Source of the DNA: Rubrivirga marina
GTDB lineage: Bacteria; Bacteroidota; Rhodothermia; Rhodothermales; Rubricoccaceae
Length of the DNA: 64,000 nt
Direction: 5' to 3'
Assembly (NCBI RefSeq): GCF_002283365.1
Contig: NZ_MQWD01000001.1
Coordinates: 2,217,665-2,281,664 of the forward strand
In this document: positions 1-64,000 of the stretch, one piece after another
Layout of the letters: each line of letters starts with the position of its first letter
Position numbering within the stretch: position 1 is the stretch's first letter
Notes under the pieces: model-generated
What the model saw: only the letters and a program-made list of their open reading frames with translations
What the model was told of the DNA's origin: nothing
Database searches by the model: none
Position numbers and translations under genes: made by a program

Positions 1-2
1 CC

Positions 3-1031
3 GCGCCCACCGAGGCGGCCGCTCCGGCTCCGGCCGACGCCGGGCCCGACCTCCACGCGCTGACGGCCCGCGTCGCCGAGCAGTCCCGGTTCGTCCGCCC
101 CCTCCTCGACGCCGTAGGGAGCGTGGTCGTGGGGCAGAGCCACATGGTCGAGCGGCTCCTCATCGGGCTCCTCACCGGCGGCCACGTCCTGCTCGAAGGC
201 GTCCCCGGGCTGGCCAAGACGCTGACGGTCTCGACGCTGGCGCGCGCCGTCGACGCCCGGTTCCAGCGGATCCAGTTCACGCCCGACCTCCTCCCGGCCG
301 ACCTTCTCGGCACGCTCGTCTACAACCAGGCCGACGCCACCTTCCTCGTCAAGAAGGGGCCCATCTTCGCCAACGTGATCCTGGCCGACGAGGTGAACCG
401 GGCGCCGGCGAAGGTTCAGAGCGCGCTCCTGGAGGCCATGCAGGAGCGCCAGGTCACGATCGGCGAGACGACGTACCCCCTCCCGCGGCCGTTCCTCGTC
501 CTCGCCACCCAGAACCCGATCGAGCAGGAGGGGACCTACCCGCTTCCCGAAGCCCAGGTCGACCGGTTCATGCTGAAGGTCGTCGTCGACTACCCGACGC
601 GGGACGAGGAGATCGAGATCATGCGGCGGATGTCGCACGGGACGCCGCCGCCGTCCGTCTCGCCCGTCGTGTCGCCGGAGCAGGTCCTCCAGGCCCGCGC
701 GGTCGTCGGGGAGGTCTACCTCGACGCACGCGTGGAGGAGTACGTCGTCGACCTCGTGCTGGCGACGCGGGAGCCAGAGCGCTACGGGCTCCGGGACCTC
801 CGCGGGCTCGTGGCCTACGGCGCCAGCCCGCGCGCTTCCATCGCCCTCGCGCTCGCGGCGCGCGCCCACGCCTTCCTCGAAGGCCGGGCCTACGCCACGC
901 CCGACGACGTCCGTGCCGTCGCGCTCGACGTGCTTCGCCACCGAGTGGCTGTGACGTACGAGGCCGAGGCGGAGGACGTCGCCTCCGACCAGATCGTCCG
1001 CCGCGTCCTCGACACGGTCGAGGTCCCGTAG
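3..1031 (+). CDS. MoxR-family AAA+ ATPase, 5' truncated by the window edge
   Basis: MoxR ATPases are cytoplasmic chaperone-like AAA+ proteins that usually work on a von Willebrand factor A or DUF58 partner. Visible motifs are Walker A GVPGLAKT, Walker B VILADEVNRAP and the family hallmark ATQNPIEQEGTYPLPEAQ. The GTG at 123 is probably not the real start: the same frame is open back to base 3 and encodes the usual N-terminal helix (RVAEQSRFVRPLLDAV) just before VVGQ. The true start therefore lies outside the window. No DUF58 or vWA gene follows; any partner would be upstream of the window. The last codons run into an imperfect inverted repeat before hprK. Family assignment is secure; the client protein is unknown. 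Confidence 0.93.
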   Translation, partial: APTEAAAPAPADAGPDLHALTARVAEQSRFVRPLLDAVGSVVVGQSHMVERLLIGLLTGGHVLLEGVPGLAKTLTVSTLARAVDARFQRIQFTPDLLPADLLGTLVYNQADATFLVKKGPIFANVILADEVNRAPAKVQSALLEAMQERQVTIGETTYPLPRPFLVLATQNPIEQEGTYPLPEAQVDRFMLKVVVDYPTRDEEIEIMRRMSHGTPPPSVSPVVSPEQVLQARAVVGEVYLDARVEEYVVDLVLATREPERYGLRDLRGLVAYGASPRASIALALAARAHAFLEGRAYATPDDVRAVALDVLRHRVAVTYEAEAEDVASDQIVRRVLDTVEVP

Positions 1032-1089
1032 AGGGATCGGGAACGAGGGTGGGCCATGAGGGCCTCATCCCTCGATCCCGCATCCCGCA
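1032..1089. repeat. Imperfect long inverted repeat between moxR and hprK
   Basis: The arm AGGGATCGGGAACGAGGG is matched on the opposite strand by the run CCCTCGATCCCGCATCCC, with CATGAGG/CCTCAT pairing at the inner end. The repeat contains the first possible hprK ATG at 1056, which favours the second ATG at 1101. Similar purine-rich/pyrimidine-rich folded stretches occur at 27051, 37816 and 47556. Confidence 0.5.
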
Positions 1090-1100
1090 TCCCCCTTGAC

Positions 1101-2117
1101 ATGCGCAAGCCTCAGCCCTTCCGGCGCGACAAGATCCTGATCCCGGCGCTGCTGACGCGGCTCCGTGACCGCGTCGGCGTCGAGATCGAGGCGTGCGGGG
1201 GCGGCGACGCCGAGGACCGCGCGGTGACGGTCCGCCACGTCCACCGGCCGGGCCTCGTGCTGGCCGGCTACACCGAGCACTTCGAGCACCGGCGCGTCCA
1301 GATCCTCGGCAACACGGAGTGTCGGTACCTCGGCTGGCTCGAGCCTGAGGCGGCTCGGGATGGGTTCGACCGGCTCCTCTCGTTCGACCCGCCGTGCGTC
1401 ATCCTCACGGCCGGCAACCGGCTCGACGGCGACCTCGAAGCCCTCGCCGCCGACTACGGCGTCCCGCTCTACCGGACGCCCGTCGCGACGGTCCCGTTCA
1501 TGGGCCTCCTCCGTGACGTCCTCGACGACCACTTCGCGGAGCAGCTCACGGTCCACGGCTCGCTCGTCGATGTTTACGGCATCGGCCTCCTCCTGACAGG
1601 CCCGGCCGGGATCGGGAAGTCCGAGATGGCCCTCGACCTGGTCGAGCGCGGCCACCGGCTCGTGGCCGACGACGTCGTGATGGCGACGCGGACGGGCTCG
1701 GGCGTGATCATGGGCGCCGGCACCGACCTCGCCGAGCACTTCATGGAGATCCGCGGGCTCGGCATCATCGACGTCCGGTCGATGTTCGGCGTCCGCGCGA
1801 TCCGGTACCAGAAGCGGATCGAGGTCGTCGTCCAGATCCACCCGTGGGACGAGGACGAGGAGTACACCCGGATCGACATGGTGACCGAGACGGACTCGAT
1901 CCTCGGCGTCGACCTCCCGCTCGTCAAGCTCCCCATCACGCCGGGCAAGAACGTGACGGTCATCTGCGAGGTGATCGCCATGAACCACCTGCTCCAGCAC
2001 TACGGCTACGACCCGGCCGAGGCGTTCTCGACGAAGCTCCGCCAGCGGATCGAGCAGAAGTCCGACACGCCCGGAGCCGGCCGCGGGATCGACTGGTTCG
2101 AGCACGACTTCGAGTAG
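1101..2117 (+). CDS. hprK: HPr kinase/phosphorylase (HprK)
   Basis: Bifunctional Ser kinase/phosphorylase acting on HPr or an HPr-like protein in the cytoplasm. The P-loop GPAGIGKSE sits in the typical context VYGIGLLLTGPAGIGKS, followed by the second signature EIRGLGIIDVRSMFG in the C-terminal half. The N-terminal half matches the HprK N domain (RRVQILGNTE, FDPPCVILTAG, PVATVPFM). From 1101 the protein has 338 residues, close to the family's usual 310-330. An upstream in-frame ATG at 1056 would add 15 residues but lies inside an inverted repeat; it has a weak purine-rich run before it, so it cannot be excluded. No PTS gene is visible, which is common for hprK in this phylum, so the substrate here is uncertain. 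Confidence 0.93.
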   Translation: MRKPQPFRRDKILIPALLTRLRDRVGVEIEACGGGDAEDRAVTVRHVHRPGLVLAGYTEHFEHRRVQILGNTECRYLGWLEPEAARDGFDRLLSFDPPCVILTAGNRLDGDLEALAADYGVPLYRTPVATVPFMGLLRDVLDDHFAEQLTVHGSLVDVYGIGLLLTGPAGIGKSEMALDLVERGHRLVADDVVMATRTGSGVIMGAGTDLAEHFMEIRGLGIIDVRSMFGVRAIRYQKRIEVVVQIHPWDEDEEYTRIDMVTETDSILGVDLPLVKLPITPGKNVTVICEVIAMNHLLQHYGYDPAEAFSTKLRQRIEQKSDTPGAGRGIDWFEHDFE

Positions 2118-2167
2118 GACGAGGCCGGATCCTAGTCTGCCGACGCGGCCCGCCGGGCGGCCTCGTC
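2118..2167 (+). terminator. Candidate hairpin directly after hprK
   Basis: GACGAGGCC starts at the base after the hprK stop codon and pairs perfectly with GGCCTCGTC at 2159-2167; the loop itself holds CGGCCCGCCGGGCGG, which can fold further. There is no U-run, so this may be a stabilising 3' end rather than an intrinsic terminator. Confidence 0.4.
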
Positions 2168-2257
2168 TTGGGCGGGAGGACTTCGGAACGATCGGGTTCC
2201 GATACGGAACGGAACGGCCGGCGTATCGGGGAGATAGGGGAAAGCCGGGGGTCGAGG

Positions 2258-2289
2258 TTGCCGAAAGCCCGAAAGGGCGTCTATGTTTA
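2258..2289 (+). promoter_or_regulatory. Bacteroidota-type promoter for the M23 peptidase gene
   Basis: GTTG (TTG at 2258-2260), a 21-base spacer and TATGTTTA at 2282-2289 match the Bacteroidota -33 TTTG / -7 TAnnTTTG pattern with one mismatch in the -7 box. Transcription would start near 2293, giving a leader of about 180 bases. Nothing else recognisable is present in the 355-base gene-free stretch 2118-2472 apart from this and the hairpin at 2118-2167. Confidence 0.5.
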
Positions 2290-2472
2290 CCCCGCCTGTG
2301 AGAGCGCTCCCACCACCGGCCGGGGTCAGTCCCGCCGAGCGCGAACCCGGAGCTTCGGCCCGGTTGTTGCGGAACGGGAGCGTGCGCACGGACCGCCCCC
2401 TCCTCCGTCCGGCCGCCGTCACCCCCCTGTGGGGCCGCACCGGGGAGCCGCACCACCGTCTCCCTCTCCCGC

Positions 2473-3456
2473 ATGCCTGACAACCGATACTTCTACTACG
2501 ACCACGACGCGTGCACCTTCGTCGAGGTCGAGCCGAGCCGGAAGGGGCTCTGGCTTAAAGTCGGCGCCATCGCCTGCCTCTCGCTCGTGCTCAGCGCCGT
2601 CGGCGTCGGCGTCCTCTCGACGTTCCTCACCTCGCCGACCGAGATCGCGCAGGCCGAGGAGATCGACGCCCTCCGCGGCCAGCTCGCCTCGACGCACTCG
2701 CAGCTCACGTCGTTCACCGAGGAGCTCGAGCACCTCGCCGAGACCGACCGCGAGATCTACCGGACGGTCCTCAACGCCGAGCCGATCTCCGAGGACGAGT
2801 TCCGTCTCGGGGTCGGCGGCTCCGAGAACAACCGGTTCGCCCGGTTCTCGACGCCCACGGCCGAGCTCCTCACCGAGACGTCCGAGACGTTCGACCGCCT
2901 CGAGCGCCAGCTCGAGCTCCAGAGCCGGTCCTACGACGAAATCAAGAGCCTCGCGAGCGACCGCGACGCCGTGCTCCGTCAGCAGCCGGCCATCCTCCCG
3001 CTCAAGAACGCCCGCCTGACCTCCGGCTTCGGGATGCGGTACCACCCGATCCTCCGCGTCTCCCGGATGCACGCCGGCGTCGACTTCCCGACGCCCGTCG
3101 GGACGCCGCTCTACGCCGCCGGCGACGGCCGCGTCCGGTTCGTCGGCACCCGCGGGGGCTACGGCAACGTGATCGAGATCGAACACCCGCTGGCCGGCAA
3201 GATCACGCGCTACGCCCACCTCTCCCGCGTGGCCAGTGGCATCACCGAGGGCGCGCTCGTCCGCCGTGGGCAGACCGTCGCCTACAGCGGCAACACGGGC
3301 CTCTCGACGGCCCCGCACCTCCACTACGAGGTCCGCCTGATGAACGCCGAGGAGTCGCCGATCAACCCGGTCGCCACGTTCGTCCCCGACGTCACGCCGG
3401 CCCAGTATCGCGAGCTCGTCGAGGCCGCCCGCTCGCAGACGGTCTCCTTCGACTGA
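2473..3456 (+). CDS. M23 family metallopeptidase, membrane-anchored
   Basis: Cell-wall endopeptidase of the LytM/M23 type, expected in the periplasm. The N terminus carries the Bacteroidota-style lead MPDNRYFYYD, one transmembrane helix at about residues 28-50, then a coiled-coil stretch (about 60-175) and the peptidase domain (about 180-310). Zinc ligands are visible as His and Asp in RMHAGVDF and the HxH motif in APHLHYE. The architecture (helix, coiled coil, LytM) resembles EnvC/NlpD-like or MepM-like proteins; whether it cleaves or only activates cannot be told, but both metal motifs are intact. It is a single-gene unit between a candidate promoter at 2258 and a strong terminator at 3481. 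Confidence 0.9.
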   Translation: MPDNRYFYYDHDACTFVEVEPSRKGLWLKVGAIACLSLVLSAVGVGVLSTFLTSPTEIAQAEEIDALRGQLASTHSQLTSFTEELEHLAETDREIYRTVLNAEPISEDEFRLGVGGSENNRFARFSTPTAELLTETSETFDRLERQLELQSRSYDEIKSLASDRDAVLRQQPAILPLKNARLTSGFGMRYHPILRVSRMHAGVDFPTPVGTPLYAAGDGRVRFVGTRGGYGNVIEIEHPLAGKITRYAHLSRVASGITEGALVRRGQTVAYSGNTGLSTAPHLHYEVRLMNAEESPINPVATFVPDVTPAQYRELVEAARSQTVSFD

Positions 3457-3480
3457 CGCCCGGCTTGGACCGATGGAGCG

Positions 3481-3511
3481 ACGGCCCGGAGCAACGTGCT
3501 CCGGGCCGTTT
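3481..3511 (+). terminator. Intrinsic terminator after the M23 peptidase gene
   Basis: ACGGCCCGGAGCA (3481-3493) pairs perfectly with TGCTCCGGGCCGT (3497-3509) over a 3-base loop, followed by TTTCCCGTTT. A 13-bp GC stem with a short U-tract. Confidence 0.85.
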
Positions 3512-3676
3512 CCCGTTTCGGGGAACGCGGCGGAGCGTCGCCCGTGTGAGGCGCCATCGAAGACCCGATGTGGACCGCGTGCCTCCGCACGAAGCTCACG
3601 GAGCCGCCCCGTTGCATTTCCACAGGCCCGGTCCTATCGTGCCGGCCGACTCCTTTCTCCTGACCCCTCAGACCGC

Positions 3677-3895
3677 ATGTACTGGACGCTCGAACTGGCC
3701 GCGACGTTGGAGGATGCGCCCTGGCCGGCGACCAAGGACGAGCTCATCGACTACGCCGACCGCACCGGCGCCCCCGCCGAGGTGATCCAGAACCTCGAGG
3801 AGATGGAGGACGACGGCGCGCCGTACGAGAGCATCGAGGAGGTCTGGCCGGACTACCCGACCCACAACGACGACTTCTACTTCGAGGACGAGTAG
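3677..3895 (+). CDS. DUF2795 domain small acidic protein
   Basis: Protein of 72 residues matching the Bacteroidota DUF2795 family along its whole length: it starts MYWTLELAATLEDAPWPATK, contains DELIDYADRTGAPAEVIQNL and ends in an acidic tail. Function is unknown; the fold is thought to be small and helical. The frame is open 68 codons further upstream to 3473, but that part overlaps the terminator at 3481 and has no family similarity, so the ATG at 3677 is chosen. It is flanked by terminators on both sides and is probably monocistronic. Confidence 0.88.
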   Translation: MYWTLELAATLEDAPWPATKDELIDYADRTGAPAEVIQNLEEMEDDGAPYESIEEVWPDYPTHNDDFYFEDE

Positions 3896-3910
3896 CGTCG
3901 ACCGACCCCG

Positions 3911-3935
3911 TCCGCCTCGGCCCCGAGGCGGGCCG
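3911..3935. repeat. RLGAEA palindromic repeat, copy 1
   Basis: CCGCCTCGGCCCCGAGGCGG at 3912-3931, intergenic, 16 bases after the DUF2795 stop codon and just before the terminator at 3941. Confidence 0.8.
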
Positions 3936-3940
3936 ACACG

Positions 3941-3982
3941 CGACGAGCCTCCGGCCCACCACAGGCCGGAGGCTCGTCGTTT
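3941..3982 (+). terminator. Strong hairpin terminator after the DUF2795 gene
   Basis: CGACGAGCCTCCGGCC (3941-3956) pairs perfectly with GGCCGGAGGCTCGTCG (3964-3979) over a 7-base loop, then TTTG. A 16-bp stem, one of the longest in the window. Confidence 0.8.
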
Positions 3983-4105
3983 GAGGGAGGGGTACGGCCG
4001 GACGGCTCGGGCGCGGACGCGCCCACCCCCGCCGTCCGGTCGCGGGCCAGCAGCAGCAGCCTCCTCCCCGGCGCGCCCCTCCTCGGAGCGCGGGTCAGGC
4101 GGAGG

Positions 4106-4435
4106 CTAGGCCGCGTACGCGTTCGAGGCCGCGGCGAAGGCGCCGAGGGCGTCGTCCACGAAGCGCCGCGCGGCGCGCTCGGCGGCGTGGGGCGACCGGA
4201 AGTCGGGGGCCGACGTGTGGAGTGTCAGGTCGCGGTCACGGATCTCGAACGCGAACGTGCCGGCCTCGGCGCGAAGGCGGAGCTGGAAGCCACGGTGGGC
4301 GAACACGGCGCGGGAGGGGCTCACGGAGCGAGAGAGGGAGACGGTCGGCAACGGACTGGGGGGGTATCGGGAGGATGGGGGGCCCGATTGAGAAACCGGC
4401 GCCCCTAGCCGTTCGAGCTCGTCCAGCCTCCCCAT
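4106..4435 (-). CDS. Hypothetical protein, 109 aa
   Basis: Not recognised. The first 45 residues are low-complexity (Pro/Ser-rich); the second half looks like a real folded domain (FQLRLRAEAGTFAFEIRDRD, then FRSPHAAERAARRFVDDAL) with a beta-rich part and an amphipathic helix. The true start could be a later codon. It lies 66 bases downstream of the hybrid histidine kinase on the same strand and could be co-transcribed with it. No signal peptide or membrane segment is visible. Confidence 0.5.
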   Translation of the reverse strand: MGRLDELERLGAPVSQSGPPSSRYPPSPLPTVSLSRSVSPSRAVFAHRGFQLRLRAEAGTFAFEIRDRDLTLHTSAPDFRSPHAAERAARRFVDDALGAFAAASNAYAA

Positions 4436-4501
4436 TTGCCGCCGCTGGCGTGACGTTGAGGCCGAGTGTATCGAACCGGACCCCCACCAGGCCGTCCCGT
4501 C

Positions 4502-7021
4502 TCAGCCGGAGACGGGCCCACCGTTGGTGGGGGTGGGGGCGCCATCCGGAGACAGGGCTGCCAGAGCAGCTTCGGCGGAGTCTCGGAACCCGCCGAGCGC
4601 CGCGTCGAGCGCCGCGACGGCGCCGGTCACGTCGCGACCCTCGCGGACGTCGCGCTCGACCTCGAACGCTGCATGCGAGAGGGCGTCGGCCCCGAGCGTC
4701 CCGCAGGCCGACTTCAACTTGTGCGCCGCGCCGCCCGGGTCGCCGCCGGTGAGTTCGGCGCGGAGCGAGGGCTCGGTGCGGAGGTAGGCGCCGAGGATCT
4801 CGGTCGCGAGCGCGTCGTCGCCGTCGGAGAGCGCGCGGAGGTGGGCCGCGATCGCCTCGGGGGTCGGGAGGGCAAGTGCGTCGGTCTCGGGCGTGCTCTC
4901 GACCGAACGGTCGGCCGGGGCGGGGACCGGAGGGGGCGCGTCGTCGGTCCGTTCGGAGACCCCGCCGGCGAGGGCGATTTCAGCGCGGAGGTCCTCCAGC
5001 CGGACCGGCTTGGTGAGGAACCCGTCCATGCCGGCCTCGCGGCAGCGGGCGGCGTCCTCCGCGAACGCGTTGGCCGTGAGGGCCACAACGCGCGGCTGGC
5101 GCGCGGCGGGGAGCTCGGCCCGGAGCCGCCGCGTCGCGCCGATCCCGTCGAGGACGGGCATCTGGAGGTCCATCAGGACAAGGTCGTAGCGGTCGCGCCG
5201 GAGCGCGTCGAGCGCCTCGGCCCCATTCTCGGCCACATCGGGCGCGATGCCGAGGCGGGCGAGGAGGCCCGTGGCCACCTTCCGGTTGACCTCGTGGTCT
5301 TCGACGAGCAGCACCCGCAGCGGCCCCTGGACCGGGCCGGTCGCGAGCTTTTTCGCCGCCGGCCGGCGGCTCCCGACGAGCTGGGCCACGACGTCGGCGA
5401 ACCGGTCGGCGCGGAGCGGCTTGGTAAGGACGGCGTCGAACACGCCGGAGGCCACGACGGCGCTGCCGAGTGGAGCGAGGAGGAGGAGCGGGAGCCCCCC
5501 GAGGGTGGGGTCCGTGCGGAGCCGGTCGGCGAAGCCGAAGGCCCCCTGGCGGTCGGCGTCGGCGTGGTCGGGGCGGTCGTTGGCGTTGAGCGCGAGGGCG
5601 GCGAGGTCGTACCGCCCGCCGTCGGCGATCCAGGCGGCGGCGGCGTCGACCGTGGCGAAGGCGGCGACGCCGAGCCCGTAGCTCTCGGCGAGCGCGACGG
5701 CGGCGTCGCGGGCCGCCGTGTGAGGCTCGACGATCAGGAGCACGGCGCCGGCCGGCGTCACCGGGGCGGTCGGGGGGGCGTCGACCTCGGGCAGCGGGAT
5801 CCGGATCTCGAACGTGGACCCAACGCCGACCTCGCTCTCGACCGACACGACCCCGCCCATCTGCTCCGCCAGCCGCTTCGTGATGGCGAGGCCGAGCCCG
5901 GTCCCCCCGAAGCGGCGCGTCGTCGAGGCGTCGACCTGCGTGAACGAGTCGAACAGGGTGTCGAGGTGCTCGTCCGGGATGCCGATGCCGGTGTCTGAGA
6001 TGCGGAGGGAGAGCTCGACCGTTCCGCCGCGGCGGCGTCGGGCGTCGAGCCGGAGCGCGACCGTGCCCGCCTCGGTGAACTTGACGGCGTTCGAGAGGAG
6101 GTTGAGCGCGACCTGCCGGAGCCGCGCGCCGTCGCCGAGGACGATGTCCGGGACGTCGGGCTCGACGTGGCAGACGACCTCGACGCCGCGCTGCGTGGCC
6201 GTCTGCGCCACGACGGCGACCGCGTCGTCGACGAGCGGGCGGAGGGCGACCGGCTCCGACTCGAGGTCGAGGCGGCCGGCCTCGATCTTGGAGAAGTCGA
6301 GGACGTCGTTGATGACGCCGAGGAGCGCCCGGCCCGAGGCCTGGATCGTCCCGACGTAGTCGAGCTGGTCGGGCGAGAGGGGCGTGGCGGCGAGCACGTC
6401 GGTCATCCCGATGACCCCGTTGAGCGGCGTCCGGATCTCGTGGCTCATGGCGGCCAGGAACTCCGACTTCGCGCGGGCGGCGTCGAGCGCCTCCTCTTTG
6501 GCGTCGTGGAGCGTCTGGAGCGTCTCCTCGCGGGCCCGCGTCACGAACACGCCGAGCGCGCCGAGCGCGCCGAGCGTCGCCAAGAACGCCCCGCGCGGGA
6601 CGCCGGGCGCGTCGAGCGTGTACGCGGCGAGCGCCATCGACCCGACGAACAGGACCGTGTAGGTCGCCAGCCACCGCGACGTCTGGATCCCGGCCGAGCA
6701 CCCGAGGAACACGAGGAGCACCCCGAACGCGGCCGTCGGCGTGAGCCCGCCGACCGTGGCGACGTAGATCTGCCACGCCGAGACGATGAGGAAGAGGCCG
6801 TAGACGAGGACGTACGCCTTGCTCCGGATCGTCGTGCTCGTGAAGGTGAGCGTGCCCAACGAGAGGGCCGAGAGGCCGATGGCCAGACGCCCCGCCAACG
6901 GGTCGACCGTCGTCGGGCCGCCGAACTGGTACTCCCACCCGATGGCGACGAACGCCGCGCCGCCCACGAACAGGAGCAGCCGGTAGATCCAGATCGGGAG
7001 GGGAGAGTCGTCGGCGGACAC
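4502..7021 (-). CDS. Hybrid sensor histidine kinase (7TM-like, HisKA, HATPase, two REC, HPt)
   Basis: Membrane sensor kinase with an internal phosphorelay. From the GTG at 7021 the protein has 839 residues: about six hydrophobic segments (residues 8-165), HisKA with His194 in [15 protein letters not shown], HATPase ([29 protein letters not shown]), REC1 at about 425-550, REC2 at about 565-680 with Asp618 in [10 protein letters not shown], and an HPt domain with His767 in [17 protein letters not shown]1 looks degenerate: the position of the phospho-accepting Asp is Ala477. An earlier in-frame start at 7165 would add 48 low-complexity residues; the GTG at 7021 precedes the natural start of the domain. 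No cognate output regulator is adjacent, so the downstream partner is unknown. Confidence 0.9.
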
Positions 7022-7218
7022 GGCGGGTGTTTCGGAGCGCCCCGGGCGATTTGGTAACCACCACCGGGACGGAGAGGGCAGGAGAGAGCCGTGGGACTCA
7101 GTTGCAAACGGCGGTCCACCCACCCGAACGCGCGGCCGAGGCGGTCGGACTCCTCCATTCCTCACCCGCGGTGGGTGGGGCGGTTGCCATCTTCTCCTTT
7201 CGCCCCGCCCGACGCCCG

Positions 7219-8685
7219 ATGCCGACAGACACGCTCGCCCCCTCCGACCTCAAGCGCGGCCGCGAGGTCGAACTCACGCTGACGGACTTCGCCGACCGCG
7301 GCAAGAGCCTCGCCCGCGTCGGCGAGGGCGACGGCGGGTTCGTCGTGTTCGTGGCCGGCGCCGTGCCGGGCGACCGCGTCCGCGCCCGCGTGTTCAAACG
7401 GAAGAAGGGGTTCGCCGAGGCGCGGCTGCTGGAGGTCCTGGAGCCGAGCGAGCTCCGCACGGAGCCGCGGTGCGAGTACGCCGCGTCGTGCGGCGGGTGC
7501 AAGTGGCAGCACGTCGAGTACCCGGCGCAGCTGGCGATGAAGGGAGAGCAGGCTGTCTCGGCGCTCACCCGCGCCCGCCTCGACCTCTCCGCCGCCGACG
7601 TCCGCCCGCCGCTGGGCGGCGGCGCCTACGACGGGTCGGGCGGCGTCTACTTCTACCGCAACAAGATGGAGTTCTCCTTCTCCGCCATGCGCTGGCTGAC
7701 GGACTGGGAGATCGCGACGGGGGAGGAGATGGACACCGACTTCGCGCTCGGCCTCCACGTGCCGGGCCGGTTCGACAAGGTCCTCGACCTGAAGGCGTGC
7801 TACCTCCAGAGCGAGTGGAGCGCCCGCCTCGTCAACGGCGTCCGCGCCTTCGCCAAGGCGCAGGGGTGGTCGCCGTGGCACCCGCGCGAGCACACGGGCT
7901 ACCTCCGCATCCTCGCCCTCCGCACGCCGGGCCACACCGACGACCGGATGGTCAACCTCGTGACGTCGTTCTACGACGAGCCGCGCATGGCGGCCTTCGC
8001 CGACTTCCTCCGGGCCGAGTTCCCCGAGGTCACGACGCTCGTCAACACGATCAACTCGGGCGTGGCGCAGACGGCGTTCGGGGAGGCGGTCCACACGGTG
8101 TTCGGGTCGGGCCTCGTGCGCGACAAGATCGGGCCGCACACGTTCGAGATCGCCTCGAACGCGTTTTTCCAGACCAACACGGTCGCGGCCGAGGGGCTCT
8201 ACGCGGTCGCCCGTGAGTTCGCCAACCTCCAGCCCGACGACGTGGTCTACGACCTCTACTGCGGCGCCGGCACGATCTCGCTCTTCGTCGCCGACCAGGT
8301 GAAGAGGGTCGTCGGCGTGGAGCTGGTGGAGGAGGCGGTTGAGAACGCCCGCGCGAGCGCCGAGGCGAACGGGGTGGCCAACTGCACGTTCGTCGCCGGT
8401 GACATGCTGGAGCTGCTCAAGCCGGAGCTCGTGGAGGAGCACGGCCGGCCGGACGTCCTCATCGTGGACCCGCCGCGGGCCGGGATGCATCCGAAGGTGG
8501 TCGGCCAGATCGCCCACCTCCGGCCGGAGCGGATCGTCTACGTCTCGTGCAACCCGCAGACGCAGGCGCGCGACCTCGCCATGCTCCAGGAGGCCGCGGC
8601 CTACACCATCGAGGCCGTCCAGCCCGTCGACATGTTCCCGCACACGCACCACGTCGAGAGCGTCGTCGGCCTCCGGCTGACCTAG
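7219..8685 (+). CDS. rlmD: RlmD/TrmA-family RNA (uracil-5)-methyltransferase
   Basis: SAM-dependent methyltransferase, most likely making m5U in 23S rRNA. Order of domains: TRAM (residues about 12-75), Fe-S cysteines Cys85, Cys91 and Cys94 (CX5CX2C), a central domain, then the Rossmann domain with SAM motif [23 protein letters not shown], and the catalytic cysteine in [13 protein letters not shown]. Length of 488 residues is normal for the family. The frame is open upstream to 7027 but that stretch overlaps the divergent kinase promoter region and has no similarity, so the ATG at 7219 is chosen. Which uridine is methylated cannot be read from the sequence. Confidence 0.93.
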
Positions 8686-8692
8686 GGCGGCC

Positions 8693-8739
8693 CCGCCCGC
8701 CTCGGCGAGCTCCTCCGGTTGGCGACCGAGGCGGACCGA
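8693..8739. repeat. RLGAEA palindromic repeat, copy 2 (split form)
   Basis: CCGCCCGCCTCGG and CCGAGGCGGACCG arms separated by about 20 bases, starting 8 bases after the rlmD stop codon. The right arm reads ACCGAGGCGG as in the two other split copies at 40838 and 41319. Confidence 0.7.
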
Positions 8740-8800
8740 CTCCGCTCGAAACCTCGCCCACGGCCCGGCGCGTTTCGATCTGCCCCCCGATACTCCAGTT

Positions 8801-9883
8801 ATGCCGCTTTCTGACGACGACCGAACCTTCCTTTTCGACCTCCTCCGCACGCCCTCGCCGACGGGCTTCGAGGCCCCCGGCCAGCGGCTCTGGGCCGCCC
8901 GCGCCGCCGAGCGCTCCGACCGCGTCGAGAGCGACGCCTACGGCAACGCCTGGGCCGTCCGCGACGGCAAGAAAAACGCCCCGACGGTCCTCCTCGAGGC
9001 CCATGCCGACGAGATCGGCTTCGCCGTCAAGTACGTCTCCGACGACGGGTTCCTCCGCGTCGACAGGATCGGAGGGAGCGACCACGCGATCGCGCGAGCG
9101 CGCCGGCTCGTGTTCATGGGCTCGAAGGGCCCCGTGCCTGGCATCCTCGGCAACACGGCCATCCACCTCCGCGACCGGAGCAACGACGAGAAGGCCCCGA
9201 AGATCGAGGACCTCTACGTCGACGTCGGCGCCAGCTCGCGCGAGGAGGTCGCCGACCTCGGGCTCCGCGTGGGCCACCCCGCGGTCTACGCCGACGCGGT
9301 CGAGATGCTGACCGACACCCGCGTCACGGGGCGCGCGCTCGACAACCGGCTCGGCGGGTTCGTCCTGACGCAGGTCCTCGGCGAGCTCCGGACGGGCAAG
9401 AAGCACGCGGCGACCGTCACGGCGCTCAACGCGGTCCAGGAGGAGATCGGCGGGAATGGGGCGAAGATGGCCGCCTACGCCATCGAGCCCGACGTGGCCG
9501 TCGTCATCGACGTGACGCACGCGACGGACTCGCCCGGCATCGAGAAGGCCAAGCACGGGGAGGTCAAGCTCGGCGAGGGGCCGACCGTCACGCACGGGAC
9601 CGTCAACCACCCGGCCGTGGTCGAGCGGCTCATCGAGGTGGCCGAGGCGAACGACATCCCGCTCCAGCACGAGTCGTCGAGCCGGTACTCGGGGACCGAC
9701 ACCGACGTCATCTTCACGTCGCGGCGGGGCGTCCCGAGCGCGCTCGTCTCGATCCCGATGCGCTACATGCACTCGACCGTCGAGACCGTCGACCTCGGCG
9801 ACGTCGAGCACACCGTCGCCCTGCTGGCCGCGTTCGCGCGGTCCGTCCGTGCCGACGACACCTTCCGCACCGCCGTCCTCTGA
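8801..9883 (+). CDS. M42 family metallopeptidase
   Basis: Dinuclear-metal aminopeptidase of the M42 (PepA/FrvX, tetrahedral TET peptidase) family, cytoplasmic. Metal and catalytic motifs: LLEAHADEIGF, the ALDNRLGG loop (Asp ligand), VQEEIGGNGA (catalytic Glu pair), VIDVTHATD and the C-terminal His in PMRYMHS. Length of 360 residues is typical. The next gene starts inside its stop codon (TGATG), so translation is coupled. Substrate preference is not predictable. Confidence 0.93.
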   Translation: MPLSDDDRTFLFDLLRTPSPTGFEAPGQRLWAARAAERSDRVESDAYGNAWAVRDGKKNAPTVLLEAHADEIGFAVKYVSDDGFLRVDRIGGSDHAIARARRLVFMGSKGPVPGILGNTAIHLRDRSNDEKAPKIEDLYVDVGASSREEVADLGLRVGHPAVYADAVEMLTDTRVTGRALDNRLGGFVLTQVLGELRTGKKHAATVTALNAVQEEIGGNGAKMAAYAIEPDVAVVIDVTHATDSPGIEKAKHGEVKLGEGPTVTHGTVNHPAVVERLIEVAEANDIPLQHESSSRYSGTDTDVIFTSRRGVPSALVSIPMRYMHSTVETVDLGDVEHTVALLAAFARSVRADDTFRTAVL

Positions 9884-10161
9884 TGCCCGAGACCGACCCG
9901 TCCATCTCGCCCCAGTGCGTGCGCTGCGGCTCCGACGCCCTCATCCCCGACGCGTTCTTCTACGCGGAGGGCTACGGGGGAGCGAAGCTGTCGGTCGGCG
10001 TCTACAAGAAGCCGGAGGCGGCGCTGATGAAGGGGCCGGTGCGGACGGAGCTCAAGCTCTCGGTCTGCGGCGACTGCGGCCACGTCGAGGCCGAGGCGGC
10101 CGACTTCCGGGCGCTCTGGGCGGCCTACGTCGAGCGCCTCTCCCGCGAGTTCGGGCGGTAG
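9883..10161 (+). CDS. Small zinc-ribbon protein, 92 aa
   Basis: Hypothetical cytoplasmic protein with two CxxC knuckles (CVRCGSD near residue 12 and VCGDCGH near residue 62) that together can hold one zinc ion. The start overlaps the stop codon of the M42 peptidase gene by one base (TGATG), so the two are probably coupled. A function beyond metal binding cannot be assigned. Confidence 0.8.
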   Translation: MPETDPSISPQCVRCGSDALIPDAFFYAEGYGGAKLSVGVYKKPEAALMKGPVRTELKLSVCGDCGHVEAEAADFRALWAAYVERLSREFGR

Positions 10162-10165
10162 CGGA

Positions 10166-10193
10166 CCCGCCCGCCTCGGCGCCGAAGCGGGCC
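10166..10193. repeat. RLGAEA palindromic repeat, copy 3
   Basis: CCCGCCCGCCTCGGCGCC followed by GAAGCGGGCCG, beginning 5 bases after the stop codon of the zinc-ribbon gene. One arm mismatch. Confidence 0.8.
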
Positions 10194-10238
10194 GAGCCGG
10201 GCGCGGCGGAACACCCGGCCGAGCCTCCGCGACGGATC

Positions 10239-10246
10239 TAGCTTGA
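10239..10246 (+). promoter_or_regulatory. TAGCTTGA -7-type promoter box
   Basis: TAGCTTGA ends 20 bases before the ATG at 10267. The earlier in-frame ATG at 10243 lies inside this box and so is unlikely to be translated. The same box precedes idh, recQ, trpL, cysS and a histidine kinase gene in this window. Confidence 0.5.
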
Positions 10247-10266
10247 TGCCCCTCTCTACGCCGATC

Positions 10267-10908
10267 ATGTCCCGTCCGCTCCTGTTCGTCGCCCTCGCCC
10301 TCGTCTGGGGGGCCTGCGGGTCGAGCGCCTTCGACGCCGAGCCCTACCGCGGCACCGAGGCGGACGTCGAGGCTGGCGACGGCGCCGACGTCACCCTCTA
10401 CTCCCTCGGGCGGCCGACGGCGGACTCCACGGCAGTCCCCCGCGTCGTCCCCGCGTCCGACTCGGCGACGACGCGGTGGGACCTCGGTTTCCGCGGCACG
10501 GAGATCCTGCTCAACGGCGGGTCGAGCGGACCCGGCGCCGGCGTCGGCGTCGTGGTCGACGTCCCGATCGAGGAGGTCGACGACGCGCTGAACGACGACT
10601 ACGTCTACCGCCGCGACGGCGAGTCGCCGTGCCCGAGCGGCCCGCCGCGCGCCGTCTGCACAGCCCCGGGCGACGGGTGGTTCGAGGAGGTGGGGCTGCC
10701 CGGCGGCGGCACAGCCGTCGTCCCGGTCGAGGGCCGGACGCTCCTGCTCCGCCTCGGCAACGGACAGGGCTACGCCAAGGTCCGGTTCGTGAGCTACTAC
10801 CGTGGCGCGCCCGACGTGGCCGCGATCGACGACGACTCCGAGGGCGGGGTCTACACGTTCGAGTACGTCGTCAACCCCGATGGGTCGTCGTTCGTGGAGA
10901 CCGAGTAG
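10267..10908 (+). CDS. HmuY-like lipoprotein
   Basis: Probable surface or periplasmic lipoprotein related to HmuY, the heme-binding protein of Bacteroidota. The signal peptide ends in a lipobox (LVWGAC, Cys19). HmuY-like features are TTRWDLGFRGTEILLNGG in the first half and a beta-rich C-terminal region with YAKVRFVSYY and YTFEYV. Length is about 213 residues. No TonB receptor is adjacent. It opens a group of genes with metal links (a CusF-like lipoprotein, a barrel protein, a DtxR regulator and a metal ABC transporter), which fits a role in metal or heme capture, but the ligand is inferred only from family membership. Confidence 0.75.
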   Translation: MSRPLLFVALALVWGACGSSAFDAEPYRGTEADVEAGDGADVTLYSLGRPTADSTAVPRVVPASDSATTRWDLGFRGTEILLNGGSSGPGAGVGVVVDVPIEEVDDALNDDYVYRRDGESPCPSGPPRAVCTAPGDGWFEEVGLPGGGTAVVPVEGRTLLLRLGNGQGYAKVRFVSYYRGAPDVAAIDDDSEGGVYTFEYVVNPDGSSFVETE

Positions 10909-10999
10909 CGCTCGGATCCGGCGGAACCGTCGGTTCAGGGGCGGCGAGGAGAACCGGCCGAGCCCCGGGGCGTGCACGGCGCCCGGTTCCCCGTCGCCC

Positions 11000-11365
11000 A
11001 TGCGTTTCCCACTCCTCGCGCTGGCCGCGCTCGTCGCCTGCTCCGACGTGCCTCCCGCCGAGCCGCCCTCGGCGACGCTCGTCGTCCGCGCGGTGTACGT
11101 CCAGCCGATGTATGGGGGAGAGGCCATGCTGGTCAACCACGAGGCGATACCCAACCGGATGCCCGCCATGCAGATGGCCCTCCGCGTCTACACGCCGGCC
11201 CTGCTCGACAGCCTGACCGAGGGCGCCCGGGTCGCGCTCACGCTCGACAGCGCGTCGCTCGAAGTCGTCAACGTCGAAACGCTCCCGTTCGACACGGTCC
11301 TCGACCTCGAGCCAAGGGACGCCAGCGGACGGGGCGGGATCGTCCTGCCCGACACCGGCGGCTAG
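11000..11365 (+). CDS. CusF-like copper-binding lipoprotein
   Basis: Small lipoprotein of 121 residues: signal peptide MRFPLLALAALVAC with Cys14 as the lipid site. The body fits the CusF/copper-binding pattern, in which a His followed by MPAMxM coordinates Cu(I): here NHEAIPNRMPAMQMALRVY, then LTEGARVALTLDS. The frame extends upstream to 10802 without similarity, so the ATG at 11000 that begins the signal peptide is used. Its stop codon overlaps the stop codon of the convergent barrel gene (CTAG, 11362-11365). Confidence 0.75.
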   Translation: MRFPLLALAALVACSDVPPAEPPSATLVVRAVYVQPMYGGEAMLVNHEAIPNRMPAMQMALRVYTPALLDSLTEGARVALTLDSASLEVVNVETLPFDTVLDLEPRDASGRGGIVLPDTGG

Positions 11366-12081
11366 AACCGGACGCTCAGCCCGAGACCGCCGAACGCGTC
11401 GGGCGCCGCCGCCGTCAGGCCGAGGCCGCCGTGCGCGTCGAGCTGGAGATCGGGCGAGAGGAGGAGAGTCGCGCCCGTGTGGGCGAGCACGGCCGCCCCG
11501 TCGGGCGTCGTGCCGGCGGCGACCTCGGCGAACCCGCCGACGTGCTCGGCGAGCGGCACCCCCAAGACGGCTGTTCCGCCGACCTCGGTGCGGTCGGTGG
11601 TCCGGTCCCACACGACCTCTGCCTGCGCCCCGAGCGACACTGCCCCGAGGTCGCGGCCCACGATGAGGATCGCCAGCGGACTCACGCTCGCGTCGCTGTC
11701 GACCGGGATCGAGACCTCCACGATGGCGGCGACGTCCCACTCTGCGAACCGGGCGAGCCCGGCTTTCGCTCCGAGAGCGAGGTCGGTGAAGCCCCGATCA
11801 TCCGGGCGCGTCACGTCGGCGATGCGGTAGCCGGGCAGGCCAAGGCGGGCCTCGAACCCATCCGCCAGCCCGAGGCGGACGAGAGCCTCCGGCCCGGAGA
11901 CCCCGAACGCGCCGCCGCCAGCGCCGGTGTCGACGACCTCGAACGACGCGCCGGCCTCCACCTGGACCCGAGCCGTCGGAACGGCGACGGCGCTCTCGGT
12001 GAAATCGGGCCGGTCGGTGACGAGCTGCGCCGAGGCGGGGAGAGCTCCGACGAGAAAGGAGAGGACGAGGGGCCGGAACAT
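11362..12081 (-). CDS. Outer-membrane beta-barrel protein (PF13557-like transporter family)
   Basis: Secreted protein of 239 residues: signal peptide ending ALPASA, then QLVTDRPDFTESA, the opening motif of the PF13557 family of putative outer-membrane transporters, then alternating beta strands ending in an aromatic residue (LSVRF), as for Omp85/BAM substrates. Its start faces the DtxR-type regulator gene across 57 bases that hold a double DtxR-like operator, so expression is probably metal-responsive. The cargo is unknown. Confidence 0.75.
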   Translation of the reverse strand: MFRPLVLSFLVGALPASAQLVTDRPDFTESAVAVPTARVQVEAGASFEVVDTGAGGGAFGVSGPEALVRLGLADGFEARLGLPGYRIADVTRPDDRGFTDLALGAKAGLARFAEWDVAAIVEVSIPVDSDASVSPLAILIVGRDLGAVSLGAQAEVVWDRTTDRTEVGGTAVLGVPLAEHVGGFAEVAAGTTPDGAAVLAHTGATLLLSPDLQLDAHGGLGLTAAAPDAFGGLGLSVRF

Positions 12082-12097
12082 GGGCAGAGCAGACTGG

Positions 12098-12127
12098 TTT
12101 AGGGTGGCCTAAATTAGCCGAGCCTAA
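12098..12127. promoter_or_regulatory. Double DtxR/MntR-type operator between divergent genes
   Basis: Two copies of TTAG-N6-CTAA, at 12099-12112 and 12114-12127, with centres 15 bases apart. The first extends to the perfect 16-base palindrome TTTAGGGTGGCCTAAA (12098-12113). This resembles DtxR/MntR sites (TTAGG...CCTAA). A possible -7 box TAAATTAG (12110-12117) for the regulator gene lies across both sites, so binding would block its promoter; the barrel gene starts 17 bases away on the other side. Confidence 0.8.
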
Positions 12128-12138
12128 ATCCGGTTCCC

Positions 12139-12807
12139 ATGCCGTCTCCCGCCGTCGAGGATTATCTCAAGGCCATCTACCAACTCGGGCGCACCGGCGA
12201 CCCCGTTCGGACGTCGGCGCTGGCGGATCACCTCGGCGTGTCTCCGGCGTCGGTGACGGGGATGCTGAAGAAGCTCGCCGAGGCGGGCCTCGTGGCCCAC
12301 GAGACGTACCAGGGCGCGCGCCTCACGGAGCCCGGCCGGCTCGTCGCCGTCGAGACGATCCGCCATCACCGGCTCGTCGAGACCTACCTCCACCAGGCGC
12401 TGGGCGTGCCATGGGACCGTCTCCACGACGAGGCCGAAGCCTGGGAGCACGTGCTCTCCGAAGACCTCGAGGCCCGCATGGACGCCGCGCTCGGCCACCC
12501 GACCCACGACCCCCACGGGGCCCCGATCCCCACGCCCGACCTCGAACTCGACGAGGAGGACCGGCTCCCGCTCGCCCGCCTCGACCCGGGACAGGAGGCG
12601 ACCGTCGCCGAGGTCAGCGACCATGACGGCGCGCTCCTCCGGGCCGTCGGCGCGGCCGGCCTGTTCCCGGGCGTCCGGTTCCGCCTCGACGCGGTCGCCG
12701 ACGACGGCGCCGTGGCCGTCCAGCTCCTCTCGGGCGACCGGGCCGGCGAGACCGTCCACCTCGGCGCCGACGCGCCCCCCTTCCTGTTTCTCGACGACAT
12801 CCGATGA
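12139..12807 (+). CDS. DtxR/MntR-family metal-dependent repressor
   Basis: Cytoplasmic metalloregulator of 222 residues: winged HTH (residues 5-65, HLGVSPASVTGMLKKL), dimerisation and metal-binding domain (70-140, RHHRLVETYLHQALG) and a C-terminal FeoA/SH3-like domain (150-220). Asp8 and the E-x-x-E-H motif (EAWEH) match MntR; DtxR/IdeR have Cys at the first of these positions. MntR Glu11 is Lys here. This points to Mn(II) rather than Fe(II), with moderate confidence. It is the first gene of a five-gene operon with a metal ABC transporter (ATGA overlap with the next gene) and probably represses it through the boxes at 12098-12127. Confidence 0.92.
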   Translation: MPSPAVEDYLKAIYQLGRTGDPVRTSALADHLGVSPASVTGMLKKLAEAGLVAHETYQGARLTEPGRLVAVETIRHHRLVETYLHQALGVPWDRLHDEAEAWEHVLSEDLEARMDAALGHPTHDPHGAPIPTPDLELDEEDRLPLARLDPGQEATVAEVSDHDGALLRAVGAAGLFPGVRFRLDAVADDGAVAVQLLSGDRAGETVHLGADAPPFLFLDDIR

Positions 12808-13796
12808 GCCCCCCCGACCGCCAGCGCACGACTGCCGTTCTCTCCTCCCTCGGGGCCGCAGGCCTGGCCCTGCCCGTCGTGGTCCTGGCCCTGAGCCTCG
12901 TCGGCTGTGGGCCGGCCGAGGGCGGGGCCTCCGGCCCGATCGCCGAGCGGACCGTGAACGTCGTCGCCACGACGAGCATGATCGCGGACCTCGCTCGCGA
13001 GGTCGGCGGCGACCGAGTCGAGGTGGAGGGCCTCATGGGAGCGGGCGTCGACCCGCACCTGTACCGGCCGCGGGAGAGCGACGTGGCGCGCCTCGTCGGC
13101 GCCGACCTCGTGCTCTACAACGGGCTCGAACTGGAAGGGAAGATGGGCGAGGTGCTGGAGCAGGTCGAGGGCCGTGGGATCGTGGCCGAGCCCATCGCCG
13201 AGGTGATCTCCGAGGACGTCCTCCTCTCGCCGCCGGAGTTCTCAGGCAGCTTCGACCCGCACGTCTGGATGGACGTCGCCCTCTGGAAGCGCGTCTCGAC
13301 CGCCGTCGCCGACGCGCTCGCGGCGCTCGACCCGACGCACGCGGAGACCTACGCGGCCAACGCGGCTGCGTACCAGACCCGCCTCGACTCGCTCGACGCC
13401 TGGGTCCGCCAGCGGGTCGCGGAGGTGCCCGAAGACCGGCGCGTCCTCGTCACCGCCCACGACGCGTTCAACTACTTCGGCGAGGCGTACGGCTTCGACG
13501 TCCGTGGGCTGCAGGGGCTCTCGACGGCGACCGAGGCGGGCACGGCCGACGTCCGCGACCTCGCGGCCTTCGTGGCCGAGCGCCGGATCCCGGCCATGTT
13601 CGTGGAGTCGAGCGTGTCGCCGCGGAACATCGAGGCGGTCCAGCAGGCCGTCCGCGCACGCGGCTTCGACGTCGCCATTGGAGGCAACCTGTTCTCGGAC
13701 GCCCTCGGCGACCCCGGCACGCCGGAGGGGACCTACGAGGGCATGATCCGGCACAACGTGAACACGATCGTCGGCGCCCTCGCGCCGGCCGAGTAG
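12804..13796 (+). CDS. Metal ABC transporter substrate-binding lipoprotein (cluster A-I)
   Basis: Periplasmic binding protein that captures Mn, Zn or Fe and hands it to the permeases encoded next door. A signal peptide with lipobox (LSLVGC) is followed by the ZnuA/TroA/PsaA fold. Predicted ligands are His in DPHLY, His in DPHVWMD, His in TAHDAFNYF and Asp in LFSDALG. This His3Asp set is as in TroA rather than the His2-Glu-Asp of PsaA. It lacks the long His-rich loop of many ZnuA proteins. With an MntR-like regulator in front, Mn is the favoured cargo, but Zn cannot be excluded. Confidence 0.92.
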
Positions 13797-13797
13797 C

Positions 13798-14616
13798 ATG
13801 GAACCCATGCAGCGCTTCGCCGTCACGCCGGCCATCGACGTCGCCGACCTCACGGTCGCCTACCGGGACGAGCCCGTGCTGTGGGACGTCGACCTGCGGG
13901 TGCCCGAGGGCGTGCTCATGGCGATCGTCGGGCCGAACGGGGCGGGGAAGACGACGCTCATCAAGTCGATCCTCGGCCTCCTCCCGACGGCCGCCGGGCG
14001 GATCGAGGTGCTGGGCGCGCCGCTGGCGGAGCGTCGCCGCGACGTGGCCTACGTCCCCCAGCGCGGCTCCGTCGACTGGGACTTCCCGACGAGCGTGCTC
14101 GACGTGGTGCTCATGGGCACCTACGGCCGCCTCGGGTGGATCAAGCGGCCCGGCGCCGAGGAGCGGGCGCGGGCGTCCGAGGCGCTCGAGCAAGTCGGCA
14201 TGGCCGACTTCGCGGACCGGCAGATCGCGCAGCTCTCGGGCGGCCAGCAGCAGCGCGTGTTCCTGGCGCGGGCCCTCGTGCAGGACGCCCGCGTCTACCT
14301 CATGGACGAGCCGTTCCAGGGCGTCGACGCGACGACCGAGCGCGCCATCGTCTTGCTCCTCCAGCGGCTCCGGGAGGAAGGGAAGACCGTCCTCGTCGTC
14401 CACCACGACCTCCAGACCGTCCCCGAGTACTTCGACTGGGTCCTGCTCCTGAACGTCCGCCGGATCGCGGCTGGGCCGGTCGACGAGGTCTTTACCGACG
14501 CCAACCTCCGCGCGGCCTACGGCGGGCGCGTCCCGTTCCAGGCCGGCGGCGCGTCGCTCGCCGACCCCGCCCGCCTCGGCACCGAGGCCGAGGGAGCTAC
14601 GCCGCCCGTGCCGTGA
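13798..14616 (+). CDS. Metal ABC transporter ATP-binding protein
   Basis: ATPase subunit of the Mn/Zn-type ABC importer: Walker [11 protein letters not shown]-loop [10 protein letters not shown], signature LSGGQQQR, Walker B YLMDEP and switch His in VVHHDL. It starts one base after the previous stop codon; a second in-frame ATG at 13807 is possible. The C terminus carries a tail [17 protein letters not shown] that no ABC ATPase needs and that is encoded by a copy of the RLGAEA repeat. The last bases overlap the permease start (GTGA). Confidence 0.93.
14565..14593. repeat. RLGAEA palindromic repeat, copy 4, inside coding sequence
   Basis: CCCGCCCGCCTCGGCACC followed by GAGGCCGAGGG, at the 3' end of the ABC ATPase gene and translated as ARLGTEAEG. 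Confidence 0.75.
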
Positions 14617-15764
14617 TCGAACTGGACTACACGCTGCGGACCGTCGCGCTGGGCGCGGCCGTGCTCGGGCTCTCGTCCGGGTCGCTCGGCGCGTTCGCCG
14701 TGCTCCGCGGGCAGTCGCTCCTCGGCGACGCCATCAGCCACGCGGCCCTGCCCGGCGTCGCGCTGGCCTTCCTGCTGACGGCGAGCAAGGCGCCGCTCGT
14801 CCTCGTCGTCGGGGCCGGGCTGGCGGGGTGGGTGGGGACGCTCTGCGTGAGCGCGATCGTCGAGCGGAGCCGGGTGCCATACGACGCCGCGCTCGGCATC
14901 GTCCTGTCGGTGTTCTTCGGGCTGGGGATGGTGCTCCTCACGTACATCCAGGCGCAGCCGGACGCGAGCCAGGCCGGGCTCGACACGTTCCTCTTCGGGC
15001 AGGCCGCCGCGCTCGTCGGCCGCGACGTCGTGACGATGGCCGTGCTCGGGGCGGTCGCGCTCGTCGCGATGCTCGTCTTCTGGAAGGAGTTCAAGATCCT
15101 CCTGTTCGACCCCGACTTCGCCGCGTCGCAGGGCTTCCCCGTCCGTGCCCTCGACGTCGGGCTGACGACCCTCCTCGTGGTGGCGATCGTGATCGGGCTC
15201 CAGACGGTCGGCGTGGTGCTGATGAGCGCGCTCATCGTGGCGCCCGCGGCGGCGGCCCGGCAGTGGACCGACCGGCTGTGGGGCGTCGTGGCACTGGCGG
15301 GGCTGTTCGGCGCGCTCAGCGGGGCGGCCGGGGCGCTCCTCTCCAGTGCCACGGCCCGCATCCCGACGGGCCCGACGATCGTGCTCGTGGCGACCGCCGT
15401 CGTCGGCGTGAGCCTCCTTCTGGCGCCAGGTCGGGGGCTCGTGGCGGCGTGGGCGCTGGGGATCCGGAACCGGCGCGTGCTCCGCGTGGCCGGCACGCTC
15501 GAGGACCTCTACACGCTCGCGCTCGCCCACGAGGACGTCCACTACCCGCACCCCGCGGCGACGCTCCAGACCATGACCGCCCGCCCCGAGGCCGTCGGCC
15601 CGACCCTCGACCGGCTTCAGAAGCAGGGCCTCGTCGAGCCCCGCGACGACGCCTGGGCGCTCACGCCGCGCGGCCTCGCCGAGGCCCGCCGCCTCGCCCG
15701 CACGCGGGCCGATGAGCACGACCCCGCCCACCTCGGCGTCGAGGTCGAGGGACCCACCCCATGA
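14613..15764 (+). CDS. Metal ABC transporter permease with C-terminal winged-helix domain
   Basis: Inner-membrane permease of the ABC-3 family, about eight transmembrane helices in residues 8-280 ([16 protein letters not shown] is the family signature). After about residue 300 comes a soluble domain like the helix-turn-helix and wing of DtxR proteins ([39 protein letters not shown]). The GTG start overlaps the ATPase stop codon (GTGA). The longer upstream open frame is an artefact of reading through the ATPase gene. The last residues, [14 protein letters not shown], are encoded by a diverged RLGAEA repeat. Confidence 0.9.
15722..15751. repeat. RLGAEA palindromic repeat, copy 5 (diverged), inside coding sequence
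   Basis: CCCCGCCCACCTCGGCGTC followed by GAGGTCGAGGGA at the 3' end of the first permease gene, translated as [10 protein letters not shown]. The sense matches copy 4 codon for codon, with substitutions. Confidence 0.6.
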
Positions 15765-16867
15765 CGCCGCAGCTCGAGATCCAGCTCATCGCCTCCGTCA
15801 CGGCCGCCGCCTGCGCGCTCGTGGGGGCGTTCCTCGTGCTCCGCAAGACGGCGCTGCTGTCGGACGCCATCAGCCACGCGATCCTCCCCGGCATCGTGCT
15901 GGCGTTCTTCCACACCGAAAACCTCAACTCGCCGCTCCTCCTCGTCGCCGCGGCCGTGACGGGCGTGCTCACCGTCGGTGCGATCGAGGCGCTGGGGCGG
16001 ACGCGCCTCGTGAAGCAGGACGCGGCCATTGCGCTCGTCTTCCCGGCCCTGTTCTCGATCGGCGTCGTGCTGATCTCGCGGTACGCGTCGGGCGTCCACC
16101 TCGACATCGACGCCGTGCTCCTGGGGGACCCGGCCTTCTCGTGGATCCAGCGATTTGAGGTCGGCGGGTGGGACCTCGGCCCGCAGTCGCTGTGGCTCAT
16201 GGGCACCGTGCTCGTCCTCGTCGCCGCGTTCGTCGGGCTGTTCTACAAGGAGCTGAAGATCAGCACGTTCGACGCGGCACTCGCGGGCGCGCTCGGGCTC
16301 GCGCCGGCCGCCGTCCACTACGCCTTGATGACGCTCGTGTCGGTCGTCGCGGTAGGCGCGTTCGACGTGGTCGGGTCGATCCTCGTGGTCGGGCTGATGA
16401 TCGCGCCGCCGGCCGCGGCGTGGCTCCTGACCGACCGGCTGCCCGTGCTGCTGGGCCTGTCGGTCGCCCTCGGCGTGGCGAGCGCCGTGTCTGGGTATTG
16501 GATGGCGCGCTTGTTCGACGTGTCGATCGCGGGGGCAATGGCCGTGATGGCGGGCGTCCTGTTCGCGCTGTGCTTCGCGTTCGCGCCGCACCGCGGGCTC
16601 GTGGCGCAGGCCCGCCGCCGGGCCCGCCAGCGCGTGGCCTTCGCCGAGCGGATGCTCCTCGTCCACCTCCTCCACCACGAGCACACGCCCGAGGCGGACC
16701 GGGAGTGCCGCGTGAGCCACCTCCAAGAACACCTCCACTGGGCGCCGGCCCTCGCCAGCCGTGCCGTCCGCGCAGCCGAGCGCGGCGGCGCCGTCCGCCG
16801 CTCCGGCGACCGCCTCGCGCTGACGGACGACGGCCGGACGGCGGCCCAGCGAGCGATGGTGGGGTAG
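15761..16867 (+). CDS. Metal ABC transporter permease, second subunit
   Basis: Second ABC-3 permease of the operon, 368 residues, starting within the previous stop codon (ATGA). Eight or so transmembrane helices, with the signature LLSDAISHAILPGIVLAFF near residue 35 and SILVVGLMIAPPAAAWLLT. A C-terminal soluble part after about residue 285 (LLVHLLHHEH, ASRAVRAAERGGAVRR, LALTDDGRTAAQRA) again looks like a winged helix, less clearly than in the first permease. Two different permeases suggest a heterodimeric transporter. Last gene of the five-gene operon. Confidence 0.9.
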   Translation: MTPQLEIQLIASVTAAACALVGAFLVLRKTALLSDAISHAILPGIVLAFFHTENLNSPLLLVAAAVTGVLTVGAIEALGRTRLVKQDAAIALVFPALFSIGVVLISRYASGVHLDIDAVLLGDPAFSWIQRFEVGGWDLGPQSLWLMGTVLVLVAAFVGLFYKELKISTFDAALAGALGLAPAAVHYALMTLVSVVAVGAFDVVGSILVVGLMIAPPAAAWLLTDRLPVLLGLSVALGVASAVSGYWMARLFDVSIAGAMAVMAGVLFALCFAFAPHRGLVAQARRRARQRVAFAERMLLVHLLHHEHTPEADRECRVSHLQEHLHWAPALASRAVRAAERGGAVRRSGDRLALTDDGRTAAQRAMVG

Positions 16868-16934
16868 GGGAGCCGAATCGCCTTCCGACGCACAGGGCAA
16901 CCCTGTAGGTTCGAACCCTTTCCGCCCCGGCCTG

Positions 16935-17654
16935 ATGCCCCGACTCTCGGCCCTGCTGCTGCTCCTCTCGCTACTCGCCTGCGGGTCTGCCGACCCTGTC
17001 GACACGACGCCGGATCCGGGGTTCAACGTCCTGTTCGTCGGCAACAGCCTGACGTACACGAACGACCTGCCGGGCATGGTGGGCGCGATGCTGCCCACGT
17101 TCGGGGGGGAGGACGTCCACATCGGCACCGTGGCGTCGGCCGACGTGTCGCTTGAGGACCACTGGTACCTCGGCGGGGCACGCGAAGCGATCGCCTCCGG
17201 CGACTGGGACGTGGTGGTGATGCAACAGGGGCCGTCGTCGGTGCCGCAGAATCAGGTCCACCTCGCCACGTGGGTCGGCCACTTCGCTGACCTCGCTGAG
17301 ACGCACGGCGTCCGCCCGGCGGTCCTGATGGTGTGGCCGCCGGAGGGCGACGAGGCCCGCGTCGAGGCCGTCGTCACGGCCTACGCGACGGCCGCTCGCG
17401 AGGCCGACGCCGCGCTCTTCCCGGCCGGCGCCGCGTGGCGCCTCGCCCGCGCCGAGGGCACCGCCGACCCGTACGGCCTCGACCGCTTCCATCCGAGCCC
17501 GGCCGGCACCTACCTCGCCGCCCTCACCGTCGTCGGCGGTCTGACCGAGGGGTCGACCGTCGGCCTTCGCGCGCTCGGCGGCGTCTCTGCCCCGACGGCC
17601 CGCGCCTTGCAGGTGCACGCCGACGCCGCGCTCGCGGCGTACCTGAGCGAGTGA
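16935..17654 (+). CDS. SGNH/GDSL-like hydrolase lipoprotein
   Basis: Putative esterase or polysaccharide deacetylase of the SGNH fold, exported as a lipoprotein (LLSLLACGS, Cys16). The nucleophile block is VLFVGNSLTYTNDLP (Ser in GNS), the Asn/Gly block may be VVVMQQGPSS, and the C-terminal DRFHPSPAGTYLAA supplies Asp and His. Length of 239 residues fits a one-domain enzyme. A weak -7-like box TAGGTTCG lies at 16906. Its stop codon and the stop codon of the convergent serine hydrolase sit in the small palindrome GAGTGACTCACTC (17648-17660). Confidence 0.8.
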   Translation: MPRLSALLLLLSLLACGSADPVDTTPDPGFNVLFVGNSLTYTNDLPGMVGAMLPTFGGEDVHIGTVASADVSLEDHWYLGGAREAIASGDWDVVVMQQGPSSVPQNQVHLATWVGHFADLAETHGVRPAVLMVWPPEGDEARVEAVVTAYATAAREADAALFPAGAAWRLARAEGTADPYGLDRFHPSPAGTYLAALTVVGGLTEGSTVGLRALGGVSAPTARALQVHADAALAAYLSE

Positions 17655-17655
17655 C

Positions 17656-18777
17656 TCACTCTGCCTCGGGGGGCGCGGCGACGAGGCGGACGAGGTCGTC
17701 GGGTAGGCCCGGCTGGTGGGACAGCGCGAAGAGGTTCGCGTCGCCCGGGTTCTTCAGCAGGATGACCGCGCGCCCCTGATCGGGCAGCAACACGTTGAGG
17801 ACGCCGAGCGCCCCGAACGTCCCCTGCCGTTCGATCACCCGCACCCTCGCGTCACCGATCGGCTTCGTGTACGACCACGCGCCCTGCGCCACGAACCCCA
17901 TCTCAGAGGACGACGCCCAGAGTGCGTCGAGCCGGTCGGGCGGGAGGAGGTCGCCGCTGATCAGCGCGAGGTCGAAGCGGGCGAGGTCGGCGGCCGTGCC
18001 GTAGAGCGCGGCGGCCCCGCCGTAGCGCCAGCGAGCGAGACATAGGCTCGGCTCGTCGGCGGCGTAGGCCGTCGCCAGCCGCTCGACGGTGCCGCTGGGG
18101 CGGAGGAGGCCGGAGTCGGTCATCCCGAGCGGGTCGAGGATCTCGTGTCGGAGGAGGGCCTCGAACGGCTCGCCCGTTGCCGCTTCCATCACCGCCTCGA
18201 GGACGAGGTAGTCGGCGTTGTTGTAGGCGACGGTCCCGCCGGGCGTCGCGCGGAGCGGGCCCGATCCGAACAGGCGGATCACGTCGGCCGCGATCGCCAG
18301 CGTATCGGGCTCGCCGGGGAGCGGGCACCGCCAGGCCGCCCCGCCGTCGGCGTCGAGGTCGGGGAGGCCGGACGTGTGGTTCAACAGGTAGCGCACGAGG
18401 ACCGAGTCGCCGCCGGCGATGAGGCCGGGGACGTACCGGGCGACGGGCGCGCCGAGGTCGAGCCGGCCGTCCATCTCCAGCCGGTGGGCGACCACGGCGG
18501 CGACCTGCTTCGTGATGGACGCGAGCGGGAACCGGACGTCGGGCGTCATCGGGATGCGCCACGTCCGGTCGGCCAGCCCGAAGGCGCCCTCGTAGAGCAC
18601 GCGGGGGGCGGCGGGCGTCCCCTCGACCACGAGCACGACGCCGTCGAACGCGCCCGCCTCGTGGACGGCGCGGACCGCCGCGTCGATCTTCCGGCTGAGC
18701 GGGTCGACCGGCGCGCTGGCCAGCGGCTGGGCGTGGGCGCCGACGGTGAACAGGGCGGCGGCGAGCAGGGCGCGCAT
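17656..18777 (-). CDS. Class C beta-lactamase-related serine hydrolase (S12)
   Basis: Secreted serine hydrolase of the penicillin-binding protein/beta-lactamase fold. The signal peptide MRALLAAALFTVGAHA gives the start; the 48 residues of open frame upstream are low-complexity and are rejected. Active-site motifs: Ser-x-x-Lys in PLASITKQVAA, Tyr-x-Asn in VAYNNADYLV, and a third-motif-like RQGTFGAL near the C terminus. Length of 373 residues. Such proteins can be D-aminopeptidases, esterases or carboxypeptidases; beta-lactam hydrolysis cannot be claimed. Confidence 0.87.
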   Translation of the reverse strand: MRALLAAALFTVGAHAQPLASAPVDPLSRKIDAAVRAVHEAGAFDGVVLVVEGTPAAPRVLYEGAFGLADRTWRIPMTPDVRFPLASITKQVAAVVAHRLEMDGRLDLGAPVARYVPGLIAGGDSVLVRYLLNHTSGLPDLDADGGAAWRCPLPGEPDTLAIAADVIRLFGSGPLRATPGGTVAYNNADYLVLEAVMEAATGEPFEALLRHEILDPLGMTDSGLLRPSGTVERLATAYAADEPSLCLARWRYGGAAALYGTAADLARFDLALISGDLLPPDRLDALWASSSEMGFVAQGAWSYTKPIGDARVRVIERQGTFGALGVLNVLLPDQGRAVILLKNPGDANLFALSHQPGLPDDLVRLVAAPPEAE

Positions 18778-18820
18778 GGCGGCAGGGGAGGGGCGGCGGA
18801 GGATAGCGCCCAAACAAGGC

Positions 18821-18856
18821 GACTCCGCCCGCCTCGGCGTCGAGGCGGGCGGAGTC
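18821..18856. repeat. RLGAEA palindromic repeat, copy 6 (most complete)
   Basis: A 36-base near-perfect palindrome: GACTCCGCCCGCCTCG, loop GCGT, then CGAGGCGGGCGGAGTC. The stem is 16 bp. It lies between the starts/ends of two minus-strand genes and shows the full extent of the element. Confidence 0.9.
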
Positions 18857-18952
18857 GGAAACAAACAAAGCCACCGGGGTCGGGCGCGGGGCGCCGTCTC
18901 CCGGTGGCCGGCGGGGCGCACGGACCAACGCCGCCCCGCGTCGCGGCCGCCG

Positions 18953-19639
18953 CTACCGAACGGCCGAGAACGTGCCGACTTGGAGCGCGCCGACGCGGCC
19001 GTCGGCCTCGCGCTCGAAGGCGAGCGGGGCGGGCGCCGCGTGGGCCGCGAACGTGTCGGCCGCGGTCTCGCGGACGGACCCGACGACGACGGGGCTCAGG
19101 CCGCGCGTGATCGTGACGAGCCGGCCGTCCTCGTCCCAGACGAACGCGGCCCACTCGGAGCCCCGGTCGAAGAGGACCTGGACGAGCGTGGCCTCGCGGC
19201 CGTCGATCTGGCGGAACGTCCCGACGACGCTGCCGGCGACGACGTCGCCGTGGCCGCGGATCAGCGCGCTGCGGTAGGCGGCGAGGTGCTCGGCCGCGTC
19301 GGCCTGGCGGGCCGGGCGGACGGCGCCGACGACCGTGTCGAGGTCGCCGAGGATCCAGGCATTGAGGAGCGCGTCGGCGCGGGCGTCGGTCGCCTCGTCG
19401 GAGGCGGAGAAGGCGGCGAGGCGGGCGGCGACGGGTGCGCCGTGGGCCACGAGCACGAGGCCGTCGCGGCCGTCGCGGACCTCGACCATTCCGCCGTCGG
19501 CGGCGTAGAGGCCGACGTACGGCGAGGCGGCCGGGGCCGCGGAGATCGGGGCGGCGGTGAACTGCACCTGGGCCGAGGCGACGGGGGCGACGGCGAGGAG
19601 GGCGGCGACGGAGAGGGCGAGGAGAGTGAAGCGGGCCAT
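18953..19639 (-). CDS. Secreted protein of unknown function, 228 aa
   Basis: Not recognised. A clear signal peptide (MARFTLLALSVAALLAVAPVASAQ) sets the start at 19639. The mature part is a small alpha/beta domain with no obvious catalytic motif, containing YVGLYAADGGMVEVRDGRDG and a C-terminal half (VVGTFRQIDGREATLVQVLF, WDEDGRLVTITRG) of the kind found in DUF3887/NTF2-like or lipocalin-like secreted proteins. About 55-110 bases upstream are four TGTCATC-like half-sites spaced as at the promoter of the two-component operon next door, so it is a likely target of that system. Confidence 0.7.
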   Translation of the reverse strand: MARFTLLALSVAALLAVAPVASAQVQFTAAPISAAPAASPYVGLYAADGGMVEVRDGRDGLVLVAHGAPVAARLAAFSASDEATDARADALLNAWILGDLDTVVGAVRPARQADAAEHLAAYRSALIRGHGDVVAGSVVGTFRQIDGREATLVQVLFDRGSEWAAFVWDEDGRLVTITRGLSPVVVGSVRETAADTFAAHAAPAPLAFEREADGRVGALQVGTFSAVR

Positions 19640-19652
19640 GAGAGGGCGGGGG

Positions 19653-19668
19653 CTGAGTGATGACTCAG
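19653..19668. promoter_or_regulatory. Small palindrome CTGAGT-GATG-ACTCAG in the leader of the secreted-protein gene
   Basis: Six-base perfect arms around GATG, 13 bases upstream of the start codon at 19639. Could be an RNA hairpin covering the ribosome-binding region or an operator. Confidence 0.35.
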
Positions 19669-19692
19669 GTTCGAGATCTGGCCCCCGCACGT

Positions 19693-19751
19693 TGTCATCC
19701 GCTCGCCCGTGTTCGTCACCGCCGGTCGGCGTCCTGTCATCAGTCGTCATC
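19693..19751 (-). promoter_or_regulatory. Probable response-regulator binding array upstream of the secreted-protein gene
   Basis: Half-sites TGTCATC (19693), CGTCACC (19714), TGTCATC (19735) and CGTCATC (19745) on the plus strand, spaced 21, 21 and 10 bases, i.e. whole helical turns. The last three have exactly the spacing (21, 10) seen at 23195-23232 before the two-component operon. Direct repeats of about 10-11 bases are typical of OmpR/PhoB-type regulators. The array overlaps the 3' end of the upstream gene. Confidence 0.65.
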
Positions 19752-20858
19752 GCCGGTCCGCCGCCGACGTTCGGCGTAGGCCTCGGGCGTCATGAGGGCG
19801 ACCGGGCCGCGGTAGATCCCGCCGTCGATCATCCCGTCGATCACGCGGACGGCGACGACGTTCTCACCTTCACGCAGCACCGACGCCGGGACGGGGTAGG
19901 CCCGCTCGATCTGCCACTCGTCGCCCCGGATCTGCCCCGTCTCGACGTCGCCCGTGCTCCCGACGCGGACGCCGTTGACGAACGTCTCGTCGAGGTCGTC
20001 GATGGCGCCCAGCACGAGCACGAGGTCCGCCTCGGCCGCATCGGCGCCGAGGCGGACCGACTTGCGGTACCACGCGACGTGCCCGAGCTCGGGGTAGCCC
20101 TGGGACTCCCAGGTCGCCGGCACGCGGAGCGTGTCCCATCGCGCGTCGTCGAGGTCGGGCGCGGCCCAGTCGCCGTCTCCGGGCGAAAAGCGCCAGTCGC
20201 CGGCGAGGTCGGCCACGACCGGGGCGCCCTCGGGGTTGCGAGCGGTCGGGACGGCGAGTGCGACGGGGCCTTCGAGGATGCCGCCCTCGAGGCCCTCGTC
20301 GTAGACGCGGACGGCGAGGACGTTGGGGCCGTCGGTACGGAGGAGGGCGGGGGGGAGCCGGTAGATGCGGAAGCCGAAGGCCGCCGTCTGGTACTTCGGC
20401 GGCATCCGCCCGCTCCAGCCGACGGGCTCGCCGTTGAGCCACACCTCGTCGGCGTCGTCGATGCGGCCGAGGAGGAGGAAGGGCGAGGTGCGGAGCACGT
20501 CGGCATCTTTGGCGTCGAGCGTGAACGTGGTGCGGTACCACGCGAAGCCGTCGTAGCCGTGGTATCCCTCGTCCTCCCACGCGCCCGGCACGGCGATCCG
20601 GTCCCACCCGGCGTCGGCGCCGCCGGAGGCCCACCGGCGGGCATCGCCGATCCGGAAGTCCCAGGTCCCCGCGAGGTCCACGACGGTCGTCCAGTCGTCG
20701 GGCGAGGGGGGGCTCGTCTTCCACGGGTCGTCCCACGACACGTCGTGCGTCGCGCCTTCCCACCCGTCGAGGCGGTCGAGGACCGACGCCGCGACGCGGA
20801 CGACGAGGCCGACGACCGCGATCAGGATGAGGGCGAGCAGGACGACGCGGCCGTTCAT
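19740..20858 (-). CDS. Membrane-anchored protein with two GH2-type sugar-binding domains
   Basis: One N-terminal transmembrane helix (residues 5-25), then two tandem jelly-roll domains of the glycoside hydrolase family 2 N-terminal type. Both contain the pattern VDLAGTWDF / VADLAGDWRF, then VPGAWEDEGY / VPATWESQGY, then WYRTTF / WYRKSV and VLAVRVYD / VVAVRVID. No GH2 catalytic barrel follows, so it is probably a carbohydrate-binding or sensing protein of the cell envelope. It is the third gene of an operon with a histidine kinase and a response regulator (ATGA overlap) and may serve as an accessory sensor. Confidence 0.8.
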   Translation of the reverse strand: MNGRVVLLALILIAVVGLVVRVAASVLDRLDGWEGATHDVSWDDPWKTSPPSPDDWTTVVDLAGTWDFRIGDARRWASGGADAGWDRIAVPGAWEDEGYHGYDGFAWYRTTFTLDAKDADVLRTSPFLLLGRIDDADEVWLNGEPVGWSGRMPPKYQTAAFGFRIYRLPPALLRTDGPNVLAVRVYDEGLEGGILEGPVALAVPTARNPEGAPVVADLAGDWRFSPGDGDWAAPDLDDARWDTLRVPATWESQGYPELGHVAWYRKSVRLGADAAEADLVLVLGAIDDLDETFVNGVRVGSTGDVETGQIRGDEWQIERAYPVPASVLREGENVVAVRVIDGMIDGGIYRGPVALMTPEAYAERRRRTGDDD

Positions 20859-21556
20859 GGGAGGAACTTGTAGCCCACGCCGTGGACCGTCAGGAAGTGG
20901 CGCGGCTGGGCCGGGTCCGGCTCGGCCTTCTGGCGGAGCTTCAGGACGAAGTTGTCGACCGTCCGCGCCGTCGGCGCCACGTCGGAGCCCCAGACCTCGT
21001 CCAGGAGGTCGTCGCGGGAGACGACGGCGCCGGGGCGCGCGGCGAAGTAGCGGAGGACCTCGACCTCGAGGTGCGTCATGGCGACGGGCTCGCCGTCGGA
21101 CGTCGCCTGGTAGGTCCCGAGGTCGACCCGGAGGCGGCCCACCTCGACGACGTCGCGGGCGAGGCCAGCGGGCGAGGCCGTCTGGGACTCGGTCCGGCGG
21201 AGGACGGCCTTGATGCGGGCCAGCAACTCGCCGAGGCCGAAGGGTTTGGTCACGTAGTCGTCGGCGCCGAACTCGAGGCCCCGGACCGTGTCGAACTCCT
21301 CGGCCTTGGCCGTGAGCAAGATCACGGGCGTCGCGACGCCGGCCGCGCGCGCCTCGCGGAGGACCTCGAAGCCCGACCGCTTCGGCATCATGACGTCCAG
21401 GACGACGAGCCGGTAGGCGCCGCCGCGGAGCTTTTGGAGGGCCTCCTCGCCGTCGGCCGCCTCGTCGACGGCGTAGCCCTCGAACTCGAGGTTGTCGCGG
21501 AGCCCTTCGCGCATGGCGTGCTCGTCGTCGACGACGAGGATCGGGAGGTCAGGCAT
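20855..21556 (-). CDS. OmpR/PhoB-family response regulator
   Basis: Transcription factor of 233 residues: receiver domain (1-120) with the acidic pair VVDDE, phospho-accepting Asp54 in LVVLDVMMP, the Thr in LLTAKA and Lys in YVTKPF; winged-helix DNA-binding domain (about 140-233) with ARTVDNFVLKLRQK and VHGVGYKF. The start overlaps the kinase gene by 8 bases. Putative targets are the TGTCATC-type repeats at 23195-23232 (own operon) and 19693-19751. Confidence 0.95.
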   Translation of the reverse strand: MPDLPILVVDDEHAMREGLRDNLEFEGYAVDEAADGEEALQKLRGGAYRLVVLDVMMPKRSGFEVLREARAAGVATPVILLTAKAEEFDTVRGLEFGADDYVTKPFGLGELLARIKAVLRRTESQTASPAGLARDVVEVGRLRVDLGTYQATSDGEPVAMTHLEVEVLRYFAARPGAVVSRDDLLDEVWGSDVAPTARTVDNFVLKLRQKAEPDPAQPRHFLTVHGVGYKFLP

Positions 21557-23162
21557 GGGAGGGGAGGGAGATCCGGAAGACGCTGCCGCCGCCGGCGCGG
21601 GCGGAGACCGTGGCCGTGCCGTCGTGGGCCTCGGCGATGCGGCGGACGAGGGCGAGGCCGAGGCCGGTGCCCTTGGCCGTGTGGACGAGCCCGTCGGCGC
21701 TGGCGGGCTGGACGCGGACGAACGGCTCGAACACGCGCTCGCGGTCGGCGGGGGGGATGCCGGGCCCGCGGTCGGCCACCTCGACGAGCGCCGAGCCGTC
21801 GGCGCGCCGGGCCGCGACCTCGACCGGGCCGCCGTCGCCGTACTTCACGGCGTTGTCGATGAGGTTGACGAGGGCCTCCGCGAGGGCGTCGTGGTCGCCG
21901 AGGATGGGGAGGGCGCTCTCGGGCAGGTCGAGTCGGAGCGCGCACCCCTCGCGCTCGACGACGGGCCGGTACCGCTCGCCGATCTCGGCCGCGAGCGCGC
22001 CGAGGTCGAGGGGGCGGCGGTCGATCCGGGCCGTCCCGCGCTCGAACCGGTTGAAGTGGAGCACGTTGCCGACGAGCCGGCTCAGGCGCTCGGTCTCGGC
22101 CACGATCGTGGAGTAGTAGCGCGGCTTCTTGTCGTCGGGCACGCGGCCTTCGGCGAGCGACTCGCCATACATCCGGATGAGCGCGAGCGGCGTGCGGAGT
22201 TCGTGGCTCACGTTCGAGACGAAGTCCTCCCGCAGCCGGGCGACCTCGACCTCCTGGCGCACGCCGCGCCACGCGAAGAGCGCGCCGGCCCCGAGCACCA
22301 GCGTCACGCCGCCGAACAGGAGGACGCTCTGCCACGCCCGCCGGCGCAGCGCCTCCTCGGCCGACCCCTCCCCGACGCGCACGCCGACGACGTAGCCCGG
22401 CAGGAGCCACAGCGGTCGCTGGCGCGTGATCTCGGCGCGGCTCATGGCGGCCGTCGAGGCGATGGGCTCGGCCTCGCCCTCTCGGAAGACGCCGAACTCG
22501 ACGCCGCCGCGGCCGACTTCCCGCAGCGTGGGCATCACGACGGTCTCGACGAATGGGCTCGGGTCGACGGCCATCCCGAGGATCCTCGGCGTTGGGCCGT
22601 TCACCGGCGCCGCGGCGAAGACGAGGAGCAGGCCGCCACTGTCGAGCGCGACCGGCTCCAGCTTCCGGTAGCCGAGGGCCTGCTGGGCGAGCAGCCGCTC
22701 CACGAGCGCGTCCGGCAGCGTTTCCCGGACGTCGATTTGCTCGGCGCCGGTCGCATACGGAGCGTAGAGTCCATAGCCGGTCGTGTCGCCCTCGGTGCGG
22801 ACGGGCGCCGGCAGGCCGTAGTAGAGGACGTCGGCGCGGGCCGGGCTTGTGGCAAAGACGAACCGGACGGCCGGGGTGGCCTCGAGGAACGCGCGGGCGG
22901 CCTCCGCCGAGGACGAGCCCGACTCGACACGGAAGGACGGCTGCCCGAGCCGGTCGGCCCACGTCGAGGCCACGTCCCACGCGTTCTGGTTGACCGAGAA
23001 GAGGAGCCCGTCGAGTTGCTCGTCGCGGATCTCGGCGAGCCGGGCCTCGCTCTCGCTCTGCACGACGGCCTGGGCGGCCGCGAACGCCAGCGCGGGCACG
23101 ATGGCGAGGGCGAGGAGGGCGCCCGCCAGTCGGCGGAGCGCGCGGGGTGGGGAGGCGGGCAC
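21549..23162 (-). CDS. Sensor histidine kinase of the two-component operon
   Basis: Two-helix membrane kinase of 537 residues: first hydrophobic helix at about 12-35, a periplasmic sensor region of about 240 residues without a recognised fold, second helix at about 280-300, HisKA with the phospho-accepting His in NVSHELRTPLALIRM, and HATPase motifs NLIDNAVKYGDGG, VEVADRGPGIPP and GTGLGLALV. The start is a GTG just 4 bases downstream of a TAGCTTGC promoter box, so the transcript may be leaderless. First gene of the kinase-regulator-sugar-binding protein operon. Confidence 0.93.
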   Translation of the reverse strand: MPASPPRALRRLAGALLALAIVPALAFAAAQAVVQSESEARLAEIRDEQLDGLLFSVNQNAWDVASTWADRLGQPSFRVESGSSSAEAARAFLEATPAVRFVFATSPARADVLYYGLPAPVRTEGDTTGYGLYAPYATGAEQIDVRETLPDALVERLLAQQALGYRKLEPVALDSGGLLLVFAAAPVNGPTPRILGMAVDPSPFVETVVMPTLREVGRGGVEFGVFREGEAEPIASTAAMSRAEITRQRPLWLLPGYVVGVRVGEGSAEEALRRRAWQSVLLFGGVTLVLGAGALFAWRGVRQEVEVARLREDFVSNVSHELRTPLALIRMYGESLAEGRVPDDKKPRYYSTIVAETERLSRLVGNVLHFNRFERGTARIDRRPLDLGALAAEIGERYRPVVEREGCALRLDLPESALPILGDHDALAEALVNLIDNAVKYGDGGPVEVAARRADGSALVEVADRGPGIPPADRERVFEPFVRVQPASADGLVHTAKGTGLGLALVRRIAEAHDGTATVSARAGGGSVFRISLPSHA

Positions 23163-23166
23163 GACG

Positions 23167-23174
23167 GCAAGCTA
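23167..23174 (-). promoter_or_regulatory. TAGCTTGC -7-type box of the two-component operon
   Basis: On the minus strand GGTAGCTTGCC; the box ends 4 bases before the GTG start codon. The promoter-proximal regulator half-site (23195-23201) begins 20 bases upstream, in the place of a -33 element. Confidence 0.5.
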
Positions 23175-23194
23175 CCGGGAGCGCTGCCGGTCGC

Positions 23195-23232
23195 TGTCAG
23201 GCGGCGGTCCGGGGTTGTCATCAAATGTCATC
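23195..23232 (-). promoter_or_regulatory. Probable response-regulator binding array upstream of the two-component operon
   Basis: Plus-strand half-sites TGTCAGG (23195), TGTCATC (23216) and TGTCATC (23226), spaced 21 and 10 bases. Spacing and sequence match the array at 19714-19751. It overlaps the -33 region of the kinase promoter and also lies about 60-95 bases upstream of the promoter box of the divergent S41 protease gene. Confidence 0.65.
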
Positions 23233-23239
23233 GCGCCGG

Positions 23240-23270
23240 CCCGGTCGGCCTCGATGCCGAGGCGGGGAGG
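23240..23270. repeat. RLGAEA palindromic repeat, copy 7 (diverged)
   Basis: CCCGGTCGGCCTCGATGCC followed by GAGGCGGGGAGG between divergent genes. One of the few copies at a 5'/5' junction. Confidence 0.55.
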
Positions 23271-23289
23271 GTCGGGAGACCGCGTCCCC

Positions 23290-23297
23290 TATTTTGA
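23290..23297 (+). promoter_or_regulatory. Possible -7 box for the S41 protease gene
   Basis: TATTTTGA, the most AT-rich octamer in this region, fits TAnnTTGA as in the TAGCTTGA boxes. It would give a leader of about 85 bases before the ATG at 23385. No -33 TTTG is seen. Confidence 0.35.
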
Positions 23298-23384
23298 TCG
23301 CGCGGCGAACTGCCGATGCGTTCTGCCGTACGGCACTACCGGCCGCGCCCGGCCGTTGGGCCCCTCCCGACTTCCCCCGCCTCC

Positions 23385-25085
23385 ATGCTCCGATCCCGCT
23401 TCACCCCGATCCTCGGCGCCGGCCTCCTGGCTGTGGCCCTTCTCGTCGGCGTCCAGGTTCAAGACGCCGAGTCCGCGTCCGAGGATATGGAGCAGGTCCG
23501 AAAGATCGAGGAGGCCTACGAGTACATCACGCGCTCGTACGTCGAGCAGGTCGACTCCTCGGAGCTGGCCGAGGCCGCCATCGAGGGGATGCTCGCCAGC
23601 CTCGACCCCCACTCGATCTACATCTCGTCCGAGGAGATGCGCCGCGTCCGCGAGAGCTTCGACGCGAGCTTCGAGGGCGTCGGGATCTACTACGAGTTCA
23701 TCGAGGGCCCCGAGGAGGCCGACACGCTCGTCGTCCTGATGCCCATCGCCGGCGGGCCGAGCGACGAGGCCGGGCTCCAGCCGGGCGACCGGATCGTTGA
23801 GATCGACGGCCAGAGCGCCGTCGGGATCGATACGGATGGCGTCCAGAGCCGCCTGAAGGGCCCGCGCGGGACGTCCGTCGACATCGTCGTCGAGCGCCCG
23901 GGCTACCGCGAGCCGCTCGACTACACCATCATCCGCGACCGGATCCCGCTCAACACGGTCATCGCCTCGTACATGGTGGACGACCAGACGGGCCTCATCA
24001 AGCTCCAGCGGTTCGCGCGGACGAGCCACGACGAGGTCCGCAGCGCCATCCGTGACCTCCAGGGGCAGGGGATGGAGCGGCTGATCCTCGACCTCCGCGG
24101 CAACGCGGGCGGCCTCCTCGAGCAGGCCTACGAGATCTCCGATGAGTTCCTCGGGTCGGGCGAGATGATCGTCTACACCGAGAGCCGGCACCCCTCGAAC
24201 CGTCGCCAGTACCGCGCCACGGCCGGCGGGATCTACGAGAACGGCCCGGTCATCGTGCTGATCGACGAGAACTCGGCCAGCGCGAGTGAGATCGTCGCCG
24301 GCGCGCTCCAGGACCACGACCGCGCCTACCTCATCGGCCGGCGCTCGTTCGGCAAGGGGCTCGTCCAGCAGCAATTCCCGATGACCGACGGGAGCGTTCT
24401 CCAGATGACCGTCAGCCGGTACTACACGCCGTCGGGCCGTCTCATCCAGACGCCCTACCATGTCGGCGAGAGCGACGAGGACTACTTCGAGTCGAAGCGC
24501 GCGCTCCGCGAGGAGGGCCTCGAGGCCGACCTCATCGCCAACGGCGGGGCCGTCGACGTCGGCGCCTTCGGCGCGGAGGTACCGGACTCGCTCGTCTACC
24601 GGACCGACGGCGGGCGGACCGTCTTCGGCGGCGGCGGCATCCTCCCGGACTACATCGTCGCGCTCGACACGCTGGCGCCCGCGCTTCGGACCGTCATCGG
24701 CAAGAACCTCGACAACGCGTTCGCCCGCGTTGACCTCGAGCGCCGCGGCGACGCCTTCCGCGAGCAGTGGGAGGGCCGCCAGACCGAGTTCGTCCGCACC
24801 TTCCGGCTGAGCGACGCCGACTTCGAGCGGTTCCTCGACTTCGCCGAGGCCGAGGGGACCCCCGTCGTGACGACGCGGCCCGAGGGCGAGGCGGAAGACG
24901 TGCTCGTCCGCCGCGAGGCCCTCGCCGTCCGCTCCGACATCGAGACGCGGATTCGGGCGTTTATGGCCCGCCGCCTCTTCAGCGCCGACGCGTTCTACCC
25001 GGTCGTCGGGCAGATTGACCCGGCGCTCCGGGAGGCCATGGCCCACTGGCGCGACGCGGTGACGCTCGCGCAGGCCATCCGCTAA
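23385..25085 (+). CDS. S41 family C-terminal processing peptidase (CtpA-like)
   Basis: Periplasmic serine protease of 566 residues. A signal/anchor helix at residues 8-24 sets the start (the 23 codons upstream are dropped). An N-terminal helical domain, a PDZ domain (about 85-175, including PSDEAGLQPGDRIVEIDG) and the S41 catalytic domain follow. The Ser-Lys dyad is visible in ENSASASEIVAGAL and RRSFGKGLVQ. The C-terminal 180 residues form the extra domain common in Bacteroidota CtpA proteins. Substrates would be damaged or regulatory envelope proteins. Confidence 0.92.
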   Translation: MLRSRFTPILGAGLLAVALLVGVQVQDAESASEDMEQVRKIEEAYEYITRSYVEQVDSSELAEAAIEGMLASLDPHSIYISSEEMRRVRESFDASFEGVGIYYEFIEGPEEADTLVVLMPIAGGPSDEAGLQPGDRIVEIDGQSAVGIDTDGVQSRLKGPRGTSVDIVVERPGYREPLDYTIIRDRIPLNTVIASYMVDDQTGLIKLQRFARTSHDEVRSAIRDLQGQGMERLILDLRGNAGGLLEQAYEISDEFLGSGEMIVYTESRHPSNRRQYRATAGGIYENGPVIVLIDENSASASEIVAGALQDHDRAYLIGRRSFGKGLVQQQFPMTDGSVLQMTVSRYYTPSGRLIQTPYHVGESDEDYFESKRALREEGLEADLIANGGAVDVGAFGAEVPDSLVYRTDGGRTVFGGGGILPDYIVALDTLAPALRTVIGKNLDNAFARVDLERRGDAFREQWEGRQTEFVRTFRLSDADFERFLDFAEAEGTPVVTTRPEGEAEDVLVRREALAVRSDIETRIRAFMARRLFSADAFYPVVGQIDPALREAMAHWRDAVTLAQAIR

Positions 25086-25104
25086 CTCGCTGCGTTTCCA
25101 GGTA

Positions 25105-25138
25105 TGGGCCCCGGGGGGAGCAACTCCCCCGGGGCCCA
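25105..25138 (+). terminator. Hairpin after the S41 protease gene
   Basis: TGGGCCCCGGGGGGAG (25105-25120) pairs with CTCCCCCGGGGCCCA (25124-25138) with one bulged G and a 3-base loop. Very stable but without a clear U-tract. Confidence 0.6.
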
Positions 25139-25202
25139 CGTGTCTCTGGGGGCGACGGTCGGGTGCCTTCGGCCGGCACGAACCCCGGCCCTTCGCGTCG
25201 CG

Positions 25203-25234
25203 TTGACATTCCTGAGGGCTGGATGGATATTGAC
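25203..25234 (+). promoter_or_regulatory. Candidate promoter of the TolQ/ExbD cluster
   Basis: TTGACA at 25203-25208 and TATTGACC at 25228, spacer 19. This fits a TTG...TAttTG arrangement and stands out as AT-rich. The leader of about 100 bases contains the hairpin GGCCGCAGGTGCGGCC (25279-25294). Confidence 0.45.
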
Positions 25235-25337
25235 CCCCACGTCTAGCGCAGCCGCGCTGCCCCTCTCGCTCGTCCCCGAAGGCCGCAGGTGCGGCCTCCC
25301 AGACCCCACCCGTTTCCCCACCCCGAGGTACTCACCC

Positions 25338-26102
25338 ATGACGCTTTCCGCCCTGCTCCTCATGCAGGAGGCCGCTTCCGGCGGCTTCGCCAACGACCTG
25401 GTCTTCCGCTTCAATGAGGGCGGCCCGTACATGTGGCCCGTGCTCATCACCCTCATCATCGGCTTGGCCATCGCCTTCGAGCGGATCCTCTCGCTCAACC
25501 GGGCCGACATCAACGCGCCGAAGTTCATGGCCCGGGTCAAGGAGGCCCTCGACAACGGCGGCGTCTCGGCGGCCGAGGACGTGTGCGCCAACACGCGCGG
25601 CCCGGTGGCTTCGGTCGTCCAGGCCGGCCTCACGCGCTTCGACGAGGGCATGGACGCCGTCGAGAAGGCGGTCGTCTCCTACGGCTCGATCGAGATGAGC
25701 TTCCTCGAGCGCGGCCTCGTCTGGCTCTCGCTCGGCATCTCGCTCGCCCCGATGTTCGGGTTCCTCGGGACCGTCGTCGGCATGGTCGAGGCGTTCGACG
25801 CGATCGAGCAGGCCGGCGACATCTCGCCGTCGCTCGTCGCCAACGGCATCAAGATCGCCCTCCTCACGACGGTCTTCGGCCTCATCGCGGCCATCATCCT
25901 GCAGGTGTTCTACAACTACTGCGTCTCCAAGATCGACCGGATCACGGCGGACATGGAGGAGGCCTCGGTCGAGCTCATCGACTCGCTGGCCATGATGTCG
26001 GTCGGCCGCCCGGCCCTCTCGGGCCGCACGCGGGCCACGCTCCCGGACCCGAAGCGCGAGCTCGGCACCGGCGACGACCTGACCCAGACCGACCTCTCGT
26101 AA
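25338..26102 (+). CDS. MotA/TolQ/ExbB proton channel family protein
   Basis: Inner-membrane subunit of an ExbB-ExbD or TolQ-TolR type energiser that uses the proton gradient to power outer-membrane processes. Three transmembrane helices are visible: about residues 33-55 (MWPVLITLIIGLAIAFERI), 130-155 (SLGISLAPMFGFLGTVVGMV) and 170-195 (IKIALLTTVFGLIAAIILQV). The conserved GFLGTVVGM loop is typical. The ATG at 25338 begins the family-like region; the frame upstream to 25104 is non-coding. Followed by a small membrane protein and two ExbD genes. Confidence 0.92.
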   Translation: MTLSALLLMQEAASGGFANDLVFRFNEGGPYMWPVLITLIIGLAIAFERILSLNRADINAPKFMARVKEALDNGGVSAAEDVCANTRGPVASVVQAGLTRFDEGMDAVEKAVVSYGSIEMSFLERGLVWLSLGISLAPMFGFLGTVVGMVEAFDAIEQAGDISPSLVANGIKIALLTTVFGLIAAIILQVFYNYCVSKIDRITADMEEASVELIDSLAMMSVGRPALSGRTRATLPDPKRELGTGDDLTQTDLS

Positions 26103-26107
26103 GTCCT

Positions 26108-26142
26108 GGCCCCGGCGCCGGCTCGAAGCCGGCGCCGGGGCC
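26108..26142 (+). terminator. 16-bp perfect intercistronic hairpin
   Basis: GGCCCCGGCGCCGGCT (26108-26123), loop CGA, AGCCGGCGCCGGGGCC (26127-26142), 5 bases after the TolQ-like stop codon. There is no U-run, so it may be a processing or stability element that sets the ratio of TolQ to ExbD rather than a terminator. Confidence 0.55.
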
Positions 26143-26162
26143 CCTCCCAGACCCCACCCCCG

Positions 26163-26429
26163 ATGGTTCTCGCCCTCGTCTGGCTCTGTCTCGCCCTCAT
26201 CGGCGTCTCCCTGCTGATGATGATCGGGTTCGGGCTCAAGAACGCCGGCAACGCGCTCAACCAGAGCAAGCTTGGCCTGGCCGCCTTCGCCCTCCCGCTG
26301 ATCATCTTCGTCATCGCCTACCTCGTCGACGGCACGGCCACCGGCGCGGCTGTCGCGACGGCCATGTTCATGTCGCTCTCCGGCTTCATCGCCCTCGTCA
26401 TCTCTGGCGCGCGGAGCCTGTTCACCTAG
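26163..26429 (+). CDS. Small membrane protein of the TolQ/ExbD cluster, 88 aa
   Basis: Three hydrophobic helices fill the protein (residues 2-24, 40-58 and 62-83), with short charged loops. I do not recognise the family. Its place between a TolQ-like gene and two ExbD genes, on the same strand with hairpins on both sides, suggests an accessory subunit of the energiser complex. Confidence 0.75.
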   Translation: MVLALVWLCLALIGVSLLMMIGFGLKNAGNALNQSKLGLAAFALPLIIFVIAYLVDGTATGAAVATAMFMSLSGFIALVISGARSLFT

Positions 26430-26440
26430 GCCGCTGAGTG

Positions 26441-26473
26441 CGTTCCGCCGGCACGACCGACGCCGGCGGAGCG
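26441..26473 (+). terminator. Intercistronic hairpin before the first exbD gene
   Basis: CGTTCCGCCGGC (26441-26452) pairs with GCCGGCGGAGCG (26462-26473) with one G-U pair, loop 9 bases. A short TTCTCTC follows. Same position relative to its gene as the hairpin at 26108. Confidence 0.45.
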
Positions 26474-26501
26474 TTCTCTCCGCGGACCCCACTGCAAATC
26501 C

Positions 26502-27053
26502 ATGCCGCTCCTCAAGAAGCGCGTCAAGCGTGACGCCGAGATCCCGTCGGCCTCGATGGCCGACATCGCGTTCCTGCTGCTGATCTTCTTCCTCGTCACG
26601 ACGACGATCAACGCAGACAAGGGGATCTACATGCAGCTGCCCCCGCCGCTCGAGGACACGGAGCCGCCGGAGATCAACCAGCGCAACCTCCTCAACGTCC
26701 TCGTCAACGCCGACGGGCAGGTCCTCATCGACAACGAGGTGACGAACGTGGCGGCGATCCGCGATATCGTCAAGCGCCACATCCTCAACAACGGTCGCGA
26801 GCCCCAGCTCTCGACCGCTCCCGACAAGGCCGTGACGTCGTTCAAGACCAAGCGCGGGCTCCCCTACGAGACCTACATCGCGGTCCTCGACGAGATCAAG
26901 TCGGCCTACAACGACGTCCGCGATGACGCATCGCGCCAGGAGTTCGGTGCGCCGTACGGCGAGTACAAGGCCCGCCTCGGGGACGACGAGGAGGACGTGA
27001 TCGCCGAGCGCTACCCGCTCAAGATCTCGCTCGCCGAGCCGGACCCCGACTGA
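26502..27053 (+). CDS. ExbD/TolR family protein, first copy
   Basis: Single-span inner-membrane protein of 183 residues that forms the inner rotor/plug of the ExbB-ExbD complex. The helix at 16-36 contains the conserved Asp (ASMADIAFLLLIFFLVTT) needed for proton flow. The periplasmic domain is longer than in classic ExbD and has an insertion between about 115 and 155 (FKTKRGLPYETYIAVLDEIK). Its stop codon is the first triplet of an inverted repeat that separates it from the second exbD. Confidence 0.92.
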   Translation: MPLLKKRVKRDAEIPSASMADIAFLLLIFFLVTTTINADKGIYMQLPPPLEDTEPPEINQRNLLNVLVNADGQVLIDNEVTNVAAIRDIVKRHILNNGREPQLSTAPDKAVTSFKTKRGLPYETYIAVLDEIKSAYNDVRDDASRQEFGAPYGEYKARLGDDEEDVIAERYPLKISLAEPDPD

Positions 27054-27145
27054 GTGATGCGTGATGGGTGAAGGGGAGGAGCGGGCCTGACCCCGCCGTC
27101 CCATTCGCCCACACGGTCGCCCATCACACCTCACTCCTCACTCAT
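27051..27145. repeat. Long imperfect inverted repeat between the two exbD genes
   Basis: The outer arms TGAGTGATGCGTGATGGGTG and GCCCATCACACC-TCACTCCTCACTCA pair across about 95 bases, with inner arms GGAGCGGG/CCCCGCC. It begins exactly at the stop codon of the first exbD. Composition and build are like the repeats at 1032, 37816 and 47556. Confidence 0.6.
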
Positions 27146-27153
27146 ACCCCGCC

Positions 27154-27606
27154 ATGTCCGCCCACTTCAAGAAGAAGAGCGCCGGCACGAAGCAGGAGAT
27201 CCCGACGGCCTCGATGCCGGACATCATCTTCATGCTGCTGATCTTCTTCATGGTGACGACCGTGCTCCGGGAGACGGAGCTCCTCGTCAACGTGTCGATC
27301 CCGCAGGCCGAGGCCATCGAGAAGATCGACCAGAAGCGGCTCATCCAGTACGTCTACATCGGGCCCGAGAAGCTCGAGTCGGGCGGCCTCGGTGAGCCGG
27401 CCGTCCAGATCGACGACGCCATCGTCCGCGAGCGGACGAACATCCGCCAGTTCATGTATCGCGCGCTCCGCGAGGAGCCGCGGACCATCGTCTCGATGCG
27501 CGTCGACCGCGACGTCGAGACGGGCCTGCTCTACGACGTCCAGCAGGAGCTTCGCGAGGCCGAGGCCCTCCGCGTCAACTACTCGACGACGCGCGAGGCC
27601 GAGTAG
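27154..27606 (+). CDS. ExbD/TolR family protein, second copy
   Basis: Second ExbD-like protein (150 residues) of the cluster, helix at about 18-38 with the conserved Asp in ASMPDIIFMLLIFFMVTT. The periplasmic domain differs from the first copy and is shorter. Two non-identical ExbD proteins beside one ExbB/TolQ are usual in Bacteroidota and are thought to form a mixed complex. Last gene before a strong terminator. Confidence 0.92.
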   Translation: MSAHFKKKSAGTKQEIPTASMPDIIFMLLIFFMVTTVLRETELLVNVSIPQAEAIEKIDQKRLIQYVYIGPEKLESGGLGEPAVQIDDAIVRERTNIRQFMYRALREEPRTIVSMRVDRDVETGLLYDVQQELREAEALRVNYSTTREAE

Positions 27607-27629
27607 CCTGCCGGCTTCGTCTGACCCCG

Positions 27630-27663
27630 CCGGGGCGCCTCAGTTGGGGCGCCCCGGTTTTTT
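27630..27663 (+). terminator. Intrinsic terminator of the TolQ/ExbD cluster
   Basis: CCGGGGCGCC (27630-27639) pairs perfectly with GGCGCCCCGG (27648-27657), followed by TTTTTTG. The best textbook terminator on the plus strand of this window. Confidence 0.92.
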
Positions 27664-27779
27664 GTAGCGGCCAGATGCAAGCCGCTGCGAAGACCGTCCG
27701 CGGCGTGGCCGGGGCGGGCACCGGGGCGTCCTGCCCGCGTTTCGCCCGGACTCCACGCCGGGCCCGAAGCGGCTCCGGG

Positions 27780-27787
27780 TAGCTTGA
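27780..27787 (+). promoter_or_regulatory. TAGCTTGA -7-type box before the isocitrate dehydrogenase gene
   Basis: GGTAGCTTGAC, the box ending 21 bases before the ATG at 27809. No matching -33 TTTG is seen at 19-21 bases upstream. Confidence 0.5.
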
Positions 27788-27808
27788 CTGCGAACCGCCC
27801 TCGACTCC

Positions 27809-28828
27809 ATGGCCTACTCCGCGACCCTCATCCCCGGCGACGGCATCGGCCCGGAAGTCATGGACGCCGCCGTCGAGGTCGTCGAGGCGACCGGCGTCGC
27901 GTTCGACTGGGACCGCCAGGAGGCCGGCATGGGCGCCTACGAGAGCACCGGCGACCCGCTCCCGCAGGCCACGCTCGACTCGATCGCCGAGACGCGGCTC
28001 GCGTTCAAGGGGCCGCTCACGACGCCTGTCGGGACCGGCTTTCGAAGCATCAACGTCCGGATCCGCCAGCACTTCGACCTCTACGCGAACGTCCGCCCGT
28101 GCGAGACGCTGCCGAACACGCACGGCCCGTTCGAGGGCGTCGACCTGATGCTCTACCGTGAGAACACGGAGGGGCTCTATGCCGGCATCGAGTACTTCGA
28201 CGAGCGGAACCAGATCGCCGACTCGATCAACCGGATCACCCGGCGGGGCTCGGAGCGGATCCTCCGCTACGCGTTCGAGGACGCCGAGCGCCGCGGCCGG
28301 AAGCGGCTCACGCTCGTCCACAAGGCGAACATCCTGAAGGAGACCGGCGGGATGTTCCTGGCCATCGGCCGCGAGATCGCCGAGGACCATCCGGACATCG
28401 CGTTCGACGACCGGATCATCGACAACATGGCGATGCAGCTCGTCATCCGTCCCGACGAGTACGACGCGATCGTCACGACGAACATGTTCGGCGACATCCT
28501 GTCCGACCTCATGGCCGGCCTCGTCGGCGGGCTCGGGGTGACCGGCTCGGCTAACATCGGCGACGACTGCGCGGTGTTCGAGGCCGTCCACGGCTCGGCG
28601 CCCGACATCGCAGGCCAGGGGATCGCCAACCCGACCGCCGTCATCCGCTCCGGCGAGATGATGCTCCGGTACCTCGGCGAGACCGACGCGGCCGAGGCCG
28701 TCCGCAAGGCGCTCCACGACGTCTACTCCGAGCAGGCGAACCTCACGCGGGACCTCGGCGGCACGGCCTCGACGTCCGACTTCGGCGCCCGCCTCGCCGA
28801 CCGCGTCCGCGCGCACGTCGCGGCGTAG
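27809..28828 (+). CDS. NAD-type isocitrate dehydrogenase (isocitrate/isopropylmalate family)
   Basis: Oxidative decarboxylase of the beta-hydroxyacid dehydrogenase family, 339 residues. Motifs: LIPGDGIGPEVM near the N terminus; the substrate loop FRSINVRIRQHFDLYANVRP, whose Ser-x-Asn-Val fits isocitrate rather than isopropylmalate; YRENTEGLYAGIE; the metal-binding TTNMFGDILSDLMAGL; and the nucleotide loop HGSAPDIAGQGIANP. The short length (no extra clasp domain) resembles NAD-dependent IDH. Homoisocitrate or isopropylmalate activity is less likely but not excluded. Confidence 0.87.
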   Translation: MAYSATLIPGDGIGPEVMDAAVEVVEATGVAFDWDRQEAGMGAYESTGDPLPQATLDSIAETRLAFKGPLTTPVGTGFRSINVRIRQHFDLYANVRPCETLPNTHGPFEGVDLMLYRENTEGLYAGIEYFDERNQIADSINRITRRGSERILRYAFEDAERRGRKRLTLVHKANILKETGGMFLAIGREIAEDHPDIAFDDRIIDNMAMQLVIRPDEYDAIVTTNMFGDILSDLMAGLVGGLGVTGSANIGDDCAVFEAVHGSAPDIAGQGIANPTAVIRSGEMMLRYLGETDAAEAVRKALHDVYSEQANLTRDLGGTASTSDFGARLADRVRAHVAA

Positions 28829-28839
28829 CCCTCCGCGCC

Positions 28840-28859
28840 GGCTCCCCGAGGCGGGAGCC
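28840..28859 (+). terminator. Short hairpin after the isocitrate dehydrogenase gene
   Basis: GGCTCCC (28840-28846) pairs with GGGAGCC (28853-28859); the loop CGAGGC resembles half of the RLGAEA repeat. No U-tract. Confidence 0.35.
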
Positions 28860-28903
28860 CTCGCGATCCCGGCCGATCTCCTCCTCCGACTTCTGACCCC
28901 GGA

Positions 28904-29320
28904 ATGATCCAGCGCATCCAGTCCCTGTACCTCGTCGCCGGCGCCCTGCTGCTGGCCCTGTTCGTGGCCCTCGGCAGCACGTGGGCGACGGCCATCGCCC
29001 AGGAGCAGGCGTGGCTCGGGACGCTCGGCTACGTGCTGGCCGGCGTGACGGCCCTCGTGGCGCTCGTGGCCGTGTTCCTGTACAAGAACCGGGAGCTGCA
29101 GCGGAAGGTGATCCACGCGGCCCAGTGGCTCGACCTCGCGCTCGTCGTGGTCGTCCTCGTTGGGCTCTACCTCGCCTTCGACAGCGACGACTTCGTGGCG
29201 CCGGTCGGGTACTACCTCGTCGCGCTCCAGCCGATCGTGGCCTACGTCCTGCTCCGGATGGCCCGCCAGCGTGTGACGGCCGACATCCAGATGGTCCGGT
29301 CGATGGACCGGATCCGCTAG
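28904..29320 (+). CDS. DUF4293 membrane protein
   Basis: Bacteroidota-specific small membrane protein of 138 residues with four hydrophobic helices. Family hallmarks are the start MIQRIQSLYLVAGALLL and the end VRSMDRIR. Function unknown. The next gene starts at its last stop-codon base (TAGTG), so the two are coupled. Confidence 0.9.
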   Translation: MIQRIQSLYLVAGALLLALFVALGSTWATAIAQEQAWLGTLGYVLAGVTALVALVAVFLYKNRELQRKVIHAAQWLDLALVVVVLVGLYLAFDSDDFVAPVGYYLVALQPIVAYVLLRMARQRVTADIQMVRSMDRIR

Positions 29321-30201
29321 TGGCGAAGGCGCCGGCGCGCGTCTGGGCGCTCATCGCGTTCGGGCTGCTGGCCATCGGGTCGTCGCCCATCCTGATCCGC
29401 CTCGCGGGCGACGTGCCCGCGCTCACGCTCGCGGCGTGGCGCACGATGGCCGTGACGGCCGTGTTCGTCCCGATCGCCGCCATGCAGTCGCGCGACGAGA
29501 TCGCCGCGTTCAGCCGGCGCGAGTGGGCGCTCGCCATCGGGGCCGGTGTCCTGCTCGGGCTCCACTTCATGGCGTGGATCGTGTCGGTCCAACTCACGAG
29601 CATCGCCAGCGCGTCGGTGCTCGTGACCATGAGCCCCATCTTCATCGCCGTGCTCGGGGCCGTCTTCCTGTCCGAGCGGCCGTCGAGGCGGACGGCGGCG
29701 GGCATCGCCGTCGCGGTCGTCGGCGCGGTGCTGATCGGGCTCAGCGAAGGGAACGAGGGCGGTGCGTATCCGAACCCGGCCCTGGGCAACGTGCTCGCGC
29801 TGACGGCTGCCGTCCTGGTGTCGATCTACCTCCTGATCGGCCGCGCTGTCCGTCAGAAGACGACGTTCGTGGCCTACTTCGCGCTCCTCAATGGAGCCGC
29901 CGCGGTCACGTGCCTCGTCGGTTGCCTCGTGGCGGGCGTCCCGCTGGGCCTCCCGCTGCCGGTCGCGCTGTTGGCGATCGCGATGGGGATCGGCCCCGGA
30001 CTGATCGGGCATGGCTCGTTCGCCTACGCGCTGAAGTACCTGCCCGCCGCGCTCATCGGTCTGCTGAGCCTCGCGGAGCCCGTGCTCGCGTCGACCGTCG
30101 CCCTCTTCTCGTTCCAGGAGGTGCCGTCGGCGCTCGGGGCGCTGGGGATGGCGATCGTGCTGGCGGCGATCGCCGCCGTCGTCACGTCGCGGGAGGCGTA
30201 G
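29320..30201 (+). CDS. EamA/DMT-superfamily transporter
   Basis: Drug/metabolite transporter with ten predicted helices in two EamA repeats (about residues 8-135 and 150-285); conserved pieces are SSPILIRLAG, AAWRTMAVTAVF and SLAEPVLASTVALFSFQEVPS. The GTG at 29320 overlaps the DUF4293 stop codon; the longer upstream frame is an artefact. Its 3' end overlaps the convergent glycosyltransferase gene by 20 bases. Substrate unknown. Confidence 0.88.
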   Translation: MAKAPARVWALIAFGLLAIGSSPILIRLAGDVPALTLAAWRTMAVTAVFVPIAAMQSRDEIAAFSRREWALAIGAGVLLGLHFMAWIVSVQLTSIASASVLVTMSPIFIAVLGAVFLSERPSRRTAAGIAVAVVGAVLIGLSEGNEGGAYPNPALGNVLALTAAVLVSIYLLIGRAVRQKTTFVAYFALLNGAAAVTCLVGCLVAGVPLGLPLPVALLAIAMGIGPGLIGHGSFAYALKYLPAALIGLLSLAEPVLASTVALFSFQEVPSALGALGMAIVLAAIAAVVTSREA

Positions 30202-31228
30202 GCCGCCACCCCGGCCGGAACGCCGAGGCGGGGAGATCCGAGAACCGGCGCCGGCCGCGGAGGAAATAGTCGAGGACGACGCTGCCGCGGTAGGGGGGGA
30301 GGACGGGGCGCTCCGCCTCGGGCGGCCCGTCGACGGAGCGGATCCGCTCGCGGGCCTCGCGGACGGCCCGTCGGATGGCGTCGGCCTCGGCACGGTCGCC
30401 GCCGATCCACGACCGCGCCGCCGCGACGGCGTCGAGCACGCGCCGGCCCCGGAGCGCGCGGCGTGCCTCCCGAGGGGGAAGGTTCTTGGCCAGCATCACG
30501 AGGCTGTTGCGGACGTTGAAGAACATCTTGCGCGGGTCGCCCTGCGGCAGCGAGGCTCCGCCGAGGTGGTAGACCTCCGACGCCGGCTCGACGCGGATCC
30601 GCCCGCCGGCGCGCTGCATCCGCCAGCACAGGTCGATCTCTTCCATGTGCATCCCAAACGCCTCGTCGAACCCGCCCGCCGTCTCGAACGCGTCGCGGCG
30701 GACGAGCAGGGCGGCGCCGGTCGCCCAAAAGACGTCGCAGGCATCGTCGTACTGGCCCGTGTCGGGCTCTAGCGTGTCGAACAGCCGGCCGCGCGTGAAC
30801 GGGTAGCCGAAGGCGTCCAGGACGCCGCCCGACGCGCCGGCGTACTCGAACTGCGTCCGATCGCCGTGCTGGAGCAGCTTGGGCTGGACGGCGACGACGC
30901 CCGGATCGTCGAGCGCGGCGACGAGCGGCGTCAGCCACCCGGGGGGGACCTCGACGTCGTTGTTGAGGAAGCACACGAGGTCGCCCGTCGCGTACGGGAC
31001 TGCCGCGTTGTTGCCGCCCGCGAACAACAGGTTCTCCGCGTGCCGGGCCATGACCACCTCCGGGTGTGCCTCGGCCAGCCACTCGGCCGTCCCGTCCTCG
31101 GACGCGTTGTCGGCGACGACGACCTCGAGGTCCGGGTAGTCAGTCGCGAGGACGCTCGGAAGGAACCGCTCGAGGAGCAACCGGCCGTTCCAGGTGACGA
31201 TGACGACCGAGACGCGGGGGACGGACAC
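30182..31228 (-). CDS. Family 2 glycosyltransferase (rhamnosyltransferase-like)
   Basis: GT-A fold transferase of 348 residues that adds a sugar to a lipid- or polysaccharide-linked acceptor on the cytoplasmic face. Motifs: VSVVIVTWNGRLLLERFL, VVADNASEDGT, the metal-binding Asp in FLNNDVEVPP, and the catalytic-base region EEIDLCWRMQRAG. The start is a GTG 19 bases after a TAGCTTTC box. The C-terminal end (DLPASAFRPGW) reads through what looks like half an RLGAEA repeat in another frame. Not in an obvious polysaccharide cluster. Confidence 0.88.
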   Translation of the reverse strand: MSVPRVSVVIVTWNGRLLLERFLPSVLATDYPDLEVVVADNASEDGTAEWLAEAHPEVVMARHAENLLFAGGNNAAVPYATGDLVCFLNNDVEVPPGWLTPLVAALDDPGVVAVQPKLLQHGDRTQFEYAGASGGVLDAFGYPFTRGRLFDTLEPDTGQYDDACDVFWATGAALLVRRDAFETAGGFDEAFGMHMEEIDLCWRMQRAGGRIRVEPASEVYHLGGASLPQGDPRKMFFNVRNSLVMLAKNLPPREARRALRGRRVLDAVAAARSWIGGDRAEADAIRRAVREARERIRSVDGPPEAERPVLPPYRGSVVLDYFLRGRRRFSDLPASAFRPGWRPTPPAT

Positions 31229-31247
31229 AGGGGAGGGGGCAGCCTCT

Positions 31248-31255
31248 GAAAGCTA
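31248..31255 (-). promoter_or_regulatory. TAGCTTTC -7-type box of the glycosyltransferase gene
   Basis: Minus-strand GGTAGCTTTC, ending 19 bases before the GTG start at 31228. Confidence 0.4.
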
Positions 31256-31287
31256 CCCCCTCCCCACGTGCCGTCCCTGAAACACAA

Positions 31288-31430
31288 CCGGCGCGGCCCC
31301 TTCGACCCCACCACGGGCCCGGGCCGCGCCGGCTACCACCTTCAACGGATGCCGCTAGTGCGACGCCGATCGGCACCGGCATAGACTCTCCAGGGAGTCC
31401 GGCCTAACCTCCGGCCCCAAACTTTTTTTC
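31288..31430 (+). other. Highly structured intergenic stretch ending in a T7 run
   Basis: Between the divergent glycosyltransferase and recQ genes. CCGGCGCGGCCC (31288-31299) pairs with GGGCCGCGCCGG (31321-31332). Next come ATGCCG/CGGCAT arms around GCCGATCGGC, then GACTCTCCAGGGAGTC, then GGCC-TAACCTCC-GGCC followed by CCAAACTTTTTTT. The chain of hairpins closed by a T-run could be a small RNA gene with its own terminator. It matches no RNA family I recognise (not 6S, SRP, tmRNA or RNase P). Confidence 0.3.
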
Positions 31431-31477
31431 GAGCCGGCGTGTCGCCCCTCCCGACGAGCAGGTCGAGGTGGCGCCGG

Positions 31478-31485
31478 TAGCTTGT
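31478..31485 (+). promoter_or_regulatory. TAGCTTGT -7-type box of recQ
   Basis: GGTAGCTTGTC, ending 3 bases before the ATG at 31489. With the usual placement of the -7 box the transcript would begin at or next to the A of the start codon, i.e. a leaderless mRNA. Confidence 0.5.
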
Positions 31486-31488
31486 CTC

Positions 31489-33432
31489 ATGGCCGCCGAG
31501 ATCCCCGACGACGCCCTCCGCACCCTCAGGGAGGTCTGGGGCTACCCCGCGTTCCGGACCGGGCAGGACGAGGCCGTCGCCGCCGCGCTCGCGGGCCGGG
31601 ACGTACTCGCGGTGCTTCCGACCGGAGGTGGGAAGTCGCTCGTCTACCAGGTGCCGCCGGTCGCCCGGCGCGGGCTGGCCCTCGTCGTGTCGCCGCTCGT
31701 GGCGCTGATGCATGACCAGGTGGAGGCGCTCGCCCGCCGCGGCGTCCGAGCCGCCGCGCTGCATTCGGGCCTGAGTCGCCGCCAGTCGGACCAGGTGTGG
31801 ACCGATGCCGAGCACGGGCTCTATCGGCTCGTCTACCTCACGCCCGAGCGGCTGCAGACCGACCTGTTCGTCGCCCGCGCGCCGCGACTCGACGTGAGCC
31901 TGCTCGCGGTCGACGAGGCGCACTGCATCTCGGAGTGGGGCCACGACTTCCGCCCGGCCTATCGCCGGATCGCGGAGGCTCGCCCGCTTCTGACGACCGC
32001 CGACGGGGAGCCGGCGCCCGTCGTCGCGGTGACGGCGACGGCGACGCCCGAGGTCCGGCGCGACGTCCTCGACCAACTGGCGCTCCGCGACCCGGCGATC
32101 GTCGTGCGCGGGTTCGACCGGCCCAACATCACGTGGAGCGTCCACCACGTGCAGGACCCGGTGGGGCAGGCGCTCGACGTATTCCGCGCGGTGCCCGGCC
32201 CGGGCCTCGTCTACGCGGGGACGCGGCGGGCGACCGAGGCTGTCGCGGCCCGGCTCCGCCGGGAAGGGATCTCGGCCGAGCCGTACCACGCCGGTCTCGA
32301 CCGCGACGTCCGCGAGGCCACGCAGCGCCGGTGGCTCGGCGATGAGACGCGCGTCGTGGCGGCGACGAGCGCGTTCGGGATGGGCATCGATAAGCCCGAC
32401 GTGCGGGCCGTCGTCCACACGGCGCTGCCGCCGACGTTGGAGGCGTACTACCAGGAGGCCGGGCGCGCGGGACGCGACGGCGATCGGTCGTACGCCGCGC
32501 TCGCGCTCGGACCCGACGCCGAGGCGTTCCCCCGCGACATGGCGGACCGCGGTCACCCGACGCCCGCCGACGTGCAGGCCGTGTACGCGGCGGCGGGAAG
32601 CCTCGGCCAGATCCCCCTTGGCAGCGAGCCCGACGGCCCCGTCACGCTCGACGTCGCCCGCCTCGCCGCCGTCGCCGGCCGACCCGAATCGCTCGTTCGC
32701 ACGGCCGTCGACCGCTTGGGGGCCGACGGCGCGTGGACGGTCGTGCCGCCGCGGCCCGGTGAGGTCCGCGTGCGCCTTCCGGCCGGGCGTGACGGGTTGA
32801 TGCGCGCGGCCGAGGCCGAGAGCCCGGCCGTCCAGGAGTTCGTCGACGCGCTCGTGCGGCGGCTACCGCCTGAGGCGGGGGAGGGGGCCGCGCTCCGCAC
32901 CGCGCCGCTCGCGGAGGCCCTCGGGCTCCCGGAGGACCGCCTCGACGCGGGGCTCGACTACCTCGCCGCCCGCCGGCTCCTCGAAGTCTCTCGTCCCGAG
33001 GGCGGCCTGACGCTGCTCTGGCACGGCGCCCGGGCCCGGAAGGCGCCCGTCGACGTGACGGCGCTCGACCGCGGCCGTCAGCGTGCCCACGCCCGCCTTG
33101 ACGACGTCGTCCGCTACGCCAACGCGTTCGGGTGCCGGCGTCAGCACCTCCTGGCCTACTTCGGTGAGCCCGCCCCCGGGCGCTGCGGCCGGTGCGACGT
33201 CTGCCTCGGCCGCCATCGCCCCGAGGCGGTCACCCCTGCTGACGAGAGTGCCCTCCGTACGATCCTCGACGGTGTGGCCCGCGGCGAGCACCCCGCCGGC
33301 CCCGAGGCCCCCCGACGGGAACGCGCCCTCGCCGACTGGCTCGTCGCCGAGGGCTATCTCCGCCTGACCGACCCGCTGGCCGTCCGGTTCGAGCTCACGC
33401 CGAAGGGCCAACGCCGGGCGTCCGCCGCCTAG
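31489..33432 (+). CDS. recQ: ATP-dependent DNA helicase RecQ
   Basis: SF2 3'-5' DNA helicase of 647 residues for recombination and replication-fork repair. Motif 0 (FRTGQDEAV), motif I LPTGGGKSLVYQ, motif II VDEAHCISEWGHDFR, motif III AVTATATPEV, motifs V-VI (ATSAFGMGIDKPDVR, YYQEAGRAGRDG). The RecQ-Ct zinc site includes YANAFGCRRQHLLAYFGEP and CGRCDVC. There is no clear HRDC domain; the C terminus holds an extra winged-helix-like part. The ATG at 31489 is preferred to the GTG at 31468, which lies upstream of the promoter box. The stop codon overlaps that of the convergent gene (CTAG). Confidence 0.93.
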   Translation: MAAEIPDDALRTLREVWGYPAFRTGQDEAVAAALAGRDVLAVLPTGGGKSLVYQVPPVARRGLALVVSPLVALMHDQVEALARRGVRAAALHSGLSRRQSDQVWTDAEHGLYRLVYLTPERLQTDLFVARAPRLDVSLLAVDEAHCISEWGHDFRPAYRRIAEARPLLTTADGEPAPVVAVTATATPEVRRDVLDQLALRDPAIVVRGFDRPNITWSVHHVQDPVGQALDVFRAVPGPGLVYAGTRRATEAVAARLRREGISAEPYHAGLDRDVREATQRRWLGDETRVVAATSAFGMGIDKPDVRAVVHTALPPTLEAYYQEAGRAGRDGDRSYAALALGPDAEAFPRDMADRGHPTPADVQAVYAAAGSLGQIPLGSEPDGPVTLDVARLAAVAGRPESLVRTAVDRLGADGAWTVVPPRPGEVRVRLPAGRDGLMRAAEAESPAVQEFVDALVRRLPPEAGEGAALRTAPLAEALGLPEDRLDAGLDYLAARRLLEVSRPEGGLTLLWHGARARKAPVDVTALDRGRQRAHARLDDVVRYANAFGCRRQHLLAYFGEPAPGRCGRCDVCLGRHRPEAVTPADESALRTILDGVARGEHPAGPEAPRRERALADWLVAEGYLRLTDPLAVRFELTPKGQRRASAA

Positions 33433-35021
33433 CGAGCGATGACGATCCGCCGCGCGGCCTCGAACGTCTCGCCCGTCACGCGGAGGATGTACACGCCGGC
33501 CGGTAGCCCCGTGCCCGAGACGGTGAGCCGGACGGCCGCGCCCGTCGCAGCCGCCCCGTCGAACACGGCGGCGACGCGCCGCCCGGCGGTGTCGAACAGG
33601 TCGGCCTGGACCCGTTGGGCGGTTTCGACGCGCAGCGTCAGGCGCGAGCCGGAGGCCGTCGGGTTCGGGACCGGCTCCGTGAGCGTGTACCCCGAGATCT
33701 CGGGGCCGTCGTTGCGGTCCGTGCCGAGCGTCGGATCGGGGCGGAGGATGAAGAGGCCGTAGTCGCCGTCGTTCGCGATTACGAGCCCGCTCTCGAAGTA
33801 CGGGTAGTTGCTCCACTGCCCGTTAAACGAGATGAGGTCTGAGTCGGGGAACGTGTCGAAAAAGGCGGCCTCGGTGATCGCCCCGCTCGCGGCCTGCGAG
33901 ACGTCGAGGATGCGGAGGCCCGTCTCGTAGTTGCTCTGGTACGAGTATCGGCCGCGGACGTATTGGTTGTGGTCGATCGTCGTCAGGCCGGAGTCGTAGA
34001 TGGACGCGACCTCGGGGCTGCCGAGGTCTTGCACGTCGATCACGATGGTGCGTTGCGGGATGCCTTGCGTCGTCTCGTCCAACTCGTCGTCGGCGAGGAA
34101 GTACCGCTGGTCCTCCGTGAGCCACCCCTGGTGTGTATAGGCCGGGTTCGGGTAGAACGCCTGCGACACGATCTGGACGTCCTGCTTGTCGGTCACGTCG
34201 AAGACCGTCACGGTCTCCTCGTTCGACGCGAAGCAGAGCTGCCGTCCGGCGTACTCGGCATCCGGGCCGCGGTAGACGAGGCACTGGGCGTCGTGCGTAT
34301 ACCCCGTCGGCCCGTTCTCGCGCGGGTCGATGGCGACGTCCGAGAAGCAACTTGCGAACGTCGGGTTCTTGGGATCGCGGATGTCGATCGCGTGGAAGCC
34401 TGGGCTGTCGCACTCGGCCGGGAGGCCGAGGTTGGCCCGCTCGCCTTCGGGGTACCGGAACCCGACGGCATACGCGAACCCGCTCTCCTCGTCGATCACA
34501 ATGTTGTGGGCCGAGCGGATCCCCGTGTACACCGCGTCGGGCGTGAACGTGACCGGGTCGCCCGTGACGCCGCGGAGCCGGGTGAGGTCGAACACCTGCA
34601 TCCCGTGGTCCCGCGCGTTGTCGGCCACGACGAACGCGTGATCGGCGTAGACCTTGATGTCGCGCCATACCGGGGCCAGCTCGTTCGTCGCTGGGAGCTT
34701 GCCCACGAGCCTTGGGAAGGCCGGGTCCGAGAGGTCCACGAAGCCCGTCCCGTTGTATGTCCCGACGAGGGCGTACTCCGTCCCGGTCTCGGGGTCCGTC
34801 CAGCCCCAGATGTCGTTGTTGCCGGCGGCGGCCGGCGAGCCCGGCGTCGCGAAGGTCGCAACGGAGAGGTACCCCACGAGGTCGACCCGGTCGCACGGGA
34901 ACGCGCCGACGTCGGGGAGGACGGCGACGCCGTCGACGCACTCGGCGAGGGGGTCTTGCGCGGCGCCGGGAGCGGCAGCGAGGACAAAAACGGCGAGGGC
35001 GAGGAGCAGTCGGGACGACAT
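33429..35021 (-). CDS. Choice-of-anchor B family protein with T9SS type A sorting domain
   Basis: Secreted LVIVD-repeat protein of 530 residues. Signal peptide (VLAAAPGAAQ), then an LVIVD beta-propeller-like region with repeated units such as GFVDLSDPAFPRLVGKLP and HAFVVADNARDHGMQVFDL (about 60-430), then a C-terminal type IX sorting domain (TLTEPVPNPTASGSRLTL ... GLPAGVYILRV). T9SS would carry it across the outer membrane and attach it to the cell surface. Function of the family is unknown. It is a close paralogue of the next gene, which is anchored as a lipoprotein instead. Confidence 0.9.
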   Translation of the reverse strand: MSSRLLLALAVFVLAAAPGAAQDPLAECVDGVAVLPDVGAFPCDRVDLVGYLSVATFATPGSPAAAGNNDIWGWTDPETGTEYALVGTYNGTGFVDLSDPAFPRLVGKLPATNELAPVWRDIKVYADHAFVVADNARDHGMQVFDLTRLRGVTGDPVTFTPDAVYTGIRSAHNIVIDEESGFAYAVGFRYPEGERANLGLPAECDSPGFHAIDIRDPKNPTFASCFSDVAIDPRENGPTGYTHDAQCLVYRGPDAEYAGRQLCFASNEETVTVFDVTDKQDVQIVSQAFYPNPAYTHQGWLTEDQRYFLADDELDETTQGIPQRTIVIDVQDLGSPEVASIYDSGLTTIDHNQYVRGRYSYQSNYETGLRILDVSQAASGAITEAAFFDTFPDSDLISFNGQWSNYPYFESGLVIANDGDYGLFILRPDPTLGTDRNDGPEISGYTLTEPVPNPTASGSRLTLRVETAQRVQADLFDTAGRRVAAVFDGAAATGAAVRLTVSGTGLPAGVYILRVTGETFEAARRIVIAR

Positions 35022-35043
35022 GTCTGGAGCGTATGAACAACCG

Positions 35044-35062
35044 TCCGCCTACGCCGAGGCCG
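35044..35062. repeat. RLGAEA palindromic repeat, degenerate copy
   Basis: CCGCCTACGCCGAGGCCGGG upstream of the T9SS-type paralogue gene; one arm is altered (TAC for TCG). Confidence 0.35.
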
Positions 35063-35088
35063 GGCGCCGGTTCGTCACGGGACGGGGC

Positions 35089-35129
35089 AAAAAAGGAGGC
35101 GGGGAGCCCCGGCGTCCAGGGCTCCCCGC
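35089..35129 (-). terminator. Intrinsic terminator of the lipoprotein choice-of-anchor B gene
   Basis: Read on the minus strand: GCGGGGAGCCC, 9-base loop, GGGCTCCCCGC, a short CTCC spacer and TTTTTT. It separates the two paralogous genes, so they are transcribed independently. Confidence 0.82.
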
Positions 35130-35136
35130 GGGAGGG

Positions 35137-35166
35137 CGTCCACCTCGGCATCGAGGCGGGTAGGCC
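35137..35166. repeat. RLGAEA palindromic repeat, copy 8
   Basis: CGTCCACCTCGGCATC followed by GAGGCGGGTAGGCC, ending 6 bases before the stop codon of the lipoprotein gene (minus strand). Moderately diverged. Confidence 0.6.
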
Positions 35167-35171
35167 TACGC

Positions 35172-36509
35172 TTACATCGCCACGCGCGGCATGAGCACGA
35201 AGAAGCCGTTGTCCGAGTCGCTGGCGACCACGATGCCGCTCTCGAAGTACGGGTAGTTGCTCCACTGGCCGGCAAAGTTGACCTCGGTGCTCTGCGGGTA
35301 CGTGTCGAAGTAGGCGACCTCGGTCATGTTGCCGTTGAGCACGTCCGAGTGGTCGAGGATGCGGAGGCCCGACTGGTAGTTGCTCTGGAAGTTGAGGTCG
35401 CCGAGGACGTAGAGGTTGTGGTCGATCGTCGTGATCCCCGAGTCGTAGATGCCGATGAACTCGGGCTCGTCGAGGTTCTCGACGTTGAACAGGAGCGTCC
35501 GCTGCGTCGAGACGTAGCCGTTCGACTCGTCGAGCTCGTCGTTGGCGAGGAACGCGCGGCGGTCCTCCGTGAACCAGCCCTGGTGCGTGTAGGCGTCCTG
35601 CGGGTACTCCGCGATCGAGATGATCCGGACGTCATCCTTGTCGGTCACGTCGAAGAACGTGACGACGTCCTCGTTCGAGCCGGCGCAGACCTCGCGGCCG
35701 ACGTAGTCCTCGTCGGGGCCGTCGTAGTTGATGCACTGGGCGTCGTGCGTGTAGCCCGGCGCCGCGACCGGCGACGTGTCCTTGGCCGCGTCCGAGAAGC
35801 AGGTCACGAACGTCGGGCTCTGGGGCTCCTGGATGTTGATGACGTGGAACCCCGGGGCGCCGCACTCGGCCGGGAGGTCGTCGCCGCGCGAGCCGGAGCC
35901 GACGGCGTAGGCGAAGCCCGAGTCCTCGTTGATCACGAGGTTGTGGACGTTCGTCACGCCCTCGTAGAGCGCGTCGGCCTCGAACTCGCCCTGGTCGGAG
36001 GTGAGGCCGCGGAGCCGCGTGAGGTTGAACACCTGCATCCCGTGGTCGCGGGCCTCGGAGACGACGAACGCGTGGTCTCGGTACACCTTGATGTCGCGCC
36101 AGACGGTCTCGACGGTGACCGTCGGGAGCTTGCCGAGGAGGACGGGGTTCATCGGGTCGGTCACGTCGATGAACTCGGTGCCGTTGGAGAGGCCGACGAG
36201 TGCGTACTCGCGGCCGGTCTCAGGGTCGGTCCAGCCCCAGATGTCGTTGAGCTGGTTGGCGTCGAACTCGGAGAGCGGGACGAACGAGACGAGGTCGATG
36301 TTCGAGCACTCGAACGGGCCGTCGGCGTCATCGGCCGGGTCGTCGGTCGGGAGCGTGGCCAGGCCGTCGACGCAGGCCGCGACGACGTCGCCCGAGGCGG
36401 GCATGTTCGGGCCGTCGTCCGAGCCGCCGGGGGCGGAGGGAGCGGTGCTGGCGCAGCCGGCGGCGAAGAGGGCCAGCGCGAGGGCGCCGGAGAGGGGCAA
36501 GCGGGTCAT
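35172..36509 (-). CDS. Choice-of-anchor B family lipoprotein
   Basis: Paralogue of the preceding protein: 445 residues, signal peptide with lipobox (LFAAGCAST, Cys19), then the same LVIVD-type domain (DIWGWTDPETGREYALVG, WRDIKVYRDHAFVVSEARDH, YTHQGWFTEDRRAFLANDEL, GQWSNYPYFESGIVVAS) and no T9SS tail. The family name reflects exactly this: one domain, different membrane anchors. Closely similar throughout, so it arose by tandem duplication. It has its own terminator. Confidence 0.9.
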   Translation of the reverse strand: MTRLPLSGALALALFAAGCASTAPSAPGGSDDGPNMPASGDVVAACVDGLATLPTDDPADDADGPFECSNIDLVSFVPLSEFDANQLNDIWGWTDPETGREYALVGLSNGTEFIDVTDPMNPVLLGKLPTVTVETVWRDIKVYRDHAFVVSEARDHGMQVFNLTRLRGLTSDQGEFEADALYEGVTNVHNLVINEDSGFAYAVGSGSRGDDLPAECGAPGFHVINIQEPQSPTFVTCFSDAAKDTSPVAAPGYTHDAQCINYDGPDEDYVGREVCAGSNEDVVTFFDVTDKDDVRIISIAEYPQDAYTHQGWFTEDRRAFLANDELDESNGYVSTQRTLLFNVENLDEPEFIGIYDSGITTIDHNLYVLGDLNFQSNYQSGLRILDHSDVLNGNMTEVAYFDTYPQSTEVNFAGQWSNYPYFESGIVVASDSDNGFFVLMPRVAM

Positions 36510-36552
36510 CTGCTGAGGGAGGGGTGGGGGCGAAAAATTTAACGACGAGACG

Positions 36553-37083
36553 TCACGAAGGGGAGGAGACGGGCTCGAAACGGTTCAGGTTGCGGTCTTT
36601 CCGGACGTGGTGGGGGTCGAAGACGCGCCCGTTCATGGCAACGTACGCCCCGGGCGGAAGCGTCTGCGCCGCGGCCGCCGCGAAGCCGACGTTGAACTCG
36701 GCATCGGTCGCCTTGAACCGGGCCGGGGCGAGGGAGCCGACGAACACGACGGTCTTGGCGGCCTCGGCAGCCACGAGGGCGGCCGCGACGACTCGGGCGG
36801 TCTCGGCCATCGTGTCGGTCCCGTGCGTCACGATCACGCGCTGGTGCGGCGTCGCGAGGATCCGGTCGGCGATGAGGTCGCGGTCGGCGTCGGTCAACTC
36901 GAGGCTGTCCTTCCGCATGAGCGCCTCGACGTGGAACGGGAACGCCACGCCGGCCTCGCGGAGGAGCGTGCCGATCTGGGGCTCGCCCACCTCGTAGGCG
37001 CTCTTCGCGTCGAAGTACTCCTTGTCGATGGTCCCGCCGGTGGTGAACACCTGGACGGTTTCGGGGGACGCGAGGTCGGACAT
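36553..37083 (-). CDS. Asparaginase-like protein (N-terminal domain only)
   Basis: Matches the N-terminal domain of type I/II L-asparaginases: the first active-site Thr in VFTTGGTIDK and the second Thr-Asp in VTHGTDTMAETA. At 176 residues it lacks the normal C-terminal domain of the roughly 330-residue enzymes. Such short single-domain forms recur in Bacteroidota, so this is probably not a truncation. Activity on asparagine is not assured. It lies 9 bases after a small lipoprotein gene on the same strand. Confidence 0.8.
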   Translation of the reverse strand: MSDLASPETVQVFTTGGTIDKEYFDAKSAYEVGEPQIGTLLREAGVAFPFHVEALMRKDSLELTDADRDLIADRILATPHQRVIVTHGTDTMAETARVVAAALVAAEAAKTVVFVGSLAPARFKATDAEFNVGFAAAAAQTLPPGAYVAMNGRVFDPHHVRKDRNLNRFEPVSSPS

Positions 37084-37092
37084 GCGCGTGAG

Positions 37093-37464
37093 TCAGAAGC
37101 CGGGAGCCGGCGGTGCTTTGAGGGAGTCGGGGCGGGGCGCGGGCGACCCCTGGCGCTCGCGGACGAGCCGGGTCTCGACAGAGTCGTACGTGGCCTCGGC
37201 GAGGGCGGGGGCGCCGGCGAGGGCGTCGAGGCGAGTCTCGAACGCCGCCGAGTCGAGCCCGTGGGCCTTGAGGGCCACCCGGCGGAGGCTCTCGGCGAGA
37301 GCGGGACGCCGGGCCTCGACGGTGTCGAGCGCCGCGCGGGCGTCGGCGAGGTGGAGCTCGACGAGGGCGTCGACGAGGTCGGGGTCGACGTCGTCCCCGC
37401 CGTCGGCGCCGTCGCAGGCGGCGAGGCCGACGAGCGAGAGCATCGCCAGCAGCCCGCGGGTCAC
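37093..37464 (-). CDS. Small lipoprotein, DUF4296-like
   Basis: Lipoprotein of 123 residues: lipobox LVGLAACDG (Cys17), then a mainly helical domain (LVDALVELHLADARAALDTV, ATYDSVETRLVRE) that resembles the Bacteroidota DUF4296 family. Function unknown. Its start overlaps the end of the AtuA-like gene by 4 bases, precisely in the region of an RLGAEA repeat. Confidence 0.65.
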   Translation of the reverse strand: MTRGLLAMLSLVGLAACDGADGGDDVDPDLVDALVELHLADARAALDTVEARRPALAESLRRVALKAHGLDSAAFETRLDALAGAPALAEATYDSVETRLVRERQGSPAPRPDSLKAPPAPGF

Positions 37465-37814
37465 GCCGCCTCGGCGTCGAGGCGGGCGGCGTTGGCCGTC
37501 GCCGGCGGGGCCTCGACCTCCATCCGCAGCAGGTGCGCGGCGTACGTCTTGCCCTGGGCGTCGAGCTTGAGCGAGACCGTCCCGCCGCCGCCGAGCGACC
37601 CGTGGAGCATGAAGTTGAGCGCCGACAGGTTGGGCAGCTCGAACCGCTCGACCTCGCCCTCCACGCGCGGCCCGAAGTGGGCCTTCACACGCTCGGCCGT
37701 GACCGTCTCGCGGAGCCAGTCGTAGTGGGACGGGTCGCGCGCGATCAGGCCGACGTTGACGGCGTCGCCCTTGTCGCCGGAGCGGCCGAAGCAGAGGTCG
37801 AGGAGGCGGGGCAT
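37461..37814 (-). CDS. AtuA-like ferredoxin-fold domain protein
   Basis: 117-residue protein with the hallmark CFGRSGDKGDAVNVGLIARDP and later FELPNLSALNFMLHGSLGGGGTVSLKLDAQGK, typical of the small domain that accompanies or is fused to AtuA (acyclic terpene utilisation) proteins. No large AtuA domain is nearby, so it is a stand-alone form. The start is set at the ATG at 37814; the 30 codons upstream lie in an inverted repeat. The C-terminal residues NAARLDAEAA are encoded by an RLGAEA repeat. Confidence 0.8.
   Translation of the reverse strand: MPRLLDLCFGRSGDKGDAVNVGLIARDPSHYDWLRETVTAERVKAHFGPRVEGEVERFELPNLSALNFMLHGSLGGGGTVSLKLDAQGKTYAAHLLRMEVEAPPATANAARLDAEAA
37464..37491. repeat. RLGAEA palindromic repeat, copy 9, inside coding sequence
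   Basis: CGCCGCCTCGGCGTC followed by GAGGCGGGCGGCG, a near-perfect palindrome at the very 3' end of the AtuA-like gene, translated (minus strand) as AARLDAEAA, with the stop codon next to it. Confidence 0.85.
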
Positions 37815-37815
37815 T

Positions 37816-37913
37816 GTGGGGGGCGATCGGGTGAGGGAGGATTGAGGGGCAAGATCGAACGTTGCGGCGGACGCTGGGCTCTCAATCGCCCGATCACCCA
37901 TCACCCGATCTGA
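37816..37913. repeat. Long imperfect inverted repeat between hisG and the AtuA-like gene
   Basis: GGGCGATCGGGTGA ... GATTGAGGG pairs with CTCAATCGCCCGATC and TCACCCGATC on the other side of a loop of about 35 bases. Same kind of element as at 1032, 27051 and 47556. Confidence 0.55.
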
Positions 37914-37919
37914 AATCCG

Positions 37920-38843
37920 CTAGGGGATCATCTTGTTGAGCGGGTACTCGATGAGGCCCTCGGCGCCGAGCCGCTTGAGCTCCGGGATGAGCCGGCGGAC
38001 CTGGCGCTCCTCGATGATCGTCTCGACGGCGACCCACTCGTCCGAGAAGAGCGGCGAGATCGTCGGGTTCCGGAGGGCCGGGAGCGTCTCGACGATCGAC
38101 TGGAGGTCGTCGCGGCGGACGTTCAGCTTGAGGCCGACCTTCCCCTCGGCGCGGATGGCGCCCTCGAGGAGGAGGGCGAGGTTCTCGATCTTCTCCCGCT
38201 TCCACGGGTCCTCCCAGGCGTCCTTGTTGGCGACGAGCTGGGTGTTCGAGCTCAGCAGCACCTCGACGATCCGCAGCTTGTTGGCGCGGAGCGAGTTGCC
38301 GGTCTCGGTCACCTCGACGATGGCGTCGACCAGGTCGGGCGCCTTGACCTCGGTGGCGCCCCACGAGAACTCGACGTCGGCCGAGACGCCGTGCTCGGCG
38401 AGCCACCGGTTCGTGAGGCCGACGACCTCGGTCGCGATCCGCTTGCCTTCGAGGTCCTGGACGGAGTGGATGTCGGAGTCATCCGGGACCGCCAGCACCC
38501 AGCGGACCGGCCGCATCGACGCCTTCGAGTAGATGAGGTCGGCCACAACGTGGACGTCGGCGCCGGTCTCGGCGATCCAGTCGAGCCCGGTGATCCCGGC
38601 GTCGAACACGCCGTCGGCGACGTACTTGCCCATCTCCTGGGCGCGGACGAGCATGGCCGTGAGCTCCTCGTCGTCGATCGACGGGAAGTAGCTCCGGGAG
38701 CGGACCGAGAAGCCGTAGCCGGCCTTCTCGAGCAGGTCGAACGTGGACTCCTGGAGGCTCCCCTTCGGCAGGCCGAGGCGGAGGACCTGGGTCTCGCCGT
38801 CGGTCTCGGCGTTCGAGGGAGCGGTGGTGGTCTGTGTGGACAT
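37920..38843 (-). CDS. hisG: ATP phosphoribosyltransferase, long form (HisG)
   Basis: First enzyme of histidine biosynthesis: PRPP + ATP to phosphoribosyl-ATP. At 307 residues it is the long, homohexameric form with a C-terminal ACT-like regulatory domain (about 230-307), so no HisZ partner is needed. Motifs: [13 protein letters not shown] at the start, [14 protein letters not shown], and the PRPP loop region [21 protein letters not shown]. No other his gene is present, so it is separated from the rest of the pathway. It lies 55 bases downstream of the DUF4837 gene at the end of the trp unit and may be co-transcribed with it. Confidence 0.93.
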
Positions 38844-38898
38844 GGGGTCGGGTGTGATGTGTCGGTTAGAGGGGGGGCGAGCGGCGTCCGTAGGGGGG

Positions 38899-40008
38899 CT
38901 AGGTGCCGGCCTCGGCCCGGAGGTCGGCGGCGGTGCGGAAGGTGTAGGCGACGGCCTCCATCTGGCGGAGGAACTCGCGCTTGTCGAGCGTCCGGTCGGG
39001 CGCGAACGTCATCCCGTAGTAGATGTAGAGGCGGTCCGTCGCCTCATCGCGGAAGGCGTAGCGGACGTACGAGCCGCCCATGACGTCGTTCGTCATGTAC
39101 CAGAGGCCGCGCTGTTCCTGGGCCGGCCGGCCGGCGATCTCGGTGGAGTCGCGCGTCGTCGGGCGCTGGTCGTCGAGCTGGACGAACGAGCTGTCGTAGC
39201 TGCCGAGGGCGAACTGCTCCAGGAGGTCGTCCGTGATCTCGTCGATCCGCTCAGGCGGCGGGAGGGCCTCGACGCCGTCGACCGAGAACACGAAGAAGTC
39301 GCGCCACGTGTCGGAGAGGACGCGCCGGTAGCGGACGAAGCTGCCCTCGAGGTCGCCCGCCTCGGCGGTCGTGTCCTGGACCTGGACGTAGTCGTACTGG
39401 ATCTTGACCCGGTAGCCCTGGTCGTCGAGGAGCTCCTGCTCGAGGTCGGTCTGTGCAAGGCGCGAGAACATCTCGCCGATGGTCCGCTCACGGGCGAGGC
39501 GGTTGTAGGCGGCGCGGAGCTCGGGCCCGCTCTCGACGATCTGCCGCGCGAGCGCGCTGTCCGTCGCCGCCGTCGCGATCGTCACGAGCTGGTTGTTCGC
39601 CCAGAGGTCCTCGCGGAGGTTGACGGCCGCGGCCTCCCCGGAGCGGACGGCCGCGAGGTTGCCCTCGCCGACGCGCGCGCGGATGAACTCGCCGATCTCG
39701 CCCTCGGCGTCGACCGGTGCCGCGAACACGAGGTGGGGCTGCATCTTGAGGTACTCGAACGACCGCGACGTGAGCGGCTGGAGCCGGAGCTTGAACGCGC
39801 CCTGGTTGTTCGGGAGCGTGGCGATCGGCTGCGCCAGCTCGGCGCGGAGCGCGTCGCCCACGGGGCCGTTCCAGGTCACGCTGTCGGTCACGACGATGAC
39901 CGTCTCGGTGTCGCCGCGGGCTTCGGGCGGGCCGGTGATCGGGTCCTCGCAGCCCGCGACGGCGAGACCGACGAGGAGGACGGACAGCAGGGGGAGAGCT
40001 CGGGTCAT
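38899..40008 (-). CDS. DUF4837 family lipoprotein
   Basis: Bacteroidota-specific exported lipoprotein of 369 residues: lipobox [10 protein letters not shown] (Cys20), start chosen at the ATG that begins the signal peptide. Two similar halves are suggested by repeated patterns. The region [11 protein letters not shown] and [21 protein letters not shown] is typical of DUF4837. Function unknown. The ATG overlaps the trpA stop codon (ATGA), so it is translationally coupled to tryptophan synthase. Confidence 0.85.
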
Positions 40009-40823
40009 GAGGGCTCGGGGGCTCCGGTCTTCAACGCGCGCGCCCAGTCGCCGATGTCCGCAAGACGTTCGGAATCGGTGAGATCCCCGTCGTCCCACAG
40101 GCGCTCGGCCTCGCGGATGAGGGCGCTGCCGACGATGAACCCGTCGGTGTGGCGCGTCAGCCGCTCGGCGTCGGCGTGGCTCTTGATCCCGAAGCCGACG
40201 AGGAGCGGCTGCTCCACGAGGCCGCGGGCGTGGGCGAGGTAGGCGTCGGTCGCGTCGTCGTCGCCGAGGCCGGACCCGGTCAGGCCCGTCACGCTCACGG
40301 CGTAGACGAACCCGGTCGAGCGGTCGTCGACGAGGCGGACGCGCGCGTCGGAGGTGTTGGGCGCGATGAGGTGGGTGATGGAGAGGCCGTGCTCGGCGGC
40401 GGCCCCCTCGATCTCGCCGGCCTCTTCGGGCGGGACGTCGGGCAGGATGAGGCCGTCCACGCCGGAAGACGCGGCGTCGGCGCAGAAGTCGCCCACGCCG
40501 TACCGAAACACGGGGTTCGCGTAGCCCATCAGCACGAGCGGCGTGTCGCTCTTGGCGCGGAAGGCGGCGGCCGTCTCGAACGTGCCGGCCATCGAGGCGC
40601 CCTGGCGGAGCGCTCGCTCCGACGCCATCTGGATCGGGAGGCCCTCGGCAACGGGATCGGAAAACGGCATCCCGAGCTCGATGAAGTCGGCCCCGGCGTC
40701 GTCGACGGTGCGGAGGATGCCGAGCGTCGCGCCGGGCGCGGGGAAGCCGGCGGTCAGGAAGAGGCCCATGGCCGTCTCGCCGCGCTGGCGGAGACCGTCT
40801 AGGTGGGCGCGGAGTCGCGTCAT
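40005..40823 (-). CDS. trpA: Tryptophan synthase alpha chain
   Basis: Cleaves indole-3-glycerol phosphate to indole, passed to TrpB. 272 residues. Catalytic Glu in [15 protein letters not shown] and Asp in the loop [17 protein letters not shown]; phosphate-binding [10 protein letters not shown] and [11 protein letters not shown]. The start overlaps the GNAT gene stop codon (ATGA) and the end overlaps the DUF4837 start (ATGA). The longer open frame upstream is an artefact. Confidence 0.96.
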
Positions 40824-41313
40824 CGGGAGTCGGGGGCGCCCGCCTCGGTCCGGTCCGGGGCGGAGTCGAGGCGGGCGGGGTCGCGGTAGAGGGCGGCGTG
40901 GTCGATCGTCATGAACCGCTCGGGGAACGGGCAGCGCTCCCACCCGAGGCGCTCGTAGAAGGCGTGGGCGTCCTGCGTCGTGAGGAGCCAGCGGCGGAGG
41001 CCCTGGAGGTCGGGGTGAGCGAGGACGCACGCCATCAGCCACTGGCCGAGGCCGCGGCCCTGATGCGCTTCGAGCACGTACACGTCGTGGAGGTAGGCGA
41101 ACGTGGCGCGGTCGCTCGTCACGCGGGCGTAGCCGACCTGGGCGCCGTCCGGGACGTAAAGCCCGAACGGCATCGAGCCGGCCGCCGCGCGCTCGACGAC
41201 GTCGCGCGGTACGCCGGGTGACCAGTACGACCGCGACAGATAGCCGTGAACGGCCGAATAATCCAGCCGGCCGCGGTCGTCGGAGACCTCGTAGCCGTCG
41301 TCGCGCGTCCAGG

Positions 41314-41317
<4 letters not shown>
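40820..41317 (-). CDS. GNAT family N-acetyltransferase between trpB and trpA
   Basis: Acetyl-CoA-dependent acyltransferase of 165 residues. The acetyl-CoA-binding motif A is [19 protein letters not shown] and the C-terminal motif is [19 protein letters not shown]. It overlaps trpB (ATGA) and trpA (ATGA), so it is fully part of the operon although not a tryptophan pathway enzyme. Substrate unknown. The last about 20 residues ([15 protein letters not shown] and on) are encoded by a split RLGAEA repeat. Confidence 0.9.
40838..40882. repeat. RLGAEA palindromic repeat, copy 10 (split form), inside coding sequence
   Basis: GCCCGCCTCGG and CGAGGCGGGCGGGGTC arms separated by about 18 bases, at the 3' end of the GNAT gene; minus-strand translation [12 protein letters not shown]. 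Confidence 0.75.
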
Positions 41318-42594
<1,277 letters not shown>

Positions 42595-42623
42595 GGTGGG
42601 GGAGAGCACGGGGCGTCTCTGAT

Positions 42624-42775
42624 TGTCATCCTGAGCGAGCGGAGCGAGTCGAAGGATCTCTGGTGCACCCGGTCTCAAGCTGGCGGTGAGAGCGCGCGGT
42701 GAGAGCGCGTATCGAAGCGAGTGCTCGCCAGAGATCCTTCGACTTCGCCACTTCGTGGCTTTGCTCAGGATGACA
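42624..42775. repeat. MITE-like palindromic element in the trp operon
   Basis: Terminal arms TGTCATCCTGAGC and GCTCAGGATGACA are perfect inverses; the GTCGAAGGATCTCTGG / CCAGAGATCCTTCGAC segments inside them also pair perfectly. The whole is 152 bases without an open frame of its own. Inside is a 13-base tandem repeat GCGGTGAGAGCGC twice (42683-42708). The TGTCATCCTGAGC...GAAGGATCT motif is, to my knowledge, a palindrome found in many unrelated bacteria. It sits between trpF and trpB. Confidence 0.8.
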
Positions 42776-42805
42776 TGCGGTGGGCTGTCGGTCGGGGAGT
42801 GGTAG

Positions 42806-42840
42806 GTCCGCCCGCCTCGGCGCCGAGGCGGAGGGAGTCA
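42806..42840. repeat. RLGAEA palindromic repeat, copy 12
   Basis: GTCCGCCCGCCTCGGCGCC followed by GAGGCGGAGGGAGTCA. The terminal TCA is the stop codon of trpF on the minus strand (TGA), so the element supplies the end of the gene. Confidence 0.85.
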
Positions 42841-43473
42841 GCCGGCGGTGGCGGCGTGGAAGGCGTCGAAAAAGGCGGCCAGCTTGTCGAGGTCCTTGAC
42901 GCCGGGGCTCTCCTCGACGCTCGACGAGAGGTCGACGGCGTAGGGGCGCATCGTCTGGATGGCCTCGGCCACGTTCTCGGCCGAGATCCCGCCGGCCAGG
43001 AACAGGTCGACCTCGGCCGACAGCTCGCGGGCCACGCGCCAGTTGAAGCTCTCGCCCGTGCCGCCCCACAGGCTCGTGTGGTGCGTGTCGAGCAGGATGA
43101 AGTCGACCACGTCCAGGTACGGCTCGACGACGGCGCGGATCTGCTCCGACGAGGCGTCGTGCGTCACTTGGACCGCCTTGATGACCGGCACATCGACGGC
43201 GGCGCAGACCTCCGGGGGTTCGTGCCCATGGAGCTGCGCCAGCGCGAACCCGACGCGCTCGCAAGTCCCGTTCACCTCCTCGGCGCTCTTGTTCACGAAC
43301 ACGCCGACCGGCTCCGGCCCGACGACCCAATCGATGATCTCCTTCGCCACGTCGGGCTTGACGTAGCGTGGGCTGTCCTCGTGCTGGATGAACCCCAGAA
43401 AGTCGGCCCCGGCGACGGCGGCGGTGCGGGCGTCGTGGAGGCGGGTGATGCCGCAGATTTTGACCTTGGTCAT
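42838..43473 (-). CDS. trpF: Phosphoribosylanthranilate isomerase
   Basis: Third step of the tryptophan branch, 211 residues, TIM barrel. Catalytic Cys in VKICGITRLHDA at the N terminus and Asp in FILLDTHHTSLWGGTGESFNW; product-phosphate loop FLAGGISAENV. Start overlaps the trpC stop codon (ATGA). The stop codon is part of an RLGAEA repeat. Confidence 0.95.
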   Translation of the reverse strand: MTKVKICGITRLHDARTAAVAGADFLGFIQHEDSPRYVKPDVAKEIIDWVVGPEPVGVFVNKSAEEVNGTCERVGFALAQLHGHEPPEVCAAVDVPVIKAVQVTHDASSEQIRAVVEPYLDVVDFILLDTHHTSLWGGTGESFNWRVARELSAEVDLFLAGGISAENVAEAIQTMRPYAVDLSSSVEESPGVKDLDKLAAFFDAFHAATAG

Positions 43474-44294
43474 GGCGCGGCGGGGAGGGGTTGACCGGCG
43501 AGCGCGACGGCCGTCTCGCGGCGGAGGGCGGCGAGGGCGCGGCCGGGGTCAGGCTGGCGCATGAAATGGGTGCCCACGAGGAACGCGTCGGCGCCGGCGC
43601 GGCGGAGGCGGGCGGCGGCCTCGGCGTCGCGGATCCCGCTCTCGGCCACGCGGACGATCCGCTCGGGCAGGCGCGCGAAGATCCGCTCGGCGCGGCCGAG
43701 GTCGACTTCGAACGTCTTGAGGTCGCGGCTGTTGACGCCCAGCACGTCGACCCGGTCGAGGTCGAGCGCCTCGACCTCGGCGTCGTCGTGGACCTCCACG
43801 AGCACACCGAGGTCGAGGTCGCGGGCCGCGTCCAACAGGTCGCCGAGGTGGGCGGGGTCGAGGGCGGCGGCGATGAGCAAGACCGCGTCGGCGCCGTAGG
43901 CGCGGGCCTCGACGAGCTGGTAGGCGTCGACCACGAAGTCCTTGCGCAGCAACGGGAGGTCGACCGCGTGGCGGACGGCGGCGAGGTGGTCGAGCGAGCC
44001 CTGGAAGTGCGTCGGCTCGGTGAGGACGGAGAGGGCCGCGGCCGCCGCTTGCTTGTACTGGCGCGCGACGATGGCCGGGTCGTACTCCGCCCGGATCACG
44101 CCCTCCGACGGGCTCGCCCGCTTGCACTCGGCGATGTAGGCGGGGCCGTCCGGACGGCGGAGCGCGCGTGCCAGCGACAGCGTCGGCGCGTGGAAGGCCG
44201 GGCGGCGTTCGAGCGCCGCGGCCGGCGTGACCGCCTTCCGCTCGGCCACGAGCCGGCGCGTGTCGTCGAGGATGGTGTCGAGGATGGTCGCCAT
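43470..44294 (-). CDS. trpC: Indole-3-glycerol phosphate synthase
   Basis: Fourth step, 274 residues. Catalytic Lys and Glu motifs: YIAECKRASPSEGVI, LRKDFVVDAYQLVEARAYGADAVLLI, VEVHDDAEVEAL, GVNSRDLKTFEVD and VAESGIRDAE. Starts with a one-base overlap on trpD (TGATG) and ends with an ATGA overlap on trpF. The apparent 747-codon frame running back through trpD is an artefact. Confidence 0.96.
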   Translation of the reverse strand: MATILDTILDDTRRLVAERKAVTPAAALERRPAFHAPTLSLARALRRPDGPAYIAECKRASPSEGVIRAEYDPAIVARQYKQAAAAALSVLTEPTHFQGSLDHLAAVRHAVDLPLLRKDFVVDAYQLVEARAYGADAVLLIAAALDPAHLGDLLDAARDLDLGVLVEVHDDAEVEALDLDRVDVLGVNSRDLKTFEVDLGRAERIFARLPERIVRVAESGIRDAEAAARLRRAGADAFLVGTHFMRQPDPGRALAALRRETAVALAGQPLPAAP

Positions 44295-45334
44295 CAGGCC
44301 GCCTCGGCGAGCGCGTTGGACACCTCGACGAGCGTGTCGAGCTTTTCGAGGGCCGCGCCGCTGGCGACGCTCTCGCGGGCCGCCTCCAGGCAGGCGTCGA
44401 GGTCGCCGACGTCGCCGGCGGCGAGGAGGGCGTAGGCCGCGTTGAGGAGGACGACGTCGGCCTGAGGGCCGGCCTTGCCGCCGAGGACGGCGCGGACGAT
44501 CTCGGCGTTCTCCTCGGGCGTCCCGCCCTGGAGCGCCGCCGCCGACACGCGCGCCAGGCCGAACCGCTCGGGCACGACCTCCTGCTCCAGCAGGCCGCCG
44601 TCGAAGGCGTGGCTTCCCGTCTGGTAGATCGTCGTCGGGCTCGTGGTCGAGAGCTCGTCGAGCCCGTCGTGGGCGTAGACCACGACGACGTGCTCGCTCC
44701 CGAGCCGCATCAGGATCTGCGCCATCATCCGCGCGACGCCGTCCGAGAACGCGCCGACGAGTTGACGCTTGACGGCGGCCGGGTTGCAGAGCGGCCCGAG
44801 GATGTTGAAGAACGTCCGGACGCCCAGCGCGCGGCGGACCGGCCCGACGTGGCGGAGCGCGGGGTGGAACTGCGGGGCGAACAGGAACGCGATGCCGGCC
44901 TCGTCGAGGCACCGGCTCACGCCGTCGGCGTCCAGGTCCGCGCGGACGCCGAGGCTGGACAGGACGTCGGCCGAGCCGGACGACGACGACACGCCCTTGT
45001 TGCCGTGCTTGGCGACGGGCACGCCGGCGCCGGCGGCCACGAAGGAGGCGGCCGTCGAGATGTTGAACGTGCCGGAGTGGTCGCCGCCCGTGCCGCAGAG
45101 GTCGATCGGGTTGAGGTCGGTCTCGACGGGCACGGCGTACTCGCGCATGACCTTCGTGAAGCCGACGAGTTCGTCGAGCGTCTCGCCGCGCGAGCGGAGG
45201 CCCATCAGCAGGCCCGCGATCTGCGCCGCCTCGGCCTCGCCCGAGAGCATCACGTGCATGGCCGACTCGGCCTGCGATTGGCTGAGCGTCTCGCCCTCGG
45301 CGACGAGTTGGAGAATCGGTTTGAGCGTCGTCAT
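44294..45334 (-). CDS. trpD: Anthranilate phosphoribosyltransferase
   Basis: Second step: anthranilate + PRPP. 346 residues. PRPP-binding GTGGDHSGTFNISTAASFV, then GVPVAKHGNKGVSSSSGSADVL and the KRQLVGAFSDGVARMMAQIL region. Twelve bases downstream of trpG, one-base overlap with trpC. Confidence 0.96.
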   Translation of the reverse strand: MTTLKPILQLVAEGETLSQSQAESAMHVMLSGEAEAAQIAGLLMGLRSRGETLDELVGFTKVMREYAVPVETDLNPIDLCGTGGDHSGTFNISTAASFVAAGAGVPVAKHGNKGVSSSSGSADVLSSLGVRADLDADGVSRCLDEAGIAFLFAPQFHPALRHVGPVRRALGVRTFFNILGPLCNPAAVKRQLVGAFSDGVARMMAQILMRLGSEHVVVVYAHDGLDELSTTSPTTIYQTGSHAFDGGLLEQEVVPERFGLARVSAAALQGGTPEENAEIVRAVLGGKAGPQADVVLLNAAYALLAAGDVGDLDACLEAARESVASGAALEKLDTLVEVSNALAEAA

Positions 45335-45346
45335 CGGGTCGGTCGG

Positions 45347-45946
45347 TCAGTCGGTGGTGGAAGCGGGGGCGGGCACGGCTAGCGCCGCGCGGACCCAGTT
45401 GCGGACGAGCTTTGGGCCCTCCGTCGTGAGGATCGACTCGGGGTGGAACTGGACGCCTTCGATCGGAAAGTCCTTGTGGCGGAGGCCCATGATGACGCCG
45501 TCCGCCGTCTCCGCCGAGACGTCGAGGACGGCCGGGAGCGTCGCCCGGTCGACCACGAGGGAGTGGTAGCGCGTGGCGACGAAGTCCTGCTCGACGCCCT
45601 CGAACACGGTCCGGCCGTCGTGGGACACCGTCGACGTCTTCCCGTGCATCAGCGTCGGGGCGTGGACGACGCGGCCGCCGAACACCTCGCCGATGGCCTG
45701 GTGACCGAGGCACACGCCCAGGATCGGCGTCGTCTCGCCAAACCGGCGGATGACGGCCTCCGAGACGCCGGCCTCGTCGGGGCGGCCGGGGCCGGGCGAG
45801 ATGAGCACGCCGGCCGGGGCCAGCTCCGCGATCTCGTCGAGGCCGATCTGGTCGTTCCGCACGACCCGGTAGTCCTCGGTCACGCCGCCCACGAGGTGGA
45901 CGAGGTTGTACGTGAACGAGTCGTAGTTGTCGATGACGAGGATCAC
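45347..45946 (-). CDS. trpG: Anthranilate synthase glutamine amidotransferase subunit
   Basis: Class I glutaminase of 199 residues that supplies ammonia to TrpE. Triad: Cys in ILGVCLGHQAIGE, His and Glu in VQFHPESILT. Oxyanion-type SPGPGRPDEAG is present. It could also serve PabB, as in many bacteria with one amidotransferase. Separated from trpE here by two unrelated genes. Confidence 0.95.
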   Translation of the reverse strand: MILVIDNYDSFTYNLVHLVGGVTEDYRVVRNDQIGLDEIAELAPAGVLISPGPGRPDEAGVSEAVIRRFGETTPILGVCLGHQAIGEVFGGRVVHAPTLMHGKTSTVSHDGRTVFEGVEQDFVATRYHSLVVDRATLPAVLDVSAETADGVIMGLRHKDFPIEGVQFHPESILTTEGPKLVRNWVRAALAVPAPASTTD

Positions 45947-45974
45947 GGGATCGGGGGCTGGGGCGGCGGGGCCG

Positions 45975-46994
45975 CTAGTTCAGGAAGCCGACGGCGTCGC
46001 GGACCTGGGCCGTCACGTCGGAGGCTCGAGCCCGGGCCGCCTCGGCGCCGGCCTGGAGGATGTCGCGGACGTCGTCGGGGCGGGCGGCCAGCTCGCGGCG
46101 GCGCTCGCGGGCCTCGCCGAAGTGCCGGTCGATCATCCCGAGGAGCGCCTTTTTGGCGTGCCCGTAGCCGTACCCGCCGGCGCGGTACGCCTCGGCGATC
46201 TCGGCCCGCTCGTCGTCCGTCGCGAAGTGGCGGATCAGGGCGAACGTGTTGTCGGCGTCCGGGTCCTTCGGGTCCTCCAGCGGCGTCGAGTCGGAGACGA
46301 TCGACATCACCTTCTTCTTGAGGTCCTTCCCCTCGTCGAAGATGCCGATCGTGTTGCCGTAGCTCTTCGACATCTTCCGTCCGTCGAGGCCGGGGATGAC
46401 CGAGACCTCGTCCAAGATGTAAGGCTCCGGGAGTGGGAAGAACGGGTCGTCCGGACAGAACGCCTCGTTGAACCGGCTCGCCGTGTCGCGGCTGATCTCG
46501 AGGTTCTGCTTCTGGTCGGCCCCGACCGGCACCACGAGGTCGCGGCCCGGCGCCGTGTACGCGAGGATGTCGGCGGCCTGGAGGATCGGGTACGTCAGGA
46601 GCCCGCCGTTCGCGGTCAGCCCCTGGGCCACCTTGTCCTTGTAGGAGACGCCCTTCTCGAGGATCGCCGTTGGCGTGAGGCAGAGGAAGATCCACGTCAG
46701 CTCCGTGAGCTGCGGCACGTCCGACTGGACGAAGAGGCTGGCCCTGCTGGGGTCGAGCCCGAGCGCGAGGTAGTCGAGCGCGACGTCGAGCGTGTACCGG
46801 CGGAGCGCGTCGGCGTCGCGGAGCGTCGTCAGCGCGTGGTAGTCGACGATGAACAGGAAGGCCTCGCTCCGAGCGGTCTCGTCGTTGGCGAGCGCGATGT
46901 TCTGTCGGATCGCCCCGAGGTAGTTGCCGAGGTGGAGCGTCCCCGACGGCTGGATGCCGGAGACGATGACGGGCAGGGGGGAGGAGTCAGACAT
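45975..46994 (-). CDS. trpS: Tryptophanyl-tRNA synthetase inside the trp operon
   Basis: Charges tRNA-Trp. Class I synthetase of 339 residues, a normal bacterial TrpRS length. HIGH-like motif SGTLHLGNYLGA near residue 17-28, KMSKS motif GRKMSKSYGNTIG, and Trp-binding region SDVPQLTEL. The ATG at 46994 starts the family-like sequence; the frame upstream to 47219 reads through an RLGAEA repeat and the neighbouring gene. It lies downstream of the trp attenuator on the same strand. It may also have its own promoter, but none of the TAnnTTTG type is evident in the 88 bases before it. Confidence 0.95.
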   Translation of the reverse strand: MSDSSPLPVIVSGIQPSGTLHLGNYLGAIRQNIALANDETARSEAFLFIVDYHALTTLRDADALRRYTLDVALDYLALGLDPSRASLFVQSDVPQLTELTWIFLCLTPTAILEKGVSYKDKVAQGLTANGGLLTYPILQAADILAYTAPGRDLVVPVGADQKQNLEISRDTASRFNEAFCPDDPFFPLPEPYILDEVSVIPGLDGRKMSKSYGNTIGIFDEGKDLKKKVMSIVSDSTPLEDPKDPDADNTFALIRHFATDDERAEIAEAYRAGGYGYGHAKKALLGMIDRHFGEARERRRELAARPDDVRDILQAGAEAARARASDVTAQVRDAVGFLN

Positions 46995-47051
46995 GCAGAG
47001 GGTGCGGGGGCGCCGGCCGGCGCCTGCACGAACTGGGAAACGGCGGTCGGG

Positions 47052-47084
47052 TCGGTCCGCCTCGGCGCCGAGGCGGGCGGGGCT
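47052..47084. repeat. RLGAEA palindromic repeat, copy 13
   Basis: GGTCCGCCTCGGCGCC followed by GAGGCGGGCGGGGCT, directly joined to the stop codon of the 156-residue gene (minus strand). Confidence 0.85.
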
Positions 47085-47553
47085 AGCGGGGGAGGTCGGC
47101 GGCGACGCCGCGGAGCAGGTCGATCCGGGACGTCGAGGCCTCGGCGTTGTGGCCGAGGATGGCCCGCGTCCGCTCCTGGTGGTGGACGGCGTCGACCTCC
47201 TCGCGGAGCATCCCGCCAAAGTCGTTCTCGGCGTCGAGGAGGCCTTGAACCCGGTTCCGGTCGGAGCCCTCGACCACCGCGAACGCCTCGCGTCCGGCGC
47301 CGGTCGGCGGGGCGCCGCCGAGGCTGAGGATCGTCTCCGAGATCTTGGCCGTCTCCGTGCGGAGGTACGGCATCATGGCCTCGACGCGCTCCTTGGCCGG
47401 GCCGTCGGCCATCCGCGCAAGCGCGGCCTGGTAGGTCTGGAGCAGGTCGAGGTGGCGCTCGGCGACGGGGCGGAGGCGCTCGACGCTCTCCTCGCGGGAG
47501 ATGTAGCGGCCGGCGCCGCCCTTGTTGAGGATCGGTCGGAGGGCAGGGAACAT
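47083..47553 (-). CDS. Hypothetical helical protein, possibly ferritin-like, 156 aa
   Basis: Not firmly recognised. Predicted to be almost all helix, with patterns like the DUF2383/ferritin-like four-helix bundles: RLRPVAERHLDLLQTYQAAL, KERVEAMMPYLRTETAKISE, then LGGAPPTG, then NRVQGLLDAENDFGGMLREE. Putative metal ligands (His, Glu) are present but unproven. No signal peptide. It lies between trpE and trpS on the same strand, so it is part of the attenuated unit. Confidence 0.65.
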   Translation of the reverse strand: MFPALRPILNKGGAGRYISREESVERLRPVAERHLDLLQTYQAALARMADGPAKERVEAMMPYLRTETAKISETILSLGGAPPTGAGREAFAVVEGSDRNRVQGLLDAENDFGGMLREEVDAVHHQERTRAILGHNAEASTSRIDLLRGVAADLPR

Positions 47554-47555
47554 GG

Positions 47556-47629
47556 CGGGGGAGGAGGGAGGGGGGATGCGGGACGGAGGGACGAGGGGAC
47601 CGCGTGGCGCATCCCGGATCCCTCCTTCC
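47556..47629. repeat. Imperfect inverted repeat between trpE and the 156-residue gene
   Basis: GGGATGCG (47573-47580) and CGCATCCC (47608-47615) are perfect, with purine-rich GGAGGAGGGAGG outside pairing with CCCTCCTTCCCTC. Same kind of element as at 1032, 27051 and 37816; it could make a processing or pause point after trpE. Confidence 0.5.
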
Positions 47630-47631
47630 CT

Positions 47632-49173
47632 CTACAGCAGGTCCGACGTGGCGGAGCGCATGGCGGCGAAGAGGGCGGCGGCCTTGGCCTTCGTCTCGTC
47701 GTACTCGGCGGCCGGGTCCGAGTCGGCGACGACGCCGGCGCCGGCCTGGACGTAGGCCACGTCGTCCTTCACGACCATCGTGCGGATGGCGATGCAGGTG
47801 TCGAGCGCGCCGTCGAAGCCGGCGTAGCCGACGGCGCCGGCGTACGGCCCGCGCTTGACGGTCTCGAGCTCGTCGATGATCTCCATGGCGCGGACCTTCG
47901 GGGCGCCGGAAACGGTCCCGGCCGGGAAGCACGCCGCGAGGACGTCCGTCGCCGGCCGCTCGCCGACGGCGCCCGACACCGACGACACGAGGTGCATCAC
48001 GTGGCTGAACCGCTCGACCTCGGCGAACCGGTCGACGGAGACGGTCCCGGTCTCCGACACGCGGCCCATGTCGTTCCGCCCGAGGTCGACCAGCATGAGG
48101 TGTTCGGCGCGCTCCTTCGGGTCCTGGAGGAGGTCGGCCTCGTAGGCCGCGTCCTCGGCCGGCGTCTCGCCGCGGCGGCGGGTCCCGGCGATCGGGAGGA
48201 CCAGCGCCCGCCGCTCCGGCCCGCGCGGCTCGACGCGCGTCAGGACCTCCGGCGACGAGCCGACGAGCGAGAAGTCGGCCCCGTCGGCCAGCCCGTCGAC
48301 GTCGAGGTAGAAGAGGTACGGGCTCGGGTTGACCTGCCGGAGCGCGCGGTACAGGTTGAACTTGTCGCCGGCGAACGGCATCGCGAACCGCTGGCTGAGC
48401 ACGACCTGGAAGATGTCGCCCTCGACGATGTACTCCTTGGCCGCGCGGACGGCGTCCTCGTAGGCCGAGCGCTCGACCGAGGCGGCCGGCTCCGCGGCCA
48501 GCAGCCGGACCGGCTCGCCGGGCACGCCGCCGTGGAACAGGTCGTCCTCCAACTCGAACAGCCGCTCGGTCGCCTCGGCGTACGCCTCGTGGAGGTCGGT
48601 GTCGGCGTCGACGAACACGGTCGCCATCAGGATGAGCTGGTGGCGGACGCGGTCGAAGGCGGCGACGGTGTCGTAGAAGCCCCAGACGGCGTCGGGCAGG
48701 CCGAGGAGGTCGAGCGGGGCCGGGGGCAGCGCCTCGAGCTGGCGGACGGCGTCGTAGCCGACGTACCCGACGGCGCCGGCCGTCAGGCGCGGGAGCCCGG
48801 CGACCTCGGCCTGCTCCGTCTCGGCGAGGATCGCGCCGAGCGCCTCGAAGATGGTCCCGTCGAGGGGCTCCACGTCGTGCGCGGCCCCGTCGCCGCCGAC
48901 CACGCCGGCGGGCCGGTGGGCCCAAACGCGGTCGCCGCGGTTCTCGATCACGAGGTACGGGCTCTTGCCGATGAACGAGTACCGGCCGAGCCGCTCACCG
49001 CCCTCGACCGACTCCAGCAGGAACCCGAACTGGCCCTCTTCCCGGACCGCGAGGAACGCCGAGACCGGCGTCAGGAGGTCGGCCGACCGGCGGACGTAGA
49101 CCGGCACGGCCAGCCGCCGGCCGTCGGCCGGGAGCTGCTCGCGCACGATCGTCTCGAACTCGGTGAGGGTCAC
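47632..49173 (-). CDS. trpE: Anthranilate synthase component I
   Basis: Chorismate to anthranilate, with TrpG. 513 residues. The N-terminal LLES motif of the tryptophan-binding feedback site is intact (FGFLLESVEGGERLGRYSFIG, about residues 48-68). The C-terminal chorismate-binding domain shows VVLSQRFAMPF, PIAGTRRRGETPAED, DLGRNDMGRV and AGTVSGAPKVRAMEIIDELE. The start is a GTG 51 bases after the attenuator U-run. The unit is thus likely regulated both by enzyme feedback and by attenuation. Confidence 0.96.
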   Translation of the reverse strand: MTLTEFETIVREQLPADGRRLAVPVYVRRSADLLTPVSAFLAVREEGQFGFLLESVEGGERLGRYSFIGKSPYLVIENRGDRVWAHRPAGVVGGDGAAHDVEPLDGTIFEALGAILAETEQAEVAGLPRLTAGAVGYVGYDAVRQLEALPPAPLDLLGLPDAVWGFYDTVAAFDRVRHQLILMATVFVDADTDLHEAYAEATERLFELEDDLFHGGVPGEPVRLLAAEPAASVERSAYEDAVRAAKEYIVEGDIFQVVLSQRFAMPFAGDKFNLYRALRQVNPSPYLFYLDVDGLADGADFSLVGSSPEVLTRVEPRGPERRALVLPIAGTRRRGETPAEDAAYEADLLQDPKERAEHLMLVDLGRNDMGRVSETGTVSVDRFAEVERFSHVMHLVSSVSGAVGERPATDVLAACFPAGTVSGAPKVRAMEIIDELETVKRGPYAGAVGYAGFDGALDTCIAIRTMVVKDDVAYVQAGAGVVADSDPAAEYDETKAKAAALFAAMRSATSDLL

Positions 49174-49223
49174 GGGGTGAAGGTCGGATGGGGAGGGCCG
49201 GAGGGGGTGAAGCCGGCACCAAC

Positions 49224-49255
49224 AAAAAAGCCCCCTGCTCGTCTGAACAGTGGGC
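49224..49255 (-). terminator. trp attenuator terminator (segments 3:4)
   Basis: Minus strand: segment 3 GCCCACTG (49255-49248), 10-base loop, segment 4 CAGGGGGC (49237-49230), then TTTTTT (49229-49224). Seven of eight pairs form, plus flanking A-U/G-U pairs. It lies between the leader peptide and trpE and would stop transcription when tryptophan is plentiful. Confidence 0.87.
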
Positions 49256-49279
49256 TCGCGGAGGGGAAGCGCGTTCGCG

Positions 49280-49357
49280 TCAGGCCACAGGCCGTCTGCC
49301 CACTGAGGTCAGGGGGTGCCACCAGGGCCAGACGGTATGGGGCGCGCGGTGCGGCAT
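49280..49357 (-). CDS. trpL: trp operon leader peptide, 25 aa
   Basis: Short open frame, ATG at 49357-49355 and TGA at 49282-49280. Codons 10, 12 and 13 are TGG, giving Val-Trp-Pro-Trp-Trp-His. Tryptophan makes up 3 of 25 residues, all together. The Trp codons lie in or right after pairing segment 1, and the stop codon lies 10 bases past segment 2, so a ribosome stalled at Trp uncovers segment 2 while one reaching the stop codon covers it. The start codon is only 5 bases from the -7 box, so the mRNA is probably leaderless or nearly so. Too short for standard gene finders. Confidence 0.88.
   Translation of the reverse strand: MPHRAPHTVWPWWHPLTSVGRRPVA
49292..49335 (-). promoter_or_regulatory. 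trp attenuator pairing segments 1 and 2 (anti-antiterminator)
   Basis: Segment 1 CCGTCTGGCCC (49335-49325) pairs with GGGCAGACGG (49301-49292) with one bulged G. Segment 2, CAGTGGGC (49305-49298), shares GGGC with that stem and is the perfect complement of segment 3 GCCCACTG (49255-49248). So 1:2 and 2:3 exclude each other, and 2:3 excludes the terminator 3:4. Confidence 0.82.
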
Positions 49358-49362
49358 CGGGA

Positions 49363-49393
49363 TCAAGCTACGGCCGGTCGTCGGGCGGGGCAA
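49363..49393 (-). promoter_or_regulatory. trp operon promoter
   Basis: Minus strand: GTTG (TTG at 49393-49391), 20-base spacer, TAGCTTGA (49370-49363). This matches -33 TTTG / -7 TAnnTTTG spacing. The TAG of the box is also the stop codon of the upstream 145-residue gene. Transcription would start about 49360-49358, just before the leader ATG. Confidence 0.72.
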
Positions 49394-49805
49394 CCGGCGG
49401 GAGGGCGAGGAGGTCGCCGGGCGCGTCGAGGCCGCGGAACTGGCGCAGCCGCTCGCGCAGGTACGGGTTCGTGCGGAGCTCGCGGCGGAACTGGAGCGGG
49501 GCCGGGCGCCGGAGGCCCCGCGGCCGGTTCAAGAAGTCGCCCACGTCCGCCTCGGCGGTGAGGTCGACGTCCTCGGCGCAGACGTTCGGCATCGGGACCG
49601 GCTCTGGGCCGTCGAGGGCCAGGCCCGGCATCGGCACGGGGGTGACGTCGGGGGAGAGCGGGACGGCCATGTCGGCGCCGTAGCCGCAGTCGCGCGGGAC
49701 GAGAAGGGAGGGCGTCGCGGGCTCGCCCGCCTCGGGCACGATGCGGACGTCCTGCGCGCTGGCGGCCGTTCCGAGGGCGAGGGCGGCGAGTGCGAGCGCG
49801 CGCAT
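49368..49805 (-). CDS. Secreted proline-rich hypothetical protein, 145 aa
   Basis: Not recognised. Signal peptide (MRALALAALALGTAASAQ), then a proline-rich stretch with repeated PVPMP (VTPVPMPGLALDGPEPVPMP) and a charged C-terminal helix (FRRELRTNPYLRERLRQF). It starts 2 bases after the L,D-transpeptidase gene ends and so is probably co-expressed with it; a cell-wall or envelope role is a guess. The trp promoter lies inside its 3' end. Confidence 0.65.
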   Translation of the reverse strand: MRALALAALALGTAASAQDVRIVPEAGEPATPSLLVPRDCGYGADMAVPLSPDVTPVPMPGLALDGPEPVPMPNVCAEDVDLTAEADVGDFLNRPRGLRRPAPLQFRRELRTNPYLRERLRQFRGLDAPGDLLALPPVAPPDDRP

Positions 49806-49807
49806 GG

Positions 49808-51535
49808 TCAGCTTGGCTGGTCGGTGGGGTTGGCCGGCAGTCTCCCGAGGCCGAGGGCCTCGGCGAGGCGGGCGTCGTAGCCGTACGGGTCGGCGTAGAC
49901 CTGGAGCGAGCCGTCGGCCTCGGCCCAGGCCGTGAAGTAGGTGAAGTGGCTCAGGAACGGCCGCTCCAGCCGGACGCCCCGACGCGGGCCGCCGCGCCAC
50001 GACCGCGTCGCGTCGCCCTCCTCCCAGCCGTTGACGGTCGTCAGCAAATACTCGGCTAGCTGGTCCGGGGCGCCGGCCTGGACGCAGCCGCTCGACATCG
50101 ACGAGCCGGCGCCGTCCTCGAACGTGTACCGCTTGTTCGTGTCGTGGATGAGGATGGCGTACGGGTTGTGCATCAGGAATTTGACGCGCCCGAGTGGGTT
50201 CGCCGGGCCCGGCCGCTGCACGAACCGGAACTGGCCGACGGAGACCGAATCCCACGGCACGAGCCGGCTGTCGACCGGCGCGCCGTTCTGGTACACCTCG
50301 AACCCCTGGCGCCACAGCGCGAGGCTGTCGCGGACCGCCATCGGGAAGACGTTGGCCGCCGCGAGCGAGCGCGGGACGTACCACGCCGGCTGGAACTCGA
50401 CGGTGTGGATGGAATCGGTGATGACGGGGGTCGTCCACCCGGCCGTCTGCGCGTTCCCGATGTTGACGGGCATGCGGAGGTTCTCGTCGTACGGCGCGCG
50501 GAGGTCGGTCGCGCCCGAGTCGCGCCGCATCACGCGGAGCTCGAAGGCCGGGAGGTTGACCCACACGAAGTGGTCGCCGAGGTCGTCGGGGAGCCAGCGC
50601 CAGCGCTCGAGGTTGAGGACGAGCCGGTCGCGGAGCGGGCCGAGGTCGGCGTTGAGCGCCTCGGTCGCGGCGGCGTCGAGGACCGAGTCGGCCGTCAGGC
50701 CCTGGGCCTCCTCGAAGCGGCCGAGCGCGGCGGCCAGCGAGTCGTCGTAGACGTAGGCGTCGGGGCGGGCCCAGGCGTCGAGGGTGTCGGCGGGGAGGTA
50801 GCCCCAGGCCGTCAGCCGGTCGCGGAGGTGCGGGACGCGGACCGACCGCTGGCCGGGCGCGAGGTCGGCGCCGGCGGGGATCGGGGCGAGGTCGGCCTGA
50901 AGGCCGCCGAGGCGGGCGCGGAGGCGGCGGTAGCCGTCGTGTGGCGGCCGAAGGGCGTCGAGCGCGTCGACGACGCCGCGGGCGTCCGACGCCTCGATGG
51001 CCTCGACGAGCGCGTCGAAGCCGGCGCCCGTCGAGTCGCGGAGGGTGGGGAACCACGAGTGCGTGTAGAGCCGGCGCGGGTCGGCGCGGCGGCCGCGGAG
51101 GGCGTCGCCGAAGCGGAGGAGCCCGTCGGTCAGGGCGAGGTCGAGCGCGGCGAGGCGGGCCGGGCGCGGGTCGGCCAGCGTGTCGCGGGCCTCGCCGTCG
51201 TGGGCGGCCCACTTCCGCTCGGCCGCCGCGAGGGCGATCCGGAGCGACGGGATCGCGTCGGCGTGGACCTCCTCGGGCGTGACGCCATCGGCCGGCGCGG
51301 CGTCGAGGAGGCGGGCGAGGCCGGCACGGGCGCGGGCGTCGGCCCAGACGAGGCGGGGGCGCTCGTAGACGTCGGGCGTCGCGGGGTGGAGCTTCGCGTT
51401 GCCGAGACGGAGCCCAACGGCCTCGGCGACGGCGCGCGCGTCGGGGGCGGCGATCTCCTCCGGCCCGAACCAACTGTCGAAAATGCCCCACCCGAGAAGG
51501 GCGACGAGGGCGAGTGGGTGCAGCAGAGTCGTCAC
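49808..51535 (-). CDS. L,D-transpeptidase (YcbB/LdtD-like), first paralogue
   Basis: Periplasmic peptidoglycan cross-linking enzyme of about 575 residues: N-terminal hydrophobic anchor (LLHPLALVALLGWGIF), a long scaffold domain, a peptidoglycan-binding-like region and the YkuD catalytic domain. The catalytic motif reads SSGCVQAGAP: the nucleophilic Cys is present but the usual Arg after CV is Gln. The upstream His is in LIHDTNKRYTF. The start is uncertain: GTG at 51535 or TTG at 51547, both before the anchor. Follows a paralogue 27 bases upstream. Confidence 0.87.
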   Translation of the reverse strand: MTTLLHPLALVALLGWGIFDSWFGPEEIAAPDARAVAEAVGLRLGNAKLHPATPDVYERPRLVWADARARAGLARLLDAAPADGVTPEEVHADAIPSLRIALAAAERKWAAHDGEARDTLADPRPARLAALDLALTDGLLRFGDALRGRRADPRRLYTHSWFPTLRDSTGAGFDALVEAIEASDARGVVDALDALRPPHDGYRRLRARLGGLQADLAPIPAGADLAPGQRSVRVPHLRDRLTAWGYLPADTLDAWARPDAYVYDDSLAAALGRFEEAQGLTADSVLDAAATEALNADLGPLRDRLVLNLERWRWLPDDLGDHFVWVNLPAFELRVMRRDSGATDLRAPYDENLRMPVNIGNAQTAGWTTPVITDSIHTVEFQPAWYVPRSLAAANVFPMAVRDSLALWRQGFEVYQNGAPVDSRLVPWDSVSVGQFRFVQRPGPANPLGRVKFLMHNPYAILIHDTNKRYTFEDGAGSSMSSGCVQAGAPDQLAEYLLTTVNGWEEGDATRSWRGGPRRGVRLERPFLSHFTYFTAWAEADGSLQVYADPYGYDARLAEALGLGRLPANPTDQPS

Positions 51536-51562
51536 AGACAGGGTCAATCGGGGGTGCGAACG

Positions 51563-53350
51563 CTAACGCCGTCCGGGGCGCGAAAGTACCCCGGCGGCCG
51601 TGGTGTCGGCCGTGTCCGACGGCGCCGCTGGGCGGGCCGGAAGCGGCCGGCGAGCCGTGTCACGCGGGGCGACCGGTGCCGCCTCGGCCGAGTCGGCGGG
51701 CAGGTCTGCCGTCTCCGACTCGTCCGCCTCGTCCTCGGTTTCGGGCACTTCCTCGTCCCCGATCGAATCGGCGATGAGCGTGGCGAGGACCGAACCGCCC
51801 TGATCGGGTCGCTCCAGCCCGAGCGCGTCCGCCAGCCGACCGTCGCGGCCGTAGACGTCGTCGTAGACCCGAAGCCGGCCGTTGGGGTCGACCTCGGCCG
51901 TGAAGTAGACGAGGTGGACCGGGACGGTCTTCTCGACCTGGACCCACTGCGTCGGCCACCACGAGCCGTTGAAGATGTCCGACACCTGCTCCTCCGTCCA
52001 CCCGTTCGTCCGCGGCAAGAGGGCGCGGGCGAGCGCCTCGGGGTCGCCGGCGCGGACGCAGCCGTGGGACCGCGCCCGGTCGTCCACGCCGAACGCCCAC
52101 TTCGTCGGCGTGTCGTGCACGTAGACGGCGTGGTCGTTGGGGAACAGGAATTTGACCCGGCCCATCGCGTTCCCCGGCCCGGGGCCGCGTTCCACGAACC
52201 CCTTGACGTACCCGTACGACTCCCGCTGGATCGAGGCCGGGACGATCCACGTCGGGTTGAACACGATCGTTTCGAGCGTGTCGGTAAAGGCCGGCGTCTG
52301 CCAGTCCCGCGCGCCGACGACCGTCACGAACCGGGTCGCCTCGGCCCAGTCGTCGCTCGGACCGGCGCCGGGCGCACGCTCGCGGACGGCCAACTCGAAC
52401 CGCGGGACGTTGACCCAGACGTGGAGGTCGCCGAGGTCGGCCGGGAGCCAGCGCCAGCGCTCGAGGTTGAGGGCGAGGAGCGGGATGAGCTCGGGCCGGC
52501 GGACGTTGAGGACGTCGCGCGTCGGGCCATCGAGACGGCCGGTCGCGCGGAGCCCGCGGGCGCGCTGGAGGCGGCGGAGCGCGTCTCCGAGGGCGGCGTC
52601 GAACTGGGCGGGGGCCTCCGCCTCGGAGAGGTCGGTCTCGATGCCGAGGCGATCGCGGAGGCGGACGACGGCGAGGCCGGAGTCGCCGGGTGCGAGGTCC
52701 CTGCCGAGCACGAGCTCGGGCCGGTCCTCCAGATCCAGTTCGCGGGCGAGCGCGGCGCGGAGGCGGCGGTAGCCGGGGTGCTGCGGGCGGAGGCCGTCGG
52801 CCCAGAGGGCGAGCGCGGCGGCCGGGCTCGGCGCCGAGGCGAAAGCGTCGGCGAGGCGGACGGCGACGTCCGGCGGCTCGGGAGGGGAGGCCGTCCAGTG
52901 GATCCCGTACAGCTCGGTCGCGTCGGCGCGGGGTCTGGCCAGGGCGTCGCCGAACCGGAGGAGCGCGTCGGTTACGGCGAGGTCGGCGTCGGCGAGCGAG
53001 GCCGGGACCCTCGCCGTGTCGGAGAGCGCGCGGAGGCCGGCGAGAGACGAGTCGAGCGGGAGCGCGTCGCGGTCGGCGCGGGCGAGGAGGTCGAGGGCCG
53101 CGTCGCGGTCGGCGCGGGCGAACCACGCGGGCTGGCCGGCGCGGGCGGCGTAGACGTCGTGGACGCCCGGGTGGAGGACGCCCGCGGTGCTGTCGGCGGC
53201 GAGCCGCTCGGCGAGGAGCGGCGCGACGGTCGCCGGCGTGACGGCCGCCATCCTCTGGCGCGCGTACCCGGCCGAGGCCCCGCCGGCGGCGAGGACCAGC
53301 CCGACGAGAAGGGTGTACAAGAGCGGCCTGCGGCGTATCCGTTCGCGCAT
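51563..53350 (-). CDS. L,D-transpeptidase (YcbB/LdtD-like), second paralogue
   Basis: Paralogue of the preceding protein, 595 residues: anchor helix (LLYTLLVGLVLAAGGASAG), scaffold and peptidoglycan-binding regions, YkuD domain with the complete motif RSHGCVRAGDP and upstream His in YVHDTPTKWAFG. It carries an extra acidic, Ala/Pro-rich C-terminal tail of about 70 residues (ADSIGDEEVPETEDEADESE) that the first paralogue lacks. First gene of a three-gene unit. The 1395-codon frame on the other strand across this region is a shadow of GC-rich codon use. Confidence 0.9.
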   Translation of the reverse strand: MRERIRRRPLLYTLLVGLVLAAGGASAGYARQRMAAVTPATVAPLLAERLAADSTAGVLHPGVHDVYAARAGQPAWFARADRDAALDLLARADRDALPLDSSLAGLRALSDTARVPASLADADLAVTDALLRFGDALARPRADATELYGIHWTASPPEPPDVAVRLADAFASAPSPAAALALWADGLRPQHPGYRRLRAALARELDLEDRPELVLGRDLAPGDSGLAVVRLRDRLGIETDLSEAEAPAQFDAALGDALRRLQRARGLRATGRLDGPTRDVLNVRRPELIPLLALNLERWRWLPADLGDLHVWVNVPRFELAVRERAPGAGPSDDWAEATRFVTVVGARDWQTPAFTDTLETIVFNPTWIVPASIQRESYGYVKGFVERGPGPGNAMGRVKFLFPNDHAVYVHDTPTKWAFGVDDRARSHGCVRAGDPEALARALLPRTNGWTEEQVSDIFNGSWWPTQWVQVEKTVPVHLVYFTAEVDPNGRLRVYDDVYGRDGRLADALGLERPDQGGSVLATLIADSIGDEEVPETEDEADESETADLPADSAEAAPVAPRDTARRPLPARPAAPSDTADTTAAGVLSRPGRR

Positions 53351-53503
53351 GGCGTGGGGGGTGTGTGTCGGCCTCGCGGACCCCTGCGGGCGAGTCGTCG
53401 TTGTCCCGCCGCTCCCGCCTGGGCCGCCGTCGCAATGTGCACGCGCCGCGGTCCCCGATCAAGCCGTTCGGCCCAGGATCCGTCCTTTAACCCGTCTTCA
53501 GGT

Positions 53504-54331
53504 ATGTCCCCACCCGTTTCGCACAGTCGTTTGACCGTGCTGGACTTCGACCCGGCCCGCGACGGGTTCTCGTTCCCCAACCGTTATACCTGGACCGACG
53601 ACGACCTCGACACGCTCGCGACCCGGCTCCGCGCGCTCTCGTCGGTGCCCGTCGCGCTGGGGGCCGGCCTCGGCGGGGCCGTGAGCGGACCCGTCGGCGG
53701 CATGGCGGGGCTGGCGGTCGGCGCGGCGCTCGGGCGGCTGGGGCTCGGCGATGGGGTCGTGCGTTCCATCGCCCGTCGGTGGTCCACGTTCGGGCTGTGC
53801 GGGGGGATGGCCCTCGCGGCTATCGAGCGGTGGCCGCGGGGGGAGGGCGCCGCGCCGACAGCGGAGCTTCGCCCGGCCCCGCTGCGGGCGCTCCTCCGCC
53901 GCCGCCAGGAACGGACGCTCCGGGCCTCGCTCCCGCGCTTCGCCGGGTGGTGGCTCCGGGCCCTCGCCTCCCGCGACCCCGACGGGTGGGCCGACGCCGT
54001 CGAATCGGAGCTCGACCGCGTGGAGGCCACGCTGAGCGCCGGCCGGCCCGCTCTCCTCGGCCTCGTGGGCGACGCGCCGGACCCGTTCGCGCTCCACCAG
54101 GTCGTCGGGTTCGGGATCGACCGCCGCGGGCCGCTCGACGCCACGCTCGACGTCTACGACCCCAACGCGCCCGGCGCGGCTCGGACGATCACCGTGACGC
54201 CCGGCACGCGTCCCGGCCGCGCAGCGATCTCGACGACGCTCCCGACGGGCCGCTCCGCCACGACCGGCCGTGCGCACATCTCGACGCGCCCCGGCCACCT
54301 CGCCCACGCCTTCGTCATCGACCTCCCCTAA
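53504..54331 (+). CDS. Possible papain-like cysteine peptidase with glycine-zipper insertion, 275 aa
   Basis: Not a named family as far as I can tell. The set Cys99 (FGLCGGMALAAIE), His198 (ALHQVVGFGID), Asp219 and Asn221 (LDVYDPN) has the order and spacing of a papain-fold Cys-His-Asn/Asp triad, as in uncharacterised bacterial proteins with the pattern GLCGGM...HQV..YG...YDPN. Between residues 50 and 82 is a glycine-zipper stretch (ALGAGLGGAVSGPVGGMAGL) that could insert into membranes. There is no signal peptide. The start follows from the family-like N terminus (FSFPNRYTWTDDDL). The triad is inference. Confidence 0.65.
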   Translation: MSPPVSHSRLTVLDFDPARDGFSFPNRYTWTDDDLDTLATRLRALSSVPVALGAGLGGAVSGPVGGMAGLAVGAALGRLGLGDGVVRSIARRWSTFGLCGGMALAAIERWPRGEGAAPTAELRPAPLRALLRRRQERTLRASLPRFAGWWLRALASRDPDGWADAVESELDRVEATLSAGRPALLGLVGDAPDPFALHQVVGFGIDRRGPLDATLDVYDPNAPGAARTITVTPGTRPGRAAISTTLPTGRSATTGRAHISTRPGHLAHAFVIDLP

Positions 54332-54341
54332 CGAGCCCCTG

Positions 54342-54359
54342 CGCCTCGGCGCCGAGGCG
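54342..54359. repeat. RLGAEA palindromic repeat, copy 14
   Basis: Perfect 18-base core CGCCTCGGCGCCGAGGCG between two convergent genes, 11 bases after one stop codon and 12 before the other. Confidence 0.9.
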
Positions 54360-54371
54360 GGCCGTGTCGGG

Positions 54372-55418
54372 TTAGGCCTCGGACCGTTCGCTGTCCTCGA
54401 CCACCGGCGGGCTCTGGGCGGCGCCGTCGCCGGCGTGGGGCTCCGGCGCGCCGGGTGGGGTCGGGATCGTCTCGCCCCGCCGCTCGCGGACCGTCGCCGC
54501 CCACGACACGGCGGCCGAGACCGTGATGCACCCGACCACGACGGCCAACGAGACCGACGTCGGGATCTCGAGCCCGCGCGGCTCCAGGAATGGCTCGGCC
54601 AGCATCTTCCCGCCGATGAACACGAGGACCGCCCCGAGCCCGATGTGGAGGTACCGGATCCGCTCGATGACGCCGGCCAGCAGGAAGTACAGCGCTCGCA
54701 GCCCCACGACGGCCATGATGTTCGAGCTGTAGGCCAGGAACGGGTCCGTCGTCACGCCGAGGATGGCCGGGATCGAGTCGACGGCGAACACGACGTCGGT
54801 CAGCTCGATCATCACGAGGACGAGGAACAGCGGCGTCACGAACGTCCGGCCCATCTTCCGCACGAAGAAGTGCTCCTCGTGATACCCCCGCGTCACCGGC
54901 AGCACCCGACGGAGCAACTTGAGGACCTTGTTCTGCGAGACGTCCTCCGGATCGTCGGACTCGACGAACATCCGGGCGCCCGTCAGGATGAGGAACGCGC
55001 CGAAGATGTAGAGGACCCAGTGGAACCGCTCGACCAGCGCGACGCCGAGCAGGATCATGACGGCCCGCATCACGATGGCGCCGAAGATCCCCCAGAACAA
55101 GACCCGGTGCTGGTACCGCGCCGGCACGGCGAAGAAGCCGAACAAGACCGCGATGACGAACAGGTTGTCGACCGAGAGCGACTTCTCGACGATGTAGGCC
55201 GTGAAGAACGTCAGGGCCGGGTCGTGCCCGTACACCCACCAGATGATCCCGTTGAGCGCCAGGGACGCGCCGACGAAGAAGGCCGAGAGCCACGCCGCCT
55301 CCTTCCACTCGATCTCGTGTGCCCGCTTGTTGAACAAGAGCAGGTCGACGAGGAGGAGGACCACCACGTAGCCGTTGAGCGCGGCCCAAGCCCAGGCGGG
55401 GACGTCGAGGTGTGGCAT
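54372..55418 (-). CDS. TerC/Alx family membrane protein
   Basis: Integral membrane protein of 348 residues with about eight or nine helices, in the family linked to tellurite resistance and, for Alx/MeeF-type members, Mn export. The paired acidic motifs are EKSLSVDNLFVIAV and ELTDVVFAVDSIPAILGVT. An ATG at 55418 starts right at the first helix (AWAWAALNGYVVVLLLVDLLLF). The last 40 residues are a polar tail. The 252 bases upstream (55419-55670) hold no gene; I looked for and did not find a yybP-ykoY Mn riboswitch. Confidence 0.92.
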   Translation of the reverse strand: MPHLDVPAWAWAALNGYVVVLLLVDLLLFNKRAHEIEWKEAAWLSAFFVGASLALNGIIWWVYGHDPALTFFTAYIVEKSLSVDNLFVIAVLFGFFAVPARYQHRVLFWGIFGAIVMRAVMILLGVALVERFHWVLYIFGAFLILTGARMFVESDDPEDVSQNKVLKLLRRVLPVTRGYHEEHFFVRKMGRTFVTPLFLVLVMIELTDVVFAVDSIPAILGVTTDPFLAYSSNIMAVVGLRALYFLLAGVIERIRYLHIGLGAVLVFIGGKMLAEPFLEPRGLEIPTSVSLAVVVGCITVSAAVSWAATVRERRGETIPTPPGAPEPHAGDGAAQSPPVVEDSERSEA

Positions 55419-55670
55419 TCGGGGGAGGAGCGACGGCGCGGTGAACGCGGGCCCCCACCCGAGGTTCGGGTCGTCCGCACGCTTCACGCGCCGCTCTCAG
55501 TCCGATCCGGACCGTCCCCCCGAGCGCTCCGCCGAGCGCCCTCCGAGGCCGGGGCAGCCAGCCTCGACCCCCCGTCGGGGGGGCCTGACGGGGAAGGGAC
55601 TGGGTGGGCTACCCTATGTCGGTGACATGTGGTATCGTCCGGCCTCAGCTCCTGGCAAGCGGAACCCGAG

Positions 55671-55832
55671 ATGCACGACGACCCCACCCCCGACGAGATC
55701 CGACGAAAGGCGGACGAGTTGGAGTCGCAGGGCCAGCACGAGACGGCCCGCATCATGCGTCGCGTCGCCGACGACATCGAGGCTCAGGAGGGCGACGCGG
55801 AGCCGAGCGGGGACCCTCCGCCGGAGGCGTAG
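55671..55832 (+). CDS. Small acidic hypothetical protein, 53 aa
   Basis: Not recognised. Begins MHDDPTPDEIRRKADELESQ, followed by RIMRRVADDIEAQEGD: one charged amphipathic helix and a Pro/Glu-rich tail. The start at 55671 is chosen because it is followed at once by the helix; the 14 codons further up are unlike coding sequence. Ends 12 bases from the convergent HhH-GPD gene. Confidence 0.5.
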   Translation: MHDDPTPDEIRRKADELESQGQHETARIMRRVADDIEAQEGDAEPSGDPPPEA

Positions 55833-55843
55833 CCGTCGGAGCC

Positions 55844-56350
55844 TCAGCCCTCGGAGAGGTCCCGGTGCCCGAAATAGTAGAGGCAGTACCGGAGCTTCGA
55901 CGCCTTCTGCGGTCCGAACCCGGGCAGCTTCTTGACCCGCTTCTCGACCGTCGCGCAGTCGCCGTCGGCCCAGAGGCGGGCGGCGTCGCCGCCGTACTCG
56001 TCGGCGAGGATGCGAGCGACGGACTGGGTCGTGTCGACCATCTTGTTCGTGAAGCGGTGGACGGCCGGCGACTGCGCGAACACCTCGGCGAAGGCGTCGC
56101 GGTCCATGTCGGCGATCCGGCCCATGTCGAGGTGGCCGAGCCGCTGGCGGAGCTTGTAGGGCCCGGCGAAGGCCGTTTCCGCGAGGACGCGCTGGTCGTA
56201 GAGCAGCCCCAGCAGGACGGCGTTGGGGTCGTCGCGGAGGTACTGGTCGACGTCGGGGTCCTTGGTCGCGGTGCCCTCGGCCTGGAGCCGGTCGAGCATG
56301 CGGACGAGGCCGCCTTCCAGGGCGGAGTAGTCGGAGGCGTCGAGGGGCAT
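55844..56350 (-). CDS. HhH-GPD-type base-excision repair protein
   Basis: Small protein of 168 residues like the HhH-GPD-type DNA glycosylase-related family best known from actinobacteria: NAVLLGLLYDQRVLAETAF, GPYKLRQRLGHLDMGRIADM, AVHRFTNKMVDTTQ, then LADEYGGDAARLWA and the helix-hairpin-helix KKLPGFGPQKASKL. Predicted to bind DNA; whether it is an active glycosylase is unclear, since the catalytic Asp of the classical family is not obvious. Confidence 0.85.
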   Translation of the reverse strand: MPLDASDYSALEGGLVRMLDRLQAEGTATKDPDVDQYLRDDPNAVLLGLLYDQRVLAETAFAGPYKLRQRLGHLDMGRIADMDRDAFAEVFAQSPAVHRFTNKMVDTTQSVARILADEYGGDAARLWADGDCATVEKRVKKLPGFGPQKASKLRYCLYYFGHRDLSEG

Positions 56351-56390
56351 GGCGTGGGGGTGTCCGGGGTAGCGGAAAGGTAGCGAGGGC

Positions 56391-56414
56391 CTCCGCCTCG
56401 GCGCCGAGGCGGAG
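56391..56414. repeat. RLGAEA palindromic repeat, copy 15
   Basis: A perfect 24-base palindrome: CTCCGCCTCGGC and its exact reverse complement. It lies between the divergent HhH-GPD and nuclease-like lipoprotein genes. Confidence 0.9.
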
Positions 56415-56495
56415 CGGGGCGGAGTAGCGCAAACGGACTACGTGGGGCGCCGAGGATGTCGCATCTTCTGGCCTCCCCTCCCACAGGTCACCCTC

Positions 56496-57554
56496 ATGAA
56501 CCGACTCCGACTCGCCCTCTGCGGGCTCGCTCTCCTCACGCTCACCGCCGGTTGTGACTCCGATGGCGGGGGGACCGAGGCCACCGTCCGCGTGATGAGC
56601 CAGAACCTTTACCTCGGCGGCGACCTGTTCACGCTGCTCGAGCCGCAGTGCGAAGGCAACGCCATCGTGGTCTGCGTCGCCCAGCTCTACGGGACCATCG
56701 AGGCCTCCGACCCGGCCGCGCGGATGGCGGCCATCGCGGCCGAGATTGCCCGCGTCGACCCCGACCTCGTCGGGCTCCAGGAGGTCTCGACGTACTACGT
56801 CCAGTCGCCCGCCGACAACCTGCCGGGCGGGCCGGCCACCGACGCCACGCAGGTCACGTACGACTTCCTCGACCTGCTCATGGACGCGCTCGACGCCGAG
56901 GGCGCCGACTACCGCGTCGTGTCGGTCTCGAACAACTCCGACGTCGAGTTCCCGGCCACGACCAACGGCAACACGTTCTTCGACGTCCGCTACCAGGACG
57001 CCGACGTGATCCTGGCCCGCGGCGACGTGACGACGAGTGCGCCGACCGAGCAGTCGTTCCAGTCGCTCCTCACGATCCCCGTCGGCGGCACCAATCAGAC
57101 GTTCGTCCGCGGCTACCAGTCGGTCCGGGCGACGGTCGGCGGGTTCGACTTCACGTTCTTCAATACGCACCTCGAGGTCGGCGGGCAGGCCGAGCCGATC
57201 CAAGTGCTCCAGGCCGGCGAGCTCCTCGCACCCATCGGGGCGACGACGGGCCCGGTGGTCTTCGTCGGCGACATCAACTCGAACGGGAACGCGAACGGGA
57301 CGAGCTACCAGACGCTGACGGTCCCGTTCGAGGACGCCTTCGCGGTCGGCTCGGCCGCGACGTGCTGCCAGGCGGCCGACCTCCGCAACGCGGCCTCCCA
57401 GCTCCAGACGCGGATCGACGTCGTGTTCTACCGCGGGTTCGACTCAGTCGGCGAGGCCGAGGTCGTGCTCGACGAGCCATCGGACCGCGTGGGTGGACTG
57501 TGGCCGAGCGACCACGCCGGCGTCTGGGCCGAGTTGGAGGCCGTCGTCCAGTAG
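56496..57554 (+). CDS. Endonuclease/exonuclease/phosphatase-family lipoprotein
   Basis: Exported lipoprotein of 352 residues: lipobox LTLTAGCDSD (Cys20). The EEP fold is marked by VRVMSQNLYLGGDL (Asn ligand), DLVGLQEVSTYY (metal Glu), FNTHLEVGGQ, VFVGDINSNGN (catalytic Asp/Asn) and WPSDHAGVWAEL (catalytic His). It could be a nuclease, sphingomyelinase-like or phosphatase enzyme; the extracellular location suggests nutrient scavenging. The ATG at 56496 starts the signal peptide; the 18 upstream codons are dropped. Confidence 0.87.
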   Translation: MNRLRLALCGLALLTLTAGCDSDGGGTEATVRVMSQNLYLGGDLFTLLEPQCEGNAIVVCVAQLYGTIEASDPAARMAAIAAEIARVDPDLVGLQEVSTYYVQSPADNLPGGPATDATQVTYDFLDLLMDALDAEGADYRVVSVSNNSDVEFPATTNGNTFFDVRYQDADVILARGDVTTSAPTEQSFQSLLTIPVGGTNQTFVRGYQSVRATVGGFDFTFFNTHLEVGGQAEPIQVLQAGELLAPIGATTGPVVFVGDINSNGNANGTSYQTLTVPFEDAFAVGSAATCCQAADLRNAASQLQTRIDVVFYRGFDSVGEAEVVLDEPSDRVGGLWPSDHAGVWAELEAVVQ

Positions 57555-57565
57555 CGGCCGGCTCC

Positions 57566-57589
57566 GCCCGCCTCGGCGCCGAGGCGGGC
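57566..57589. repeat. RLGAEA palindromic repeat, copy 16
   Basis: A perfect 24-base palindrome: GCCCGCCTCGGC and its exact reverse complement, 12 bases after the stop codon of the EEP lipoprotein gene. Confidence 0.9.
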
Positions 57590-57596
57590 CCATCGG

Positions 57597-57625
57597 GTAG
57601 GGGCACACCGGCGGTGTGCCCCTAC
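57597..57625. repeat. GTAGGGGCACACC hairpin
   Basis: GTAGGGGCACACC (57597-57609), loop GGC, GGTGTGCCCCTAC (57613-57625): a perfect 13-bp stem. This unit resembles a palindrome (GTAGGGGC...GCCCCTAC) that I believe is scattered in many bacterial phyla. It lies 7 bases after an RLGAEA repeat, in the convergent gap before cysS. Confidence 0.8.
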
Positions 57626-57653
57626 GTCGTGGATGGGAAGGCCGGCGGAGGCG

Positions 57654-59189
57654 TCAGTCCTTCCGCTTCCACTGGGGGCCGGACGGCGTGTCCATGACGT
57701 CCACGCCGAGCGCGTCGAGTTCGTCGCGGATGGCGTCGGCGCGGGCCCAGTCCTTGGCGGCGCGGGCCTCCGTCCGCTGGATGAGGAGCGCCTCGACCTG
57801 GGCCGCCAGTCCGTCGTCCTCGGGGGCGGCCTCGTCGGCCGCGCCCGTCCCCACGATGCCGAGGAGCGCCTCCACGTGGTCTAGGAACGCGCGGGCGGTG
57901 CGAGCGGACGCGCCGGACAGCGGCTCGGCCCGGTGGGCCTTGAGGACGTCGCCGGCCCCGCGGAGCGCTGCTGCGAGCGCGACCGGCGTGTTGAGGTCGT
58001 CGGCCATGGCTGCCAGGGCCTCGCCGTACGCTACGTCGAGTGGCCCGGCGAGGACGTCGTCGCCGGGCCGACCGGCGTCGAGCGCGTCGCGGACGGCGGC
58101 GTCGGCGTCGACGTACCGCTGGCGATTTTTCTGGGCGTCGGAGAGCGTCTTGCGGGTGAGGTTGAACGGCTTGGCGTAGTGACCCGAGATCAGCGCGAGG
58201 CGGAGCGCGAGCGGGTCGAGCGGGGCGCCCCAGTCCTCCCGCCCGCCGTCCTCCGGGGCGAGCGTCAGGTCGCGGACGGTCAGGAAGTTGCCCTTCGACT
58301 TCGACATCTTCTCGCCCTCGACCTGGAGGAACCGCGTGTGCATCCAGTAGCGCGAGAACGGCTGGCCCGTGAGCGCCTCGGCCTGGGCGATCTCGCACTC
58401 GTGGTGCGGGAACCGGAGGTCCTCGCCGCCGCCGTGGAGGTCGATCGTCTCGCCGAGGTACTTCTGGGCCATCACCGAGCACTCGAGGTGCCAGCCGGGG
58501 AAGCCCCACCCGTACGGCGAGAACCACTGCATGAGGTGCCCCGGGTCCTTCTTCCACAGGGCGAAGTCGCGCGGGTCCCGCTTGGCGTCGTCGCGGACGA
58601 CCTCGCGGGTGCCCTCCACGAGCGTGTCGGCGTCGCGGTTGCCGCTGAGCTTGCCGTAGTCGGGGAAGCTCGGGACGTGGAAGTAGACGCCGTCGTCGGT
58701 CTCGTAGGCGTGGCCGCGCTCGACGAGCCCCTCGACCGCCTCGATCTGCTCGCGAAGGTGTTCGGTCGCGCGGGGGCGGACGTTCGGCTCGAGCAGGTTC
58801 AGGGCGTGCCAGTCCTCGACGAGGGCCGCCGTGTAGTGCCGCGCGAGGTCCCACACGGTCTCGAACTGTTCGCCCTCCTTCGACGCCAGCGCCTTGGCCA
58901 TCTTGTCCTCGCCGGCCCCGTCGGCCACGTCGTCCTCGGTGAGGTGGCCCACGTCGGTCACGTTCGAGACGTAGCGGACGGCCCAGCCCAGCGCGGCGGC
59001 CGTCCGGACCACGAGGTCGGCCGTGAGGAACGTCCGGAAGTTGCCGATGTGGGCGTAGCTGTAGACCGTCGGGCCGCAGCTGTAGAACCGGAGGAGCGGC
59101 CGGCCGTCGGGCGCGGTGGCGACCGGCTCGACGGCCTCGACGGACCGGGAGAGCGTGTTCGTCAGGCGGAGGGGCGGCGTCTCGGACAT
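57654..59189 (-). CDS. cysS: Cysteinyl-tRNA synthetase
   Basis: Class I synthetase of 511 residues charging tRNA-Cys. HIGH-like motif in [19 protein letters not shown] with the zinc-ligand Cys, the zinc-site region [15 protein letters not shown] with [20 protein letters not shown], and KMSKS in [14 protein letters not shown]. The ATG at 59189 follows a TAGCTTGA box by 20 bases; the frame upstream is non-coding. Confidence 0.96.
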
Positions 59190-59209
59190 GGGGCGGGGGG
59201 GAGGGGGCG

Positions 59210-59217
59210 TCAAGCTA
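59210..59217 (-). promoter_or_regulatory. TAGCTTGA -7-type box of cysS
   Basis: Minus-strand GGTAGCTTGAC, ending 20 bases before the cysS ATG. Identical over 11 bases to the box before idh at 27778-27788. Confidence 0.5.
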
Positions 59218-59407
59218 CCGGGCGTCCGACCCTCGGGGTCCCGCTTCCGAATCGAGACGGCCCGGGGAGTGCGGGTGGCCACCGGAACAGAGGGGCAGGG
59301 CTCAGATGTGGCAGATCGTGTTTTCTTCGGTCCTCTACGGGATCGATCGGGCCACGTGAGCTCTCGTTGGTCGTCGGAATGCCTGTCGTGCTTGTCGGAA
59401 GCGTCGT

Positions 59408-59826
59408 GTGGGCGTACCGCGACGCCGTGTGGTAGGGGCTGGCGTCGTCGTGGCCGCGTTCGTGGCGCTGGGAGCGTGGTCGCTCCGACCGCTCGACCGG
59501 GTCCGCAGGGTGCTCGTCGGGAACGTGGTCAAGCTCACCGAGGCGGGCGGGTGCGGGTTGCGGTCGCGACGGAGGCGGGCGCGGTGTCCGTCGAGGTGGC
59601 GGACACCGGCGTCGGGGTTCGGGCGGTGTGTCGCCCTCACCTGTTCGAGCCTTTCGGCTAGCCGTCTGAGGGAGACGGCCGGAAATACGCAGGCGCCGGC
59701 CTCGACCTCACGGTCGCCAAGCTTCTCGTCGACTGGATAGGCCGCGAGCTCACAGTTGTGAGCGCCGAGGGAGGGGAGAGCCTATTCATGGCCTGGCTGC
59801 CTCCAGCCAGCCAGGGGCGCGCCTGA
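59408..59826 (+). pseudogene. Decayed histidine kinase fragment (HATPase domain)
   Basis: Pieces of a kinase ATPase domain in two frames: DRVRRVLVGNVVKLTEAG (N box, from about 59495, frame of 59408), then after a frameshift VRVAVATEAGAVSVEVADTG (G1 box) and LFEPFG, a TAG stop codon at 59659-59661, and in the same frame KYAGAGLDLTVAKLLVDWIG (G2 box) and VVSAEGGESLFMAWLPP up to the TGA at 59824. At least one frameshift and one nonsense codon; the stop falls where related kinases have a polar residue (FEPF-x-Q). Upstream hydrophobic pieces in a third frame near 59370-59435 may be remains of its membrane part. Confidence 0.72.
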
Positions 59827-59876
59827 CGGTGCACCGGGTGGGACCCCGGCCGCCGTCGCGTCGTCCCAGGGCCGCC

Positions 59877-60881
59877 ATGTCCGACACGCCCCCCGGCCTC
59901 CGCTACGTCGACGACGCCCGTCCGGGTCTCTCTCGCGTCCGCCGCGGGAGCGGGTTCTCGTACCACCGGCCCGACGGCTCGCTCGGATCCGACGAGACCC
60001 GCGACCGGATCGAGGCGCTGGCCATCCCGCCGGCGTGGGAGGACGTCTGGATCTGCTCGGCCTCCAACGGCCACCTCCAAGCGACGGGACGCGACGCCAG
60101 GGGCCGGAAGCAATACTGCTACCACGTCGATTGGGAGGCCCATCGCAATCGGCTGAAGTTCGACCGGATGGTCTCGTTTGGAGAGGCCCTGCCAGACATC
60201 CGGGCGCGTGTCGACGAGGACCTGAGGCGCCGCGGCCTCGGCCGCGAGACCGTCCTTGCTCTCTGCGTCCGGCTCCTCGACGAGACGCTCGTCCGCGTCG
60301 GAAACGAGCGGTACGCGACCGAGAACGGGTCGTACGGCCTGACGACGATCCGCGACAAGCACGTCTCGTTCGACGGGGCGGTGGTCCGGTTCGAGTTCGT
60401 CGGCAAGAGCGGGAAGACGCAGGCGTTGTCGCTGACGGACCGGCGTCTGGCGCGGCTCGTGAAGGCATGCCGGGACATCCCCGGCTACGACCTCTTCCAG
60501 TTCTACGACGAGTCCGGCCGCAAGCAGGACGTCGAGAGCGGCCACGTCAACGGGTACCTCCAGGAGACGACCGGCGAGCCGTTCACGGCCAAGGACTTCC
60601 GGACGTGGGGCGGGACGGTCGTGGCCGCGGAGGCCCTCGCGTCTCACGACGTCGTCGACGACGCCGACGCGCTCATCGTGCGGGCTGTGAAGGACACCGC
60701 GGCCGTGCTGGGCAACACGCCGGCCGTCTGCCGCCAGTACTACGTCCACCCCGACGTTCTCGACGCCTTCCGCGCGGGCGACCTCCGCGATCGCCTCCGG
60801 CGCCGGAACGCAGGCAACACGCCGGTCGGCCTCCGACCGCCCGAAGCCGCCGTGCTTGATCTGCTCCGGGACCGCTCGTGA
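59877..60881 (+). CDS. DNA topoisomerase IB (poxvirus-like)
   Basis: Relaxes supercoils through a 3'-phosphotyrosine intermediate. 334 residues. N-terminal part GSGFSYHRPDGSLGSDETRD and IPPAWEDVWICSASNGHLQA; catalytic Arg/Lys region LVRVGNERYATENGSYGLTT and FVGKSGKTQALSL; TAKDFRTWGGTV; and the active-site Tyr in CRQYYVHPDV. The ATG at 59877 begins the family-like sequence. Bacterial TopIB genes are patchy and thought to spread by transfer; codon use here looks like the neighbours. Confidence 0.92.
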   Translation: MSDTPPGLRYVDDARPGLSRVRRGSGFSYHRPDGSLGSDETRDRIEALAIPPAWEDVWICSASNGHLQATGRDARGRKQYCYHVDWEAHRNRLKFDRMVSFGEALPDIRARVDEDLRRRGLGRETVLALCVRLLDETLVRVGNERYATENGSYGLTTIRDKHVSFDGAVVRFEFVGKSGKTQALSLTDRRLARLVKACRDIPGYDLFQFYDESGRKQDVESGHVNGYLQETTGEPFTAKDFRTWGGTVVAAEALASHDVVDDADALIVRAVKDTAAVLGNTPAVCRQYYVHPDVLDAFRAGDLRDRLRRRNAGNTPVGLRPPEAAVLDLLRDRS

Positions 60882-60884
60882 CGT

Positions 60885-60906
60885 TCAGCGGAGGCGCCTC
60901 CGCTGA
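60885..60906. terminator. Perfect 22-base palindrome after topoisomerase IB
   Basis: TCAGCGGAGGC and its exact reverse complement, 3 bases after the stop codon. No U-run. The rest of the gap 60907-61164 has no gene; it contains the 10-base direct repeat GAATCCTGCG (60978 and 61096) and a GTGGAC...GTCCAC inverted pair (61110-61148) in the leader of the next gene. Confidence 0.5.
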
Positions 60907-61164
60907 GCGCCTCTGCTGCGGGGGAGAAAACGCACCGCCGGGGGGTAGAACGGGACGGTGTGATCCGGGGGCGGCCTGAATCCTGCGCCCGAGTACCGGT
61001 CGATCAACGGGCGTCCTCCGTCACGTTGCGGGCACACACACGACGTTGGAAGCCAGGAGGGTGGCCCGCTCCGACTCGGCATGCAGGCGGGGCACGAATC
61101 CTGCGGGGTGTGGACAAGCGAGGCCCGCAGGCGTCCTCTCTCGTCCACAACTCCGCACCCGACC

Positions 61165-61629
61165 ATGGGCCAGCAGCAACTCCTCCTCCTTGTTCTCGGC
61201 ATCGTCATCGTCGGCCTCGCCGTCGTGATCGGCATTCAGGCGTTCAGCGAGAACAAGACGAACTCCACCACCGACGCGATGAACAACGAAATCGTCCGGA
61301 TCGCGTCAGACATCCAGACGTGGTCGCTCAAGCCGCAGGCGTTCGGCGGGCCCGTCGGGGAGTCCGGCTTCGAGGAGGTGACGTTTTCCGACCTCGGCTA
61401 CGGGCTGACGACGTGGGACGGCGACGCCTCCGCCTACTCGACCCTGACGGCGCACTATCGGATCGCTGCGGGCTCGCCGGACTGCGTCGCGGTCCAGGCC
61501 ATCAGCAACGACGGCGTTACCGGGGGGACCTCGAACGGGAACGCGTCGGCCGCGCTCATGAGCGTTCGGGTCACAGGGGCGGACCCGGACGACATCGAGT
61601 ACGTCGGGGGGGAGCACGTGACCTGCTAG
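61165..61629 (+). CDS. Pilin-like/single-helix membrane protein, 154 aa
   Basis: Starts MGQQQLLLLVLGIVIVGLA: a long N-terminal hydrophobic helix with no leader, followed by an extended helix (ENKTNSTTDAMNNEIVRIAS) and a small globular domain. The MGQQQLLL start is, in my experience, typical of pilin-like proteins of Rhodothermota and Balneolota, though there is no prepilin-peptidase cleavage motif (G|xxxxE) at the start. One Cys pair (PDCVAV and the terminal VTC) could form a disulphide. Function unknown. Confidence 0.65.
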   Translation: MGQQQLLLLVLGIVIVGLAVVIGIQAFSENKTNSTTDAMNNEIVRIASDIQTWSLKPQAFGGPVGESGFEEVTFSDLGYGLTTWDGDASAYSTLTAHYRIAAGSPDCVAVQAISNDGVTGGTSNGNASAALMSVRVTGADPDDIEYVGGEHVTC

Positions 61630-61660
61630 GTCGGCCTCGGCACCGAGGCGGCCGGGGTCA
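61629..61660. repeat. RLGAEA palindromic repeat, copy 17
   Basis: GGTCGGCCTCGGCACC followed by GAGGCGGCCGGGGTCA, filling the whole gap between two convergent genes: its first base is the last base of one stop codon and its last three are the stop codon of the other. Confidence 0.85.
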
Positions 61661-62929
61661 GGTTCCGGTCGACGTGAAGTCCCAGAGCGAGCGCTCGGCG
61701 CGGACGGTCGAGAGCAGTCGCTGCACCGCGCGGTACGAGTCGAAGCTTGTCGGGCCGGCGTCGGCCGTGACCCAGACGACGGTGAACGCGAGCGTCTCGC
61801 CGGCGCCGAGCGCGACCGGGCCGGCCGAGAGGAGCTGGCGGACGTCGGCGCCGACAAAGACGCCGTCCTCGTCGCGGCCGTCGAGCCAGCCCGTCTGGCC
61901 AAACGGGTCATCGTCGAATGCGAACCGCGACGGCTGGCCCGTCGTCGGGTCGATCATCGGGTCGCCCGCGTAGGACAGCCCGTCGAGCGCGCGGACGGCC
62001 TCTGTCGCGGACGCGGGCCCCTGCCCGAAGCCCTCAGGATCCTGCCACGTGTAGCGGCGGAGGATCCGATGGGAGAGGAGCGGGAGGTCGAGGAAGGTCG
62101 TCCCGGAGACCCAGGTCGAGCTATTCGTGATGCCGTCGTCGTCGGTGAACGGGAGCTGGTACACGTAGCTCAGGCCGGTTGCGGAGTCGAAGCCCACAGC
62201 GTCTTTGCCGTAGGCCGCGTAGCCCACATTCTCATAGGGGCCGGGCGACTCGGTGTCGGAGAACGTGCCGACGCGGAGGTCGGAGATCGGCGCGCTCCCC
62301 TCATTCGTCACCTCGTAGCGGACGAATACGGCGCCCGCCAGGTCGGCGCGGCGGTAGCGGTACGCCGCCACGTTCATGCGGAGGCCCCGGAGCGGGTCGG
62401 CGTAGCGGCCGGCCCACTGGCCTTCTCCGCCCGCGAATGGATTGGCCTCGGAGCAGAACGAGCCCCAGAGCATCTGGTCGCCGTAGACGCGCGGGCTCCC
62501 GTCCGCCTCGGTCGGTGCGCCAAGGTCGCGGGGCCACGCCTCCGTGTCGGTGTACGTCGTGTCGGCATCGAGGGCGAACACGCCCGTCGGGCCGTCCCCG
62601 CAGTCCGTCGTGAAGTTGCTCTCCCAGTAGACGATGCTCGACCGCGTCATGCCGTCCTGCGTGCCGCCGAGCCACACGCCCGATCGGGAGGCGGAGAACG
62701 GCGAGAAGTCCGTGGGATGGTAGCCCAACGCCCGCCCGCCGAAAAGGCCGCCGTCGGGCTCGAGTCCGAGGACGGATCCGTCGAGGTCGACCGTGGCGAA
62801 CGGAGACTGGACGAGAAGCGGAGCGGTCACGTCGTCCGGCTGGGTCTCCGGGGGCGGGTCCGTGACCGGGTCCGCCGCATCGCAGGCGGCTAGCAGGACA
62901 ATCAGAAGGAGAGGGGCAACGCGCAGCAT
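61658..62929 (-). CDS. Large lipoprotein of unknown function, 423 aa
   Basis: Lipoprotein (LLIVLLAACDAA, Cys16). The start is the ATG at the signal peptide; the upstream 16 codons are dropped. The mature part has a beta-sandwich-like middle with FVRYEVTNEGSAPISDLRVGTFSDTE split around residues 200-225, then DAVGFDSATGLSYVYQLPF, of the sort found in Rhodothermota surface proteins that often carry T9SS tails; none is present here. Its stop codon is supplied by an RLGAEA repeat. Confidence 0.75.
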   Translation of the reverse strand: MLRVAPLLLIVLLAACDAADPVTDPPPETQPDDVTAPLLVQSPFATVDLDGSVLGLEPDGGLFGGRALGYHPTDFSPFSASRSGVWLGGTQDGMTRSSIVYWESNFTTDCGDGPTGVFALDADTTYTDTEAWPRDLGAPTEADGSPRVYGDQMLWGSFCSEANPFAGGEGQWAGRYADPLRGLRMNVAAYRYRRADLAGAVFVRYEVTNEGSAPISDLRVGTFSDTESPGPYENVGYAAYGKDAVGFDSATGLSYVYQLPFTDDDGITNSSTWVSGTTFLDLPLLSHRILRRYTWQDPEGFGQGPASATEAVRALDGLSYAGDPMIDPTTGQPSRFAFDDDPFGQTGWLDGRDEDGVFVGADVRQLLSAGPVALGAGETLAFTVVWVTADAGPTSFDSYRAVQRLLSTVRAERSLWDFTSTGT

Positions 62930-63034
62930 CGGGGCGGTGGGATCAGGCACCCGCAACCAACCCTCGCCGAGGCGCACGGGGAGAGAAATCCACCCGAACC
63001 GTCGGGGCGGAGCCCGAACGAGCCGCGAGCCCTG

Positions 63035-64000
63035 CTAAGCGGCTTCGGCCTCGGCGCCGAGGAGTGCCCGTGCGGCCCGCACGATCCCGTCTGGCCCGAT
63101 CCCGACCTCGTCGTGGAGCTGGCGCTGCGAGCCGTGCTCGATGAACCGGTCGGGCAGCCCGAGCCGCACGACCCGCGTCCCGTCGAGCGCGCCCGCGTCG
63201 GAGGCCCACTCGACGACGGCCGAGCCGGCCCCGCCGTCGCGGACCCCGTCCTCCACCGTGATCACGTGGGTGTGACGGCCGAACACCTCCGTCAGAAGTG
63301 CCGCGTCGATCGGCTTGACGAACCGGAGGTCGTAGTGGGCCGCCCGGACGCCGTCGGCGTCGAGCCGCTCGCAGGCCTCGACGGCGTACTGCCCGATGGA
63401 GCCGTAAGTCACGAACGCGAGGTCCGCGCCGTCGCGGATCTTCCGGCCCTTCCCGATGGGGATCGCCTCGAACCCGTCGCGGAGCGCCATCCCCGTCGCG
63501 GCCCCGCGCGGGTAGCGGACGGCGAATGGGCCGTCGTGCTGCAACGCCGTGTAGAGGAGGTCGCGGAGGTCCTGCTCGTCCATCGGTGCGGCGACGACCA
63601 TGTTCTGGACGGCCCGCATGTACGAGACGTCGAGCGCGCCGTGGTGCGTCGGTCCGTCGGCGCCGGCGACGCCGGCGCGGTCCATGCAGAAGACGACCGG
63701 GAGGTCCTGGAGCGCCACGTCGTGGACCACGCCGTCGTAGGCCCGCTGGAGGAACGTCGAGTAGATGGCGCAGAACGGGCGCATCCCCTGCGTCGCGAGG
63801 CCGGCGGCGAACACGACCGCGTGCATCTCCGCGATCCCGACGTCGAACGCCCGGTCCGGCATCTCGGCCATCATCTTGCCGAGGCTGGTCCCCGACGGCA
63901 TCGCGGCGGTCACGCCGACGACGCGGTCGTCCTGCTCCGCCAGTTCGATGAGCGCGTCGCCGAACACGTCCTGCCACTTGGGGGGCTTCGTGCCGGCCGG
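63035..64000 (-). CDS. dxs: 1-deoxy-D-xylulose-5-phosphate synthase, C-terminal part (cut by the window edge)
   Basis: Thiamine-dependent first enzyme of the MEP isoprenoid pathway. The visible 321 residues cover the pyrimidine-binding domain (DVGIAEMHAVVFAAGLATQGMRP, with the catalytic Glu, and DRAGVAGADGPTHHG) and the C-terminal domain (KPIDAALLTEVFGRHTHVITVEDG). The frame is open to the window end (preceded by KPPKWQDVFGDAL), so the N-terminal domain and start lie beyond 64000. The final residues LLGAEAEAA are encoded by an RLGAEA repeat. Confidence 0.93.
   Translation of the reverse strand, partial: PAGTKPPKWQDVFGDALIELAEQDDRVVGVTAAMPSGTSLGKMMAEMPDRAFDVGIAEMHAVVFAAGLATQGMRPFCAIYSTFLQRAYDGVVHDVALQDLPVVFCMDRAGVAGADGPTHHGALDVSYMRAVQNMVVAAPMDEQDLRDLLYTALQHDGPFAVRYPRGAATGMALRDGFEAIPIGKGRKIRDGADLAFVTYGSIGQYAVEACERLDADGVRAAHYDLRFVKPIDAALLTEVFGRHTHVITVEDGVRDGGAGSAVVEWASDAGALDGTRVVRLGLPDRFIEHGSQRQLHDEVGIGPDGIVRAARALLGAEAEAA
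63039..63065. repeat. RLGAEA palindromic repeat, copy 18, inside coding sequence
   Basis: GCGGCTTCGGCCTCGGCGCC followed by GAGGAG at the 3' end of dxs; minus-strand translation LLGAEAEAA then the stop codon. Confidence 0.65.

Follow-up and report, generated by a model that had tools for sequence, protein, structure and literature searches.

The trp operon in the 64,000-nucleotide stretch of Rubrivirga marina DNA analyzed here (the window) is very probably governed by a tryptophan-sensing, ribosome-mediated transcription attenuator upstream of trpE, with trpE-(orf156)-trpS-trpGDCFB-(GNAT)-trpA as the predicted transcription unit. As judged from the sequence, the region has the anatomy of such a device, namely a leader ORF with a cluster of Trp codons, an intrinsic terminator, and a mutually exclusive antiterminator placed just past the putative position of a stalled ribosome. 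In trp attenuation, stalling of a ribosome at leader Trp codons decides transcription, and by analogy the mechanism in the window should be that of the classical trp attenuator. An earlier note on this DNA had proposed a comparison of the regions upstream of trpE in related genomes, and its expectation was borne out: Trp runs, terminator and antiterminator recur in relatives, while the ORF upstream of the leader varies.

Leader Anatomy Upstream of trpE

Direct reading of the minus strand from 49393 to 49224 gives, in this order, a promoter-like pair, a 25-codon ORF that overlaps the first two of four pairing segments, six T residues, and then trpE. The features are the following.

49388..49393, minus strand: -35-like element TTGCCC; a TTG at N17/18 from the -10 element recurs in relatives
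49365..49370, minus strand: -10/-7-like element TAGCTT, overlapping the stop codon of the upstream ORF
49280..49357, minus strand: putative trpL leader ORF, 25 codons plus TGA (MPHRAPHTVWPWWHPLTSVGRRPVA), with ATG at 49357 and TGA at 49282-49280
49319..49330, minus strand: putative regulatory Trp codons, TGG CCC TGG TGG, codons 10, 12, and 13 (TGG at 49330-49328 and 49324-49319)
49325..49335, minus strand: segment 1 of the candidate 1:2 protector hairpin, the weakest leg of the model
49292..49305, minus strand: segment 2, of which the CAGTGGGC part pairs with segment 3 and the GGGCAGACGG part with segment 1
49245..49256, minus strand: segment 3, common to antiterminator and terminator
49224..49240, minus strand: segment 4 and U6 tract of the intrinsic terminator (T6 at 49229-49224)

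The open frame of 25 codons, in which codons 10, 12 and 13 are TGG and which the earlier note had placed between the trp promoter and trpE, is confirmed. The coordinates proposed for the three pairings were also right. The 1:2 pairing joins CCGTCTGGCCC (49335-49325) to GGGCAGACGG (49301-49292) with a single bulged G, and the 2:3 pairing of CAGTGGGC (49305-49298) with GCCCACTG (49255-49248) is a perfect helix of 8 bp. In the 3:4 pairing of AGCCCACTGTTC (49256-49245) with GAGCAGGGGGCT (49240-49229), 11 of 12 positions are paired and one is an A-G mismatch that had gone unmentioned. Between the last Trp codon and the start of segment 2 there are 13 nt. The leader stop does lie just past segment 2, but it starts 9 nt beyond the 1:2 part and not the 10 nt initially given. 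The promoter-like elements are spaced as TTGCCC-N17-TAGCTT, with 7 nt from TAGCTT to the leader ATG, and the upstream ORF ends at 49368, 10 nt 5' of this ATG. The U-run ends about 50 nt upstream of the GTG start of trpE at 49173.

In the mechanism that we propose, RNA polymerase would start at the leader AUG or a few bases from it, and a ribosome would load on the nearly leaderless message. When charged tRNA-Trp is scarce, the ribosome would stall at the Trp codons, leaving segment 2 free to pair with segment 3, and the polymerase would read into trpE. When tRNA-Trp is charged, the ribosome would either translate across segment 2 as far as the stop codon that closely follows it, or leave and allow 1:2 to form; with segment 2 occupied in this way, segment 3 would pair with segment 4 and transcription would end at the U6 tract.

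In isolation, the folding energies in the window are -23.5 kcal/mol for 1:2, -24.0 kcal/mol for the piece containing 2:3, and -16.8 kcal/mol for 3:4. If the Trp codons are taken to be covered by a ribosome, the RNA left free still folds at minimum energy with 3:4 and without 2:3, and the switch must therefore depend on 2:3 being established before segment 4 has been transcribed. Compared with shuffled sequences, the 2:3 helix of the window gave p values of 0.005 (ungapped) and 0.109 (RNAduplex), and three tests of 1:2 gave 0.16, 0.035, and 0.25. The helices of the window genome by itself thus stand only moderately beyond shuffles, and the strong evidence is comparative. A promoter-plus-start-codon pattern, picked after the site had been inspected, occurs twice in the 64 kb and in none of 100 shuffles. 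The second occurrence is at 2258-2300 on the plus strand.

The trp Operon Behind the Leader

NCBIfam models place trpE, trpS, trpG, trpD, trpC, trpF, trpB, and trpA in this order on one strand of the window.

47632..49173, minus strand: trpE, anthranilate synthase component I, 513 aa, GTG start (TIGR00564, 522 bits, cut-off 517.7)
47083..47553, minus strand: 156-aa protein between trpE and trpS, with no NCBIfam, Pfam or PDB sequence match
45975..46994, minus strand: trpS, tryptophan--tRNA ligase, 339 aa, inferred ATG (TIGR00233, 263 bits, cut-off 177)
45347..45946, minus strand: trpG (TIGR00566, 227 bits, cut-off 121)
44294..45334, minus strand: trpD (TIGR01245)
43470..44294, minus strand: trpC, start codon inferred (NF001377, 271 bits, cut-off 260)
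42838..43473, minus strand: trpF (NF002298, 210 bits, just below the cut-off of 215)
41314..42594, minus strand: trpB, start codon inferred (TIGR00263); the open frame extends to 42678
40005..40823, minus strand: trpA, start codon inferred (TIGR00262)

The genome contains one full-length TrpE match and two that are partial and weaker. Among 18 larger trp loci from the class (L262-L279), 17 carry trpS after trpE and before trpG, so the attenuator should also control the capacity for tRNA-Trp charging. The exception, L278 of family f3, has trpE alone and comes from a genome without a Trp ORF. The 156-aa protein is a conserved unknown of the trp operon, with tblastn matches in 12 of the 18 loci at 31-73% identity. 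A GNAT acetyltransferase-like frame is seen between trpB and trpA (approximately 41220-40820 of the window, minus strand), and in the same place in two genomes of the 18-locus set, G006 and G325.

Conservation of the Trp Leader Across the Class

TrpE searches yielded matches in 6 of 9 genomes of the family (E<=1e-100), 184 of 296 of the phylum sample (E<=1e-80), and 96 of 114 of the order (E<=1e-100). From the phylum and order matches a subset was fetched, omitting those that were partial and some of the genomes at class level. Upstream regions were taken from 100 places in the class and five further loci, and 104 of these 105 had 300 bases upstream; L117, with only 17 nt, was left out of the class set. 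A Trp cluster was defined as a small ORF in which some stretch of six codons includes two or more for Trp, and a stricter set required at least three. ORFs with at least two Trp precede trpE in 75 of the 104 loci on the sense strand, compared to 12 on the antisense strand and a mean of 11.6 over 20 rounds of shuffling (largest 17). For ORFs with three Trp or more, the sense count is 56, against none on the antisense strand and 0.25 in shuffles (largest 2). Because sequences within one family are related, these locus counts are not independent events.

One could argue that the hairpin and U-run are simply the terminator of the upstream gene and that the Trp ORF is a chance frame. The proximity of the upstream ORF, whose end at 49368 falls so close to the leader ATG, invites this reading, as does the GC-rich DNA, which gives many chance frames. 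Three-Trp ORFs are, however, far too frequent in the class when set against shuffles, and a promoter-like pair stands before the leader start in many more leaders than shuffling produces (see below). Moreover, the ORFs upstream of the leader fall into 39 sequence clusters in 68 loci, the largest having 11 members, and with upstream ORFs this diverse the leader travels with trpE and not with one upstream gene. We consider a chance frame at the end of a neighboring gene extremely improbable, and retain the attenuator as the explanation of the conserved leader.

No Trp ORF was found in 29 of the 104 class loci (12 in family f8, nine in f5, three in f3, two each in f54 and f7, and one in f51). Homologous leaders lacking the TGG codons had been named in advance as evidence against attenuation; such loci do exist, and with 21 of the 29 in two families we read them as loss. 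Family f3, where L278 shows no other trp gene near trpE, suggests a different control of trpE. By eye, three loci of this family (L153, L157, L166) have a terminator-like hairpin 5' of trpE and no Trp ORF. In several of the f5 loci inspected by eye, a protein-coding frame seems to reach trpE. The f8 locus L135 seems to carry a leader that escaped the cluster definition, its two Trp codons being far apart.

Terminator and Antiterminator in Relatives

A terminator with a T-run lies downstream of the Trp ORF in 71 of the 75 class loci that have one, and is missing in four. The 71 loci cover 16 family labels, and in 69 of them the 5' arm of the terminator is 56-86 nt from the last Trp codon. Two loci (L164 and L111) were excluded before alignment since some or all of the Trp codons chosen lay outside the leader, and L136 for lack of a usable start codon, leaving 68. 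In the alignment, 527 of 552 terminator cells are paired, with A-T, G-C and G-T alternating at the variable positions, and A/G and C/T positions of segment 3 are mostly matched by segment 4. Native combinations of segments 3 and 4 are better than swapped ones in 64 of 68 loci, and in 26 of 30 after collapsing identical segment 3 sequences. L115, with no CCC in the arm, was left out of the swap tests.

These terminators bear on a different possibility, that the leader acts on translation of trpE by coupling or re-initiation and not on termination of transcription. It has been suggested that leader ORFs enhance the translation of downstream genes (PMC4833913), and in several f14 loci the terminator extends to the estimated start of trpE. 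The near-universal presence of an intrinsic terminator with a T-run behind the Trp ORF, and the stretch of about 50 nt that separates U-run and trpE in the window, speak against it, and we regard translational control as very unlikely next to transcription attenuation.

The attenuation model also predicts an antiterminator. When 2:3 was scored by RNAduplex against shuffles of the segment-2 region, 45 of 69 loci had p<0.05 (3.5 expected), with a median z of -2.4; the ungapped test gave 39 of 71. RNAduplex was added because the ungapped helix test is too strict for the longer antiterminator of family f7, which consists of two helices (e.g., CGGGTC/GACCCG and AGAGCC/GGCTCT). One f7 member has AGAGTC/GACTCT as read from the alignment, with both sides changed. 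The native 2:3 is more stable than the mean of swaps with other families in 59 of 68 loci, and than swaps within the family in 13 of 18 f7 loci. In a ten-base core test, the native pairing exceeded swapped ones in 46 of 68 loci, and in 15 of 30, the chance level, with identical cores collapsed. With f14 left out, 262 of 407 alignment cells of 2:3 are paired, a count that understates the pairing because the MAFFT alignment puts segment 2 of f7 into the wrong columns; aligned in its own register, f14 has 70 of 70. In the window's own family, p<0.05 for 2:3 was obtained in one of five loci by RNAduplex and in four of five by the ungapped test.

The protector hairpin is a different matter. Pairing of segment 2 with upstream sequence has a probability above 0.5 in 60 of 64 loci and exceeds the mean of the locus's own shuffles in 58 of 64, with p<0.05 in seven of 64. 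Four loci whose segment 2 is more than 30 nt from the last Trp codon (L095, L102, L106, L107) were left out of this test. By RNAduplex, 28 of 69 loci reach p<0.05 for 1:2, and by the ungapped test 8 of 71; the corresponding figures in the window's own family are two and one of five. Ranked by support in the aligned sequences, 3:4 is firm, 2:3 fairly good, and 1:2, the weakest leg, collective only. The earlier proposal of ribosome-mediated attenuation is thus supported by the comparison, whereas its 1:2 element is supported at the level of the whole set and seldom in single loci.

A Probable Nearly Leaderless Transcript

For promoters, we required a TTG element followed at suitable spacing by a TANNTT-like element, with a score of 3.5 or more out of 4.5; this motif was defined once the sequences had been viewed. 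Of 68 leaders, 57 have such a pair 5' of the start codon, compared to 10.2 in shuffles (largest 17). A gap of 4-9 nt between the end of the -10 element and the start codon occurs in 45 of 68 leaders against 1.8 in shuffles (largest 6), and a gap of 6-10 nt in 51 of the 57 promoter-positive leaders (51 of 68 overall). The other six promoter-positive leaders have gaps of 14-28 nt, and each has an in-frame upstream ATG or GTG at a gap of 6-10 nt. Among the 11 leaders below the score, ten have TAC-type -10 elements at gaps of 8-12 nt, and L171 has none.

In sigma-70 promoters there are usually about six bases between the -10 element and the start site, although Bacteroidota promoters may differ. 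Since the -10 element ends 6-10 nt 5' of the start codon, the leader transcript probably begins at the AUG or a few bases from it, as a nearly leaderless mRNA. Outside the class, the best-scoring gaps from -10 to start are 6-16 nt in the 15 loci listed out of 17, L250 being poor. In the 28 listed loci of the Rfam family RF01692 (Bacteroid-trp), TANNTT lies 18-22 nt from the ATG in 16 and 6-9 nt in eight. As gaps this short occur both in RF01692 and in other non-class loci, the short leader is not peculiar to the class.

Distribution Beyond the Class and Rfam Families

The leader in the window is not a member of RF01692. The covariance model of this family found no match in the window, in 20 of the loci, or in the whole genome (G000), whereas in the phylum sample it matched 29 of 296 genomes, 27 over the cut-off, with Bacteroides ihuae as the named control. 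Every one of the 29 RF01692 loci carries a Trp-run ORF; under stricter filters all are labelled with the same GTDB phylum as the window and none with its class or order. The two thus share an upstream RNA with a Trp-run leader ORF within one phylum and differ in sequence, and most of the RF01692 loci also differ in the longer distance from -10 to ATG. The Bacteroid-trp RNA is included in a table of PMC2864571.

Upstream of trp genes, T-box, TRAP and riboswitch elements likewise finish in a terminator/antiterminator pair, and the structures described above could in principle belong to such a Trp-sensing RNA that merely happens to contain an ORF. A scan of all Rfam families at the gathering threshold gave no match, T-box included, in the window or in 20 loci. 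A permissive scan of 49100-49500 (401 bases) returned only mir-344 and Bp2_287, at chance level. These scans cover Rfam families, with TRAP sites outside them. The conserved feature is, moreover, a run of Trp codons at a narrow distance from the terminator, as leader-peptide attenuation would have it, and we give a different RNA sensor hardly any credence.

Trp leaders are found in other Bacteroidota families as well. Of 40 trpE loci from these families, 19 have an ORF with at least two Trp and 16 one with at least three. The terminator score is at least 27 in 17 of the 19; L235 and L239 look like chance frames. Within L219-L255, Trp leaders occur in families f19, f22, f25, f40, f42 and f46, in some cases with WWWW, and the terminators of these leaders mostly share a core like CCCTTCT/AGAAGGG, in contrast to the CCCRCTGC of the window's class. 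These leaders possibly constitute a further undescribed family. There was no convincing Trp leader in the loci sampled from f17, f20, f23, f30, f36, f37, and f50.

Among 80 TrpE-related loci, mostly from other phyla, 78 were scanned (L011 and L038 were left out for having too little upstream sequence); 17 have an ORF with at least two Trp and five one with at least three. L004 and L005 (Bacteroidetes, Balneolaceae) have clear Trp leaders, and that of L005 resembles the f14 leaders. NCBI taxonomy assigns Balneolaceae to Balneolota in the Bacteroidota/Chlorobiota group. L004 is not an independent case, because its peptide is identical to that of L151 and it is probably the same genome. In L013 (Spirochaetales), a small ORF with IWVWW and a strong terminator are seen 5' of trpE, and this may be a Trp attenuator in another phylum. 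The remaining two of the five loci have no terminator.

In the same genome as the window, hisG is preceded by another gene and has no His leader. The ilvB and leuA family matches, the latter just below its cut-off, apparently lie behind other genes, and no cognate-rich leader was found in the 600 nt upstream of them.

Comparison With Known trp Attenuators

In Escherichia coli trpL, which we take to be Rfam RF00513, the leader stop lies before segment 2. The trp leader of the window resembles it in having a leader peptide with Trp codons, mutually exclusive 2:3 and 3:4 pairings, and a U-run before trpE. It differs in that the ORF crosses segment 2 and stops after it, in the lack of an Rfam match, in the weakly conserved 1:2, in the presence of trpS in the operon, and in being probably nearly leaderless. 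The earlier statement that the leader has exactly the geometry needed for attenuation therefore overstates the likeness to E. coli. To our knowledge, neither the class nor Rhodothermota has been known as a place for trp attenuation, and the open-access literature searched held no description of a trp attenuator in Rhodothermota or Salinibacter. A 2010 prediction by Lopatovskaya, Seliverstov and Lyubetsky (PubMed 20198868) is the earlier work closest to this subject and may list Bacteroidetes cases. The view of the mechanism as classically one of proteobacteria and actinobacteria understates its known range, as RF01692 marks Trp leaders elsewhere in the phylum.

Leaderless Trp leaders have been published. 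In Sinorhizobium meliloti, the trpL/rnTrpL RNA begins at the trpL ATG (PMC7298713). It is a leaderless Trp attenuator, as the leader in the window is predicted nearly to be, and differs in its 14-aa peptide, in having three trp operons of which only trpE(G) is attenuated, and in the trans activities reported for it (PMC7298713). TrpL1 of Streptomyces lividans (MFAHSTRNWWWTAHPAAH) is described in PMC8079986 as a leaderless WWW leader 5' of trpE. Hairpins and a U-rich stretch accompany the Trp leader there too, but trpE is monocistronic and trpS has its own leader (PMC8079986), whereas in the window trpS follows trpE in one gene run. These examples, together with RF01692 in the same phylum, limit the novelty of our finding. 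What is distinctive is the conserved, probably nearly leaderless layout with trpS behind the same switch.

Implications

With this comparative support, the range of the classic trp attenuator grows to include a class that gave no Rfam match, and several other Bacteroidota families are seen to have Trp leaders. A broader idea can be put forward, toward which we lean slightly on the skeptical side: leaderless or nearly leaderless Trp attenuation may be an old, Bacteroidota-wide design, which Rhodothermia would have fixed as a module made of the promoter, a start codon 6-10 nt behind the -10 element, a run of Trp codons, and an ORF that extends through segment 2. One sensor of charged tRNA-Trp would then serve both synthesis and trpS, and 70S loading at the 5' end would take over much of what a strong 1:2 pause hairpin would do. 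Since the leader start is nearly fixed behind the -10 element, these leaders offer a natural system for the synchrony of leaderless initiation and transcription in attenuation. Leader genes of 20-35 codons are easily overlooked in annotation. Finally, with trpS behind the same switch, a simple feedback prediction follows, in which the attenuator that senses tRNA-Trp charging would also set the capacity for it.
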